A stretch of DNA of 47,741 nt, taken from positions 1 to 47,741 of the forward strand of contig NZ_AEGR01000075.1 of the NCBI RefSeq assembly GCF_000211835.1, read 5' to 3'. The position numbers were made by a program, and so were the translations under genes. The notes under the pieces are model-generated. The model saw only the letters and a list, made by a program, of their open reading frames with translations. It was not told the DNA's origin and did no database searches. This document shows positions 1-47,741 of this stretch, in pieces. Within the stretch, counting starts at the first letter, position 1. Each line of letters starts with the position of its first letter. This stretch comes from Hylemonella gracilis ATCC 19624. GTDB lineage: Bacteria; Pseudomonadota; Gammaproteobacteria; Burkholderiales; Burkholderiaceae_C.

Positions 1-11
1 GGGGGGGGGGG
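1..11. repeat. Homopolymeric G tract (at least 11 G)
   Basis: The window opens with eleven consecutive G residues, and the run may continue outside. It falls inside the N-terminal codons of the partial GTG-start frame on the minus strand, where it reads as proline codons. Runs of this length slip during replication and are known phase-variation switches in other bacteria. It could also be a sequencing or assembly artefact at an edge. Confidence 0.6.
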
Positions 12-75
12 AAGCGCCGCCACTGGCGGCGGTCGGGGGTGCGCCGGTGTTGTTCGTCGGGGCCGTGCTGCTCAC
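1..75 (-). CDS. Unidentified protein, N-terminal fragment (cut by window edge)
   Basis: A GTG codon at 75-73 is preceded on the minus strand by a CCGGAGAC ribosome-binding-like sequence at suitable spacing. It opens a frame with no stop to the window edge. The 25 visible residues begin MSSTAPTNNTGAPP and end in prolines. They are low-complexity (Ser, Thr, Ala, Gly, Pro), as in the disordered start of many high-GC proteins. The last codons lie in a run of at least eleven G (C on the coding strand). No family can be recognised. The frame could also be chance, so it is offered as a partial hypothetical gene lying 85 bp downstream of bioB on the same strand. Confidence 0.35.
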   Translation of the reverse strand, partial: MSSTAPTNNTGAPPTAASGGASPPP

Positions 76-160
76 AGTTGTCTCCGGAGGTCGCGTGAGG
101 CGCGAATGTAGCGCAATCGGCGCGCGGGGGTGAGCCCTCTTGGGCGCGCCGGTTTTTCCC

Positions 161-1204
161 TCAGGTCTTGCCCAGAGGCTGCTGCGCCGCGCGCATGCCC
201 AGGCGATTCAGCAGTTGCAGATCGGCATCGGTGTCCGGGTTGCCGGTGACCAGCAGCTTGTCGCCGTAAAAAATGGAGTTGGCGCCGGCCAGGAAGCACA
301 GCGCCTGGATGCCGTCACCCATTTGCTGGCGGCCGGCCGAGAGGCGCACGCGCGCCTTGGGCATGGTGATGCGCGCCACGGCGATGGTGCGCACGAAGTC
401 GAAGGGGTCCAGCGGGTCTTGGTCGGCCAGCGGAGTGCCTTCCACGCGCACCAGGTTGTTGATCGGCACGGACTCGGGATAGGGATCGAGGTTGGCCAGT
501 TCGGCGATCAGCCCCGCCCGATGCCGCACGGTCTCGCCCATGCCCACGATGCCGCCCGAGCAGATCTTGACGCCCGCCTGGCGCACGCGGGCCAGGGTGT
601 CGAGGCGGTCCTGGTAGTCGCGCGTGCTGATGATGTCGCCGTAGAAATCGGGCGCGGTGTCGAGGTTGTGGTTGTAATAGTCCAGGCCCGCGTCACGCAA
701 CTGCTCAGCATGGCCTTCATCCAGCATCCCCAAGGTGGCGCAGGTCTCCAGGCCCAGGTCCTTGACACCGCGCACCAGCTCGGCGATTTTTTCAACATCG
801 CGGTCCTTGGGCGCACGCCAGGCCGCGCCCATGCAGAAGCGCGTGGCGCCCGCATCCTTGGCGCGTTGCGCGGCGAACAGCACCTCCTGCAGTTCCATCA
901 GCTTGCTGGCTTTGACGCCTGTTTCATAAGAAGCCGATTGCGGGCAGTAGCCGCAGTCCTCGGGGCAACCGCCGGTCTTGACCGAGAGCAGGGTGGCGAA
1001 CTCAACCTGCGTCGGGTCGAAGTGCGCGCGGTGCACGGTCTGCGCGCGGTGCAGCAGTTCGGGAAAAGGCAGATGGAGCAGGGCTTCGATGGCGTCCAAG
1101 CTCCAACGTTCGGTCTTGGGATGCGTGGGGGCCTGGGCTTTGGGCTTGTGCAGGGTGATGGTCTGCGTGACCACCGCGTGTTCGGTCGTGGAAGGGGCGT
1201 TCAT
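161..1204 (-). CDS. bioB: Biotin synthase
   Basis: Radical-SAM enzyme that inserts sulfur into dethiobiotin, the last step of biotin synthesis, in the cytoplasm. The 347-residue product has the radical-SAM cysteine motif CPEDCGYC (C80, C84, C87), which binds the 4Fe-4S cluster. The family blocks that carry the 2Fe-2S ligands also appear: [30 protein letters not shown] and ARVRLSAGR. Length and start (MNAPSTT) fit the family, with about 30 extra N-terminal residues that are common in Burkholderiales. The gene lies 14 bp behind nadB on the same strand, so the two are probably co-transcribed. Other bio genes are not in the window. Identification is firm. Confidence 0.97.
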
Positions 1205-1218
1205 GGTGGGGTCTGGAA

Positions 1219-2817
1219 TCAGGGGGCAGGCGTGAGGAAGGTCGGCTTGGCCTCGGGCAGCAGGTCAGGGTAGTCGCGGCTGTAGTGCAGGCCCCGGCTT
1301 TCATGGCGAGCCTGCGCGCTGCGCACGATCAGCTCGGCCACCTGCACGAGGTTGCGCAGCTCGAGCAGGTCGCGCGTGACGTGGAAGCTGGAATAGAACT
1401 CCTGAATTTCCGAGTTCAGCAAATCGATGCGGTGCGCGGCGCGTTCCAGCCGCTTGTTGGTGCGCACGATGCCCACGTAGTCCCACATGAAGCGGCGCAG
1501 TTCGTCCCAGTTGTGCGAGATCACCACCGACTCGTCGGCGTCCGTCACGCGGCTGTCGTCCCAGGCCGGCAGGTCGGGCAGCGGCGCGGCCTGGTCGCCA
1601 CGGATCGCGTCGGCCGCGGCGCGGGCGTAGACCATGCATTCCACCAGCGAGTTGCTGGCCAGGCGGTTCGCGCCATGCAGGCCGGTGTAGGCCGTTTCGC
1701 CGATGGCGTACAGGCCGTGCAGGTCGGTGCGGCCGCCCAGATCCGTCACCACGCCGCCGCAGGTGAAGTGGGCGGCGGGCACGACGGGAATCCAGTCCTT
1801 GGCCATGTCGATGCCCAGTTCCAGGCAGCGGGCATAGATGTTGGGGAAATGCTCCTGCAAAAAGGCCTTGGGTTTGTGCGTGATGTCGAGGTAGACGCAG
1901 TCCACGCCGTGGCGCTTCATTTCGTAGTCGATGGAGCGCGCCACGATGTCGCGTGTGGCCAGTTCGGCGCGCGGGTCGTGCTCGGGCATGAAGCGCGTGC
2001 CACCCGCTTCGGGCGGCAGGCGCAGCAGCGCGCCTTCGCCGCGCACGGCTTCGCTGATCAGGAAGCTCTTGGCGTGCGGGTGATAGAGGCAGGTCGGGTG
2101 GAACTGGATGAACTCCATGTTCCCGACACGGCAGCCCGCGCGCCACGCGGCCGCGATGCCGTCCCCGGTGGAGGTGTCCGGGTTGGTGGTGTAGAGATAG
2201 ACCTTGCCCGCGCCGCCCGTGGCCAGGATGGTGTGCGGGGCGGCGAAGCTCTCCACGGTGTCCGTGGCTTCGTTCAGCGCGTACAGGCCCAAGCAGCGAT
2301 TCGAGGCTTTGTCGCCTCCGAGCTTCGCGCTGGTGATCAGGTCCACCAGCACATGGTGTTCGAACAGCGTGATGTTGGGCTGCATGCGCACCTTGGTGCG
2401 CAGCGTGGCCTGCACGGCCGCGCCGGTGGCGTCGGTGACGTGGACGATGCGCCGTTCGCTGTGACCGCCCTCGCGGGTCAGGTGCAGGTGACCGTCCTCG
2501 CGCGAGAAGGGCACGCCCAGTCCTTCCAACCAATGGATGTTCTCGGCCGCGTGCTCGACCACGAAGCGCGTGGCCGCTTCATCACACAGGCCCGCGCCCG
2601 CGACGAAGGTGTCGTCCACATGCTGTTCCAGCGTGTCGCCCTCGCCCATCACGGCGGCGATGCCACCTTGGGCCCAGCCGCTGGAGCCATCGCTGAGTTC
2701 GCGCTTGGTGATCACGGCCACGCGGTGCGTGGGCGCCAGGTGCAGGGCGGCGGACAGGCCTGCCAGGCCGCTGCCCACGATGAGGACGTCGAAGGAATGG
2801 TGCGTGGGAGAGGTCAC
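1219..2817 (-). CDS. nadB: L-aspartate oxidase
   Basis: FAD enzyme oxidising L-aspartate to iminoaspartate, the first step of de novo NAD synthesis; NadA would be its partner but is not in the window. The protein has the dinucleotide fold [13 protein letters not shown] near its start, the [12 protein letters not shown] block, the active-site stretch with HPTCLYHP, and the ARAAADAI region, as in the succinate dehydrogenase/fumarate reductase flavoprotein family. I place the start at the GTG at 2817 (532 residues). A TTG 60 bp further upstream is in frame, but it would begin only about 5 nt after the predicted transcription start. bioB follows immediately, so the pair forms a small cofactor operon. 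Confidence 0.95.
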
Positions 2818-2888
2818 GGGCTGCTCACGAGGAGGAATCGAGAGGGTTTTTGGCGCGGTGCGGGCCGGCCGGTGCAATGTGGGGGCCG

Positions 2889-2918
2889 ACTATAGACGAG
2901 GCTTGCCCAGGCTGTCAG
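2889..2918 (-). promoter_or_regulatory. Sigma70-type promoter of nadB-bioB
   Basis: Read on the minus strand, a CTGACA -35 element (2918-2913) and a TATAGT -10 element (2894-2889) are separated by 18 bp. Each matches consensus at five of six positions. It overlaps the last codons of scpA. The implied transcript starts near 2882, leaving a leader of about 65 nt before the GTG start of nadB. Confidence 0.6.
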
Positions 2919-3784
2919 GCGGGCGTGTAGCTCAGCCGCACGTAGATGGGGGCATAGGCCTCGGCCTGGGTGATCTCGATCAGGCTTTCCTTGGCCAGCT
3001 CCAGCAAGGCGATGAAGGTCACGACCAGCACGGGGACACCCTGCGCGGGGTTGAAGAGTTTCTCGAACTCGACGAACTTGCGGCCTTGCAGGGCCTTGAG
3101 CACGATGCTCATGTGCTCGCGCACGGACAGCTCCTCGCGCGTGATCTTGTGGTGCTGGACCAGCTTGGCACGCTTGAGGATGTCCGCCCAGGCGCCTTGC
3201 AGGTCGACGATGTGCACGTCGGGGAAACGCGGCTGCATCGATTGCTCGATGTACACCTGCGCCTTGAGGAAGTCGCGGCCGTAATGCGGCAACTCCCCCA
3301 GTCGCGCGGCGGCCAGCTTGATCTGCTCGTACTCCAGCAGGCGGCGCACCAGCTCGGCGCGCGGGTCCTCGGCCTCTTCGCCCTCGGCCGTCTTCTTGGG
3401 CGGCAGCAGCATGCGCGACTTGATCTCGATCAGCATCGCCGCCATCAGCAGGTACTCGGCGGCCAATTCGAGGTTGCGCTTGCGGACCTGCTCCACGTAG
3501 GTCAGGTACTGGCGCGTGACCGCCGCCATCGGGATGTCGAGGATGTTGAAGTTCTGCTTGCGGATCAGGTAGAGCAGCAGGTCCAGCGGGCCTTCGAAGG
3601 CCTCGAGGAAGACCTCCAGCGCGTCCGGCGGGATGTAGAGGTCCTGCGGCAGCTGGAACAGCGGTTCGCCATAGAGGCGGGCCACCGCGACATGGTCCAC
3701 CACCTCCGGCATGCCGGACTCGGTGGCCAAGAGATCACCGCCGTCCTCCAGGGAACTGGAGGCGCTGGTCTGGGGTTCGCTCAT
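2915..3784 (-). CDS. scpA: Segregation and condensation protein A
   Basis: Kleisin subunit that bridges the SMC heads with ScpB in the bacterial condensin that organises the chromosome. The 289-residue protein has the characteristic ScpA start of the kleisin core (EVFLEAFEGPLDLLLYLIRKQ), followed by DIPMAAVTRQYLTYVEQ and the helical EYLLMAAMLIEIKSRMLLP block. The acidic middle and C-terminal winged-helix part (VTFIALLELAKESLIEITQ) are also present. The length is normal for the family. The gene follows the DUF3460 gene with a 27-bp gap on the same strand, an arrangement seen in Burkholderiales. The usual neighbour panC is absent here; nadB follows instead. Confidence 0.95.
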   Translation of the reverse strand: MSEPQTSASSSLEDGGDLLATESGMPEVVDHVAVARLYGEPLFQLPQDLYIPPDALEVFLEAFEGPLDLLLYLIRKQNFNILDIPMAAVTRQYLTYVEQVRKRNLELAAEYLLMAAMLIEIKSRMLLPPKKTAEGEEAEDPRAELVRRLLEYEQIKLAAARLGELPHYGRDFLKAQVYIEQSMQPRFPDVHIVDLQGAWADILKRAKLVQHHKITREELSVREHMSIVLKALQGRKFVEFEKLFNPAQGVPVLVVTFIALLELAKESLIEITQAEAYAPIYVRLSYTPA

Positions 3785-3811
3785 GCGCGGCGCAGCCCGG
3801 TCACAGGCCGC

Positions 3812-4033
3812 TCAACGCGCCTGCTGCGGGGTGTCGCTGGTCTGGTAGACGTAGGGCTTCTGCGCCACGCGCGCGGCTTGGTAGCCCTGCCAGGCCTGGG
3901 CGTCGACGGCTTTGTCCCACAGCAGGGCGCGGCCCTGGCGTTGCTCTTCTTCCAGGCTGGGCTTCTCGGCCTTCAGTTTCTGGATGAACTGGGTGGCTTC
4001 GGACTTGTAGTCAGGGTAGCGGAACAGATGCAT
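3812..4033 (-). CDS. DUF3460 family protein
   Basis: Small cytoplasmic protein of 73 residues and unknown function. It begins MHLFRYPDYKSEATQFI and continues with a charged helix (LKAEKPSLEEEQRQGR) and LLWDK, the signature of the DUF3460 family of betaproteobacteria. An in-frame extension upstream is possible but lacks family resemblance, so the ATG at 4033 is preferred. No clear Shine-Dalgarno sequence is seen. It lies directly before scpA, and co-transcription with a chromosome-organisation gene is the only hint of a role. Confidence 0.85.
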   Translation of the reverse strand: MHLFRYPDYKSEATQFIQKLKAEKPSLEEEQRQGRALLWDKAVDAQAWQGYQAARVAQKPYVYQTSDTPQQAR

Positions 4034-4164
4034 GGCGGGCACACCGGAAGAGAGAAGCGGGCATTTTAGCGGGGCCCAGCCCGACCCCGCCCGCACCCGT
4101 GCCGGGGGGCGGTGGCGCGGGTTGCGCTCCATGGCTGGACTGAGCTGGGCGGGACGGTGGGCAT

Positions 4165-5052
4165 TCACCGCCCACGGTCTTCCGAGGGGGCTGTGTCCGT
4201 GTGCGGCGGCGGGTCCGGGCGCAGCAATTCGGAAGCCTGCCATTCCGTTTGCGCGTCAGGGGCCCAGTGGCCGTGCCGCAGGTCATGCAGCAAGGGACCG
4301 GCCACCAGCAGCAGCAGCAGCGCGACCAGGGGCAGGGTCGTGGCGTAGCCCCAATACTTGAAGCCCAGCGCGCCCATCAAACCGCCCAGCAGGAAGGCCG
4401 TCACCAGCAGCAGGTGCATGCGCAGCTTGACCCGGTTGACGCGCACCCGCCCCGGGATGGGCGAGCGATTGGGGTAGACCAGCTTGCCCAGCTCGATGCC
4501 GATGTCCGTCACCAGGCCGGTGACATGGGTGGTGCGAATCTCGGCGTGCGAGATCTTGGTGATGACCGCGTTTTGCAGGCCCATCAGGTAGCACAGCAGC
4601 AACACCGTCAGCGGCGTGAACAGACTGGCCTGCGCCCAGGGCCAAGCCTGCAGGCTCGCACCAAAGACGCCGAAGACCAGCAGCAGCCCGGCTTCCAGCA
4701 GCAGCGGTCGCGCGTAGGCGCTGCGCAGGTGGCGGCGGCGAGACCAGTTGACCATCAGGGAGGTGGTCATGGCCCCGGCGACGAAAGCCCCCAAGGCCGC
4801 CAGGCTGGCCAGCACCAGCGTCAACTGGCCGAGAACCAGGTGGTCCGCGATGGACGAGACCATGCCCGTGACGTGGGAGGTGTATTGCCCAATGGCGAGA
4901 AACCCGCCCGCGTTGGCTGCCCCGGCGATGAAGCACAGGCACAGCCCCAGGCGCAGGTTCAGGCTGGGGGAGCGGTGGATGTCAGTCCACCAGAAGGGCA
5001 GATGGGTCGGCCGGGGCTGGGGCATGCGACGCGGCGTCATGGGCATGCGCAT
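4165..5052 (-). CDS. YoaK/DUF1275 family membrane protein
   Basis: Inner-membrane protein of unknown function, about 295 residues from the chosen ATG at 5052; other in-frame ATGs at 5046, 5040 and 5025 are equally possible. About six or seven hydrophobic segments are seen. The DUF1275 hallmarks are present: a GAANAGGFLAIGQYTSHVTG stretch in the first membrane region, and GLQNAVITKISHAEIRTTHVTG with TDIGIELG in the middle. The C-terminal tail is polar and proline-rich. The gene is monocistronic in appearance, about 130 bp upstream of the DUF3460 gene on the same strand. The family assignment is firm; the function is unknown. Confidence 0.85.
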   Translation of the reverse strand: MRMPMTPRRMPQPRPTHLPFWWTDIHRSPSLNLRLGLCLCFIAGAANAGGFLAIGQYTSHVTGMVSSIADHLVLGQLTLVLASLAALGAFVAGAMTTSLMVNWSRRRHLRSAYARPLLLEAGLLLVFGVFGASLQAWPWAQASLFTPLTVLLLCYLMGLQNAVITKISHAEIRTTHVTGLVTDIGIELGKLVYPNRSPIPGRVRVNRVKLRMHLLLVTAFLLGGLMGALGFKYWGYATTLPLVALLLLLVAGPLLHDLRHGHWAPDAQTEWQASELLRPDPPPHTDTAPSEDRGR

Positions 5053-5241
5053 GGCGGCCGAGCGTGCCGTCGAGTTTATGACAAGGGGCCGCCCATTTGG
5101 CAGGGCTTTGCCCCGCGTGCTTGCGAACAATTCGCGTGCACTATGTCACAAGCCTGGTAAGCCCCCCCTTTGTGGGGATGGTCAGGGCGCCCCGGCTTGG
5201 TTACATTTACTCCAGCTGCTGTCACACGGCTAAGTCAGGTG

Positions 5242-5275
5242 AACGGGGCATACCACGGATGCGGTATGCCCCGTT
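5242..5275. terminator. Perfect 13-bp palindrome between metG and the YoaK-type gene
   Basis: The arms 5242-5254 (AACGGGGCATACC) and 5263-5275 are perfect reverse complements around an 8-nt loop. A T-rich stretch (TTTTCTTCTT) follows on the plus strand. On the minus strand, the direction of metG transcription, only two T follow the stem. It lies 24 bp beyond the metG stop, so a metG transcript terminator or 3'-protecting hairpin is the simplest reading. The polarity of the T tract is unexpected for that role. Confidence 0.55.
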
Positions 5276-5298
5276 TTCTTCTTCCGCCGCCCGGCAGG

Positions 5299-7416
5299 TC
5301 AGCGCACCCGCATGCCTGGCTGCGCGCCGGGCCAAGGGTTCAGCACATGGATGCCGGGCTGCGCTTTTTCATCCGCGTGGCTGGCGGCCAGCACCATGCC
5401 TTCGCTGACGCCGAACTTCATCTTGCGTGGCGCGAGGTTGGCCACCATCACGGTGAGCTTGCCAATCAGGTCTTCGGGCTTGTAGGCGCTGGCGATCCCC
5501 GAAAACACATTCCGCGTCCGGCCTTCACCCACGTCCAGGGTGAGGCGCAGCAGCTTGGTGGAGCCTTCCACCGCTTCGCAGTTCACGATCTGGGCGATGC
5601 GCAGGTCGATCTTGGCGAAGTCGTCGATGGAGATGGTGTCGGCGATGGGTTCGCCGCCCGGCAGGGTGGCATTCGCATTCGCGCCCGGCAGAGCCGACCC
5701 CGCGGCGTCTGGGGTGGCGTTTCCGGTGGTGGCTTCGGTCAAGGCAGAGGCTCCCGCGGGCGGTTCAAACAAGGCGTCCAGCAATTTGGGGTCCACGCGC
5801 TGCATCAGGTGCTGGTAAGGCTGGATGGCGGCTACCGATTGTTGGACATCCCAACGGCCCATGGGCAGACCGGTCAGCGTCTCCACCTGCCGGGCCAGGG
5901 CGGGCAGCACCGGGGTCAGGTAGCGCGTGAGCGCGGCGAAAGCATTGACCAGCACCGAGCAGACCTGGTGCAGGCGGGCGTCGTTGAGCGGGTCCTTGGC
6001 GAGTTCCCAGGGTTTGTGCTCGTCGGTGTAGCCGTTCACGCGGTCGGCCAGCGCCATGATGTCGCGCAGCGCCTTGCCGTAGTCGCGGCCGTCGTAAAGC
6101 GCGGCCAGCGCGGGCGCGGCGGCGTGGATGTCCTGCAGCAGTGCCGCACCCTGGGCGTCGAAGCTCTGGGTGAGTCGGCCGCCGAAACGCTTGGACAGGA
6201 ACCCCGCCGCGCGCGAGACGATGTTGACGTACTTGCCAATCAGGTCGCTGTTGACCCGCAGCATGAAGTCCTCGCGGTTGAAGTCGATGTCCTCGTTCTT
6301 GCCCGAGAGCTTGGCCGCGAGGTAATAACGCAGCCACTCGGGGTTCATGCCCAGCGACAGGTACTTGAGCGGGTCCAGGCCGGTGCCCCGGCTTTTGCTC
6401 ATCTTCTCGCCGTTGTTGACGGTCAGGAAGCCGTGCACGTTGACCTGGTTCGGCGTCTTGCGGCCGCTGAAATGCAGCATGGCGGGCCAGAACAGGGTGT
6501 GGAAGTACACGATGTCCTTGCCGATGAAGTGCACCTGCTCGACCGCCGGGTCGGCGATGTAGCGCTCGTAGTCGATGCCAATCTTGCCCAGGTAGTTCTT
6601 GAGCGAGGCCAGGTAGCCCACCGGCGCGTCCAGCCAGACGTAGAAATACTTGCTCGGCGCGTCGGGAATCTCGATGCCGAAATAAGGCGCGTCGCGCGAG
6701 ATGTCCCAATCCCCCAGGCCACCCTTGCCGTCCGCGTCCTTGGTGAACCATTCGCGGATCTTGTTGGCGACTTCGGTCTGCAACTTGCCGTCCTGCGTCC
6801 AGTTTTGCAGGAACTCCAGGCAACGCGGGTCCGAGAGCTTGAAGAAATAGTGCTCCGAACTCTTGAGCACGGGCGTCGCGCCCGACAGCGCGGAATAGGG
6901 GTTCTTCAGTTCGGTCGGCGCGTACACCGCGCCGCAGACCTCGCAGCTGTCGCCGTACTGGTCCTTGGCGCCGCACTTCGGGCATTCGCCCTTGATGAAG
7001 CGGTCCGGCAGGAACATGTTCTTCTGCGGGTCGTAGAACTGCTCGATCGTCTTGGTGGCGATCAAACCCGCGGCCTTGAGGTCGCGGTAGATGGCTTGCG
7101 AGAGCGCGTGGTTCTCGGGGCTGTCGGTGCTGCTCCAGTTGTCGAAGGCGATGTGGAAGCCATCGAGGTAGGGCTTGCGACCGGCGGCGATGTCGGCCAC
7201 GAACTGCTGCGGCGTCTTGCCCGCCTTTTCGGCCGCGATCATGATGGGCGCGCCGTGGGCGTCATCGGCACCGACGAAATGCACCTCATGCCCCCGCATG
7301 CGCTGGAACCGCACCCAGATGTCGGCCTGGATGTACTCCATGATGTGGCCGATGTGGAAGTTGCCGTTGGCGTAGGGCAGGGCGGTGGTGACGAAAAGCT
7401 TGCGGGGCATGGGCAT
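5299..7416 (-). CDS. metG: Methionyl-tRNA synthetase
   Basis: Charges tRNA-Met and initiator tRNA with methionine in the cytoplasm. The 705-residue protein has the class I HIGH motif (residues 21-24), the KMSKS loop (338-342), and a zinc knuckle with C145, C148, C158 and C161. The anticodon-binding helical domain follows. A C-terminal EMAP/Trbp111-type tRNA-binding domain (about 600-705, with [15 protein letters not shown] and [15 protein letters not shown]) indicates the dimeric long form. A low-complexity Ala/Gly/Pro linker of about 50 residues joins the two parts. The second codon pair offers a rival ATG two residues downstream. In many Burkholderiales metG sits head-to-head with apbC; here two genes lie between them. 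Confidence 0.98.
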
Positions 7417-7577
7417 CCTTGGGGGGCGTTCCTCGGCGGGGAACCGGCGATTTTATCGGTCTGCACCCCGCGCCGCCCTTTCCCTGTCCCGCACAGGCCG
7501 CGCGCTGAGGGTCTCCCGCCTTGGAAAGCGGGGCCCCGCCCCGTGTGCCAGGCCGGGTGCCGGAGAGAATCAGAAGA

Positions 7578-9137
7578 TCAGGACGGCAGCGCCAGCCGGT
7601 CTTCGCGGCGCGCCAGCGCGGCAGGCCGGCCTGCAAGCGCCGTGTTCGTGGCCAGACGGAAGGCGCCGACGGCCTGGGACAGCACCCGGGCTTGCTGTTC
7701 CAGCGCGGCCGCGGCCGAGGCAGACTCCTCGACCAGGGCGGCGTTCTGCTGGGTGGTGGCGTCGATCTGCGCCATCGCCCGGTTGGACTGGCCGATGTCT
7801 TGGTGCTGCTGCCGGCTGGCCTGAGCGATGCGGGCCATCAGCGTGCGCATCTCCTCCACGTTCGCCACCATCTCCTGCATCGCTGTGTTGGCCGAACCGA
7901 CCAGGGTCGCGCCGTGGTCGGCCTGGGCGACGCTGCCGGTGATGAGTTCTCGGATTTCCTTGGCGGCTGAACCGCTGCGCCCCGCCAGCGCGCGCACCTC
8001 GCCCGCCACCACCGCGAAACCGCGGCCCTGTTCACCCGCCCGCGCGGCCTCGACGGCCGCATTGAGAGCCAGCAGATTGGTCTGGAAGGCGATGCCCTCG
8101 ATCACGTTGATGATTTCGAACATCTTTTTCGAGGAACGGTTGATTTCGGCCATGCTCGCGGTGACCGAAGCCATGGTCTCGCCGTTCTGTCGCACGATGT
8201 CCTTGGCGCTCTCGGTCAGACCCTGCGCCTGGCCCGTGTGCGCGACCGTTTCCTCGATCACGCCGCCCAATTGCTCCAGCGCCGCGCGGGTTTCCTCCAG
8301 CGCTGCGGCCGTGTGCATGGTGCGCTCCGACAAATGCTGGCTGCCGCCCACGACCTGTCCCGCCGCGCCGTGGATTTCCGCCGCGCTCACGCGGATCTTG
8401 TCGATCATGCCGTGCAGTCCGTGCACGACCGAGGCCAGCACCCGGGTTAGCTCACCCAACTCGTCCTTGCGGTCGCTGTTCAGGCGCACGGTCAGATCGC
8501 CGTCGGCGACCCGGCGGCCAACCCGCAAGGCTTCGTGCAGGGGGTGCACGATTTGGCGCGCGATCAACAAGGCCAAGACCAGGCCCGCCGCCAGGGAGAC
8601 CAGGGTGGTCAGGCCCAGCATCCAATTCGCGGTGACGCTGGCACCCTCCAGGCGCGCTTCTTCCTCGGCATAGTGGAGGTTGATTTCGTTCTGCAGATCC
8701 AGCATGCGCGTGTTGAGCGCGCGCAGGCCCGCCGTGACGCGGGCTTCGTCCCCCAGGCTCAGGGTCTGCGCGTGCTCCGTCGCGTAATCGCGCAGCCGCG
8801 CGCTCAGGGCGCCGACCCAGGCGCTGTCGGCATCGGTCCAGCCCTGCCCGGCTGCGATTTCGTCCTTGATGTCTTGCAGTCCCCGCTCAATCTGGCGCAC
8901 GGCCTCGGCATGGGGCGCCAGATGGGCGCGGTCGCGGTCCAGCGCGTAGGAGAAGTTGGCGTCGCGCGCGGCCACGGTCTGGTCGTACATGCCGCCATAG
9001 ACCTTGAGGCGGCGCATGGATTCCTTGGACGCGGCCAGGCCAAAAAAGCCCGAAGAAGCGATCAGCACGCTCAGGCCCAGCAGCAGGCCAAAGCCCAGGA
9101 ACAGTTTGACGGTGACGGACAGGTTCTTGAGTGACAT
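7578..9137 (-). CDS. Methyl-accepting chemotaxis protein
   Basis: Inner-membrane chemoreceptor of 519 residues. Transmembrane helix 1 spans about residues 10-32, a four-helix-bundle-like periplasmic sensor about 33-168, and helix 2 about 170-193. A HAMP domain follows ([21 protein letters not shown]), then the cytoplasmic signalling hairpin. The highly conserved tip that contacts CheA and CheW is seen as [20 protein letters not shown] followed by [12 protein letters not shown]. The protein ends in LALPS and lacks an NWETF-type tether for CheR/CheB. The ligand cannot be told from sequence. No other chemotaxis genes are in the window. The gene is on the same strand as the patatin-like gene 121 bp upstream. 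Confidence 0.95.
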
Positions 9138-9258
9138 GTTTCGGGCGGTTGGCGAGGGCGGTAAGGGGCGGGGCGAGGGGGGAGGTGAAGGGCTGTGAAA
9201 GGTGAGTCCGGTGCGCCAGGGCCGAGCGGTACCGGCAGGCGAGCGGGCCAGACCGGCT

Positions 9259-10530
9259 TCAGGTCCAGCCGAAGAATTTGCGGATGGCGTCTTCCTGCCG
9301 CAACGCGTCCTTGTGGCCCAACGCCATCAGTTCGCGGGTGAAGGCGGCTTCGAACAGCAGATAACTCGTCAACGCGCCGCTGTTGGCGCTGACCTTGCCT
9401 TGCTCGGTGCCCGTGGGTGCTCCCCCCAGCGCTCCCAGCAGTGCCCGCACCATGTGCGGCAGGTCCTGTGTGTGTTCGGCCGCGATCCGGTCGATGCGCT
9501 CGGAAGGCGAGATCACCAGCAATTCGACCGGCCGCAGGCTGCTGGCCCTGCGCGCCTCGCTGGGAATCAGGCTCAGGGTTTGGTTGATGCGCAGGATGCG
9601 TTCGACGTCCACGGCCAGCGAGTCCAGGAAGATGCTGGACATGGCATGGCCGGCGATCTGTGCAAGGGAGGGGTAACTCAAGGCCGGTTGCGAAATCATC
9701 GTGTCGGCGGGTTCGCTCATGCGGCCCGCGCCGATGACGAGGATGCGCTCCGAGCCCAGGTGGATGGCCGGGGCGATCGGCGCCGTCTGCCGCATGGAGC
9801 CGTCGCCGAAGTATTCGATGTTGTCGTGGATGGGCAGCGGCTGGGCCGGGAAAATGAAGGGAATGGCCGAGGACGCCAGCAGGTGCTCGCGGGTGATGGG
9901 CGCGCGCACGGCCAGACGCTGCGAACGCATCCAGGGTTGGAGGTGTTCGGCGCCTTCGAAAAACGTGACGTGGTTGCCCGAGCTGTAGCTCGATGCGGTG
10001 ATGGCCAGCGCCTGCAAATGACCGTCGGCGATCAGCCCAGGCAGGCGCTCCAAGGGAATCATCCGGTTGAGCAGCTCCGCCAGCGGGCTGTTGTCCAGCA
10101 GCGAGCGCGGCTTGATGCGCCGCCAGCGCGCCACCATCCAGCCCATGGAGATCAGGCTCATCCAGCGCGCGCCGGTGCGCAGCACGCTCAAGGTGTCCGC
10201 GCCGTAGACCTGCCCGGCCTCGAAGTGCGACCACACCCGCGACAGCCGGGTGACGGCCAGGCGGAAATCGTCGGCGCTGCAGGCCAGGGCCGCGGCGTTG
10301 ATGGCCCCGGCCGAGGTGCCGGTGATGATGGAAAAAGGGCTGGGCTGGGGCGCGTTGGGGGGCGATCCGGGCGGCGGGGGCTGGTGCTTGCGGCGCAACT
10401 CGACGATGGCCTGCAGCACGCCGACCTGGTAGGCGGCGCGAGCGCCACCGCCGGTCAGTAAGAGGCCCACCGGGGGCGGCCCGCCGTGGGAAGAGACGTT
10501 GTTCTTGTCGGGGCTATGCACTTCAGCCAT
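9259..10530 (-). CDS. Patatin-like phospholipase
   Basis: Predicted serine lipid acyl hydrolase of 423 residues. The oxyanion-hole motif GGGARAAYQ is at 27-35, the nucleophile elbow GTSAG at 71-75 (Ser73), and the catalytic Asp243 lies in YFGDGS. All parts of the Ser-Asp dyad are therefore present and the enzyme should be active. No signal peptide is seen, so it is probably a cytoplasmic or membrane-associated lipid hydrolase. A proline-rich insert (about 50-65) separates the oxyanion loop from the nucleophile. It is transcribed away from apbC across a 130-bp spacer and may be followed by the chemoreceptor gene. The substrate is unknown. Confidence 0.9.
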
Positions 10531-10660
10531 GGACCCGCATTATGCGAGGCCGGGAAAACGATGGGAACAGGATGAGCGGGTCCGCAGCACGCTGCCCGGA
10601 CTGGCCCTAGACTACAGCCCTTTCCGAGACACCCGCCGCGAGGCGCAACCAAGCAAGAAC

Positions 10661-11764
10661 ATGGCAGTGACAGAACAGGCCGTCCAGCAGGCCTTGCAAC
10701 AAGTGGTCGACCCCAACACGGGCAAGGATTTCGTGTCGGGCAAGCAGGTCAGGAACCTCGCCATCGGCGCGGGCGCGCAGGGCAGCGACGTGTCCTTCGA
10801 CATCGAACTCGCCTATCCGGCCAAAAGCCAGCACCCAGCCCTGCGTGCCGCGCTGATCGCCGCCGTGCGGCGGGTCGAGGGCGTGAGCAACGTCTCCGTC
10901 AATATTCAGACCAAGGTCGTGGCGCATGCCGTGCAGCGAGGCGTGCAGCTGCTGCCGGGTGTGCGCAACATCGTGGCCGTGGCCTCGGGCAAGGGCGGCG
11001 TGGGCAAGAGCACCACGGCGGCCAATCTGGCGCTGGCGTTGGCGGCCGAAGGCGCCAGGGTCGGACTGCTGGACGCGGACATCTACGGCCCCAGCCAAAC
11101 CATGATGATGGGCGTGTCGGGCCGGCCCGAGAGCACGGACGGCAAGACCATGAACCCCATGCAGAACCATGGCGTGCAAGTCATGTCCATCGGACTGCTG
11201 GTCGACCCGGACCAGGCCATGGTCTGGCGCGGCCCCATGGCCACCCAGGCGCTGGAGCAGATGCTGCGCCAGACCAACTGGAACGACCTGGACTACCTCA
11301 TCGTTGACATGCCCCCGGGCACGGGCGACATCCAACTGACCCTGTCGCAACGCGTGCCGGTCACCGGCGCCGTCATCGTCACCACCCCGCAGGACATCGC
11401 CCTGCTGGACGCCAAGAAGGGCGTGTCCATGTTCGAGAAGGTCGGCGTGCCCATCCTGGGCCTGGTCGAGAACATGGCCGTGCACATTTGCAGCAACTGC
11501 GGCCACATCGAGCACATCTTTGGCGTGGACGGCGGCAAGCGCATGGCCGCGGAGCAAGGCATGCCCTATCTGGGCGCGCTGCCCCTGAGCATGCAGATCC
11601 GCATCCAGGCCGACAGCGGCAAGCCCAGCGTGGTGGCCGACCCCGACAGCGAGGTCGCGGGCATCTACAAGAACGTGGCCCGTCAGGTGGCGCTGGCCAT
11701 CGCGGCGCGCAACAAGGATTACTCGGCCAAGTTCCCCGGCATCTCGATTTCCAAGGACACTTGA
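10661..11764 (+). CDS. apbC: Iron-sulfur cluster carrier ATPase ApbC/Mrp
   Basis: Cytoplasmic P-loop ATPase that carries and transfers 4Fe-4S clusters to apoproteins. From the ATG at 10661 the product has 367 residues. It has an N-terminal MIP18/DUF59 domain (about 5-90), the deviant Walker A motif SGKGGVGKST, a DADIYGPSQ switch, a DMPPGTGD Walker B-like block, and the cluster-binding CSNC motif in VHICSNCGHIEHIFG. An ORF extension upstream of 10661 overlaps the divergent patatin-like gene and lacks family similarity, so it was dropped. In many relatives this gene is the divergent neighbour of metG; here it faces the patatin-like gene. Confidence 0.96.
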   Translation: MAVTEQAVQQALQQVVDPNTGKDFVSGKQVRNLAIGAGAQGSDVSFDIELAYPAKSQHPALRAALIAAVRRVEGVSNVSVNIQTKVVAHAVQRGVQLLPGVRNIVAVASGKGGVGKSTTAANLALALAAEGARVGLLDADIYGPSQTMMMGVSGRPESTDGKTMNPMQNHGVQVMSIGLLVDPDQAMVWRGPMATQALEQMLRQTNWNDLDYLIVDMPPGTGDIQLTLSQRVPVTGAVIVTTPQDIALLDAKKGVSMFEKVGVPILGLVENMAVHICSNCGHIEHIFGVDGGKRMAAEQGMPYLGALPLSMQIRIQADSGKPSVVADPDSEVAGIYKNVARQVALAIAARNKDYSAKFPGISISKDT

Positions 11765-11891
11765 ACTGCAGCTGGGCCGGGCCTCACGGGACCGGACCGA
11801 GTTCTGGATCGCTGATCTCTTGCATGCCGCCGGATCGCCTGGCGGCAAGCCTCTCGCCGCCCTGGCTGACGCCGGACACCTCGCCATCGCC

Positions 11892-12860
11892 ATGAATCTT
11901 CTGGTTTCCATGCGCTACCTGGTCGCGCTCGACGAGCACAAGCACTTCGCGCGCGCCGCGCAAGCCTGTTTCGTCACCCAGCCTGCGCTGTCCAACGCCC
12001 TGCGCGCGCTGGAGGAGGAGTTCGGCAGCCCCATCGTGCGCCGTGGCCGCACCTTCGTCGGGTTCACCCCAGAAGGTGAGCGCCTGCTGGAGAGCGCGCG
12101 CCGCATGCTGCGCGAGGAACAGTTGCTCAAGCAAGACCTGAAAAGCGTGGGCGGGCGCATCCAGGGCCGCCTGGGCATCGGCGTCGTGCCCTCGGCAGAA
12201 CCGGTCGCCGCGCGTTTCGCCGCCATGCTGCAGGCACGTCACCTCGGCATCACGCCGGTGGTGCGTTCCATGAGCTCGCAGGAGATCGAATCCGGCTTGG
12301 AAGACCTGACCCTGGACATGGGCCTGGGGTTCATCGAACGGGTGCGACCAGGTGCCTTGCAGACGCTGCCCCAATACGTCGAGCATTATTTTCTGGTGCG
12401 CCGGGTCGATGCCTCAGTTGATGTCGCGGCCTCGCCCGAGGGCCTGTGTTTCGGCCCGCCCATGGACTGGCGCGAAGCCGCGGCCTTGCCGCTGTGCCTG
12501 ATGAGTCCGGAGATGTACAACCGTCACATCCTGGACGGTGCCTTTGGACAGGCGGGCTTGCGCGTGCGGCCAGTGATGGAAACCAACTCGGTGCTCAGCC
12601 TGGCCCTGGCCGCGGTCGGTGGCTCGGTCAGCAGCATCATGCCGGGTGCCTTGGTGGGCGCGGTTCGGACTTACCGTGAGTTGGAAGCCCGGCCCCTGGT
12701 CGGCCCGGTCGTGCGCACGCCGATTGGCTTCATGGTGCAAAACCCCGCGCGCAATACCCAGGACCGGCGCTCGCGTCCGCTGGAAGCCGCTCTCGCCCTG
12801 GCGCAGGACCCCGAGTGGCTGAGCCATGCGGCCGCCCACAGTGGCGCGCTGCAGTCCTGA
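11892..12860 (+). CDS. LysR family transcriptional regulator
   Basis: DNA-binding regulator of 322 residues. The N-terminal winged helix-turn-helix (MRYLVALDEHKHFARAAQACFVTQPALSNALRALEEEFG) is typical of LysR proteins, and a substrate-binding domain fills residues about 95-310. The start at 11892 is chosen because the family's first helix begins there. An upstream in-frame ATG at 11820 adds only 24 unrelated residues. LysR genes often regulate a divergent neighbour, but apbC upstream is co-directional and the next gene downstream is a permease, so no target is apparent. The effector is unknown. Confidence 0.9.
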   Translation: MNLLVSMRYLVALDEHKHFARAAQACFVTQPALSNALRALEEEFGSPIVRRGRTFVGFTPEGERLLESARRMLREEQLLKQDLKSVGGRIQGRLGIGVVPSAEPVAARFAAMLQARHLGITPVVRSMSSQEIESGLEDLTLDMGLGFIERVRPGALQTLPQYVEHYFLVRRVDASVDVAASPEGLCFGPPMDWREAAALPLCLMSPEMYNRHILDGAFGQAGLRVRPVMETNSVLSLALAAVGGSVSSIMPGALVGAVRTYRELEARPLVGPVVRTPIGFMVQNPARNTQDRRSRPLEAALALAQDPEWLSHAAAHSGALQS

Positions 12861-13007
12861 TCGGGAGCAGGAGAGGCGCACCTGAGCGGGACGATGCGTG
12901 CCCGAGTCGCCCCGGTCTGCGGCCCCCCGCGGATCGACTGACTGGCCCGGGTGTGAATTCACCCCTGCCCGCCGTGGGCTCAGGCAAATCGGCTAAGGTA
13001 ACCGCCC

Positions 13008-15548
13008 ATGACTATTTCCTTCCTGCGTTTGGGTTTCACCAACCTGCGGCGTGACTGGCGCGCCGGGCAGCTGCGCCTGCTGTTGTTGGCGGTCACGCTG
13101 GCGGTGGCCACGCTGACGGCTGTCAGCTTCTTCGCCGACCGCTTGAACCGCGGCATGCAGCGCGACGCCTTGCAATTGCTGGGGGGCGATGCCGTGGTGG
13201 TCAGCGACCAGCCCACGCCGGCGGCCTTGCAGGCGCTGGCGGCGCGGCATGGCCTTCGGGCCTCGGCCTCGCTGGGCTTTCCCACCATGGCCAGAACCGA
13301 TGACGCCGACGGCGGGAGCACCCGCTTGGTCGCGCTCAAAGCCGTCGAGGCAGGTTACCCGTTGCGAGGTCGGCTCACCGCCAGCACGAGCGAGGGCGTG
13401 GCGCCCGTGGCGACCGGCGACATCCCCGCACCCGGTGAGGTCTGGGTCGACCCCGGATTGCTCGACGCCTTGGGCACCCGCGTGGGCTCGGAGCTGCTGT
13501 TGGGCGAAGCCCGCCTGCGCATCACCCGCGTCATCGGCGTGGAGCCGGACCGTGGCGGCGGTTTCGTCAATTTCGCGCCGCGCGTGCTGATGAACCGGGC
13601 CGATCTGGCCGCCACCCAACTGGTGCAGCCCGCCAGCCGGGTCAATTACCGCTACGCCGTCGCCGCCGAGGACGGCGCGGCGGGTGAGGCCGAGGTGCGC
13701 CGCTTCGTCGCCCAGGCCAAGGCCTGGATCGAGGCGGAGCACGCGCGCGGCACCCGCATCGAGGCGCTGGATGGCGGGCGTCCGGAGTTGTCGAACACCC
13801 TGGAGCGCGCCGAGAAATTCCTTCAGCTCGTGGCCCTGCTGGCCGCCTTGTTGTCCGCGGTGGCCGTGGGCTTGGCGGCGCGGGCTTTCGCCAACGCGCA
13901 TTTGGACAGCTGCGCCATGCTGCGCGTGCTCGGCCTGTCCCAGGCCACCATCGCGCGTGCCCACACGCTGGAGTTCTTGCTGATCGGGCTGGGGGGCGGC
14001 TTGCTGGGCGCGGCCCTGGGTTGGGCCGCGCACCATGTCTTCGTGCTGTTGTTGGCCGGTCTGGTGGATGCCGCGCTGCCCGCGCCGGGCCTGTGGCCGG
14101 TGGGCTTCGGCCTGGGCGTGGGCCTGACCCTCATGATCGCCTTTGGCCTGCCGCCCGTGCTGCAGCTGGCCCGCGTGCCCGCGCTGCGCGTGATCCGGCG
14201 CGAGGTGGGTGAGCCGCGTCCCTTGTCGCTGGGGGTACTCGGCCTGGGATTGGCGGGCTTCGCCGCGCTGCTGCTGGCGGCGAGCCGTGACTGGACCCTG
14301 GGCCTGATCACCGTGGGTGGTTTCGCCCTGGCCGTGGGCGTGTTCGCCTGCGCCGCCTGGGGTGCGGTGGCGGTCTTGCGCCGCGTGGTGCGGGAGGACC
14401 GCGCGCCGCGCTGGCTCATCCTGGCCACGCGCCAGCTCTCGGCCCGCCCGGTCTACGCTGTGCTGCAGGTCAGCAGCCTGGCGATCGGCCTATTGGCCCT
14501 GCTGCTGCTGGCCCTTTTGCGCACTGACCTGATCGACAGCTGGCGCAGGGCCACGCCGGTGAACGCGCCCAACCGCTTCGTCATCAACATCCAGCCCGAC
14601 CAGGCCCAGAGCTTCCAAGACGCGCTGGCGCGCGCGGGCGTGGCCGCGGACCATGACTGGTACCCCATGATCCGCGGTCGCCTGGTGGCCGTGAATGACC
14701 GGCCGGTGCAGGCCAGCGATTACCAGGACGACCGTGCCCAGCGCCTGGTGGAACGGGAGTTCAACCTGTCCTACAGCGCGCAGGCCCCGTCGCACAACCC
14801 CATCGTCGGGGGGCAATGGACGAACGAGGACCCGAACGCAATCAGCATGGAAGACGGCATTGCCGACACCCTGGGGCTCAAGCTGGGTGACCGCCTGCGT
14901 TTCGACATCGCGGGGCTGCAGCGGGAGAGCACGATCACCTCGCTGCGCAAGGTCGATTGGGGCTCCATGCGCGCCAATTTCTTCGCGCTTTACCCGGTGA
15001 GCAACATGCCCGACTTGCCGGTGACCTATCTGGCGGCTTTTCGCGCGCCCGCGGACAACAGCCGTTTCGACAGCCAACTCGTTCGCGAGTTTCCCAACGT
15101 CACCGTGGTGGACCTGAGCATGACCTTGGCCCAGGTGCAGCAAGTGCTAGCCCAGGTCAGCCGCGCCGTGGAGTTCTTGTTCGGCTTCACGCTCGCGGCG
15201 GGGCTGGTGGTGCTCTACGCCGCCGTGGCGTCGACCCGCGAAGAACGCGCGCGTGAATATGCCGTGATGCGTGCCGTGGGCGCCGGGGGCGCGCTGCTGC
15301 GGCAGATGCAGCGCGCCGAACTGCTGGGCCTGGGCCTGCTGGCGGGCGTGCTGGCCGCCGTGGTGTCTGGCGCGGTGGGCTGGGCGCTGGCGCGTTTCGT
15401 GTTCAATTTCGAATGGGGTGGCAGCCTGTGGCTGTTGCCGGTCGGTGGCCTGAGCGGGGCCGCTCTGGCCCTGGGGGCTGGCTGGTGGGGCTTGCGTGCC
15501 GTGCTGCGCGCGCCGGTGGTGGACACCTTGCGCAAGGCGGCGGCATGA
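13008..15548 (+). CDS. FtsX/YbbP-like ABC transporter permease
   Basis: Inner-membrane protein of 846 residues with the architecture of large MacB/YbbP-type permeases. It has one N-terminal helix (about 22-42), a periplasmic domain, a first FtsX block of three helices (about 265-390), and further helices near 405-440 and 485-505. A second periplasmic domain (about 510-715) and a C-terminal FtsX block follow, including VASTREERAREYAVMRAVGA. Relatives usually work with an ATPase of the YbbA/LolD kind that is encoded next door. None is present here; the LysR gene is upstream and a truncated haemoglobin gene downstream. Export of a lipid or hydrophobic compound, or a mechanotransmission role, is inferred from the family only. 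Confidence 0.88.
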   Translation: MTISFLRLGFTNLRRDWRAGQLRLLLLAVTLAVATLTAVSFFADRLNRGMQRDALQLLGGDAVVVSDQPTPAALQALAARHGLRASASLGFPTMARTDDADGGSTRLVALKAVEAGYPLRGRLTASTSEGVAPVATGDIPAPGEVWVDPGLLDALGTRVGSELLLGEARLRITRVIGVEPDRGGGFVNFAPRVLMNRADLAATQLVQPASRVNYRYAVAAEDGAAGEAEVRRFVAQAKAWIEAEHARGTRIEALDGGRPELSNTLERAEKFLQLVALLAALLSAVAVGLAARAFANAHLDSCAMLRVLGLSQATIARAHTLEFLLIGLGGGLLGAALGWAAHHVFVLLLAGLVDAALPAPGLWPVGFGLGVGLTLMIAFGLPPVLQLARVPALRVIRREVGEPRPLSLGVLGLGLAGFAALLLAASRDWTLGLITVGGFALAVGVFACAAWGAVAVLRRVVREDRAPRWLILATRQLSARPVYAVLQVSSLAIGLLALLLLALLRTDLIDSWRRATPVNAPNRFVINIQPDQAQSFQDALARAGVAADHDWYPMIRGRLVAVNDRPVQASDYQDDRAQRLVEREFNLSYSAQAPSHNPIVGGQWTNEDPNAISMEDGIADTLGLKLGDRLRFDIAGLQRESTITSLRKVDWGSMRANFFALYPVSNMPDLPVTYLAAFRAPADNSRFDSQLVREFPNVTVVDLSMTLAQVQQVLAQVSRAVEFLFGFTLAAGLVVLYAAVASTREERAREYAVMRAVGAGGALLRQMQRAELLGLGLLAGVLAAVVSGAVGWALARFVFNFEWGGSLWLLPVGGLSGAALALGAGWWGLRAVLRAPVVDTLRKAAA

Positions 15549-15636
15549 CGGCGGCGCTGGGAAGCCGCACAGGCGTGCACGCGACATTAGGTGCAGCAAC
15601 GACAGCAACGACAGCCGATGGGGCGGAGGAACTTCA

Positions 15637-16080
15637 GTGAGCGGGATCGTCAAACTCAACCAGATCGAGGAGCCGCCGCCGAAGAATGATGCGGGTGAGT
15701 TCCTCACGCCGTTCGAGTGGCTGGGCGGCGAGCACCGCGTGCAGGCCTTGGTGACCCGCTTCTACGATCTGATGGACTTGGAGCCAGGCTACGCCGCCTT
15801 GCGCGCCGCGCACGGCAGCAGCTTGGACAACGCGCGGCAGCGGCTGTTCTGGTTTCTTTGCGGCTGGCTGGGCGGTCCGCAGCACTACGTGGAGCGCTTC
15901 GGTCATCCACGCCTGCGCGCGCGGCATCTGCCCTTCAAGATCGGCCTGGCCGAACGGGACCAGTGGGTGGCCTGCATGGCCCAGGCCATGCAAGAGGTTG
16001 CCGTGCCCGAGGCGCTGCAGGTCCGGTTGAAGAAGTCTTTCTTCGAGACCGCGGATTGGATGCGCAACACGCCGGGGTGA
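15637..16080 (+). CDS. Group II truncated haemoglobin
   Basis: Small haem protein of 147 residues that binds oxygen or other diatomic ligands; members often act in oxygen delivery or nitric oxide and oxidative-stress tolerance. The start is the GTG at 15637, fixed by a strong GGAGGA ribosome-binding site at 15625-15630. Expected group II residues are present: a B10-type tyrosine (Y43 in TRFYDLMD), the proximal histidine (H97 in RLRARHLPF) and the invariant G8 tryptophan (W110 in ERDQW). The gene starts 88 bp after the permease gene on the same strand and may be co-transcribed. It is followed by a pair of long palindromes. Confidence 0.93.
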   Translation: MSGIVKLNQIEEPPPKNDAGEFLTPFEWLGGEHRVQALVTRFYDLMDLEPGYAALRAAHGSSLDNARQRLFWFLCGWLGGPQHYVERFGHPRLRARHLPFKIGLAERDQWVACMAQAMQEVAVPEALQVRLKKSFFETADWMRNTPG

Positions 16081-16104
16081 GGGTTACGCCGATTCCGTTG
16101 TACC

Positions 16105-16208
16105 GCAGGCACCGCCCGGGCACGGGGCCTGGCAACCCTCCTCATAGGATTTGCTGCGCAAATCGACATCGTCGGGATTTCCAGGCCCCGCGCCCGAGCG
16201 GTGCCTGC
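16105..16208. repeat. Nested palindrome A (28-bp imperfect arms, 17-nt inner core)
   Basis: The arms 16105-16132 and 16181-16208 are inverted repeats matching at 26 of 28 positions. Near the centre lies a second small palindrome, GATTTGCTGCGCAAATC (16148-16164), with 7-bp arms. The structure lies between the convergent truncated haemoglobin and yqiA-like genes. No T tract follows, so it is not a classical intrinsic terminator. It looks like a repetitive extragenic palindrome and pairs with element B, which carries the same core in the opposite orientation. Confidence 0.8.
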
Positions 16209-16250
16209 TCAGCGGCTCGGATGCCCGCAAGAACATTGCTGCCCCTGTCA

Positions 16251-16334
16251 GCGAGAGCTGGGGTAAAGCCGCACCGCCGATTTTGATTTGCGCAGCAAAT
16301 CTCATGAGGCGGACGGCTTTACCCCAGCTCTCGC
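16251..16334. repeat. Nested palindrome B (21-bp perfect arms, inverted 17-nt core)
   Basis: The arms 16251-16271 and 16314-16334 are perfect 21-bp inverted repeats, extended inward by a further 5-bp pairing (274-278 with 308-312). The centre holds GATTTGCGCAGCAAATC (16285-16301), the exact reverse complement of the core in element A. The bases around the core are also similar between A and B, including CTCAT next to the core on one side. The outer arms differ completely, so the two elements share a core but have their own flanking stems. Confidence 0.8.
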
Positions 16335-16365
16335 CGCGCGGTCTATTGTGTGCAAGTACGTCCTT

Positions 16366-17007
16366 TCACCGTGTTGTCAGGTGCAAGAAATCCAGCACCT
16401 CATCCAGATAGTCCGGGAAGTCGCTGATCGCGTGGTCGCTGCCTTCCAGCAGCCGGCCATGCAGTAGCCGGCCGTAAGGGTTGGCGTAATGCGCCAGCAT
16501 TTCCCGCCAATCCAACACCTCGTCGCCTTTGGCGATCAGGGCGTAATAGCGTTCGGGCCGCGTGATGGCCGGCACGGCCAGCGCCCGCAGTTGTTCCACG
16601 TACTCCGGCTTGAACACGAATTTTTCTTGGGGGGCGTGCCAGCTGGTGTGTTCGCCCACCTGCGTGGCCAGGTCACGCGCCGCGTGCACGGCGGGGTTCA
16701 GCACGACGGCGCGGCAGGCGGTCTGCTCGGCGATCCACGTCGCGTAGTAACCGCCCAGGGAGGAGCCGATGACGGCCATGCCGCCGTCTGCGGCGGGGCC
16801 ATGTGCCGACCGGCGGGGCCAATCGGCGATGTCGCGCATCACCTCGTCCATGGCCTGTTGGGGGGAGGGTGGCAATTGCGGGCAATGGAAGACGATGTGC
16901 GGCCAATACCGCGCCATCCGTTCGCCCACCAGCCGAGCCTTGGTCGACTGCGGTGTCGAGCGAAAGCCGTGCAGGTACAGCACATGGGTGGTCGGCGGGG
17001 TTGGCAT
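16366..17007 (-). CDS. YqiA/YcfP family alpha/beta-fold esterase
   Basis: Predicted cytoplasmic alpha/beta hydrolase of 213 residues. It starts MPTPPTTHVLYLHGFRSTPQ, with the YLHGF oxyanion strand typical of this esterase family. It has the nucleophile elbow GSSLGG (in AVIGSSLGGYYATWIAE) and a C-terminal GSDHAISDF block with the catalytic histidine; an aspartate in ALIAKGDEVLDW is a likely acid residue. The ATG at 17007 is preceded by a CAGGAG ribosome-binding site. A much longer reading frame upstream overlaps rodA and was rejected. It is divergent from rodA across 96 bp. The substrate is unknown. Confidence 0.88.
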   Translation of the reverse strand: MPTPPTTHVLYLHGFRSTPQSTKARLVGERMARYWPHIVFHCPQLPPSPQQAMDEVMRDIADWPRRSAHGPAADGGMAVIGSSLGGYYATWIAEQTACRAVVLNPAVHAARDLATQVGEHTSWHAPQEKFVFKPEYVEQLRALAVPAITRPERYYALIAKGDEVLDWREMLAHYANPYGRLLHGRLLEGSDHAISDFPDYLDEVLDFLHLTTR

Positions 17008-17103
17008 GGAAGTTCTCCTGACTAAGGTGATCGGGGCCATGACGGCTGGGGTTGGGCACGAGGCTGCGCGGGGAGCACCTGTTGGAAGGATAATCCGGCC
17101 ACT

Positions 17104-18261
17104 ATGCCCCTGGTCGTCGTCGAAAAACCCTCGCTCTGGCAGCGCATCCTGTTTCTCTTCAAAGGCTTTGACGGCCCCTTGGCCATCACGGTCCTGGTGC
17201 TCGCGTTCATCGGCTTGCTGACGATGTACTCCTCGGGTTACGACCATGGCACCCGCTTCGTTGACCATGGCCGCAACATGCTCTTGGCCGCCGGCATCAT
17301 GTTCATCGTGGCGCAAGTGCCTCCGCACCGGCTCATGACCATGGCCGTGCCCCTGTATGCCGTGGGCGTGCTGCTGCTGATCGCGGTGGAGCTGTTCGGC
17401 ATCACCCGCAAGGGAGCGACGCGCTGGATCAATGTGGGCGTCGTCATCCAGCCCAGCGAAATCCTCAAGATCGCCTTGCCGCTGATGCTGGCCTGGTGGT
17501 TCCAGAAACGCGAAGGCCAGCTGCGCCCGTCGGACTTCGCGGTGGCGGGCGCCTTGCTCCTGCTGCCGGTTGGGCTGATCATGAAGCAGCCTGATCTGGG
17601 CACCTCGCTGTTGGTGTTTGCCACCGGGTTCTCGGTGATTTACTTCGCGGGCCTGAATTGGCGTTTCATCGTGCCGCCGCTGGCCGTGGGGCTGTTCGTC
17701 GTCCTGGTGCTGGTGGTTTTTCAGACACCGCTGTGCGCCGAGGGGGTGAACTGGCCGATCTTGCATGACTACCAGCAGCAACGGGTTTGCACCTTGCTCG
17801 ACCCCTGGCGCGACCCGCTGGGCCGGGGCTTCCACATCATCCAGGGCATGATCGCCATCGGTTCTGGCGGCTTTTTTGGTCAGGGGTACATGCAGGGCAC
17901 CCAAACCCATCTGGAGTTCATTCCAGAGCGCACCACCGATTTCATCTTCGCCGCTTTCGCGGAAGAGTTTGGTCTCTTGGGCAGCTTGGTCCTGCTGGTT
18001 GCCTTCCTGTTCCTGGTGCTGCGCTGCTTGGCCATCGCGCTGGAAGCGCCGACCCTTTTCTCACGGCTGTTGGCGGGTGCCATCACCATGATCTTCTTCA
18101 CCTACGCCTTCGTGAATCTGGGCATGGTCAGCGGCATCCTGCCCGTGGTGGGCGTGCCCCTGCCTTTCATCAGCTACGGCGGAACCGCGATGGTGACCCT
18201 GGGGCTTGCGCTGGGCATGATGATGTCGATCGCCAAGACCAAAAGGCTGGTGCAAAGCTGA
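17104..18261 (+). CDS. rodA: Rod-shape peptidoglycan glycosyltransferase RodA
   Basis: SEDS-family integral membrane protein of 385 residues that polymerises lipid II into glycan strands during cell elongation, together with PBP2. About ten membrane helices are visible. The SEDS signature regions are present: the ITRKGATRWINVGVVIQPSE block, PDLGTSL, the FIPERTTDFIFAAFAEEFG loop containing the presumed catalytic aspartate, and the closing GVPLPFISYGGTAM. The start ATG at 17104 gives the normal length. Unusually, mrdA and mreBCD are not adjacent: the divergent yqiA-like gene lies upstream and tldD follows 58 bp downstream on the same strand. Confidence 0.96.
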   Translation: MPLVVVEKPSLWQRILFLFKGFDGPLAITVLVLAFIGLLTMYSSGYDHGTRFVDHGRNMLLAAGIMFIVAQVPPHRLMTMAVPLYAVGVLLLIAVELFGITRKGATRWINVGVVIQPSEILKIALPLMLAWWFQKREGQLRPSDFAVAGALLLLPVGLIMKQPDLGTSLLVFATGFSVIYFAGLNWRFIVPPLAVGLFVVLVLVVFQTPLCAEGVNWPILHDYQQQRVCTLLDPWRDPLGRGFHIIQGMIAIGSGGFFGQGYMQGTQTHLEFIPERTTDFIFAAFAEEFGLLGSLVLLVAFLFLVLRCLAIALEAPTLFSRLLAGAITMIFFTYAFVNLGMVSGILPVVGVPLPFISYGGTAMVTLGLALGMMMSIAKTKRLVQS

Positions 18262-18319
18262 GCCTGAGGGCATTTCCGCACCACCTGTACAGATGCCATT
18301 CGGCCCCTAAAATGGCCCA

Positions 18320-19792
18320 ATGATTTCACGCGAACCCACCCTGGAGCGACTGGCTGTCGCCCGCGAGCTGCTGCTCACCCCCTTCGGCTTGGACGAATCG
18401 CACCTTTTGCGTGCCTTGTCCGAAATCCGCGCTCACCGGGTGGATGACGCCGATCTCTATTTCCAGTACACCCGCAGCGAGGGCTGGAGCCTGGAAGAAG
18501 GCATCGTCAAAACCGGCAGCTTTTCCATCGACCAGGGCGTGGGCGTGCGCGCCGTCAGCGGCGAGAAGACTGCCTTCGCATATTCCGACGACATCTCCGA
18601 GGCGTCTTTGCTGGACGCCGCGCGCACGGTGCGCAGCATCGCGGCGGCGGGCAAGTCGGCCCGGGTCAAGGCGGCCGAGCGCAAGATCGCCGGCTCCCGT
18701 TCGCTGTACCCCGGTGCCGATCCGATCGCGACGTTGGACAGCACCGCCAAGGTGGCCTTGCTCGAGAAAGTCGAAAAACTTGCGCGTGCCAAGGACCCGC
18801 GCGTGGTGCAGGTGATGGCCGGTCTGGCCGGTGAATACGACGTGGTGCTGGTGGCCCGCGCCGACGGCACCTTGGCGGCGGATGTGCGCCCGCTGGTCCG
18901 ACTGTCGGTGACGGTGATCGCCGAGCAAAACGTGAACGGCGCGGTGCGCCGAGAAATGGGCTCCTCCGGAGGTGGCGGGCGCTTCGGCCTGGCTTATTTC
19001 GATGAAGAGACCATCACCCGTTATGTGGACGAGGCCGTCAGCGCGGCCCTCACCAACCTGGAGTCGCGTCCCGCCCCGGCCGGTGAGATGACCGTGGTGC
19101 TGGGTTCCGGTTGGCCTGGCATTCTGTTGCACGAAGCCATCGGCCATGGTTTGGAAGGCGACTTCAACCGCAAGGGGTCGAGCGCCTTCAGCGGTCGCAT
19201 CGGCCAGCGCGTGGCGGCCAAGGGCGTGACGGTGTTGGATGACGGCACCATCGCCGACCGGCGCGGTTCGCTCAATGTGGACGACGAGGGCAATCCCAGC
19301 CAGCGCAATGTGCTGATCGAGGATGGCATCCTCAAGGGCTACATCCAGGACAGCATGAACGCACGCCTGATGAAGACCGCGCCCACGGGCAACGGCCGAC
19401 GTGAGAGCTACGCCCACATTCCCATGCCGCGCATGACGAACACCTACATGCTCGGTGGCGACAAGACCCCCGAGGAGATCGTCGCCAGCATCGACCGCGG
19501 CTTGTACGCGACCAACTTCGGCGGCGGGCAGGTGGACATCACCAATGGCAAGTTCGTGTTCTCGGCCAGCGAAGCCTATTGGGTTGAGAAGGGCAAGATC
19601 CTGTATCCCGTCAAGGGCGCGACCCTGGTGGGCAATGGCCCCGATGCCCTGACGCGCGTGTCCATGATTGGCAATGACATGCGCCTCGACAGCGGCGTGG
19701 GTACCTGCGGCAAGGAAGGCCAGAGCGTGCCCGTGGGCGTGGGCCAGCCCACCTTGCGCATCGATGGCCTGACGGTCGGCGGCACGGCGTGA
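18320..19792 (+). CDS. tldD: Metalloprotease TldD
   Basis: Zinc peptidase that with TldE/PmbA degrades unfolded peptides and processes modified peptides such as microcins and antitoxins. The 490-residue protein carries the unusual zinc motif HEAIGHGLEGD (His271, Glu272, His276), and the downstream GTCGKEGQ stretch typically holds a third ligand cysteine. An N-terminal domain (about 30-240) precedes the catalytic domain, as in the family, and the length is normal. PmbA/TldE is not in the window. The gene probably shares a transcript with rodA, from which it is separated by only 58 bp. Confidence 0.96.
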   Translation: MISREPTLERLAVARELLLTPFGLDESHLLRALSEIRAHRVDDADLYFQYTRSEGWSLEEGIVKTGSFSIDQGVGVRAVSGEKTAFAYSDDISEASLLDAARTVRSIAAAGKSARVKAAERKIAGSRSLYPGADPIATLDSTAKVALLEKVEKLARAKDPRVVQVMAGLAGEYDVVLVARADGTLAADVRPLVRLSVTVIAEQNVNGAVRREMGSSGGGGRFGLAYFDEETITRYVDEAVSAALTNLESRPAPAGEMTVVLGSGWPGILLHEAIGHGLEGDFNRKGSSAFSGRIGQRVAAKGVTVLDDGTIADRRGSLNVDDEGNPSQRNVLIEDGILKGYIQDSMNARLMKTAPTGNGRRESYAHIPMPRMTNTYMLGGDKTPEEIVASIDRGLYATNFGGGQVDITNGKFVFSASEAYWVEKGKILYPVKGATLVGNGPDALTRVSMIGNDMRLDSGVGTCGKEGQSVPVGVGQPTLRIDGLTVGGTA

Positions 19793-19910
19793 TGGTTGCT
19801 CGCCCCCGACTCTCGCTCACTTCGTGTAGCTCGCATGGTGCCAGCGCCAGAGGCCGCAGGCTCTTTGGGCAGTCCAAGTCTGCGCAGGCAGGCTTGGAGC
19901 CGCTGCCCTC

Positions 19911-19962
19911 AGCCCCTCAGGGGGCACACCCTGCAGCCCGGTAAAGCCGGTTCTGCCGGTGC
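19911..19962. repeat. Intergenic repeat, degenerate copy 1
   Basis: The stretch containing CCCCTCAGGGGGCA and then CCCGGTAAAGCCGGTTCTGCC resembles the arrangement after accC (27319-27419). There a Pro/Gly-type C-rich palindrome is followed by CCCGGCGAAGCCGGTTCCACG. Both contain a short CCGG-AAGCCGG hairpin. I recognise this pattern from intergenic regions of Comamonadaceae genomes. It lies between tldD and the aroG leader; the rest of 19793-19960 holds no gene that I can support. Confidence 0.45.
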
Positions 19963-20008
19963 CCGCGTTTTTCTCTTGGCTGTGTCTTTTTGTGCTAGAG
20001 TGCCCGCC

Positions 20009-20089
20009 ATGCAAGCCGTTCGCGCCTACTTTTATTTTTACTTTTGGTTCTCTGTCCCCGGCGGACGAGAGGCGCTGACGCGAGCATAA
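20009..20089 (+). CDS. aroG leader peptide
   Basis: Open frame of 26 codons whose product contains the run YFYFYFWF (codons 20027-20050): eight consecutive aromatic residues, four Phe, three Tyr and one Trp. It ends at TAA 20087-20089 and is followed by an intrinsic terminator and then the gene for the first enzyme of aromatic amino acid synthesis. This is the classical layout of ribosome-mediated attenuation. Scarcity of charged aromatic tRNAs would stall the ribosome in the run and favour an antiterminator. No good ribosome-binding site is visible. An extended -10-like sequence (TGCTAGAGT, 19994-20001) just upstream would place the transcript start almost at the ATG, so leaderless initiation is possible. 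Confidence 0.85.
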   Translation: MQAVRAYFYFYFWFSVPGGREALTRA

Positions 20090-20147
20090 GCAAACACAGA
20101 CCCCTCACCAAGAACCGCCGGAGCTGAAAAGCCCCGGCGGTTTTTTT
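20056..20147 (+). terminator. Transcription attenuator of aroG (terminator plus competing antiterminator arm)
   Basis: The terminator stem pairs AACCGCCGG (20113-20121) with CCGGCGGTT (20134-20142) around a 12-nt region that can add two more pairs, and is followed by seven T (20141-20147). The leader-peptide segment CCCCGGCGG (20056-20064), just after the aromatic codons, has the same sequence as the terminator's 3' arm (20132-20140). It can therefore pair with the 5' arm instead, giving a mutually exclusive antiterminator. A CCGCC at 20004-20008, just before the leader ATG, could in turn sequester that segment. The pairing was worked out by eye; no folding energy was calculated. Confidence 0.8.
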
Positions 20148-20190
20148 GTGCCTTGTTTTTTTAACTTAATTCAAACACTTGGAGCCCTTG

Positions 20191-21303
20191 ATGAACGCCA
20201 CCACCGAGACCTGGTATGCGCAGCCTGCCGACAAGACCAGCCGCATCGACAACGAACGCATCAAGGACATCACCGTGTTGCCCCCGCCCGAACATCTGAT
20301 TCGCTTCTTTCCCATCGCGGGAACGCCCGTGGAGGCCCTGATTGCCAAGACCCGTCAGAGCATCCACCGCATCATGGCGGGCAAGGACGATCGACTGCTG
20401 GTGGTCATTGGCCCCTGTTCCATCCACGATCCCGCAGCGGCGGTCGAGTACGCCAAACGCTTGAAGGAGCAGCGTGAGCGGTTCAAGGACACGTTGGAGA
20501 TCGTGATGCGGGTTTACTTCGAGAAGCCGCGCACTACCGTGGGCTGGAAGGGGTTGATCAACGATCCCTACCTGGACGAAAGTTTCCGCATTGACGAGGG
20601 CTTGCGCATCGCGCGCCAGTTGCTGATCGAGATCAACCGCCTGGGCTTGCCCGCGGGCAGTGAGTTCTTGGACGTGATTTCGCCTCAATACATTGGTGAC
20701 CTGATCTCCTGGGGCGCCATCGGTGCGCGCACCACCGAAAGCCAGGTGCACCGCGAATTGGCCTCGGGCCTGTCCGCGCCCATCGGCTTCAAGAACGGCA
20801 CGGATGGCAACATCCGCATCGCCACCGACGCCATCCAGGCCGCTTCGCGCGGCCACCATTTCCTGTCCGTGCACAAGAACGGCCAGGTGGCCATCGTGCA
20901 GACCCAGGGCAACAAGGATTGCCACGTGATCCTGCGCGGCGGCAAGACGCCCAACTACGACGCCGACAGCGTGGCCAAGGCCTGCGCCGACCTGGAAGCA
21001 GCCAAGCTGCCCGCCTCGTTGATGGTGGATTGCAGCCACGCCAACAGCAGCAAGCAGCATGAAAAGCAAATGGACGTGACGCGAGACATCGCGGGGCAGA
21101 TCCAGGCCGGATCGCGCCGAATTTTCGGCGTGATGCTGGAAAGTCACCTGACAGCGGGCGCCCAGAAGTTCACGCCCGGCAAGGACCAAGCCTGCGATCT
21201 GGAATACGGCAAGAGCATCACCGACGCGTGCCTAGGCTGGGACGACTCGTTGCAGGCTCTGCGGGTCTTGTCGGAAGCGGTGGCGGCGCGGCGGACTGCC
21301 TGA
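20191..21303 (+). CDS. aroG: 3-deoxy-7-phosphoheptulonate synthase (class I, AroG/F/H type)
   Basis: Condenses phosphoenolpyruvate and erythrose 4-phosphate to DAHP, the committed step of the shikimate pathway. The 370-residue protein shows the class I motifs GPCSIHD, RVYFEKPRTTVGWKG, the metal- and substrate-binding GIxxGARTTESQ-like block, GFKNGTDG and MVDCSHANSSK. The ATG at 20191 follows a GGAG at 20181-20184; a TTG 12 bp upstream in frame overlaps this site and is unlikely. Which aromatic amino acid inhibits it cannot be told with confidence, so the symbol denotes the family. Control by the upstream leader peptide and attenuator is strongly suggested. Confidence 0.95.
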   Translation: MNATTETWYAQPADKTSRIDNERIKDITVLPPPEHLIRFFPIAGTPVEALIAKTRQSIHRIMAGKDDRLLVVIGPCSIHDPAAAVEYAKRLKEQRERFKDTLEIVMRVYFEKPRTTVGWKGLINDPYLDESFRIDEGLRIARQLLIEINRLGLPAGSEFLDVISPQYIGDLISWGAIGARTTESQVHRELASGLSAPIGFKNGTDGNIRIATDAIQAASRGHHFLSVHKNGQVAIVQTQGNKDCHVILRGGKTPNYDADSVAKACADLEAAKLPASLMVDCSHANSSKQHEKQMDVTRDIAGQIQAGSRRIFGVMLESHLTAGAQKFTPGKDQACDLEYGKSITDACLGWDDSLQALRVLSEAVAARRTA

Positions 21304-21350
21304 CTCTCACTCGCCTGCCGGCCGGTGCCGTTTCATCACGCCATGGCCGA

Positions 21351-22793
21351 TCACACTACCGTGGCCAGTGCCCCCAAGGCCTTCAGCAGCTTCTGGTGCA
21401 CGCCGCCGAAACCACCGTTGCTCATGCAGAGGATGTGGTCGCCAGGGCGCGCCGCCGCGATGACTTGGCTCACCAGTTCGTCGATGCTGTCGGCCACCTG
21501 TGCCCGCGTGCCCATGGGCGCCAAGGCCTCGCGCGCATCCCAGCCCAGGCCACCCGTGTGGCAGAAGGCGAGGTTCGCGTCCTCCAGGCTCCAGGGCAAT
21601 TGCGCCTTCATGGTGCCGAGCTTCATGGTGTTGCTGCGGGGTTCGAAGACGGCGAGGATGCGGGCTTGGCCTACTTGCCTGCGCAGGCCATCCAGCGTGG
21701 TGCGGATGGCCGTCGGATGGTGAGCGAAATCGTCGTAGACGGTGATGCCGCCGCCATCGCGCGACACCACGCCACGGATCTCCATGCGCCGCTTGACGTT
21801 CTGGAACTCCCGCAGGGCCAGCGCGGCCTGGGCGGGCGTGACGCCCACGTGTTCGGCGGCGGCAATGGCCGCGAGCGCGTTCAACTGGTTGTGCACGCCA
21901 CCCACCTTCCATTGCACGTGGGCGACAGACACACCGTGGCGCAGTACCTCGAAATCCTGCGGTTCACCCTGGGCCTGGAAGTCGCTGCTGGCCGCGCCAA
22001 AGCTGCGCTGTTCGCTCCAGCAACCCTGATGCAGCACGCGGGCCAGGCTTTCCTCCAGGCCATTGAAGACCACTCGGCCGCTAGCGGGCACAGTGCGCAC
22101 CAAGTGGTGGAACTGACGTTCGATGGCAGCCAAATCATCGAAGATGTCCGCGTGGTCGAATTCCAGGTTGTTCAGGATGGCGGTACGCGGCCGGTAGTGA
22201 ACGAACTTGCTGCGCTTGTCGAAGAAGGCCGTGTCGTATTCGTCGGCTTCGATGATGAAGAGAGGGCGGTGCTGTTCGGGCACACCCGTCTCGCCAGCCT
22301 GGTCTCTGTTCGACATGCCACCCAGCCTTGCGGAGATTCCGAAATTGAGAGGCACACCGCCGACCAAAAATCCCGGCTGAAGGCCCGCGTGTTCCAGAAT
22401 CCAGGCCAGCATGCTGGTTGTCGTCGTCTTGCCATGCGTGCCCGCGACGGCCAGCACATGGCGGCCCTGCAACACGTTTTCGGCCAGCCACTGCGGGCCG
22501 CTGGTGTAAGGCGCGCCGCTGTCGAGGATGGCTTCCATCAGCGGGAACTTCGGTGTGCCGTCCGCGGCGCGGGCGCGGCTGACGACGTTGCCGATCACGT
22601 AGACATCGGGCTTCAACGCCATCTGGTCCGCGCCGTAGCCTTCGATGAGTTCGATGCCGAGGGCCCGCAGCTGATCGCTCATCGGGGGGTAAACGCCGCT
22701 GTCGCAGCCGGTGACTTTGTGGCCCGCTTCTCGGGCCAGGGCAGCGACACCGCCCATGAAGGTGCCGCAAATGCCGAGGATGTGAATGTGCAT
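21351..22793 (-). CDS. mpl: UDP-N-acetylmuramate:L-alanyl-gamma-D-glutamyl-meso-diaminopimelate ligase
   Basis: Murein-recycling ligase that re-attaches the tripeptide released from old peptidoglycan to UDP-MurNAc in the cytoplasm. The 480-residue protein has the N-terminal nucleotide fold of Mur ligases in its Mpl form (MHIHILGICGTFMGG). It also has the P-loop AGTHGKTTTT (117-126), the IEADEYDTAFFDKRSKF block specific for Mpl, and the LEFDHADIF segment. The length is right for Mpl and distinguishes it from MurC. It is convergent with aroG, with 47 bp between stops. AmpD, another recycling enzyme, is encoded elsewhere in this window. Confidence 0.96.
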   Translation of the reverse strand: MHIHILGICGTFMGGVAALAREAGHKVTGCDSGVYPPMSDQLRALGIELIEGYGADQMALKPDVYVIGNVVSRARAADGTPKFPLMEAILDSGAPYTSGPQWLAENVLQGRHVLAVAGTHGKTTTTSMLAWILEHAGLQPGFLVGGVPLNFGISARLGGMSNRDQAGETGVPEQHRPLFIIEADEYDTAFFDKRSKFVHYRPRTAILNNLEFDHADIFDDLAAIERQFHHLVRTVPASGRVVFNGLEESLARVLHQGCWSEQRSFGAASSDFQAQGEPQDFEVLRHGVSVAHVQWKVGGVHNQLNALAAIAAAEHVGVTPAQAALALREFQNVKRRMEIRGVVSRDGGGITVYDDFAHHPTAIRTTLDGLRRQVGQARILAVFEPRSNTMKLGTMKAQLPWSLEDANLAFCHTGGLGWDAREALAPMGTRAQVADSIDELVSQVIAAARPGDHILCMSNGGFGGVHQKLLKALGALATVV

Positions 22794-22877
22794 GGCGCGA
22801 TGCTAGCGCAGGCCTGACGCGCTTCCAGGCCACTTTGGCTAAAATCACGGCATCCACCAACGCCTGGCGCGGAGCAC

Positions 22878-23183
22878 ATGATGGCAAGTCTTTCTTCCAT
22901 TGGCATTTCAGGTCTGCAGGCCGCGCAATTGCGGCTGGACAGTTCCGCGCACAACGTGGCCAACCTGAACACTCCCGGCTTCAAGCGCCAGACGGTCACC
23001 CAGCAGGACGCGCCCAACCTTGCGGGGACCCGCACCCGCCTGGGCAAGGCCCGTGAAGAGGGCGTGACTCTGGAGGGGGAAGTGGTCGAGCAGATGTCGG
23101 CCTCCCACGCCTTCAAGGCCAATCTGCAGACTCTCAAGACCCAGGAAGACATGCTGGGCTCTTTGCTCGACACCAAGGCTTGA
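22878..23183 (+). CDS. Solitary mini flagellar basal-body rod protein
   Basis: Protein of 101 residues consisting of little more than the two conserved ends of flagellar axial proteins. The N-terminal rod motif (SSIGISGLQAAQLRLDSS followed by AHNVANLNTPGFKRQ) is joined to a C-terminal helix (EVVEQMSASHAFKANLQTLKTQEDMLGSLLD) with only a short linker. FlgB and FlgC have the same ends but are longer. No other flagellar gene is near. The first two codons are both ATG, so the start is 22878 or 22881. A role in the basal body, or a separate role using the same coiled-coil polymerisation, cannot be distinguished. Confidence 0.8.
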   Translation: MMASLSSIGISGLQAAQLRLDSSAHNVANLNTPGFKRQTVTQQDAPNLAGTRTRLGKAREEGVTLEGEVVEQMSASHAFKANLQTLKTQEDMLGSLLDTKA

Positions 23184-23301
23184 GGGTGTGACTCGGCGGG
23201 ATTGACCCCGCTCGCACTGGGCGACTCTTGCGCTTAGGCCATGGCGCCCAGTGGTCATTGGGGTGGCCTATGATGGTCGCCCCAATTTCATTTGCCGACC
23301 C

Positions 23302-23997
23302 ATGACCGCTTTCTCCGCCGCCGCGCCTGCTTTTGCTGAGTCCATCGCGTCCTCTCCCGAGCTCATGCGCCCCCAAACCCGGGGCGAGGAAATCGCCAAC
23401 AGCGTGAGCCATGGCTTGGGCGCCCTGGCCGCCCTGGTTGCGATGCCGGTGTTGATCGTTCATGCAAGCCTGCATGGCAGTGCGGCCGACATCGTGGGTG
23501 CGAGCATCTTCACAGTCACGATGCTGCTGCTCTACAGCATTTCGGCCCTCTACCACGCATTGCCACAGGGGCGCGCCAAGCGGCTGTTCATGCGCCTGGA
23601 CCATGGCTCGATCTATTTGTTCATCGCCGGCAGCTACACCCCCTTCACCCTGGGCGTGCTGGGTGGGGCGTGGGGTTGGAGCCTGTTCGGCGTGGTGTGG
23701 GGCTTGGCAGCCTTCGGAGTGGTGTTGAAGGCGGGCAATCTGCTGTCCAGCCAGTGGCTGTCCACCGGTCTGTACTTGCTGATGGGCTGGCTGGTGCTGG
23801 TCGCCGCCGTGCCGATGCTTGAGCGCGTGTCGACGGCCGGTCTGGCCTGGTTGGCGGCGGGTGGTCTGGCCTACACCCTGGGCGTGGTGTTCTTCGTGCT
23901 GGACAACCGGGTGCGCTACGCCCATTTCGTCTGGCACCTGTTCGTGCTGGCGGGCACCGCTTGCCACTTTTTCGCGGTGCTTTGGCACGCGCGCTGA
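23302..23997 (+). CDS. Haemolysin III family (PAQR/YqfA-like) membrane protein
   Basis: Integral membrane protein, 231 residues from the ATG at 23302; a later ATG at 23365 is also possible. Seven hydrophobic helices are apparent. PAQR signature residues are present: EEIANSVSHGLGAL before helix 1, SALYHALP, the DHGSIYLFIAGSYTPFTLG block, and HFVWHLFVLAGTACHFF near the end. These conserve the Ser, Asp and three His that form the putative zinc site of this hydrolase-like family. Although named for haemolytic activity of Bacillus proteins, the bacterial function is not established. It stands alone between the mini rod gene and a conserved unknown. Confidence 0.9.
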   Translation: MTAFSAAAPAFAESIASSPELMRPQTRGEEIANSVSHGLGALAALVAMPVLIVHASLHGSAADIVGASIFTVTMLLLYSISALYHALPQGRAKRLFMRLDHGSIYLFIAGSYTPFTLGVLGGAWGWSLFGVVWGLAAFGVVLKAGNLLSSQWLSTGLYLLMGWLVLVAAVPMLERVSTAGLAWLAAGGLAYTLGVVFFVLDNRVRYAHFVWHLFVLAGTACHFFAVLWHAR

Positions 23998-24083
23998 GCT
24001 TGGGTGGTTCAACTGGCGCAAGCTCCGGACGCGCAGCCTGACTCTGAGACCACCAGTGTCTCGGAAACTTCGGATCGACTCGA

Positions 24084-24100
24084 CGTGCAAAGCTTGCACG
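24084..24100. promoter_or_regulatory. Candidate operator: 17-bp inverted repeat
   Basis: CGTGCAA-AGC-TTGCACG is a perfect 7-3-7 inverted repeat. It lies in the 228-bp stretch (23998-24225) between the haemolysin III gene and the next gene, 125 bp before that gene's start. The geometry resembles a binding site for a dimeric repressor. Nothing else could be supported in this stretch. Confidence 0.3.
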
Positions 24101-24225
24101 CCCGTGAGCTGGGTTGGCTGTGGCGTTCAGTCAAATGGCTCGCGGCGAACTACCAGCATCGGCGGCATGCCCCCATCTTGCCCGCACTAGGACAAGGCCG
24201 AACCCCAGGGGTGACAATCTGCGGC

Positions 24226-24840
24226 ATGCATGCTCAAGATGAAATTGCGGCTGCCGCAGCCCGCATGGTGGTGGAAGAAGGCTTGGAGTACGGTCCGGCC
24301 AAGCACCGCGCCGCCAAGGCGCTGGGCTTGCCGCAGCGCACGCCTTTGCCCGACAACGATGCGCTGGAAGACGCAGTGCGCGACTACATCGCCGTGTTTT
24401 GCGCCGACACCCAGCCGCGCGAATTGCTGGCCTTGCGGCGTCTCGCCCTGAAGTGGATGGAGCGGCTGCAGGATTTTCAGCCTCATCTCAGTGGCGCCGT
24501 CTGGCGAGGCACGGCGACGCGATGGTCTGATGTCCATTTGGATCTGTTTTGTGAGGACGGCAAGGCGGCCGAGATCGCTCTGATGGATCAGGGGCTGATT
24601 TACGAGACGCGCAGCACCACTGGATTGAGGCACAAACCGGTGGATGTGCTCAGCCTGCACGCACCTTGCCGCGAGTTGGGTGATCTCACCGGCGAATCGG
24701 TGGTTGGCGTGCACCTGCGCATCAACGATCTGGATGACTTGCGCGGCGCGCTGTTGCCCGATGCCCGAGGTCGTGCCCCTCGTGGCCCTGCACAGGCGCT
24801 GCGTGAGTTGGTGCGCGCTTCGGAATTGCAGAACGGATAG
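24226..24840 (+). CDS. Conserved hypothetical protein (Burkholderiales, 204 aa)
   Basis: Cytoplasmic protein of 204 residues without signal peptide or membrane segment. It begins MHAQDEIAAAAARMVVEEG, then has KHRAAKALGLPQRTPLPDN and the central block GAVWRGTATRWSDVHLDLFCEDGKAAEIALMDQG. From memory, homologues occur at this same position upstream of tlpA in Burkholderiales, and some databases name them as Mur ligases, which nothing in the sequence supports. The central block is faintly reminiscent of a nucleotidyltransferase strand-helix unit, but no GSxxxGxxxxxSDxD motif is complete. The ATG at 24226 was preferred over a long unsupported extension to 24004. The stop is 9 bp before the next start, so it is probably in an operon with the thioredoxin-like gene. 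Confidence 0.8.
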   Translation: MHAQDEIAAAAARMVVEEGLEYGPAKHRAAKALGLPQRTPLPDNDALEDAVRDYIAVFCADTQPRELLALRRLALKWMERLQDFQPHLSGAVWRGTATRWSDVHLDLFCEDGKAAEIALMDQGLIYETRSTTGLRHKPVDVLSLHAPCRELGDLTGESVVGVHLRINDLDDLRGALLPDARGRAPRGPAQALRELVRASELQNG

Positions 24841-24849
24841 GACGTGGAC

Positions 24850-25371
24850 ATGGAACGCAGGCATATTCTTTACGCCGCTACCGCGCTCGCCGCCGCCGGT
24901 GCTGGCGCTACCTGGGCGTGGCGGCGCGCACAACCCCAAGCCATGGCCGCCGACGTGATGGCGCGGTTCTGGGGCTTGACGCTGGACACGCCGCAAGGTC
25001 AGCGCCTGGCGCTGGACGTTTTGCGCGGTAAGCCCCTGCTGGTGAACTTCTGGGCCACATGGTGCCCCCCCTGTATTGAGGAGCTGCCGATGCTCAATGC
25101 CTTTTACCGTCAAAATTCGGCGAAAAGTTGGCAAGTGCTCGGCATCGCCGTCGATCAGCTTGCGCCGGTGCAAGCCTTCCTGCGGCGCCTGCCCCTGGAT
25201 TTTCCAGTGGTGTTGTCTGGCATGGAGGGTTTGACCCTGAGTCAGGAATTTGGGAATCAGGCCCGAGGATTGCCATTTACCGTGCTGGTCGGCGCAGATG
25301 GGGTGATTTTGAATCGTAAAATCGGTAAGTTGTCGGAAGCTGACCTGGCGCAGTGGCGGGAACTCGGGTAG
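24850..25371 (+). CDS. TlpA-like thioredoxin family protein
   Basis: Predicted periplasmic thiol-disulfide oxidoreductase of 173 residues. An N-terminal segment (RRHILYAATALAAAGAGATWAW, roughly 3-24) should act as a membrane anchor or signal peptide. The thioredoxin fold carries the active site WCPPC (Cys72 and Cys75) with NFWATWCPPCIEELPML typical of TlpA/ResA proteins. The start at ATG 24850 is decided by the AGGAC ribosome-binding site at 24839-24843; a GTG at 24844 would leave no spacing. Likely roles are reduction of apocytochrome c or other periplasmic thiols. In several relatives an aroQ gene separates it from accB; here it does not. Confidence 0.92.
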   Translation: MERRHILYAATALAAAGAGATWAWRRAQPQAMAADVMARFWGLTLDTPQGQRLALDVLRGKPLLVNFWATWCPPCIEELPMLNAFYRQNSAKSWQVLGIAVDQLAPVQAFLRRLPLDFPVVLSGMEGLTLSQEFGNQARGLPFTVLVGADGVILNRKIGKLSEADLAQWRELG

Positions 25372-25425
25372 AGTCCCGCCTTCGCCGAAAAACGGCCCCT
25401 GTTTCTTTTGCCTCTGCCGTTTGTT

Positions 25426-25442
25426 ATTGGCACGTTGCCAAT
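25426..25442. promoter_or_regulatory. Candidate operator upstream of accBC
   Basis: ATTGGCA-CGT-TGCCAAT is a perfect 7-3-7 inverted repeat, 48 bp before the accB start and inside the 119-bp spacer after the tlpA-like gene. Its dyad symmetry and position suggest a repressor or activator site controlling the acetyl-CoA carboxylase subunits. It does not match the FadR site I know from enterobacteria. A role in folding of the leader RNA is the alternative. Confidence 0.4.
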
Positions 25443-25490
25443 GATGTGCCGTGAGATTGAGGCAATATCAATCACGTTGTTGGAGTTTTC

Positions 25491-25955
25491 ATGGATTTGC
25501 GCAAACTCAAGACCCTGATCGATCTGGTGTCTGATTCGAACGTCTCTGAACTGGAGATCACCGAGGCCGAAGGCAAGGTGCGGATCGTTAAGGGCGGCAC
25601 GGCCGCCGTGCAAGCTTACGCGCCTCCCCCGGTCGCCATGGCGCCTGCCGGCGCGCCGGCTGCCGCGGCTCCCGCCCCAGCGGCCGCGCCTGCGGCACCT
25701 GCTGCTGCGGCCGCGGCAACGGGCCACACCGTCAAGTCCCCCATGGTGGGCACGTTCTACCGCTCGGCCTCGCCTGGCGCCAAGTCCTTCGTCGAAGTGG
25801 GTCAGGCCGTCAAGCAGGGCGACACGCTGTGCATCATTGAAGCCATGAAGATCCTCAACGAGATCGAGGCCGACAAAGCTGGCACCGTGACGCAAATCCT
25901 GTGTGACAACGGTCAGGCCGTGGAATACGGGCAGCCCCTGTTCATCATCGAATAA
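25491..25955 (+). CDS. accB: Biotin carboxyl carrier protein of acetyl-CoA carboxylase
   Basis: Carries the biotin that shuttles CO2 between AccC and the carboxyltransferase in the first step of fatty acid synthesis. The 154-residue protein has the N-terminal [23 protein letters not shown] domain and an Ala/Pro linker (about 40-78). The C-terminal biotinyl domain contains EAMKI, where Lys120 is biotinylated, and the 'thumb' loop region is present ([12 protein letters not shown]). The start is unambiguous by family alignment. accC follows after 12 bp, so the two form an operon. The bioB gene in this window supplies the same cofactor. Confidence 0.97.
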
Positions 25956-25967
25956 GGCGGGCGCCTC

Positions 25968-27317
25968 ATGTTCAAGAAAATCCTCGTCGCGAACCGCGGC
26001 GAAATCGCCCTACGCATCCAGCGGGCCTGTCGCGAGCTGGGCATCAAGGCCGTGATGGTCTATTCCGAGGCGGATCGCGAGGCCAAGTACGTCAAGCTGG
26101 CCGAGGAAGCGGTCTGCATTGGCCCCGCGCCGTCGCGAGACAGTTACCTCAGCATGCCGGCCATCATCTCGGCGGCCGAGGTGACGGACGCCGAAGCCAT
26201 CCATCCCGGTTACGGTTTCCTGTCGGAAAACGCCGACTTCGCGGAGCGCGTCGAGAAGAGCGGTTTCCAGTTCATCGGCCCCACGCCCGAGTCCATCCGC
26301 ATCATGGGTGACAAGGTGTCGGCCAAGCAGGCCATGATCAAGGCTGGCGTGCCCTGCGTGCCAGGTTCCGAGGGTGAGTTGCCCGACGATCCGGTGCAGA
26401 TGAAGCGCATCGCCAAGTCTGTTGGGTATCCCGTGATCATCAAGGCGGCTGGTGGCGGTGGCGGGCGCGGCATGCGCGTGGTCCACACCGAGGCGGCCCT
26501 GGTCAACGCGGTGCAGATGACCAAGGCGGAAGCCGCGGCAGCCTTCAACAACCCGGCCGTCTACATGGAGAAGTTCCTGGAGAATCCGCGTCACGTGGAA
26601 ATCCAGATCCTGGCCGACAAGCACAAGAACGCGGTCTACTTGGGCGAGCGCGACTGCTCCATGCAACGCCGTCACCAGAAAATCATCGAGGAAGCTCCGG
26701 CGCCCGGCATTCCGCGCAAGCTGATCGAGAAGGTCGGGGCCAGCTGTGTCAACGCCTGCAAGAAGATTGGTTACCGCGGCGCGGGTACCTTCGAGTTCCT
26801 CTACCAGGACGGCGAGTTCTACTTCATCGAGATGAACACGCGCGTGCAGGTGGAGCACCCGGTGACGGAATTGATCACGGGCATCGACATCGTGAAGACG
26901 CAGATCATGGTGGCGGCCGGTGAACATCTGCCCTTCACGCAGAAGGACATCCAGATCCGCGGCCATGCCATCGAGTGCCGCATCAACGCCGAAGACCCCT
27001 TCACCTTCGTGCCGTCGCCGGGCCGCATCACCATGTGGCACGCGCCGGGTGGCCCAGGTGTTCGCGTGGATTCGCACGTCTACACCAACTACTTCGTGCC
27101 GCCGAACTACGACTCCATGGTCGGCAAGATCATTGTTCACGGCGACACCCGCGCGCAGGCCATGGCCCGCATGCAAACCGCCCTGGGCGAGACCTTGGTC
27201 GAAGGCATCAGCACCAACATCCCCTTGCACCGTGAACTGCTGGCCGACGCCAAGTTCATGGAAGGTGGCACCAACATCCACTACCTGGAAGGGTGGATGC
27301 GCAGTCATAAAAGGTAA
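25968..27317 (+). CDS. accC: Biotin carboxylase subunit of acetyl-CoA carboxylase
   Basis: ATP-grasp enzyme that carboxylates the biotin on AccB. The 449-residue protein has the N-terminal [16 protein letters not shown] pre-ATP-grasp fold, [14 protein letters not shown], and the glycine-rich ATP loop [48 protein letters not shown] and the C-terminal RINAEDP block are also present, all matching the family. The length is typical. It is the second gene of accBC and is followed by an intergenic repeat before prmA. Confidence 0.98.
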
Positions 27318-27318
27318 G

Positions 27319-27419
27319 CCCCCCTGAGGCGCTGCGCGCCTTCCCCCCTGAACGCCAACCTTCGGTGGCAGGGGGGACGCTCCCAGTGGCCCGGCGAAGC
27401 CGGTTCCACGGGAGCCATG
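27319..27419. repeat. Intergenic repeat copy 2 (Comamonadaceae-type)
   Basis: Between accC and prmA lies a C/G-rich block with CCCCCTGAGGCGCTGCGCGCC, a run of C, AGGGGGGACGCTCCCAGTGG and CCCGGCGAAGCCGGTTCCACGG. It can form several hairpins (for example GGCGC-TGC-GCGCC and CCGGC-GAA-GCCGG). The same order of elements, more degenerate, appears near 19911-19962. The resemblance to a repeat found between genes throughout Comamonadaceae is from memory. Confidence 0.55.
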
Positions 27420-27471
27420 GTGTGATGTCCTTGCTGTTCCTCCGTTTTCTCCCCCTTCATTCCCCCGCTTC

Positions 27472-28365
27472 ATGCACGAACTCCGCTTGCTCTGTCCCGA
27501 AGACCGCGTGGAGGTTTTGGGGGAAGCCCTGGATGCCTTGGACGCCTTGAGCGTCAGCGTGGAAGACGCCGATGCCCAGACCGACGCCGAGCGGGCATTG
27601 TTTGGCGAGCCAGGCATGCCGCCGCCGGCGGCGGGCTGGCAGCGCTCGCGCATCGTGGCGCTGTTCCCTGATGAAGCGTCCGCTCGGGAGGCGGCCGCCT
27701 TGCTGCGAGCGCAGGATTTCTTCTCCGATTGCCAACTGCTGGGCGTGGGCGAAGTGCCGCAGCAGGATTGGGTGCGCTTGACGCAATCTCAGTTCGCGCC
27801 GGTGGAGATCACCCCTAGTTTCTGGATCGTGCCCACCTGGCATGAACCGCCCGCGCAAGCGCGCGAGGTCATCCGGCTGGATCCGGGCCTGGCTTTCGGC
27901 ACCGGCACGCACCCCACGACACGGATGTGCCTGCGCTGGATCGCCACGCATCCGGTGCGCGACCTGCGCGTGCTGGACTACGGTTGCGGCTCGGGCATCT
28001 TGGCGATCGCCGCGGCCAAATTCGGCGCGACCGACATCGACGCCCTGGACATTGACGAGGCCGCGGTCGCGTCGACCCGTCTGAATGCCGAGGCCAATGG
28101 CGTGACCTTGCGAGCTGGCTTGCCGGACGCCGTGCAAGGCCATTACCCGGTCGTGCTGGCCAATATCCTCGCGACCCCGCTCAAGGTGTTGGCCCCCTTG
28201 CTCACCGCGCGCGTGGCAACCGGCGGGGCACTGGTGCTGGCCGGCATCTTGGAACGCCAAGCGGATGAGCTCAGCGCCGCCTATGCGCCACATCTGCCTG
28301 CGGGCAGCGCGCTCACCGTCGCCGACCGCGAGGACGGCTGGGTGCTGATGACCGCGACCCTCTGA
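27472..28365 (+). CDS. prmA: Ribosomal protein L11 methyltransferase
   Basis: SAM-dependent enzyme that methylates ribosomal protein L11. The 297-residue protein has an N-terminal substrate-binding domain (about 1-120), the PrmA signature LDPGLAFGTGTHPTT, the SAM loop VLDYGCGSGILAIAAAK, the ALDIDEAAVASTRLNAEANG acidic loop, and the catalytic-region NILATPL. The length is typical. It occupies its usual place in Burkholderiales downstream of accBC and upstream of the DUF3426 gene, 69 bp before the latter. Confidence 0.96.
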   Translation: MHELRLLCPEDRVEVLGEALDALDALSVSVEDADAQTDAERALFGEPGMPPPAAGWQRSRIVALFPDEASAREAAALLRAQDFFSDCQLLGVGEVPQQDWVRLTQSQFAPVEITPSFWIVPTWHEPPAQAREVIRLDPGLAFGTGTHPTTRMCLRWIATHPVRDLRVLDYGCGSGILAIAAAKFGATDIDALDIDEAAVASTRLNAEANGVTLRAGLPDAVQGHYPVVLANILATPLKVLAPLLTARVATGGALVLAGILERQADELSAAYAPHLPAGSALTVADREDGWVLMTATL

Positions 28366-28434
28366 ACGCTGGCCTGGTTTCCTCTCGCGACGGGGCACGG
28401 ACAGCGCGAGGCGCACCTCTACAATCGGACGGCC

Positions 28435-29598
28435 ATGAGCCTCATCACCCGTTGCCCCTCTTGCCGCACCATGTTCAAGGTGGCGCAGGACCAACTCAAG
28501 GTCTCGCAAGGTTGGGTCCGCTGCGGTCAGTGTGAGCAGGTGTTTGACGCGACGGCCAACCTGGTGCAGGAGCCGCCCGCCCTGACGACGCCGCTGGCGA
28601 CCCCGCCATCTGGGGCTGCGGTGGCGCCGCCTGCGGCCACACCGCCCAGACCGGCCGCCGCGGCACCTTCCCAGAAAAGCTGGGAAGAGGAGATGGTGGA
28701 AGCCGAGTTTGGTGACCTCCAAGCTCAGCATGATGCGCCGCTGGACGATCTGCAGCTCGAAACCCCCGATGCCTCGGCCTGGCGCGAGCCGCGCTTCGCC
28801 GAGGAGCCCCACGATCTGCCTCCGTTGCAAGTCGCCGAACCCTCGTCGCGCTTGGATGACGCTGATTTTCCCGCGCCGTCCGCCCCCTTGCCGCGCGGCG
28901 CCGCCGCCGTGGTGGACTCCCCCGCAGGCATCCGCCACGCGTCTTCCCAGCCTTCGTTTGCTGCCGGCCCGACCGCGCCGCAGGTAAGTTCGGGCGACGA
29001 GGGGCCAGAGGCGGACACCTTGTCTTTCATGCGCCGCTCGCGCTGGCGTCATCCGGCGGTGCGTGCGCTGTTGTTCCTCCTGTGCTGCGTGCTGTCCCTG
29101 GCGCTGCTGCTGCAGGTTGCCCGCCATGAGCGTGACCACATCGCCGCGCGGGAGCCCGCCTTGCGGCCTTGGCTGCATGTGCTGTGTGAGCAGCTCGATT
29201 GCACGGTGGAGCCGCTGCGCCAGATCGAGTCGGTGGTGATCGATGGCTCGGCCTTCAGCAAGATCCGCGACGAGCTCTACCAACTCAACCTGACCTTGCG
29301 CAACAAGGCGCCGGTGGATCTGGCTCTGCCCGCCATCGAATTGGTGCTGACGGATGTGCAGGATCAGGTGCTGATCCGCCGGGTACTGTTGCCCCAGGAG
29401 TTGGGGGCGGGTTCGGGCGCCGCCCAGGACGATGGTCTGCGCACCCAGGGCGCGAACCGCTTGATCCGGTCTGGCAATGAGTTCCAGGCCACGGTGCTCA
29501 TGGAAATCAAGAACGGCAATGGCGCCGCCAACCGCGCCGCGGGCGCTGGTCTGGAAGGCCGCGTGGCCGGCTACCGGCTGCTGGCTTTTTATCCTTGA
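28435..29598 (+). CDS. Zinc-ribbon and DUF3426 domain membrane protein
   Basis: Predicted single-pass inner-membrane protein of 387 residues. The N-terminus holds an MJ0042-type zinc ribbon (C7, C10, C30 and C33 in TRCPSC and VRCGQC). A long Ala/Pro-rich, presumably disordered cytoplasmic region (about 45-195) follows, then one membrane helix (about 209-228) and a C-terminal DUF3426 domain beginning near HERDHIAAREP. The conservation of this gene beside prmA in betaproteobacteria is established from family context; its function is unknown. The start is supported by the family's MSLITRCPSC beginning. Confidence 0.88.
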   Translation: MSLITRCPSCRTMFKVAQDQLKVSQGWVRCGQCEQVFDATANLVQEPPALTTPLATPPSGAAVAPPAATPPRPAAAAPSQKSWEEEMVEAEFGDLQAQHDAPLDDLQLETPDASAWREPRFAEEPHDLPPLQVAEPSSRLDDADFPAPSAPLPRGAAAVVDSPAGIRHASSQPSFAAGPTAPQVSSGDEGPEADTLSFMRRSRWRHPAVRALLFLLCCVLSLALLLQVARHERDHIAAREPALRPWLHVLCEQLDCTVEPLRQIESVVIDGSAFSKIRDELYQLNLTLRNKAPVDLALPAIELVLTDVQDQVLIRRVLLPQELGAGSGAAQDDGLRTQGANRLIRSGNEFQATVLMEIKNGNGAANRAAGAGLEGRVAGYRLLAFYP

Positions 29599-29655
29599 AC
29601 GCCTTCCCGCATTTTTACCTTCAACGATTCAATCCAAGAGAAAAGAGAGCATTCC

Positions 29656-30570
29656 ATGGCGGCACTGATCTGCGGTTCCCTGGCCTTCGATTCCATCATG
29701 AACTTCGAGGGGCGATTCTCCGAGCAGATCATGCCGGACCAGCTGCACATCCTGAATGTGTCGTTCCTGGTGCCCACGCTGCGGCGCGACTTCGGTGGAT
29801 GCGCTGGCAATATTGCCTATGCCTTGCGCGCGCTGGGGGGCGTGCCCGTTCCGATGGCCACCCTTGGCAACGATGGTGCGGGGTATGTGGAGCGCTTGAA
29901 CAAGCTGGGTATTGCCACTCGCTTCGTGCGACAACTGCCCGAGACCTACACGGCGCAGGCGCTGATCATGACGGACAAGGACAACAACCAGATCACGGCC
30001 TTCCACCCCGGCGCGATGACCCAGGCGCATGTGACGCGCATTGAGCGCGACGCACCTGGCATGCAAGATGTGAAGCTGGGCATCATTTCCCCCGACGGGC
30101 GGGATGCCATGCTGGAGCATGCCGCGCAGTTCAAGGCCGCCGGCATTCCTTTTGTCTTCGATCCCGGTCAAGGTCTGCCCATGTTCGATGGCAAGGACCT
30201 GGCTCACTTCATCGAATTGGCCGACTGGGTCACGGTCAACGACTATGAGGGCAAGATGCTGTGCGACCGCACGGGCTGGAGCCCGGCGGAGATCTCGCGC
30301 AAGGTGCGCGGCTTGGTCATCACCCTGGGCGCCGAAGGCAGCGAAGTCTGGACCAACGGCGAGAAAGACTGGATCGCTCCTACCCCCGCCGCTGCCATCG
30401 TCGACCCAACCGGCTGTGGCGACGCTTACCGTGGCGGACTGCTTTTCGGCTTGGAGCGTGGCTGGCCCCTGGCCAAGGCCGCGGCCCTCGGCAACCGCAT
30501 GGGTTCGCACAAGATCGCCTTCCGCGGACCGCAGAACTACCCGGTGGACACCGCGAAGTTCGGGCTCTGA
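29656..30570 (+). CDS. PfkB family carbohydrate/nucleoside kinase
   Basis: Ribokinase-type kinase of 304 residues, probably cytoplasmic, using ATP to phosphorylate a sugar or nucleoside. The N-terminal GSLAFDSIMNF and RRDFGGCAGNIAYALRALGG blocks bind substrate, and the C-terminal signature DPTGCGDAYRGG (250-261) carries the catalytic base Asp256. The overall pattern, including FGGCAGN and HPGAM, resembles bacterial adenosine-kinase-like members, but the substrate is not proven. The start ATG gives a normal length. It follows the DUF3426 gene by 57 bp and may be co-transcribed. Confidence 0.92.
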   Translation: MAALICGSLAFDSIMNFEGRFSEQIMPDQLHILNVSFLVPTLRRDFGGCAGNIAYALRALGGVPVPMATLGNDGAGYVERLNKLGIATRFVRQLPETYTAQALIMTDKDNNQITAFHPGAMTQAHVTRIERDAPGMQDVKLGIISPDGRDAMLEHAAQFKAAGIPFVFDPGQGLPMFDGKDLAHFIELADWVTVNDYEGKMLCDRTGWSPAEISRKVRGLVITLGAEGSEVWTNGEKDWIAPTPAAAIVDPTGCGDAYRGGLLFGLERGWPLAKAAALGNRMGSHKIAFRGPQNYPVDTAKFGL

Positions 30571-30600
30571 CGCGCGCCGCCACTCCATGCATCTCGAGCG

Positions 30601-30625
30601 GGGTGTGCGCAGGGTCATCACACCC
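30601..30625. terminator. Hairpin between convergent kinase and DUF167 genes
   Basis: GGGTGTG (30601-30607) and CACACCC (30619-30625) form a perfect 7-bp stem with an 11-nt loop in the 88-bp space where the two genes converge. No T tract follows on either strand, so termination is only a guess. Confidence 0.3.
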
Positions 30626-30658
30626 TAGACAGATCGCACCTGCGCTGGCACGGCCTCT

Positions 30659-31006
30659 TCAATCGGGCGGCGAGGATTCGGGTGGGCTGAGCTGCTTCCA
30701 ATCCGCGGTCACCGCTGAGTGCGCCGCGACATGCAGCTGCTTGCGTCGCGCGGTGGCACCGTGCTGCAGCGTCACGCTCGAATTCGGGATGCTCAGGGTC
30801 TTGGCCAGCCAGACTCGCAGCGCCTCATTGGCCTTGCCGTCCACCGGCGGAGCCTGCAGTCTCACCTTCAATGCACCATCGAACAGGCCCTGGATCTGCG
30901 TGCGGGAGGCGTTCGGCATGACATGGAGGTCTACCAGCACGGAGCCGTCCTTCTGGGCGCGCAGAAAGGTGGCGTTGGTTTGATTCTGGCCCGAGCTTCT
31001 GTTCAT
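30659..31006 (-). CDS. DUF167 family protein (YggU-like)
   Basis: Small cytoplasmic protein of about 115 residues and unknown biochemical role. The DUF167 core is recognisable: VLVDLHVMPNASRTQI, LKVRLQAPPVDGKANEAL, LAKTLSIPNSSVTLQHGATARRKQL. The ATG at 31006 is chosen; a TTG at 31015 in frame is the alternative, and neither has an ideally spaced ribosome-binding site. It lies just downstream of the histone H1-like gene on the same strand, with that gene's terminator in between, so expression is probably separate or through read-through. Confidence 0.88.
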   Translation of the reverse strand: MNRSSGQNQTNATFLRAQKDGSVLVDLHVMPNASRTQIQGLFDGALKVRLQAPPVDGKANEALRVWLAKTLSIPNSSVTLQHGATARRKQLHVAAHSAVTADWKQLSPPESSPPD

Positions 31007-31023
31007 GCCTCTCAATCATCCGC

Positions 31024-31060
31024 AAAAGAAAAAGCCTGCTGCCCTCGCGGGCAACAGGCT
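31024..31060 (-). terminator. Intrinsic terminator of the histone H1-like gene
   Basis: On the minus strand, a 12-bp stem (31060-31049 with 31044-31033, one G-U pair, loop of four) is followed by TTTTCTTTT (31032-31024). It lies 18 bp after the stop of the histone H1-like gene and overlaps the first bases upstream of the DUF167 gene. Confidence 0.85.
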
Positions 31061-31077
31061 GAGACGGCAGGCCCCGT

Positions 31078-31455
31078 TCAGGGACGGCTGGCCGTGGGGA
31101 AAGGCCAAGCGGCCTGCGGGTTCAACGTGGTTTGGGCCACGGGCGCCGCGGGTGCAGCAGCGGGTTTCGCAGGCGCAGCGGCAGGCTTGGCAGCGGCCTT
31201 TTTCGCGGCGGGCTTCTTGGCAGCAGGCTTTTTCGCGGCGGGCTTCTTGGCAGCAGCCTTCTTCGCCACGGTCTTCTTGGCGGCGGCCTTCTTGGCAGGA
31301 GCCTTCTTCGCGGCGACCTTCTTGACCGCAGCCTTCTTGGCCGGGGCCTTCTTCGCTGCGGCCTTCTTGGCCGGAGCCTTCTTCGCTACGGCCTTCTTAG
31401 CCGGAGCCTTTTTAGCGGCGGTTTTTTTCGCCGGAGCTTTCTTTGCAGTTGCCAT
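31078..31455 (-). CDS. Histone H1-like DNA-binding protein
   Basis: Very basic protein of 125 residues made almost entirely of Ala, Lys and Pro. It has about 15 imperfect repeats of the type [15 protein letters not shown] or KKPAAKK up to about residue 90, then an Ala/Pro linker and a distinct tail ([17 protein letters not shown]). This matches the C-terminal-domain-like H1 homologues of Burkholderiales, which bind DNA nonspecifically and affect nucleoid compaction. The ATG has a strong AAGGAG ribosome-binding site. A terminator follows directly, so the gene is monocistronic. Repeat number is likely to vary between strains because the DNA is itself repetitive. Confidence 0.9.
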
Positions 31456-31485
31456 TTCGATTCTCCTTGATCAAGTTACAAAGAG

Positions 31486-31600
31486 CACTTCATGCGTTTG
31501 TTGGAGTACATGAAGTGATTCATGGCGCTGGGAACCTGCGGGAGGAACCCAGCGCCATGAACGGGGTGGCACGGACACCCGCAGCTCTTCTGCTGAGAGC
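31486..31600 (-). ncRNA. Structured leader upstream of the histone-like gene, or small RNA
   Basis: Four inverted repeats follow each other in the 199-bp space between nrdB and the histone-like gene. They are 31486-31494 with 31509-31517 (9 bp, CACTTCATG), 31519-31532 with 31548-31561 (14 bp, perfect), 31564-31568 with 31576-31580 (5 bp), and 31583-31587 with 31596-31600 (5 bp). Such density is unusual for plain intergenic DNA. It could be a folded 5' leader of the histone-like mRNA, the nrdB transcript end, or a separate small RNA. No promoter was identified, so the strand is assumed from both flanking genes. Confidence 0.4.
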
Positions 31601-31654
31601 GGTCGGGAGTCCATGCGATTCGTGAAGCCATAGATTGATTTTTGTGTCCTGCGC

Positions 31655-32854
31655 TCAGTCCCAGGACAGCGCGCCGCCGGACTGGTACTCGATGACGCGG
31701 GTCTCGAAGAAATTGCGTTCTTTCTTCAGGTCGATCATCTCGCTCATCCAGGGGAAGGGATTCTCTTCGTTGGGGAAGAGCGCTTCCAGGCCGATCTGGG
31801 TGGCGCGCCGGTTGGCGATGTAGCGCAAGTAGCCTTTGAACATGGAAGCGTTCATGCCCAGCACGCCGCGCGGCATGGTGTCTTCGGCGTAACGGTATTC
31901 CAGTTCGACAGCCTTCTCGAACAGGCCGCGGATCTCGGCCTTGAATTCGGGCGTCCAGAGCTGCGGGTTCTCCAGCTTGATCTGGTTGATCAGGTCAATG
32001 CCGAAGTTGCAGTGCATGGACTCGTCGCGCAGGATGTACTGGTACTGCTCGGCGGCACCCGTCATCTTGTTCTGGCGGCCCAGGGCCAGGATCTGGGTGA
32101 AGCCGACGTAGAAGAACAGACCTTCCATCAGGCAGGCGAAGACGATCAGGCTCTTGAGGAGCGTCTGGTCGGTTTCCAGCGTGCCGGTGTGGAAGTTGGG
32201 GTCCATGATCGCGTTGATGAACGGGAGCAGGAACTCGTCCTTGTCACGGATGGACTGGACTTCCAGGTAGGCGCTGAAGATCTCGGATTCGTCCAGACCC
32301 AGAGATTCCACGATGTACTGGTAGGCGTGGGTGTGGATCGCTTCCTCGAAGGCCTGGCGCAGCAGGAACTGTCGGCATTCCGGCGCCGTGATGTGGCGGT
32401 AGGTACCCAGCACGATGTTGTTGGCCGCCAGCGAATCCGCCGTGACGAAGAAACCCAGGTTGCGCTTGATGATGCGACGCTCGTCTTCCGAAAGACCGTT
32501 CGGGTCCTTCCAGAGCGCGATGTCGCGGTTCATGTTCACTTCCTGCGGCATCCAGTGGTTGGCGCAGGTGGCGAGGTATTTTTCCCAGGCCCACTTGTAC
32601 TTGAACGGGACCAGCTGGTTGACGTCGGTCTGGCCATTGATGATGCGCTTGTCAGACGCCTTGATGCGATGCGTACCGGACGGCGCATGCGAGGCGGATT
32701 GAGGAGCGGCGATTGCCGTGTCGGCGAGTGTGGAAGACAGGGCAGCCTGCGAGACCTGAGGTGCGCGTGCGGGTGCCGGCGTCGGGGACAAACGGGCTGC
32801 GCCAGCGTGGGGGGCTGGCGATGTGGGTTTGACTTCTTCGTCCCAGGACAACAT
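31655..32854 (-). CDS. nrdB: Class Ia ribonucleotide reductase, beta subunit
   Basis: Makes the tyrosyl radical used by NrdA to reduce ribonucleotides. From the ATG at 32854 the protein has 399 residues and begins [10 protein letters not shown], as in related NrdB proteins; an upstream ATG at 32914 adds 20 unrelated residues. The sequence belongs to the Chlamydia/Pseudomonas-like branch ([15 protein letters not shown]). It keeps the iron ligand Asp140 and, in EAIHTHAY, ligands Glu171 and His174 and the radical-bearing Tyr178, so it is a tyrosyl-radical enzyme and not a class Ic Mn/Fe enzyme. A disordered Pro/Ala region fills residues about 12-60. It follows nrdA. Confidence 0.96.
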
Positions 32855-32962
32855 AGAGAGATCCAATTCCTGAATTATGTGAGCAGCGATCTGAATTGCA
32901 AAGTGTTCATTCACACCGCCGCTTGTTTTGTTGCTCTATTGCATCGCGCGCCGCGCTCCCCA

Positions 32963-32979
32963 TCACACACTTTGTGTGA
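32963..32979. promoter_or_regulatory. Inverted repeat between nrdA and nrdB
   Basis: TCACACA-CTT-TGTGTGA is a perfect 7-3-7 inverted repeat in the 182-bp gap between nrdA and nrdB. It could be a regulatory site for a separate nrdB transcript or an RNA hairpin that adjusts the ratio of the two subunits. It does not resemble the NrdR boxes upstream of nrdA. Confidence 0.35.
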
Positions 32980-33036
32980 GTGACCGGTGACGGGAGTCGA
33001 CGCGCGCACGGTGCGACACGTGCACCGCGCATTGCT

Positions 33037-36003
33037 TCACTGGCAGGCTTCGCAGCCCGGGTCGTCGATGGCGCAGAACTTGATGTCCGTCGCGGCGACA
33101 GCCATCTGCGTTTGCGCGGCGGCGGCCGCTGCTTCGAGCGCGCTGACCTTCTTCGCGCTGGCTGGCTTCGATGTGACCGGAGCCATGGCCGCAGCGCCTG
33201 TCTCGGACGAACCCGAAGACACGGCATTCAGGCGGCCAGCGGCCACGGTGGACTTCTCCGCCTGGGTCGCGCTGGTGGTGCGCAGGTAGTAGGTGGTCTT
33301 CAGGCCGCGCGTCCAGGCCAGCTTGTAGGTGTCGTCCAGCTTCTTGCCCGAGGCGCCCGCCATGTAGATGTTGAGCGATTGGGCCTGGTCGATCCACTTC
33401 TGGCGGCGCGCGGCGGCTTCGACCAACCAGCTCGGCTCGACCTCGAAGGCCGTGGCGTACAGCGCCTTGATGTCCTGGGGCACGCGATCAATGGGCAGCA
33501 GGGAGCCGTCGAAGTGCTTCAGGTCCATCACCATCACCTCGTCCCACAGGCCCAGGCGCTTCAGATCCTTGACCAAGTAGCCATTGATGATCGTGAACTC
33601 GCCGGACAGGTTGGACTTGACCGACAGGTTGCCGAAGCAGGGCTCGATGGACGCGTCCACCCCGATGATGTTGGAAATCGTCGCCGTCGGTGCGATGGCC
33701 ACGCAGTTGCTGTTGCGCATGCCGTCGGCGGCGATCTTCTTGCGCAGCAGTTCCCAGTCCAGGGTGGCGGAACGATCGACTTCCACGTAACCACCGCGTT
33801 CGCGCGCCAGCAGTTCCAGCGTGTCCGGCGGCAGGATGCCCTTGCTCCAGAGCGAACCCTGGTAGCTGGAGTACACGCCGCGCTCGCGGGCCAGCTCGGT
33901 CGAGGCCCAGTAAGCGTAGTAGCAAATGGCTTCCATCGACTCGTCGGCGAATTGCACCGCGGCGTCGCTGGCGTAGGGGATGCGCATTTCATACAGCGCG
34001 TCCTGGAAGGCCATCACGCCCAGACCGACGGGGCGGTGGCGCAGATTGCTGTCGCGCGCCTTCTTGACGGCGTAATAGTTGATGTCGATCACGTTGTCCA
34101 GCATGCGCATGGCCGTGCTGATGGTCTTCTTCAGCTTTTCGTGATCGAGCTTGCCGTCCGTGATGTGCTGCTTGAGGTTGACCGAACCTAGGTTGCAGAC
34201 GGCGGTTTCGGTGTCGCTGGTGTTGAGCGTGATCTCGGTGCAGAGGTTGGACGAGTGCACCACGCCCGCGTGCTGCTGGGGCGAGCGCACGTTGCAGGCG
34301 TCCTTGAAGGTGATCCAGGGGTGGCCGGTCTCGAACAGCATCGAGAGCATCTTGCGCCACAGGTCGATCGCCGGCACGGTCTTGCTGGGCTTGAGTTCGC
34401 CGCGCTTGGCCTTGGCCTCGTAGGCCACATAGGCTTTTTCGAAGGCCGAGCCAAACAGGTCGTGCAGGTCAGGCGCGTCGGAGGGCGAGAACAGTGTCCA
34501 CTCGCCCTTTTCCATCACGCGGCGCATGAACAGGTCCGGAATCCAGTTGGCCGTGTTCATGTCGTGGGTGCGGCGGCGGTCGTCGCCCGTGTTCTTGCGC
34601 AGTTCCAGGAATTCCTCGATGTCCAGGTGCCAGGTTTCCAGGTACGTGCAGACCGCGCCCTTGCGCTTGCCGCCCTGGTTCACCGCCACGGCGGTGTCGT
34701 TCACCACTTTCAGGAAGGGGACGACACCTTGAGATTCGCCGTTCGTGCCCTTGATGTGGCTGCCCAGCGCGCGTACGCGCGTCCAGTCATTGCCCAGGCC
34801 GCCCGCGAACTTGGACAGCAGGGCGTTTTCCTTGATGGATTCGTAGATGCCGTCCAGATCGTCCGGGACCGTGGTCAGGTAGCAGCTGGAGAGCTGGCTA
34901 CGCAGGGTGCCGCTGTTGAACAGCGTGGGCGTCGACGACATGAAGTCGAAGGAGGACAGCACCTCGTAGAACTCGATGGCGCGGGCTTCGCGGTCGATTT
35001 CATTCAGCGCCAGGCCCATGGCCACGCGCATGAAGAAGGCCTGCGGCAGCTCGATGCGGGTCTTCTTGACGTGCAGGAAGTAGCGGTCGTACAGGGTTTG
35101 CAGGCCCAGGTAGTCGAATTGCTGGTCACGCTCGGACTTGAGCGCCGCGCCCAGGCGCTTGAGGTCGTACTGCAGCAGCTCGGGGTTGAGCAGCTCGGCG
35201 TCCACGCCCTTCTTGATGAAGCCGGGGAAGTAGTCGGCATAGGCCTGCTTCATCTCAGAAGGTTGCACGTCGCGGCCCAGCACCTCCTTGGCGATGGTGT
35301 GGAACAGCAGGCGCGCGGTGGCATAGGTGTAGTCCGGGTCCTTCTCGATCAGGGTGCGAGCGGCCAGGATGGCGGCCTTGTACACCTCTTCCAGCGGCAC
35401 GCCGTCGTAGAGGTTGCGCAGGGTTTCGGCCACGATGGGGTCGGCCTTGACGTCAGCGGAGAGGTTGGCGCAGGCGCTTTCGATCAGACGTTGCAAGCGG
35501 TTCAGGTCCAGCGCCACGCGCTGGCCGTTGTCGGTGACGTGCAGCACCGGCGTTTGCGGTGCCGCCTGGGCCGCATGCTGGGCGCGCTCTTCGGCCCGCT
35601 TGGCGCGGTAGAGCACGTAGGCGCGGGCCACCTCATGGTGGCCGCCGCGCATCAGGCCCAACTCCACCTGGTCTTGCACGTCTTCGATATGGAAGGTGCC
35701 GCCGCCCGGGCGCGAGCGCGTCAGCGCGCGCACCACGGCCTGCGTCAGGCCATCGACGGTTTCGCGCACGCTGGCCGAGGCCGCGCCTTGCGCGCCATGC
35801 ACGGCCAGGAAGGCCTTCATCAGGGCGACGGCGATCTTGCTCGGTTCAAAGGGCACGACGGCGCCGTTGCGGCGGATGATCTGGTAGTGGGCGAGCGCGC
35901 TGTTGGCACCCAGGGCCGCGCCGTGCGTCATGCTGGCGCCTTGCGGCAAGGTCGTGGTGGCTAGGGAATGGGAGGACGGGGGAGTGATCAGGCCGGTTTG
36001 CAT
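33037..36003 (-). CDS. nrdA: Class Ia ribonucleotide reductase, alpha subunit
   Basis: Catalytic subunit that reduces ribonucleoside diphosphates. The 988-residue protein starts with an ATP-cone (about 38-135, IIRRNGAVVPFEPSKIAVAL), followed by a region that may be a second, weaker cone (about 150-245). The catalytic barrel contains SSTPTLFNSGT, SQLSSCYL (active-site Cys), and NLCTEITL with the Asn-Cys-Glu radical residues. The C-terminal tail ends GCEACQ with the shuttle cysteines. The ATG at 36003 is preceded by GAGGAAAAG. Double-cone NrdA proteins are known from Pseudomonas. Expression is likely repressed by NrdR through two boxes upstream. Confidence 0.97.
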   Translation of the reverse strand: MQTGLITPPSSHSLATTTLPQGASMTHGAALGANSALAHYQIIRRNGAVVPFEPSKIAVALMKAFLAVHGAQGAASASVRETVDGLTQAVVRALTRSRPGGGTFHIEDVQDQVELGLMRGGHHEVARAYVLYRAKRAEERAQHAAQAAPQTPVLHVTDNGQRVALDLNRLQRLIESACANLSADVKADPIVAETLRNLYDGVPLEEVYKAAILAARTLIEKDPDYTYATARLLFHTIAKEVLGRDVQPSEMKQAYADYFPGFIKKGVDAELLNPELLQYDLKRLGAALKSERDQQFDYLGLQTLYDRYFLHVKKTRIELPQAFFMRVAMGLALNEIDREARAIEFYEVLSSFDFMSSTPTLFNSGTLRSQLSSCYLTTVPDDLDGIYESIKENALLSKFAGGLGNDWTRVRALGSHIKGTNGESQGVVPFLKVVNDTAVAVNQGGKRKGAVCTYLETWHLDIEEFLELRKNTGDDRRRTHDMNTANWIPDLFMRRVMEKGEWTLFSPSDAPDLHDLFGSAFEKAYVAYEAKAKRGELKPSKTVPAIDLWRKMLSMLFETGHPWITFKDACNVRSPQQHAGVVHSSNLCTEITLNTSDTETAVCNLGSVNLKQHITDGKLDHEKLKKTISTAMRMLDNVIDINYYAVKKARDSNLRHRPVGLGVMAFQDALYEMRIPYASDAAVQFADESMEAICYYAYWASTELARERGVYSSYQGSLWSKGILPPDTLELLARERGGYVEVDRSATLDWELLRKKIAADGMRNSNCVAIAPTATISNIIGVDASIEPCFGNLSVKSNLSGEFTIINGYLVKDLKRLGLWDEVMVMDLKHFDGSLLPIDRVPQDIKALYATAFEVEPSWLVEAAARRQKWIDQAQSLNIYMAGASGKKLDDTYKLAWTRGLKTTYYLRTTSATQAEKSTVAAGRLNAVSSGSSETGAAAMAPVTSKPASAKKVSALEAAAAAAQTQMAVAATDIKFCAIDDPGCEACQ

Positions 36004-36061
36004 CTTTTCCTCGTGTCTGGCAAATCTGTGTTCGTGGCGCGAAATGTTCCTGGGGCGGGAA

Positions 36062-36109
36062 ACACTATAGGTAGGGGGTGCGTCGATGGCAATCCACTAC
36101 CCGTAGTGT
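36062..36109 (-). promoter_or_regulatory. Pair of NrdR-type boxes upstream of nrdA
   Basis: ACACTATAGGTAGGGG (36062-36077) and CCACTACCCGTAGTGT (36094-36109) both resemble the palindromic NrdR box (ACACTATATATAGTGT-like). Their centres are 32 bp apart, three helical turns, which is the arrangement expected for cooperative NrdR binding. The first box ends about 60 bp before the nrdA start codon. NrdR represses ribonucleotide reductase genes in response to the ATP/dATP balance. Confidence 0.75.
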
Positions 36110-36400
36110 AGCGGCGCATTCGCGCGAATGCGCGTGAAGAAGGTCACGCCGGTGTGCAAAAGTTACGCGAGCAGGCCCACGCGACATGGGCCTGACACGT
36201 ACCGAGGCGCACTCGCGCGACAAGCTTTGGCGTTCATGAACCCGTCATGAAGGTGCGCAGCCCTTGCCACTCCGAGATGCGTGCGCGGGCATCCAGAAAG
36301 CACGCGGCCGAATCGTCAAAACGGGCTGGCGAACCGCTTGTTTGCGTGGTGCAGGCACCATGTGCCGCGCCACGCGCAGCGAGTGAATCGTGCAGGCAAG
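36110..36400. other. Intergenic region between nrdA and ampD without a supported gene
   Basis: This 291-bp stretch lies upstream of the nrdA control region and downstream of ampD. A minus-strand frame (to 36234) runs out of the ampD end and has no recognisable family or ribosome-binding site. The part nearest nrdA has several GCGCGAATGCGCG-like short palindromes. No terminator with a T tract was seen after ampD. Confidence 0.4.
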
Positions 36401-37015
36401 TCAGCTTGCGCTGACTTCGGGAAAGTACCGAGCGGGCCAATCGAGGCGGGCTTGCAGTTCCCGCCATTGAAAGCCCGGCCCTGGATCGGCCTTGCGGCCC
36501 GGCGCGATGTGTTCATGCCCGGCAATCTGCCGCACTGGGTAACGCAGAGCCAGCGCAGCACACAGGCGAGTCAGCGTCTCGTACTGCGCCGCGTCGAAGC
36601 TGTCCCCTTCCAGACCTTCCAGTTCGATGCCGATGGAGAAGTCGTTGCAGTTGTCGCGACCGCAATAGTGCGAGACGCCGGCATGCCAGGCGCGGTCATC
36701 GCAGCTCACGAATTGCCATAGCTCGCCGTCGCGCCGCACGTAGAAGTGGGCGGACACCTGCAATCCCTCGATGGATTTGAAATAGGGGTGGGCGTTCCAG
36801 TCCAGTGTGTTGGTGAACAGCCGCTGCACCGCGTCGCCACCGTACTGCCCCGGCGGTAGGCTGATCGAGTGCAAGACGATGAGATCGATCACCGGCGTCT
36901 GGCTGTCATCGCCATCCCTCGTCGGGCGCGGTCCGAAGTTGGGTGAATCCAGCCGGTGTGCCGGGCCGTACCAGCCGCCATTCCACAACACATCGCCAGC
37001 CTGTTCCTCGGCCAT
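36401..37015 (-). CDS. ampD: 1,6-anhydro-N-acetylmuramyl-L-alanine amidase
   Basis: Cytoplasmic zinc amidase that removes the peptide from anhydro-muropeptides during cell-wall recycling and thereby limits beta-lactamase induction. From the ATG at 37015 it has 204 residues. The zinc ligands and catalytic residues of AmpD are present: His49 (VLHSI), Glu131 (GIELEG), His167, Lys175 and Asp177 (in GHEHIAPGRKADPG). The cytoplasmic AmpD type is supported by the lack of a signal peptide. It begins 2 nt after the stop of the preceding zinc-ribbon gene, so translation is probably coupled. Mpl in this window works in the same recycling pathway. Confidence 0.95.
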   Translation of the reverse strand: MAEEQAGDVLWNGGWYGPAHRLDSPNFGPRPTRDGDDSQTPVIDLIVLHSISLPPGQYGGDAVQRLFTNTLDWNAHPYFKSIEGLQVSAHFYVRRDGELWQFVSCDDRAWHAGVSHYCGRDNCNDFSIGIELEGLEGDSFDAAQYETLTRLCAALALRYPVRQIAGHEHIAPGRKADPGPGFQWRELQARLDWPARYFPEVSAS

Positions 37016-37017
37016 GC

Positions 37018-37269
37018 TCAGTAGGTCCCGGGTTCCGCGAGCCGCCGGTGTTCGACGCTGCAGTAGTAGGCGCTGGAACTGGCAACGGCCTCGTGCATCG
37101 GCAGATGCAAGCCGCAATGCGCGCAGCGCACCATGTCCTCGGGCGCGCTTTGGGGCGGGGGCCGGCGCGTCGAGTCCGATGGCCGTTTGGTCTGGGGTTC
37201 GGCCGTTCGGCCGGAGCGCAATAGCCAAATTGCCAACAGAATGATGAGAAGCAAGAGCAGGAACTTCAT
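37018..37269 (-). CDS. PP0621-type membrane-anchored zinc-ribbon protein
   Basis: Small protein of 83 residues. The first 17 residues (MKFLLLLLIILLAIWLL) form a membrane anchor. A basic, proline-rich spacer follows, then a compact zinc-binding end with C49 and C52 (CAHC) and C70 and H74 (CSVEH). This corresponds to the PP0621 family of short Pseudomonas and betaproteobacterial proteins of unknown function. It sits between the ccsA-like gene (4 bp upstream) and ampD (2 bp downstream), so all three genes form a tight operon. The start is set by the family's hydrophobic beginning. Confidence 0.82.
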   Translation of the reverse strand: MKFLLLLLIILLAIWLLRSGRTAEPQTKRPSDSTRRPPPQSAPEDMVRCAHCGLHLPMHEAVASSSAYYCSVEHRRLAEPGTY

Positions 37270-37273
37270 GGGG

Positions 37274-38074
37274 TCAGACCGAACGCTGAAGCACGATTTC
37301 AAGCACGAAGCGCGAGCCCACGTAGGCCAGCAACAGCAGCCCCGCGCCCGTGAATAGCCAGCGGGCCGCGCGCCAGCCGCGCCAGCCCAGTCGCCAGCGC
37401 CCATGGAGCAACACCGCGAACACCAGCCAAGAGAGCACGGAAAACACCATCTTGTGGTTCCACTTCCAAGGTGTGCCGTAGAGGTGTTCGTCAAACAACA
37501 GCCCGGCGGCCAAGGTGGCCGTGAGCAGAATGAAGCCCGCGGTCACGAAGCGGAAGGTCAGCCGCTCCAGCGTCAGCAGGGGCAGGCCACTGTCGGATTC
37601 GCTGGCATGGCGGATGCGGGTGTCGGCCCGCAGCATCAGCAGTGCATGCACCACGGCCACGGCGAACAGGCCGTACGAGGCGATGCCCAGCGCCCAGTGC
37701 AGGGGCAGTAGCAGGGCGCCGTGGTGCGTGATCACCTGCCCGGGAAAAAACAGACTCAACACCACGGCCAGCAGGCTCAGCGCCGCCAGCGGGGCGGGCA
37801 GCGCGCGCCGCGACTGCAGTGCCGGGTAGTAGCGTGCTTCGATGGCGTAGACCGCCACCACCAGCCACACGGTGACCGAGAGGGCCGGCGCGAAGCCGAA
37901 GTAAGGCTCGTCATGCCACAGGCCGAGCCCCACTCCCAGCAGCAGTGCATGCAACAGCCAGGCCAAGCCGAGCGCCGCACGGGCGCCTCGACCGGGGCTC
38001 AGGGCTGACACCACGTAAGCCAGCGCGCACACCAAGCCAGGCAGCAGCGCGTGAAAGGGAAGTGCGAAAGGCAT
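37274..38074 (-). CDS. CcsA/YpjD-like cytochrome c assembly membrane protein
   Basis: Integral membrane protein of 266 residues with about eight helices. The C-terminal block (GTPWKWNHKMVFSVLSWLVFAVLLHGRWRLGWRG) is typical of the CcsA/YpjD ('inner membrane protein YpjD') family, which is related to the haem-handling core of cytochrome c maturation. It lacks a clear WWD haem-binding loop, so a haem-export function is not implied. It is divergent from ffh, as ypjD is in many proteobacteria, and heads the operon with the zinc-ribbon gene and ampD. Confidence 0.88.
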   Translation of the reverse strand: MPFALPFHALLPGLVCALAYVVSALSPGRGARAALGLAWLLHALLLGVGLGLWHDEPYFGFAPALSVTVWLVVAVYAIEARYYPALQSRRALPAPLAALSLLAVVLSLFFPGQVITHHGALLLPLHWALGIASYGLFAVAVVHALLMLRADTRIRHASESDSGLPLLTLERLTFRFVTAGFILLTATLAAGLLFDEHLYGTPWKWNHKMVFSVLSWLVFAVLLHGRWRLGWRGWRAARWLFTGAGLLLLAYVGSRFVLEIVLQRSV

Positions 38075-38144
38075 GGTGTCAGGCAGGGAGATGGGGGCTG
38101 CTCGATAAAATCACGGACCTAAGTATAGAGAGTGGTTTTCATTC

Positions 38145-39548
38145 ATGGCCAACGCCCTTACCGACAAACTCTCGCGCATCGTCAAGGAAATGCGCGGCCA
38201 GGCCCGCATCACCGAGGGCAACGTGGCCGACATGCTGCGCGAAGTGCGCATGGCCCTGCTGGAGGCCGATGTGGCCCTGCCCGTGGTGCGCGACTTCATC
38301 GCCCGCGTCAAGGACAAGGCCCTGGGTCAGGCCGTTGTGGGCTCGCTCACGCCGGGCCAGGCCCTGGTCGGCGTGGTCAACCGAGAACTTGCCGCCACCA
38401 TGGGCGAGGTGGACGAGTCTGGCGCCCTCAAAGGCCCGGCCGACATCAACCTCGCCGCCCAGCCACCCGCCGTCATCTTGATGGCTGGCCTGCAGGGCGC
38501 TGGCAAGACCACGACCACGGCCAAGTTGGCGCGCCACCTGATCACCAAGCGCAAGAAGAAGGTGCTCACGGTGTCGGGTGACGTGTACCGCCCCGCCGCC
38601 ATCGAGCAGCTCAAGACCGTCACGGCCCAGGCCGGTGCCGAGTGGTTCCCGAGCACCCCTGACCAGAAACCTTCCGACATCGCGCGCGCCGCGTTGGACT
38701 ACGCCAAGAAACACTATTTCGATGTGCTCTTGGTGGACACCGCGGGCCGTCTGGCCATCGACGAAGCCTTGATGAAGGAAATCCAGGACCTGCATGCCAT
38801 CTTGGACCCAGTGGAAACGCTGTTCGTCGTGGATGCAATGCAGGGCCAGGACGCGGTGAACACCGCCAAGGCCTTCAAGGAAGCGCTGCCGCTGACCGGC
38901 ATCGTCTTGACCAAGATGGATGGCGATTCACGCGGCGGCGCGGCGCTCTCCGTGCGCGCCGTCACGGGCGCTCCGATCAAGTTCGCGGGCGTGAGCGAGA
39001 AGATCGACGGTTTGGAAGTCTTCGACGCCGAGCGTCACGCGGGGCGGGTGCTGGGCATGGGCGACATCGTCGCCCTGGTCGAGCAAGTCACGGCCAATGT
39101 GGACATCGAGGCCGCGCAAAAACTCGCGGCCAAGGTCAAAAGTGGCGCCAGCTTTGACCTCAACGATTTCCTGGCCCAGCTCCAGCAAATGAATCAGATG
39201 GGGGGGCTGGCGAGTCTGATGGATAAGTTGCCGGGGCAGCTTGCGGCCAAAGCCGGTCAGGTGGACACGGCCAAGGTCGAGAAAGACATGCGACGCAAGC
39301 AGGGCATCATCCACAGCATGACGCCCCGAGAGCGCGCGAAGCCCGAACTGATCAAGGCCACCCGCAAGCGCCGCATCGCCTTGGGCGCTGGCGTGCAGGT
39401 TCAGGACGTGAACCGCCTGCTCAAGGAGTTCGAGCAGATGCAAGACATGATGAAGAAGATGAAGGGCGGCGGCCTCATGAAGATGATGAAGCGCATGGGC
39501 GGCATGCCAGGGATGAAGGGACTGCCTCCCGGAATGCCGCGTCTTTGA
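38145..39548 (+). CDS. ffh: Signal recognition particle protein
   Basis: GTPase that with 4.5S RNA delivers nascent membrane proteins to FtsY and the translocon. The 467-residue protein has the N domain (about 1-85) and the G domain with GLQGAGKTTTTAKLA (115-129), DTAGR, TKMDG and the GxGE-like GVSEKIDGLEVF region. A methionine-rich M domain at the C-terminus (about 325-467; MQDMMKKMKGGGLMKMMKRMGG) binds the RNA and signal sequence. All key motifs are present and the length is typical. It is divergent from the ypjD-like gene across 70 bp. Confidence 0.98.
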   Translation: MANALTDKLSRIVKEMRGQARITEGNVADMLREVRMALLEADVALPVVRDFIARVKDKALGQAVVGSLTPGQALVGVVNRELAATMGEVDESGALKGPADINLAAQPPAVILMAGLQGAGKTTTTAKLARHLITKRKKKVLTVSGDVYRPAAIEQLKTVTAQAGAEWFPSTPDQKPSDIARAALDYAKKHYFDVLLVDTAGRLAIDEALMKEIQDLHAILDPVETLFVVDAMQGQDAVNTAKAFKEALPLTGIVLTKMDGDSRGGAALSVRAVTGAPIKFAGVSEKIDGLEVFDAERHAGRVLGMGDIVALVEQVTANVDIEAAQKLAAKVKSGASFDLNDFLAQLQQMNQMGGLASLMDKLPGQLAAKAGQVDTAKVEKDMRRKQGIIHSMTPRERAKPELIKATRKRRIALGAGVQVQDVNRLLKEFEQMQDMMKKMKGGGLMKMMKRMGGMPGMKGLPPGMPRL

Positions 39549-39571
39549 GCGGCCCGCTGCCGCTTCGGGCA

Positions 39572-39614
39572 CTTCGCCGCCAGCCTGGGCGGGCGTGGAG
39601 CCCGCCAGGCGAAG
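39572..39614. terminator. Long hairpin between convergent ffh and opgH genes
   Basis: CTTCGCC (39572-39578) pairs with GGCGAAG (39608-39614), and within it CCTGGGCGGGC pairs with GCCCGCCAGG with one bulged G. The structure sits in the 78-bp space where ffh and opgH converge, so it could stop transcription from both sides. No T tract follows on either strand. Confidence 0.45.
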
Positions 39615-39626
39615 AAGAAGTGATCG

Positions 39627-41735
39627 TCAGCTTCCCGCGTGCCGCCAGGCGCGCCGCAGCACGGCGTGGGGCCAGGCCTCTTGCGGGATCAGCAGCCATC
39701 GCCTCGCACGCAGTGCCGAGCCCAGTCCCGGCTGGCTGCTGAGCACGGTGAGCGGGGCGGCCAGTAGCAGCGGCAGGCCCACGGGCAGCAGGATGAGCAT
39801 CAGGGACCACAGCGGATAGCCGATTTCAGCGGCGTTCCAGGATTCAAAAGCCGCCACACCACCCACCAGCAGCAACAGCGCCACGCTGGCTGGGGCAAAT
39901 TGGCGCAGGGCGTGCGCCCAGGGCACGGCCGCCGCTTCACGCGGGGGGGATTTCCACTCCAGCTTCCAGCCAGTGAGCGCGATCAGCACGAAAAGGCTGT
40001 GCGCGATCATGCGGATCGGCGCCTGCAGCAAGGCCAGCAGCGCTTCCAGCAAGGCGCTTTGCAGCAGCTTGCGCGCGCCACCGTGGAAGCGTTGTTCCCG
40101 CTTGAGCAGCACCGCGAGCAAGCCCAGAAGGCGTGGCACGAAGAGCAGGCACAAGGTCCAAGCCCAGAGCCAGCCCAGATCGCTGTTGAGCGTTCCCTCG
40201 CCGATCCATGCCGAACCCAGGCCCGCGTGGCCGGCACCGTTGAACCACAGCACGCCACCCAGGGTGAGGAAGGCGAGCCACAGCGGCGCGGAAATGTACG
40301 AGAGGGCGCCAGTCACGAACATCGCGCGGTGGACGGGGTGCATGCCGGGCTCGGCCATCAGCCGGGCGTTTTGCAGATTGCCCTGGCACCAGCGGCGGTC
40401 GCGCTGCAGCTCGGCGAGCAGATCCGGGGGCTGTTGCTCATAGCTGCCGCCCACGTCCGAGACAAGCCAGACCTCCCAGCCCGCGCGGCGCATCAGCGCG
40501 GCTTCGACGAAATCGTGCGAAAGGATGGGACCGCTCAGGCCGCCCTGGCCCGCAATCGGAGCCAATCCGCAATGCCGCATGAAGGGCTCGACGCGGATGA
40601 TGGCGTTGTGCCCCCAGTAGTGCGACTCACCCAGTTGCCAGAATTGCATGCCCAGGGTGAAGAGCCGTCCCGTGACGCGGCTGGCGAACTGCTGGGCACG
40701 CGCGTGCAGCGTGACGTGCCCCACGGCCTGAGTGGCGGTCTGGATGATGCCGGCGTGCGGATTGGCTTCCATCAGCTTGACCAAGGTGGCGAGTGCGTCG
40801 CCGCTCATCACGCTGTCGGCGTCGAGCACGACCATGTAGCGATAGTCGCGGCCCCAGCGGCGGCAGAAGTCCGCCACGTTGCCCGCCTTGCGGTGCGTGC
40901 GGCGGCGGCGCGCGCGGTAGTAGACCTCGACCTGGGGCAGGCCGGACTGTGCGTGGCTGGCGGCCAGCGTGGCACGCAATTCTTCCCAGGCCGCGCGTTC
41001 GGCGGCGAGCACTTCAGGTCGGCTGCTGTCGGACAGCACGAACACATCGAATTGCCCGGCCGCAAAATCTTGGGCACGCGCCGTCGCGGACAGCGACTCG
41101 CAAGTGGCCCGCAAGCCCGCGAAGACCGTGGACACGTCCTCATGGCAGATCGGCATGATCACCGCGGTCCGTGCCTCGGGGTTCATGCGGTGCCGACGCA
41201 CGGACCGGCCCGAGAGCGCGTGGCGGTCGCCGCGCAGTAGAACCCAGGCCCCCATCAGCGCCGTCACGAAGCCGGAGGTCACCCAGGCCGACAGCAGCGC
41301 GTACAGCGCGATCTGGGCGATCTGCATCCAGCCAGCCAGCGCGGTTGGCGCGATGGGCTGGGCATGCGCGAACAGTGCGGCGGTGCCAGCGGTGGACGCC
41401 GCGATCAACAGCATGAAGACCCGGCGGCGTTGGCGACCAGCGCGTTGCCTCGCCTCGCTCGCTGGATGCGCCACCCCAAGAGGCTGCGCGGGGGAAGCCC
41501 ACGGTGTCAGCAGGCGCCTCAACGCCGCGTTCAGACCCAGGCCCACACCCCGCCAGAATCCCACCCAGGGTCGGGTGGGCATGCTGCCGCGGTGCAAGGG
41601 CGGGGCGGTGGCGGCGTCACGCGTGCTGTCGCAGGGGGACGACAGACTGGTTTGTGCGGGGTGAGCGCCAGCCGCAGACGCGGGGCGATCCCCGTCTGAA
41701 GTGCGGCTGGAGAGGCGGGAAGAAAGTGCAGGCAT
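39627..41735 (-). CDS. opgH: Glucans biosynthesis glucosyltransferase OpgH/MdoH
   Basis: Inner-membrane GT2 glycosyltransferase that makes the beta-1,2 backbone of osmoregulated periplasmic glucans from UDP-glucose. The 702-residue protein has two N-terminal helices (about 105-123 and 137-165), a cytoplasmic catalytic domain and several C-terminal helices (about 475-670). GT2 residues are visible: D305xD307 in VLDADS, Asp408 in SHDFVEAA, and QxxRRW at 444-449 followed by CQGN. It is shorter than the E. coli protein because the N-terminal and C-terminal extensions are reduced. The partner gene opgG is not adjacent. The start at 41735 has only a closely spaced AAGGG. Confidence 0.94.
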   Translation of the reverse strand: MPALSSRLSSRTSDGDRPASAAGAHPAQTSLSSPCDSTRDAATAPPLHRGSMPTRPWVGFWRGVGLGLNAALRRLLTPWASPAQPLGVAHPASEARQRAGRQRRRVFMLLIAASTAGTAALFAHAQPIAPTALAGWMQIAQIALYALLSAWVTSGFVTALMGAWVLLRGDRHALSGRSVRRHRMNPEARTAVIMPICHEDVSTVFAGLRATCESLSATARAQDFAAGQFDVFVLSDSSRPEVLAAERAAWEELRATLAASHAQSGLPQVEVYYRARRRRTHRKAGNVADFCRRWGRDYRYMVVLDADSVMSGDALATLVKLMEANPHAGIIQTATQAVGHVTLHARAQQFASRVTGRLFTLGMQFWQLGESHYWGHNAIIRVEPFMRHCGLAPIAGQGGLSGPILSHDFVEAALMRRAGWEVWLVSDVGGSYEQQPPDLLAELQRDRRWCQGNLQNARLMAEPGMHPVHRAMFVTGALSYISAPLWLAFLTLGGVLWFNGAGHAGLGSAWIGEGTLNSDLGWLWAWTLCLLFVPRLLGLLAVLLKREQRFHGGARKLLQSALLEALLALLQAPIRMIAHSLFVLIALTGWKLEWKSPPREAAAVPWAHALRQFAPASVALLLLVGGVAAFESWNAAEIGYPLWSLMLILLPVGLPLLLAAPLTVLSSQPGLGSALRARRWLLIPQEAWPHAVLRRAWRHAGS

Positions 41736-41866
41736 ACCCTTGCTAGGGCAAGCGCCGTGCCACTAAAAAATCCTCTTTCAGATCAAAGGCTTGTGATGGT
41801 TTTTCGGAGCGGATTGCAAAGTTTCGTGAAAAAGTTCCGCAAACCCTGCATTTTTGTCGCCGTGCG

Positions 41867-41886
41867 GCGACAACAGCCCGAGGGCT
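41867..41886. repeat. Palindrome between opgH and the response regulator gene
   Basis: TTGTCGCC-GTGC-GGCGACAA forms a perfect 8-bp stem with a 4-nt loop, located about 25-45 bp beyond the stop of the sigma54 response regulator gene and upstream of opgH. It could be the end of the regulator transcript, although no T tract follows on the minus strand, or an operator in the opgH promoter region. Confidence 0.45.
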
Positions 41887-41910
41887 TCGACGTCATGTGA
41901 AAGAAATCCC

Positions 41911-43386
41911 TTATTCATCAAGCACTTGCCCGTGTCGTTCGGGGGCGACAGGTGGGCTCGAGGACGAGGATGGGCCCGTTCCTGCGATGCTGGTGTCGCC
42001 GCCCGTCTTGAAGCGGCCTGGCGTCAGCCCGTGCTTTTGCAGCAGGCGGTAGAACTCGGTGCGGTTGCGGTCCGCCAGCCGCGCGGCGTCCGCCACATGT
42101 CCATCGGTCAGCTTCAGCAGATTGACCAAGTAATCGCGTTCGAAACGCTGCTTGGCTTCGGCATAGCTGAGCACCTCAACCGAAGGCGTGCGCAGCGCGC
42201 GTTGCACCAAGGTCAGGGGCACCAGCGGCGTGGTGGCCAAGGCGCAGACCTGCTCCACGACGTTGTGCAGCTGGCGCACATTGCCCGGCCAGGGCGCGGT
42301 GGCCAGCGCCTTGAGCGCCTCGGGCGCGAAGCCCGCCAGCTTGCGCCCTCTGTCCTCATTGCCGTATTTGCCGGCCAGCTTGCGCAGGAAGTGATTGGCC
42401 AGCAGCGGGATGTCCTCGCGCCGCTCCGCCAATGTGGGCAGGTGGAGCGTGACCACGTTGAGGCGGTAATACAAATCCTCGCGGAATTGTCCGGCGGCGA
42501 GCGCGGTATCCAGATCACGATGGGTGGCGCTGACGATGCGCACGTCCACCGGGATGGATTGCGCGGCACCCAGAGGTCGCACCGCGCGTTCCTGCAGCAC
42601 GCGCAGCAGTTTGACCTGCAGGGCCAGCGGCATGTCTCCGATTTCGTCCAGCAGCAAGGTGCCGCCGTCCGCCGCCTGGAAAAGCCCCTTGTGATTGGTG
42701 TGTGCGTCGGTGAAGGCGCCCTTGACGTGGCCAAAAAGCTCGCTCTCCAGCAAGTTCTCGGGAATGGCGCCGCAGTTCACCGCGACGAACGGCTTTTTCG
42801 CGCGCGCGCTGGCGTTGTGGATGGCGCGTGCCAGCAGTTCCTTGCCGGTCCCGCTGTCACCGCGCAGCAGCACGCTGGCGTCGCTGCGCGCCACCATGCG
42901 CGTTTCCGCCAGCAGTTCGGCCATCCTGGCGGAGCGGCTGATGATGTCCGCCCGCCAGGGTTCGTTCGCGGCGGAGCTGGCCGCCGAGGCGGTGTCCGCG
43001 GCGTGCGCGCTGTGCAGCGCGAGGGCCTGGGCGATCTTGTCGAGCAGTTCCTTGCCCTCGAAAGGCTTGGTCAGGTAGGTGTAGACACCGCGCGACGTCG
43101 CTTCCACCGCGTCGGGAATGGAGCCATGCGCGGTCAGCAGGATGACCGGCAGCATGGGGTGCTGGGCGTGGATTTCATCGAACAGGGCTAAGCCGTCCTT
43201 GCCCGGCAGGCGCACGTCCGACAACACCAGTTGGGGACGTTCCAGCGCGAGTTGGGTCAGCGCTGTTTCCGCCGAGGCGGCGGTCAGCACGCGGTAGCCC
43301 GCCGCTTCCAGTCGCAGGGTGAGCAGACGCAGCATGTCGGCGTCGTCGTCGACGACGAGCAAGGTCGAGGAGGGGCTGGCGCTCAT
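41911..43386 (-). CDS. glrR: Sigma54-dependent response regulator, GlrR/QseF type
   Basis: Enhancer-binding response regulator of 491 residues. It has a receiver domain with phospho-acceptor Asp57, an AAA+ domain with Walker A GDSGTGKE (176-183) and Walker B LLLDE (244-248), and a C-terminal Fis-type helix-turn-helix (HVADAARLADRNRTEFYRLLQKHGL). The order of motifs and the NRTEFYxLL helix closely match GlrR/QseF. The sigma54-contact loop reads GAFTDA (223-228) instead of the usual GAFTGA, which could weaken sigma54 interaction. The start codon overlaps the stop of the upstream lipoprotein gene (ATGA), indicating coupling. A GlrK kinase gene is not found nearby. Confidence 0.92.
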   Translation of the reverse strand: MSASPSSTLLVVDDDADMLRLLTLRLEAAGYRVLTAASAETALTQLALERPQLVLSDVRLPGKDGLALFDEIHAQHPMLPVILLTAHGSIPDAVEATSRGVYTYLTKPFEGKELLDKIAQALALHSAHAADTASAASSAANEPWRADIISRSARMAELLAETRMVARSDASVLLRGDSGTGKELLARAIHNASARAKKPFVAVNCGAIPENLLESELFGHVKGAFTDAHTNHKGLFQAADGGTLLLDEIGDMPLALQVKLLRVLQERAVRPLGAAQSIPVDVRIVSATHRDLDTALAAGQFREDLYYRLNVVTLHLPTLAERREDIPLLANHFLRKLAGKYGNEDRGRKLAGFAPEALKALATAPWPGNVRQLHNVVEQVCALATTPLVPLTLVQRALRTPSVEVLSYAEAKQRFERDYLVNLLKLTDGHVADAARLADRNRTEFYRLLQKHGLTPGRFKTGGDTSIAGTGPSSSSSPPVAPERHGQVLDE

Positions 43387-44051
43387 GGCAATGAACCTGC
43401 TTTGTCCGGGTCGGTGTGGGGTGCGGGCGAGGTGGCGGGCACGGGGCCAGTCGTGGTCTTGGGGGGGGGCAAGGGTGTCGCCTGGGGCAGACTGTCTTCT
43501 ACGGCGCGCATCGCGGCGATCTGGCCGTTCAACTGCTCGATACGCTGCTGGCGCTCACGCAGGAGTTGAGCCTGCTGCTCGTTGGATTCTTGCAGGCGTT
43601 GTTGCTCGGCGTACAGCGACGCGAGCCGCAGTGCGAGCTGCTGAGCGAAAGCGAGTTGCTGCGTGCGCAGTGCGCTGTGGCCGTCCTGGGTTTCCATGGC
43701 CTTGAGGCGTTCGATTTCAGCGTCCAGCGCCTCCGGCGACAGGGCGCACAGCGCCTCGGCGTAGGCCAGCGCCTCGGCAGCGGTGCCGAGATCTTTCTGA
43801 CGTGCCGGCACGGGCGTGGCGCTGGGGAGAGGCGCTGTGTCCGCGACGGGTTGCCGGTCCAAGAAAGGCAAATCCACCGACAGCGACCAGCTCGATGGCG
43901 GCCAGAGCTTGGCCGCGCACCCAGCTAGTTGGCTCAGCCCGACCGCGATGAGGCCGACTGCCACCACTCGCGCGCAAGGACGCACCCACAGCAGCCGGCG
44001 CTGCGGGGGAGACGGGCGATGCGGACGAGGTGGATGGGAAGCGAAGGTCAT
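43383..44051 (-). CDS. QseG/GlrG-like lipoprotein
   Basis: Predicted outer- or inner-membrane lipoprotein of 222 residues. A hydrophobic N-terminal segment ends in the lipobox LSQLAGC (about residue 45), after a long basic start that suggests the true initiation codon may be further in. The mature part contains a helical, coiled-coil-like stretch (EALDAEIERLKAMETQDGHS through RQQRIEQLNGQIAAMRAVE) and proline-rich ends. In enterobacteria the gene between glrK and glrR encodes the lipoprotein QseG. The 4-bp overlap with the regulator gene and these features support the same role here. Sequence resemblance itself is weak. Confidence 0.75.
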   Translation of the reverse strand: MTFASHPPRPHRPSPPQRRLLWVRPCARVVAVGLIAVGLSQLAGCAAKLWPPSSWSLSVDLPFLDRQPVADTAPLPSATPVPARQKDLGTAAEALAYAEALCALSPEALDAEIERLKAMETQDGHSALRTQQLAFAQQLALRLASLYAEQQRLQESNEQQAQLLRERQQRIEQLNGQIAAMRAVEDSLPQATPLPPPKTTTGPVPATSPAPHTDPDKAGSLP

Positions 44052-44605
44052 GGAAAAGAGGGCGGGCGCATGGCGGGCAAGCGCTGTGGCCAGTCTATCT
44101 AGTCAGGGAACCGCTCCCGCTCGGTGGGGCCCCTTGGGACGGCGGAGGTTGCCGGCGAGGGCAGCGCCTGCCGCACACGCATCGCATTGTCCACCCCTTC
44201 TTCTGTAGAAATCAGCGAGGACTGATGAATGTCCCCTTGATCCAGCGCGCATCCGCACCTTGAGTGATCTCTTGAGCAAGCAAGCGACAGCAGCTTCGGT
44301 TGCAGGCATCAGGGCTTGTGTCATCGCGGGCTGGGTCGCGGAAGCCGCCTTTGCGGTAAACGGCCACCCCGATGGGTATATTGATGTGCAATGTCACCAA
44401 TAGTTACCGATGGAGGCTCTGACAGCGTTCGGTGTCACACTTCAGCCGCGTCTCGGTGCCCATCAAACTGGATTTTGAGTCTCCCAAGTCCACAAAGTTT
44501 GAAACAAAGCGCAAAAACGCGGCTGTCTGGCCGGAAAGCATGACGGTCTGCCCTAGGATATTGCCAATTGGGGGAATCCGGCCGACGGAGACCCGGAAAG
44601 GACGA
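44052..44605. other. AT-richer region without a supported gene, at the boundary of the accessory operon
   Basis: This 554-bp stretch separates the QseG-like gene (minus) from the FGE-domain operon (plus). Its second half (from about 44200) is clearly less GC-rich than the flanking genes. Frames present are short, lack ribosome-binding sites and resemble no family I know. One minus-strand frame (44400-44212) ends QEITQGADARWIKGTFIS and might be a gene remnant. A 7-bp inverted repeat TCAAACT...AGTTTGA (44463-44469 and 44496-44502) lies about 100 bp before the operon start. The sensor kinase gene expected before a QseG-type gene is missing. Confidence 0.5.
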
Positions 44606-46201
44606 ATGAAGAAGCACCTATACACGCTGGCGACCTGTTGGATATTGGCGTTTTCGACGGTGTCGCACGCTGCCAGCACCGACTTTGTCGCCACCCACAT
44701 GGAGGCCGGCTACTACTATGGATTCGGGTCAGGCGCCTCCGAGGCTGAAGCCCAAGCTGCGGCCTTCGATGATCTCGTTTACAACCTGCTCACCGAAAGC
44801 GGTGCCATCAAAAGAGAGAAGAAGAACAAGGTGGTGCTGACCGCCGAGATGAAGGCTGCGGTGGCTGTGGTGGCTACCCGTTCTTACACGGCGGACAAGA
44901 AGGGCAACATCTTCCAGGCCTCGTACCGGGTGTCGAACGGCGACTGGGCCAAGGCCGAAGCAGCGCGGACGTCCAAGCTGGCTGCCGACCTGGGGCCCAA
45001 GTTTGACGTGGTGGTGAAGGGTAAGGGCGCCTTGGGAGACCGTCTCTCTCAAGCGGTCCAGATTGACGCTGCTCTCCATCGAGCGGCCGTTGCCCTGACG
45101 CTGCGCACCGGCGACGCCTCATCCCCGCTGCTGTCGCAGACCATCGAGACCTGGGCTGCCTCACAACTGGCGGGTTCCAAGGTCAGCCTGAACCCCAAGG
45201 ACGGCTTGGTTCAGGGGGGCGCTCCCTTCGTCGTCACCGTCACCGCCAAGGACGGCGTCCCCGTGGCCGGATTGCCTCTGAATGTGGTCTGGTCCGCGGC
45301 GGACTCCACGGCCCCCGCCCAGGGCATCGTCACCGACGCCAAGGGTACGGCGGCCTTCGCCTATCCCACCGTCGACGCCTTCAAGAACACGAAGGCGGTG
45401 CTGACCATCACTGGCGACTTCGCCCGCAAGGCGCCCGAAGTCCCGTTTCTAGCATCCCTCGACGCGAGCTTGAAAACCGAGGCAGCTTACCGCAACGCCG
45501 AGGAAATGGCCCAGGTCGCCGACCATCTGGTCAACGTGGCCGCCGGCACCTACACGGTCGGCAAGGTCGATCAGGATCGCCGTGCCAGTGGCAACGAAAA
45601 GCCCCGGACCGTCACCGTCGCCGCCTTCGCCATCGCCAAGGGGCCTGTGACCAACGGCCAGTACCGCTCCTACCTCGACGCCACCAACGTGCCCCAAAGC
45701 GAGTGGCCCGAGTACCTCGAATCGGATGGCTTCAGCGGCGCCGACCAGCCCGTTGTGGGCGTCAGCTACGAGCAGGCCGTCCGCTACACCGCGTGGTTGT
45801 CGACTGCCACGGGCCAGAAGTTCCGCCTCCCCACCGAGGACGAGTACGAAATCGCCGCTCGGGCCGGTCAGGGGTCGATTTTCCCTTGGGGTGATCAGGT
45901 GCCTACTGACGGCGTTCGGGCCAACTACTCGAACAACAAGAAGTTCACCCATCCCTCGCCGGCAGGCTCCTTCCCGAACGGAAAGAACCCCCTGGGTCTG
46001 AACGACATGGTCGGCAACGTGTGGCAGTGGACCTCGACGTCCCCTGACGCCAACATGAGCGCCGATCCTTCCTACAAAATCGTCAAGGGCGGCTCGTGGA
46101 TGGACGGTCCCAATGAGCTCCGCATTTCCAACCGCCGAGCTGTCGACCCGAGTCAGGGCGCCAGCGACATCGGATTCCGCGTGGTCCGGGAGGCCCAATG
46201 A
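44606..46201 (+). CDS. Exported multidomain protein with SUMF1/FGE-type domain
   Basis: Secreted or periplasmic protein of 531 residues. A signal peptide is followed by a cut near SHAAS (about residue 23). Residues about 30-150 hold an LPP20-like block (YYYGFGSGASEAEAQAAAFDDLVYNLL). Residues about 190-290 form an Ig-like, Big_1-type domain (VTVTAKDGVPVAGLPLNVVW and TDAKGTAAFAYPTVDAF). Residues about 310-531 are a formylglycine-generating-enzyme/SUMF1 fold (VTNGQYRSYL, FRLPTEDEYEIAARAG, NPLGLNDMVGNVWQWT, KGGSWMDG, DIGFRVVREA). The mature protein has no cysteine, so the copper-binding catalytic cysteines of FGE are missing; a binding or structural role is inferred. The ATG at 44606 follows GGAAAGGA. 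The stop overlaps the next start. Confidence 0.85.
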   Translation: MKKHLYTLATCWILAFSTVSHAASTDFVATHMEAGYYYGFGSGASEAEAQAAAFDDLVYNLLTESGAIKREKKNKVVLTAEMKAAVAVVATRSYTADKKGNIFQASYRVSNGDWAKAEAARTSKLAADLGPKFDVVVKGKGALGDRLSQAVQIDAALHRAAVALTLRTGDASSPLLSQTIETWAASQLAGSKVSLNPKDGLVQGGAPFVVTVTAKDGVPVAGLPLNVVWSAADSTAPAQGIVTDAKGTAAFAYPTVDAFKNTKAVLTITGDFARKAPEVPFLASLDASLKTEAAYRNAEEMAQVADHLVNVAAGTYTVGKVDQDRRASGNEKPRTVTVAAFAIAKGPVTNGQYRSYLDATNVPQSEWPEYLESDGFSGADQPVVGVSYEQAVRYTAWLSTATGQKFRLPTEDEYEIAARAGQGSIFPWGDQVPTDGVRANYSNNKKFTHPSPAGSFPNGKNPLGLNDMVGNVWQWTSTSPDANMSADPSYKIVKGGSWMDGPNELRISNRRAVDPSQGASDIGFRVVREAQ

Positions 46202-47682
46202 AACTGCAAACAATGAAGCTGAAATTTGTCATCCTGGCCTTTTTGGCCCTGGCCCTGGCTTCCTGCGAGAGCATGAAGTTTTCGATGATGAAGGACGACG
46301 AACTCGTGGCCGGCGGCGTGAAGGCTTGGAATGCCGGCAATTTCGAAGCCGCCCGGGGCTTCTGGTCCAACATTCAAGCGCCCAACGTCAAGAACCAGTG
46401 GATGGGCTACCTTGACCAGAAGGTCGCCCTCGATAAGACCGTCGACGCCGCCGCAGCCCTGCCGGTGACTGCCGAGCCGCCCCTCGTGGCTGGCTGGAAT
46501 AACGCCGTCAAGGCCTCCAATGACTTTCCCCCCGAACTCAAGGTGCCCGCTGACGTCAAGACCCAGCTCGCCCCCGTGGCCAAGGCTGTGGTTCGGCAGC
46601 GGCTCAACGCCAACAAAATCGCGGGCGCCAGGGAATTCATGAAGAGTTCCAGCGACTTCTTGGGTGACGCCGTCGATTACGCCCCTGAAAACAAGGAGCT
46701 GGCGGCGATCGCCGACTTCCGGGCCAGGGAAAAAGGTCCTGATGACCTCGTGGCTGCCGCCCGGGGCAAGGACGCCCTTGACGACAAGATCGAAGGCTAC
46801 GAAGCCGCCATCGCCGAGTATGGCAAGGTCGAGGCCGCCATGGCCGACATCCAGAAAGCTGGCAACTACCCTGCCGGGTCCATCATTGCCTTGGCTTCGG
46901 ACAGGACGCGCCGCAAGAGGGCCGACACCCGCACCGAGATGGAGAGGACCTTGCGGAACCATGCCTACTCATTCAAGGACCGGATTGGCGAGGAATTCGC
47001 CCGCCAGCCCGATCCTGAGAAGGTCGGCAACATGACCCTCGACGACATGCTGGCGTTCAACCAGCAGACCAAGGCCAACATCGACAGCCTGCAGGCCGAA
47101 GTCGTGGCGTTTGCCGCCAAGTACCCCAGGGTCATCGACAAGGACATGCTCAAGGACGTCGAGACCCAGAAGCAGGAACTGCTGGCCCGCATTGCCGTGG
47201 TCACCGCTGAAATCGAGAAGGCCAAGAAGGACGCGGCCATCGCCGCCGAGATCGCCAGCCGCGGGAAGGCCGTGCAGCCCATGCTGATCGGCATGTTCAA
47301 CCCCGTTCCCGGTGCCAAGGGCCCGGACCAGAAGAGCCGTCCCGCCAAGTTCAGGGGAGCGATCAAGAACTCGCCCGACTACTGGTGGGGCATGGTGGAG
47401 ATTGCCAAGGGTGTCTTGAACGACTTGGTCATCACCGTCGACGACAGCCGCCCTGTCCGTGTCTTCAACGAGAACACCAAGTCGGGCAAGGAGATTGATT
47501 CCAAGAAGCTCAAGGATCTGGTGAACCGCCAGTACAAGGTGGGCAACTCTTGGCCGGTCATCAACGCCGGAGCCCAGATGACCTCGGGGAAATACTTCTT
47601 CGAGTTGGGCAAGACCAATGACGATGGCAAATATTCCGGCGACGCGGTCGTCTACAGTTCCTTTGTGGTGAGGATGCGCTGA
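46198..47682 (+). CDS. Large lipoprotein of unknown function
   Basis: Lipoprotein of 494 residues that I do not recognise. The signal peptide ends in lipobox LASC (Cys23), followed by ESMKFSMM. The mature part begins with a short repeat-like helical region (ELVAGGVKAWNAGNFEAARGFW, suggestive of a TPR-type hairpin). It continues with charged helices, including a likely coiled coil at about 290-355 (NIDSLQAEVVAFAAKYPRVI and EKAKKDAAIAAEIASRG). The last 130 residues look globular with a beta-rich end (SGKYFFELGKTNDDGKYSGDAVVYSSF). The start codon overlaps the stop of the FGE-domain gene in ATGA and has GGGAGG before it, so translation is coupled. Lys, Asp and Asn are richer than in neighbouring core genes. 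Confidence 0.85.
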   Translation: MKLQTMKLKFVILAFLALALASCESMKFSMMKDDELVAGGVKAWNAGNFEAARGFWSNIQAPNVKNQWMGYLDQKVALDKTVDAAAALPVTAEPPLVAGWNNAVKASNDFPPELKVPADVKTQLAPVAKAVVRQRLNANKIAGAREFMKSSSDFLGDAVDYAPENKELAAIADFRAREKGPDDLVAAARGKDALDDKIEGYEAAIAEYGKVEAAMADIQKAGNYPAGSIIALASDRTRRKRADTRTEMERTLRNHAYSFKDRIGEEFARQPDPEKVGNMTLDDMLAFNQQTKANIDSLQAEVVAFAAKYPRVIDKDMLKDVETQKQELLARIAVVTAEIEKAKKDAAIAAEIASRGKAVQPMLIGMFNPVPGAKGPDQKSRPAKFRGAIKNSPDYWWGMVEIAKGVLNDLVITVDDSRPVRVFNENTKSGKEIDSKKLKDLVNRQYKVGNSWPVINAGAQMTSGKYFFELGKTNDDGKYSGDAVVYSSFVVRMR

Positions 47683-47683
47683 C

Positions 47684-47741
47684 ATGGCTCAAAAAAAGAA
47701 TGCGATCATCGTCGGGGCCGTCGTGGCCCTGGTATTGGCGG
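47684..47741 (+). CDS. Third gene of the accessory operon, N-terminal fragment
   Basis: An ATG one base after the stop of the lipoprotein gene opens a frame that runs off the window. The 19 visible residues (MAQKKNAIIVGAVVALVLA) have a charged start and a hydrophobic stretch, as in a signal peptide or membrane anchor. The minimal spacing indicates translational coupling to the lipoprotein. Nothing more can be said about its identity. Confidence 0.7.
   Translation, partial: MAQKKNAIIVGAVVALVLA

Follow-up and report, generated by a model that had tools for sequence, protein, structure and literature searches.

A six-gene operon of Hylemonella joins a protein with a cysteine-free FGE-like domain and a lipoprotein to genes for a probable Opp/Dpp-type ABC importer

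Gene layout and completeness of the operon

The window analyzed here (47,741 nucleotides) is the entire contig C41 (NZ_AEGR01000075.1) of the genome of the aquatic bacterium Hylemonella gracilis ATCC 19624 (G000), so that the third gene of the cluster described below is cut at its end, position 47741 (Table 1). Contig C55 of the same genome opens with the last 7 bases of the window and carries the remainder of the operon, in which gene 3 is followed by genes for two membrane proteins and then for a tandem ABC ATPase. The complete operon was read on C55 and in two further genomes, H. gracilis Niagara R (NZ_JEMG01000001.1; G007) and G003, which is very probably H. gracilis NS1. In all three it consists of six genes, encoding an FGE-like exported protein, a lipoprotein, a solute-binding protein (SBP), an OppB-like permease, a divergent membrane protein and a tandem ATPase. 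What a preliminary description of the window had called a third exported or membrane protein is a family-5 SBP, followed by two membrane proteins and the ATPase.

Table 1. Features at the operon and its borders (window positions unless a contig is given).
Feature	Position	Strand	Description
qseG-like gene	43383-44051		label by eye
Leader upstream of gene 1	44495-44605	+	alignment of three genomes
Gene 1	44606-46201	+	531 aa, exported, FGE-like
Weak Ig-like (MG4/Big_1-like) region, gene 1	45212-45427	+	Pfam, below cut-offs
FGE-like (SUMF1-type) domain, gene 1	45521-46189	+	PF03781, no cysteine
Gene 2	46198-47682	+	494-aa lipoprotein (Cys23)
Gene 3, first 58 bases	47684-47741	+	family-5 solute-binding protein, hydrophobic N-terminal segment
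Second qseG-like gene (L016)	G000:C55:5021-5608		label by eye

The tight coupling that had been noted for the first genes was confirmed: genes 1 and 2 overlap through a common ATGA, and a single base separates gene 2 from the start of gene 3. Gene order was the same in all three carriers, as were the junctions (a 4-bp overlap and a 1-bp gap, then overlaps of 4, 17 and 4 bp, presuming that gene 4 starts at MRFLRF). The putative stoichiometric complex proposed earlier for the products had been read from the gene overlap only. An AAAGGA ahead of gene 1 was recognized by eye as the likely ribosome site. Across the three genomes, protein identity for the six genes is 91-97%, with dN/dS of 0.04-0.17 (0.11-0.17 for genes 1 and 2 versus 0.04-0.10 for genes 3-6), and purifying selection acts on all six genes. 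Given that two further genomes keep the genes, their spacing and their order at this level of identity and dN/dS, the gene set is not a chance arrangement.

Genomic setting and leader

In all three Hylemonella genomes the operon sits in inverted orientation between two qseG-like genes, the far copies being 57-61% identical to the window copy. One of these two genes has a GlrK-like neighbor and the other a GlrR-like neighbor, which has the appearance of a split or duplicated glrK-qseG-glrR locus around the six genes; these neighbor names, like that of the mdoH-like gene, are a reading of the sequence by eye. Between the window genome and G003, flank identity was 75% for the qseG-like, 81% for the glrK-like, 88% for the mdoH-like and 93% for the glrR-like gene. 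The G+C content of the operon (0.61-0.64) was lower than that of the compared neighbors (0.67-0.72), but its third-position G+C (0.81-0.86) was like theirs (0.76-0.91), so the low overall value falls short of indicating recent foreign origin.

Alignment of the three genomes showed that about 110 bases 5' of gene 1 are conserved whereas the remaining intergenic region is not, suggesting that this stretch holds a promoter or leader. No Rfam match was found at E <= 0.1 in 43900-47741, and scans of 44052-47741 and of the initial 5700 bases of C55 showed no sigma-70-type promoter. A sigma-54 promoter for the operon was rejected: the whole window held 2 pattern sites against 3.9 expected by chance, neither of them upstream of the operon. 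A sigma-54-like sequence with one mismatch lies at 41747-41762 (minus strand), just upstream of the mdoH-like gene, and such sequences were no commoner than chance.

Elsewhere in the window, 31078-31455 (minus strand) encodes a 125-aa lysine/alanine-rich protein that is histone-H1-like by eye, with counterparts of 145 and 150 aa in the same neighborhood in G003 and Niagara R. At 22878-23183 (plus strand) lies a gene for a 101-aa protein that starts, by eye, like a flagellar rod/hook basal-body protein; its neighbors are not obviously flagellar.

Occurrence of the operon

Within the genus, 3 of 26 genomes had the operon, with genes 2 and 5 found together in these three and missed together in the other 23. 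A protein search among 60 relatives found gene 2 in 3, its own genome counted. Wider samples of the family, order, class and phylum were each searched with single operon proteins and overlap with one another and with the genus sample; for the ATPase, 3-4 candidates per genome were scored among the matches listed. Outside the genus, these searches gave no ortholog. Gene 2 matched in 2/399 genomes of the order, its own and one with a match over 57 residues (22 bits, E 8.7e-5) that we attribute to chance or to the generic start of a lipoprotein. Gene 5, present in 3/26 genomes of the genus, was found in 2/299 of the family (its own and Niagara R) and 2/398 of the phylum, where the second was an 18-bit partial match (E 7.2e-4). 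Gene 6 was detected only in its own genome among 321 of the class at E <= 1e-50, and in 2/399 of the order at E <= 1e-40, the other being a 31%-identical tandem ATPase. On plasmids, gene 2 had no match at E <= 1 and gene 5 none at E <= 1e-3, gene 3 and gene 1 matched distant family members only, and relatives of gene 6, found at E <= 1e-30 in 6 of 72,556 records, were just 26-28% identical. Judged by these searches, the system is rare within the sampled genomes.

Among the 26 genomes labeled as the genus, a close GlrR (E <= 1e-120) was seen in four, one copy being truncated by the end of its contig, and a QseG-like protein in three; the genus as grouped thus seems to contain clearly different lineages.

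Gene 1 encodes an exported protein with an FGE-like domain that lacks cysteine

Gene 1 begins with a Sec-type signal (about residues 1-22, by eye), followed by an N-terminal region (about 23-190), an Ig-like region (about 203-274) and an FGE-like region (306-528); its orthologs in G003 and Niagara R are 91% identical. Its only cysteine, Cys11, lies within the signal and is replaced by serine in G003, so gene 1 does not encode a lipoprotein. Pfam FGE-sulfatase (PF03781) matched residues 306-528 with E 1.8e-50, and the absence of catalytic cysteines that had been reported for this domain held, as the domain contains no cysteine at all. The catalytic cysteine pair of human FGE is Cys336/Cys341; in alignment, the human catalytic stretch SYMCHRSYCYR falls on SWMDGPN---ELR of gene 1, which is shortened and free of cysteine, and no intact catalytic FGE site was found. 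Identity as a formylglycine-generating enzyme (SUMF1) was ruled out because the domain lacks any cysteine. The solved chains nearest to it were PvdO, ToxD, SUMF2 and FGE.

The other regions named in the preliminary description fared less well. The Ig-like region was weakly supported by sequence matches to MG4 (E 5.4e-4 with the whole protein, 1.2e-4 with the fragment) and Big_1 (E 0.029 and 0.01, respectively), all below the Pfam cut-offs. The LPP20-like assignment of the N-terminal region was not sustained, as Pfam LPP20 scored 13.9 bits there against a cut-off of 25.9 (E 0.074), which is not significant. The predicted structure of gene 1 had a mean pLDDT of 34.1 and was unusable.

Some targets of diversity-generating retroelements have FGE folds. 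This identity was considered for gene 1; a DNA query of 3136 bases found only itself in its own genome (E <= 0.001), so that this search gave no sign of a template repeat.

Gene 2 encodes a lipoprotein without a recognizable family

The lipobox of gene 2, LASC with Cys23, was identified by eye and, together with the signal of gene 1, bears out the export signals claimed for both products and their envelope setting. Under the usual Lol rule, the residue after the lipoprotein cysteine informs membrane destination. Here that residue is Glu, or Ala in G003 and Niagara R, and not Asp, so the lipoprotein is probably at the outer membrane.

The orthologs of gene 2 are 93% (G003) and 92% (Niagara R) identical to it. 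The protein, previously described as one that could not be placed, belongs to no Pfam or NCBIfam family at its cut-off; its best matches below cut-off were Piwi_N (E 0.022), OM_YfiO (BamD-type; E 0.037) and DUF1993 (E 0.12). A structure model was mostly alpha-helical over about residues 30-350 with fair confidence, the C-terminal part past 350 being unresolved, and no specific structural relative was found.

Genes 3-6 resemble an Opp/Dpp-type transporter to differing degrees

Pfam scans of genes 3-6 used the G003 copies, to which those of the window genome are 92-97% identical. Gene 3 matched SBP_bac_5 (PF00496) at 178.3 bits (cut-off 32.4; E 3.2e-52), and its nearest solved chains were Lmo0135, AgaA and further family-5 SBPs. 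A hydrophobic segment at its residues 8-26 may anchor the protein in the membrane or may be a cleavable signal.

Gene 4 matched BPD_transp_1 (PF00528) with E 1.3e-6 (28.8 bits against a cut-off of 26.4), and its C-terminal part matched NCBIfam Opp2B/Opp4B far under their cut-offs. In hhalign against three OppB rows it gave E 7.5e-5 with a probability of 62% over 65 columns (reversed control, E 0.65), and its nearest solved chain, DppB, was a weak match (E 0.0027). Gene 5 has several hydrophobic segments, is polytopic and is positioned where a second permease would be expected. It matched no Pfam transporter family, no NCBIfam model (E <= 1e-5) and no solved transporter, and hhalign of three near-identical query rows against four OppC rows did no better than the reversed control.

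Two ABC_tran stretches were found in gene 6 (E 2.1e-45), and in the window-genome copy Walker A, signature, Walker B and H-loop are each present twice. The nearest solved chains were the Mycobacterium tuberculosis ATPases Rv1281c and DppD (best E 1.1e-30).

A probable importer with two dedicated envelope partners

The reading that we favor, with moderate confidence, is that the operon encodes a six-protein ABC importer of the Opp/Dpp (peptide/nickel) type, two of the six being dedicated partners in the envelope, and that the FGE fold serves binding or docking. Sequence comparison shows a family-5 SBP, a permease like OppB, a tandem ATPase in which each half has its nucleotide-binding motifs, and a further polytopic membrane protein. 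The SBP, at or near the inner membrane, would hand an oligo-solute, peptide-like or of another kind, to the two permeases, through which the tandem ATPase would power transport. The products of genes 1 and 2 most likely act in the pathway of the transporter, either within the periplasm or at the outer membrane; the lipoprotein and the exported FGE/Ig protein could form a periplasmic scaffold or capture module for the substrate of the importer, the FGE fold acting in binding or docking and not in formylglycine formation. With ABC transporter genes present, solute import is likelier than the surface recognition or secretion that had been suggested for the cluster. The earlier interpretation is thus partly supported overall, and the observation itself is confirmed.

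Several known systems share features with the operon. YejABEF and the M. tuberculosis Rv1281c/DppD operons are tandem-ATPase peptide importers, and Gram-negative Opp/Dpp importers are usually pictured as a free periplasmic binding protein that feeds a permease. Opp/Dpp importers with a tandem ATPase, such as that of M. tuberculosis (Rv1281c, DppD), are like the operon in having a family-5 SBP, an OppB-like permease and two NBDs per chain, and the nearest PDB matches of its ATPase, SBP and first permease belong to this group. However, the ATPase is distant, gene 5 is unrecognizable, the SBP is perhaps anchored and two extra envelope genes stand in front. PorK/GldK of the type IX secretion system (T9SS) share with gene 1 an FGE-like domain without catalytic cysteines and an envelope setting, but gene 1, linked here to ABC transporter genes, encodes an exported protein that carries no lipid anchor signal; on NCBIfam GldK it scored 97.4 bits, below the equivalog cut-off of 350. 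The PorK FGE-like fold without catalytic cysteines docks PorN (PMC12421860), which shows that such a fold can act as a docking hub.

A bolder version of the importer reading, possible but in our judgement improbable, is a trans-envelope importer, in which the helical outer-membrane lipoprotein and the dead FGE/Ig protein would form a PorK/PorN-like docking assembly bridging to the anchored SBP and the Opp-type transporter, giving a fixed periplasmic route for a large peptide-like substrate.

We consider it unlikely that gene 1 is instead an active PvdO-like enzyme, modifying a substrate or partner in the periplasm before import. PvdO, a dihydropyoverdine dehydrogenase, is periplasmic, and is the solved chain nearest to gene 1 (E 1.6e-21); it is an FGE-like enzyme and, like SUMF2, another of the best or near-best solved matches, it lacks cysteine where the FGE catalytic stretch aligns. 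However, the score of gene 1 on NCBIfam PvdO, 88.3 bits, is far below the 500-bit equivalog cut-off, and its similarity to ToxD and SUMF2 is nearly as strong. The PvdO and SUMF2 solved chains, at 286 and 284 aa, leave no space for the N-terminal and Ig-like regions.

About as unlikely is a separate envelope function for genes 1 and 2, merely cotranscribed with the transporter. Their somewhat higher dN/dS would agree with this, but it is opposed by the gene order and junctions, which do not vary among the three genomes, and by the joint presence or absence of genes 2 and 5 across the genus. Similarly unlikely is that the ABC unit is a sensing or force-transmitting envelope machine and not an importer, perhaps tied to the GlrK/QseG/GlrR-like neighbors: both membrane proteins are divergent, gene 5 beyond recognition, and the flanking genes as labeled by eye would fit, but the SBP and both ATPase halves appear intact and the sigma-54 scan placed no site upstream of the operon.

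Among the open-access literature matches listed, judged by title and the start of the abstract, there was no paper on such an operon, and the words transporter and formylglycine are absent from the main text of the NS1 genome paper (PMC9948732). The combination of a lipoprotein, a repurposed FGE fold and a possibly anchored SBP suggests that importers can be physically organized across the periplasm, and non-enzymatic use of the FGE fold would then extend beyond the T9SS.
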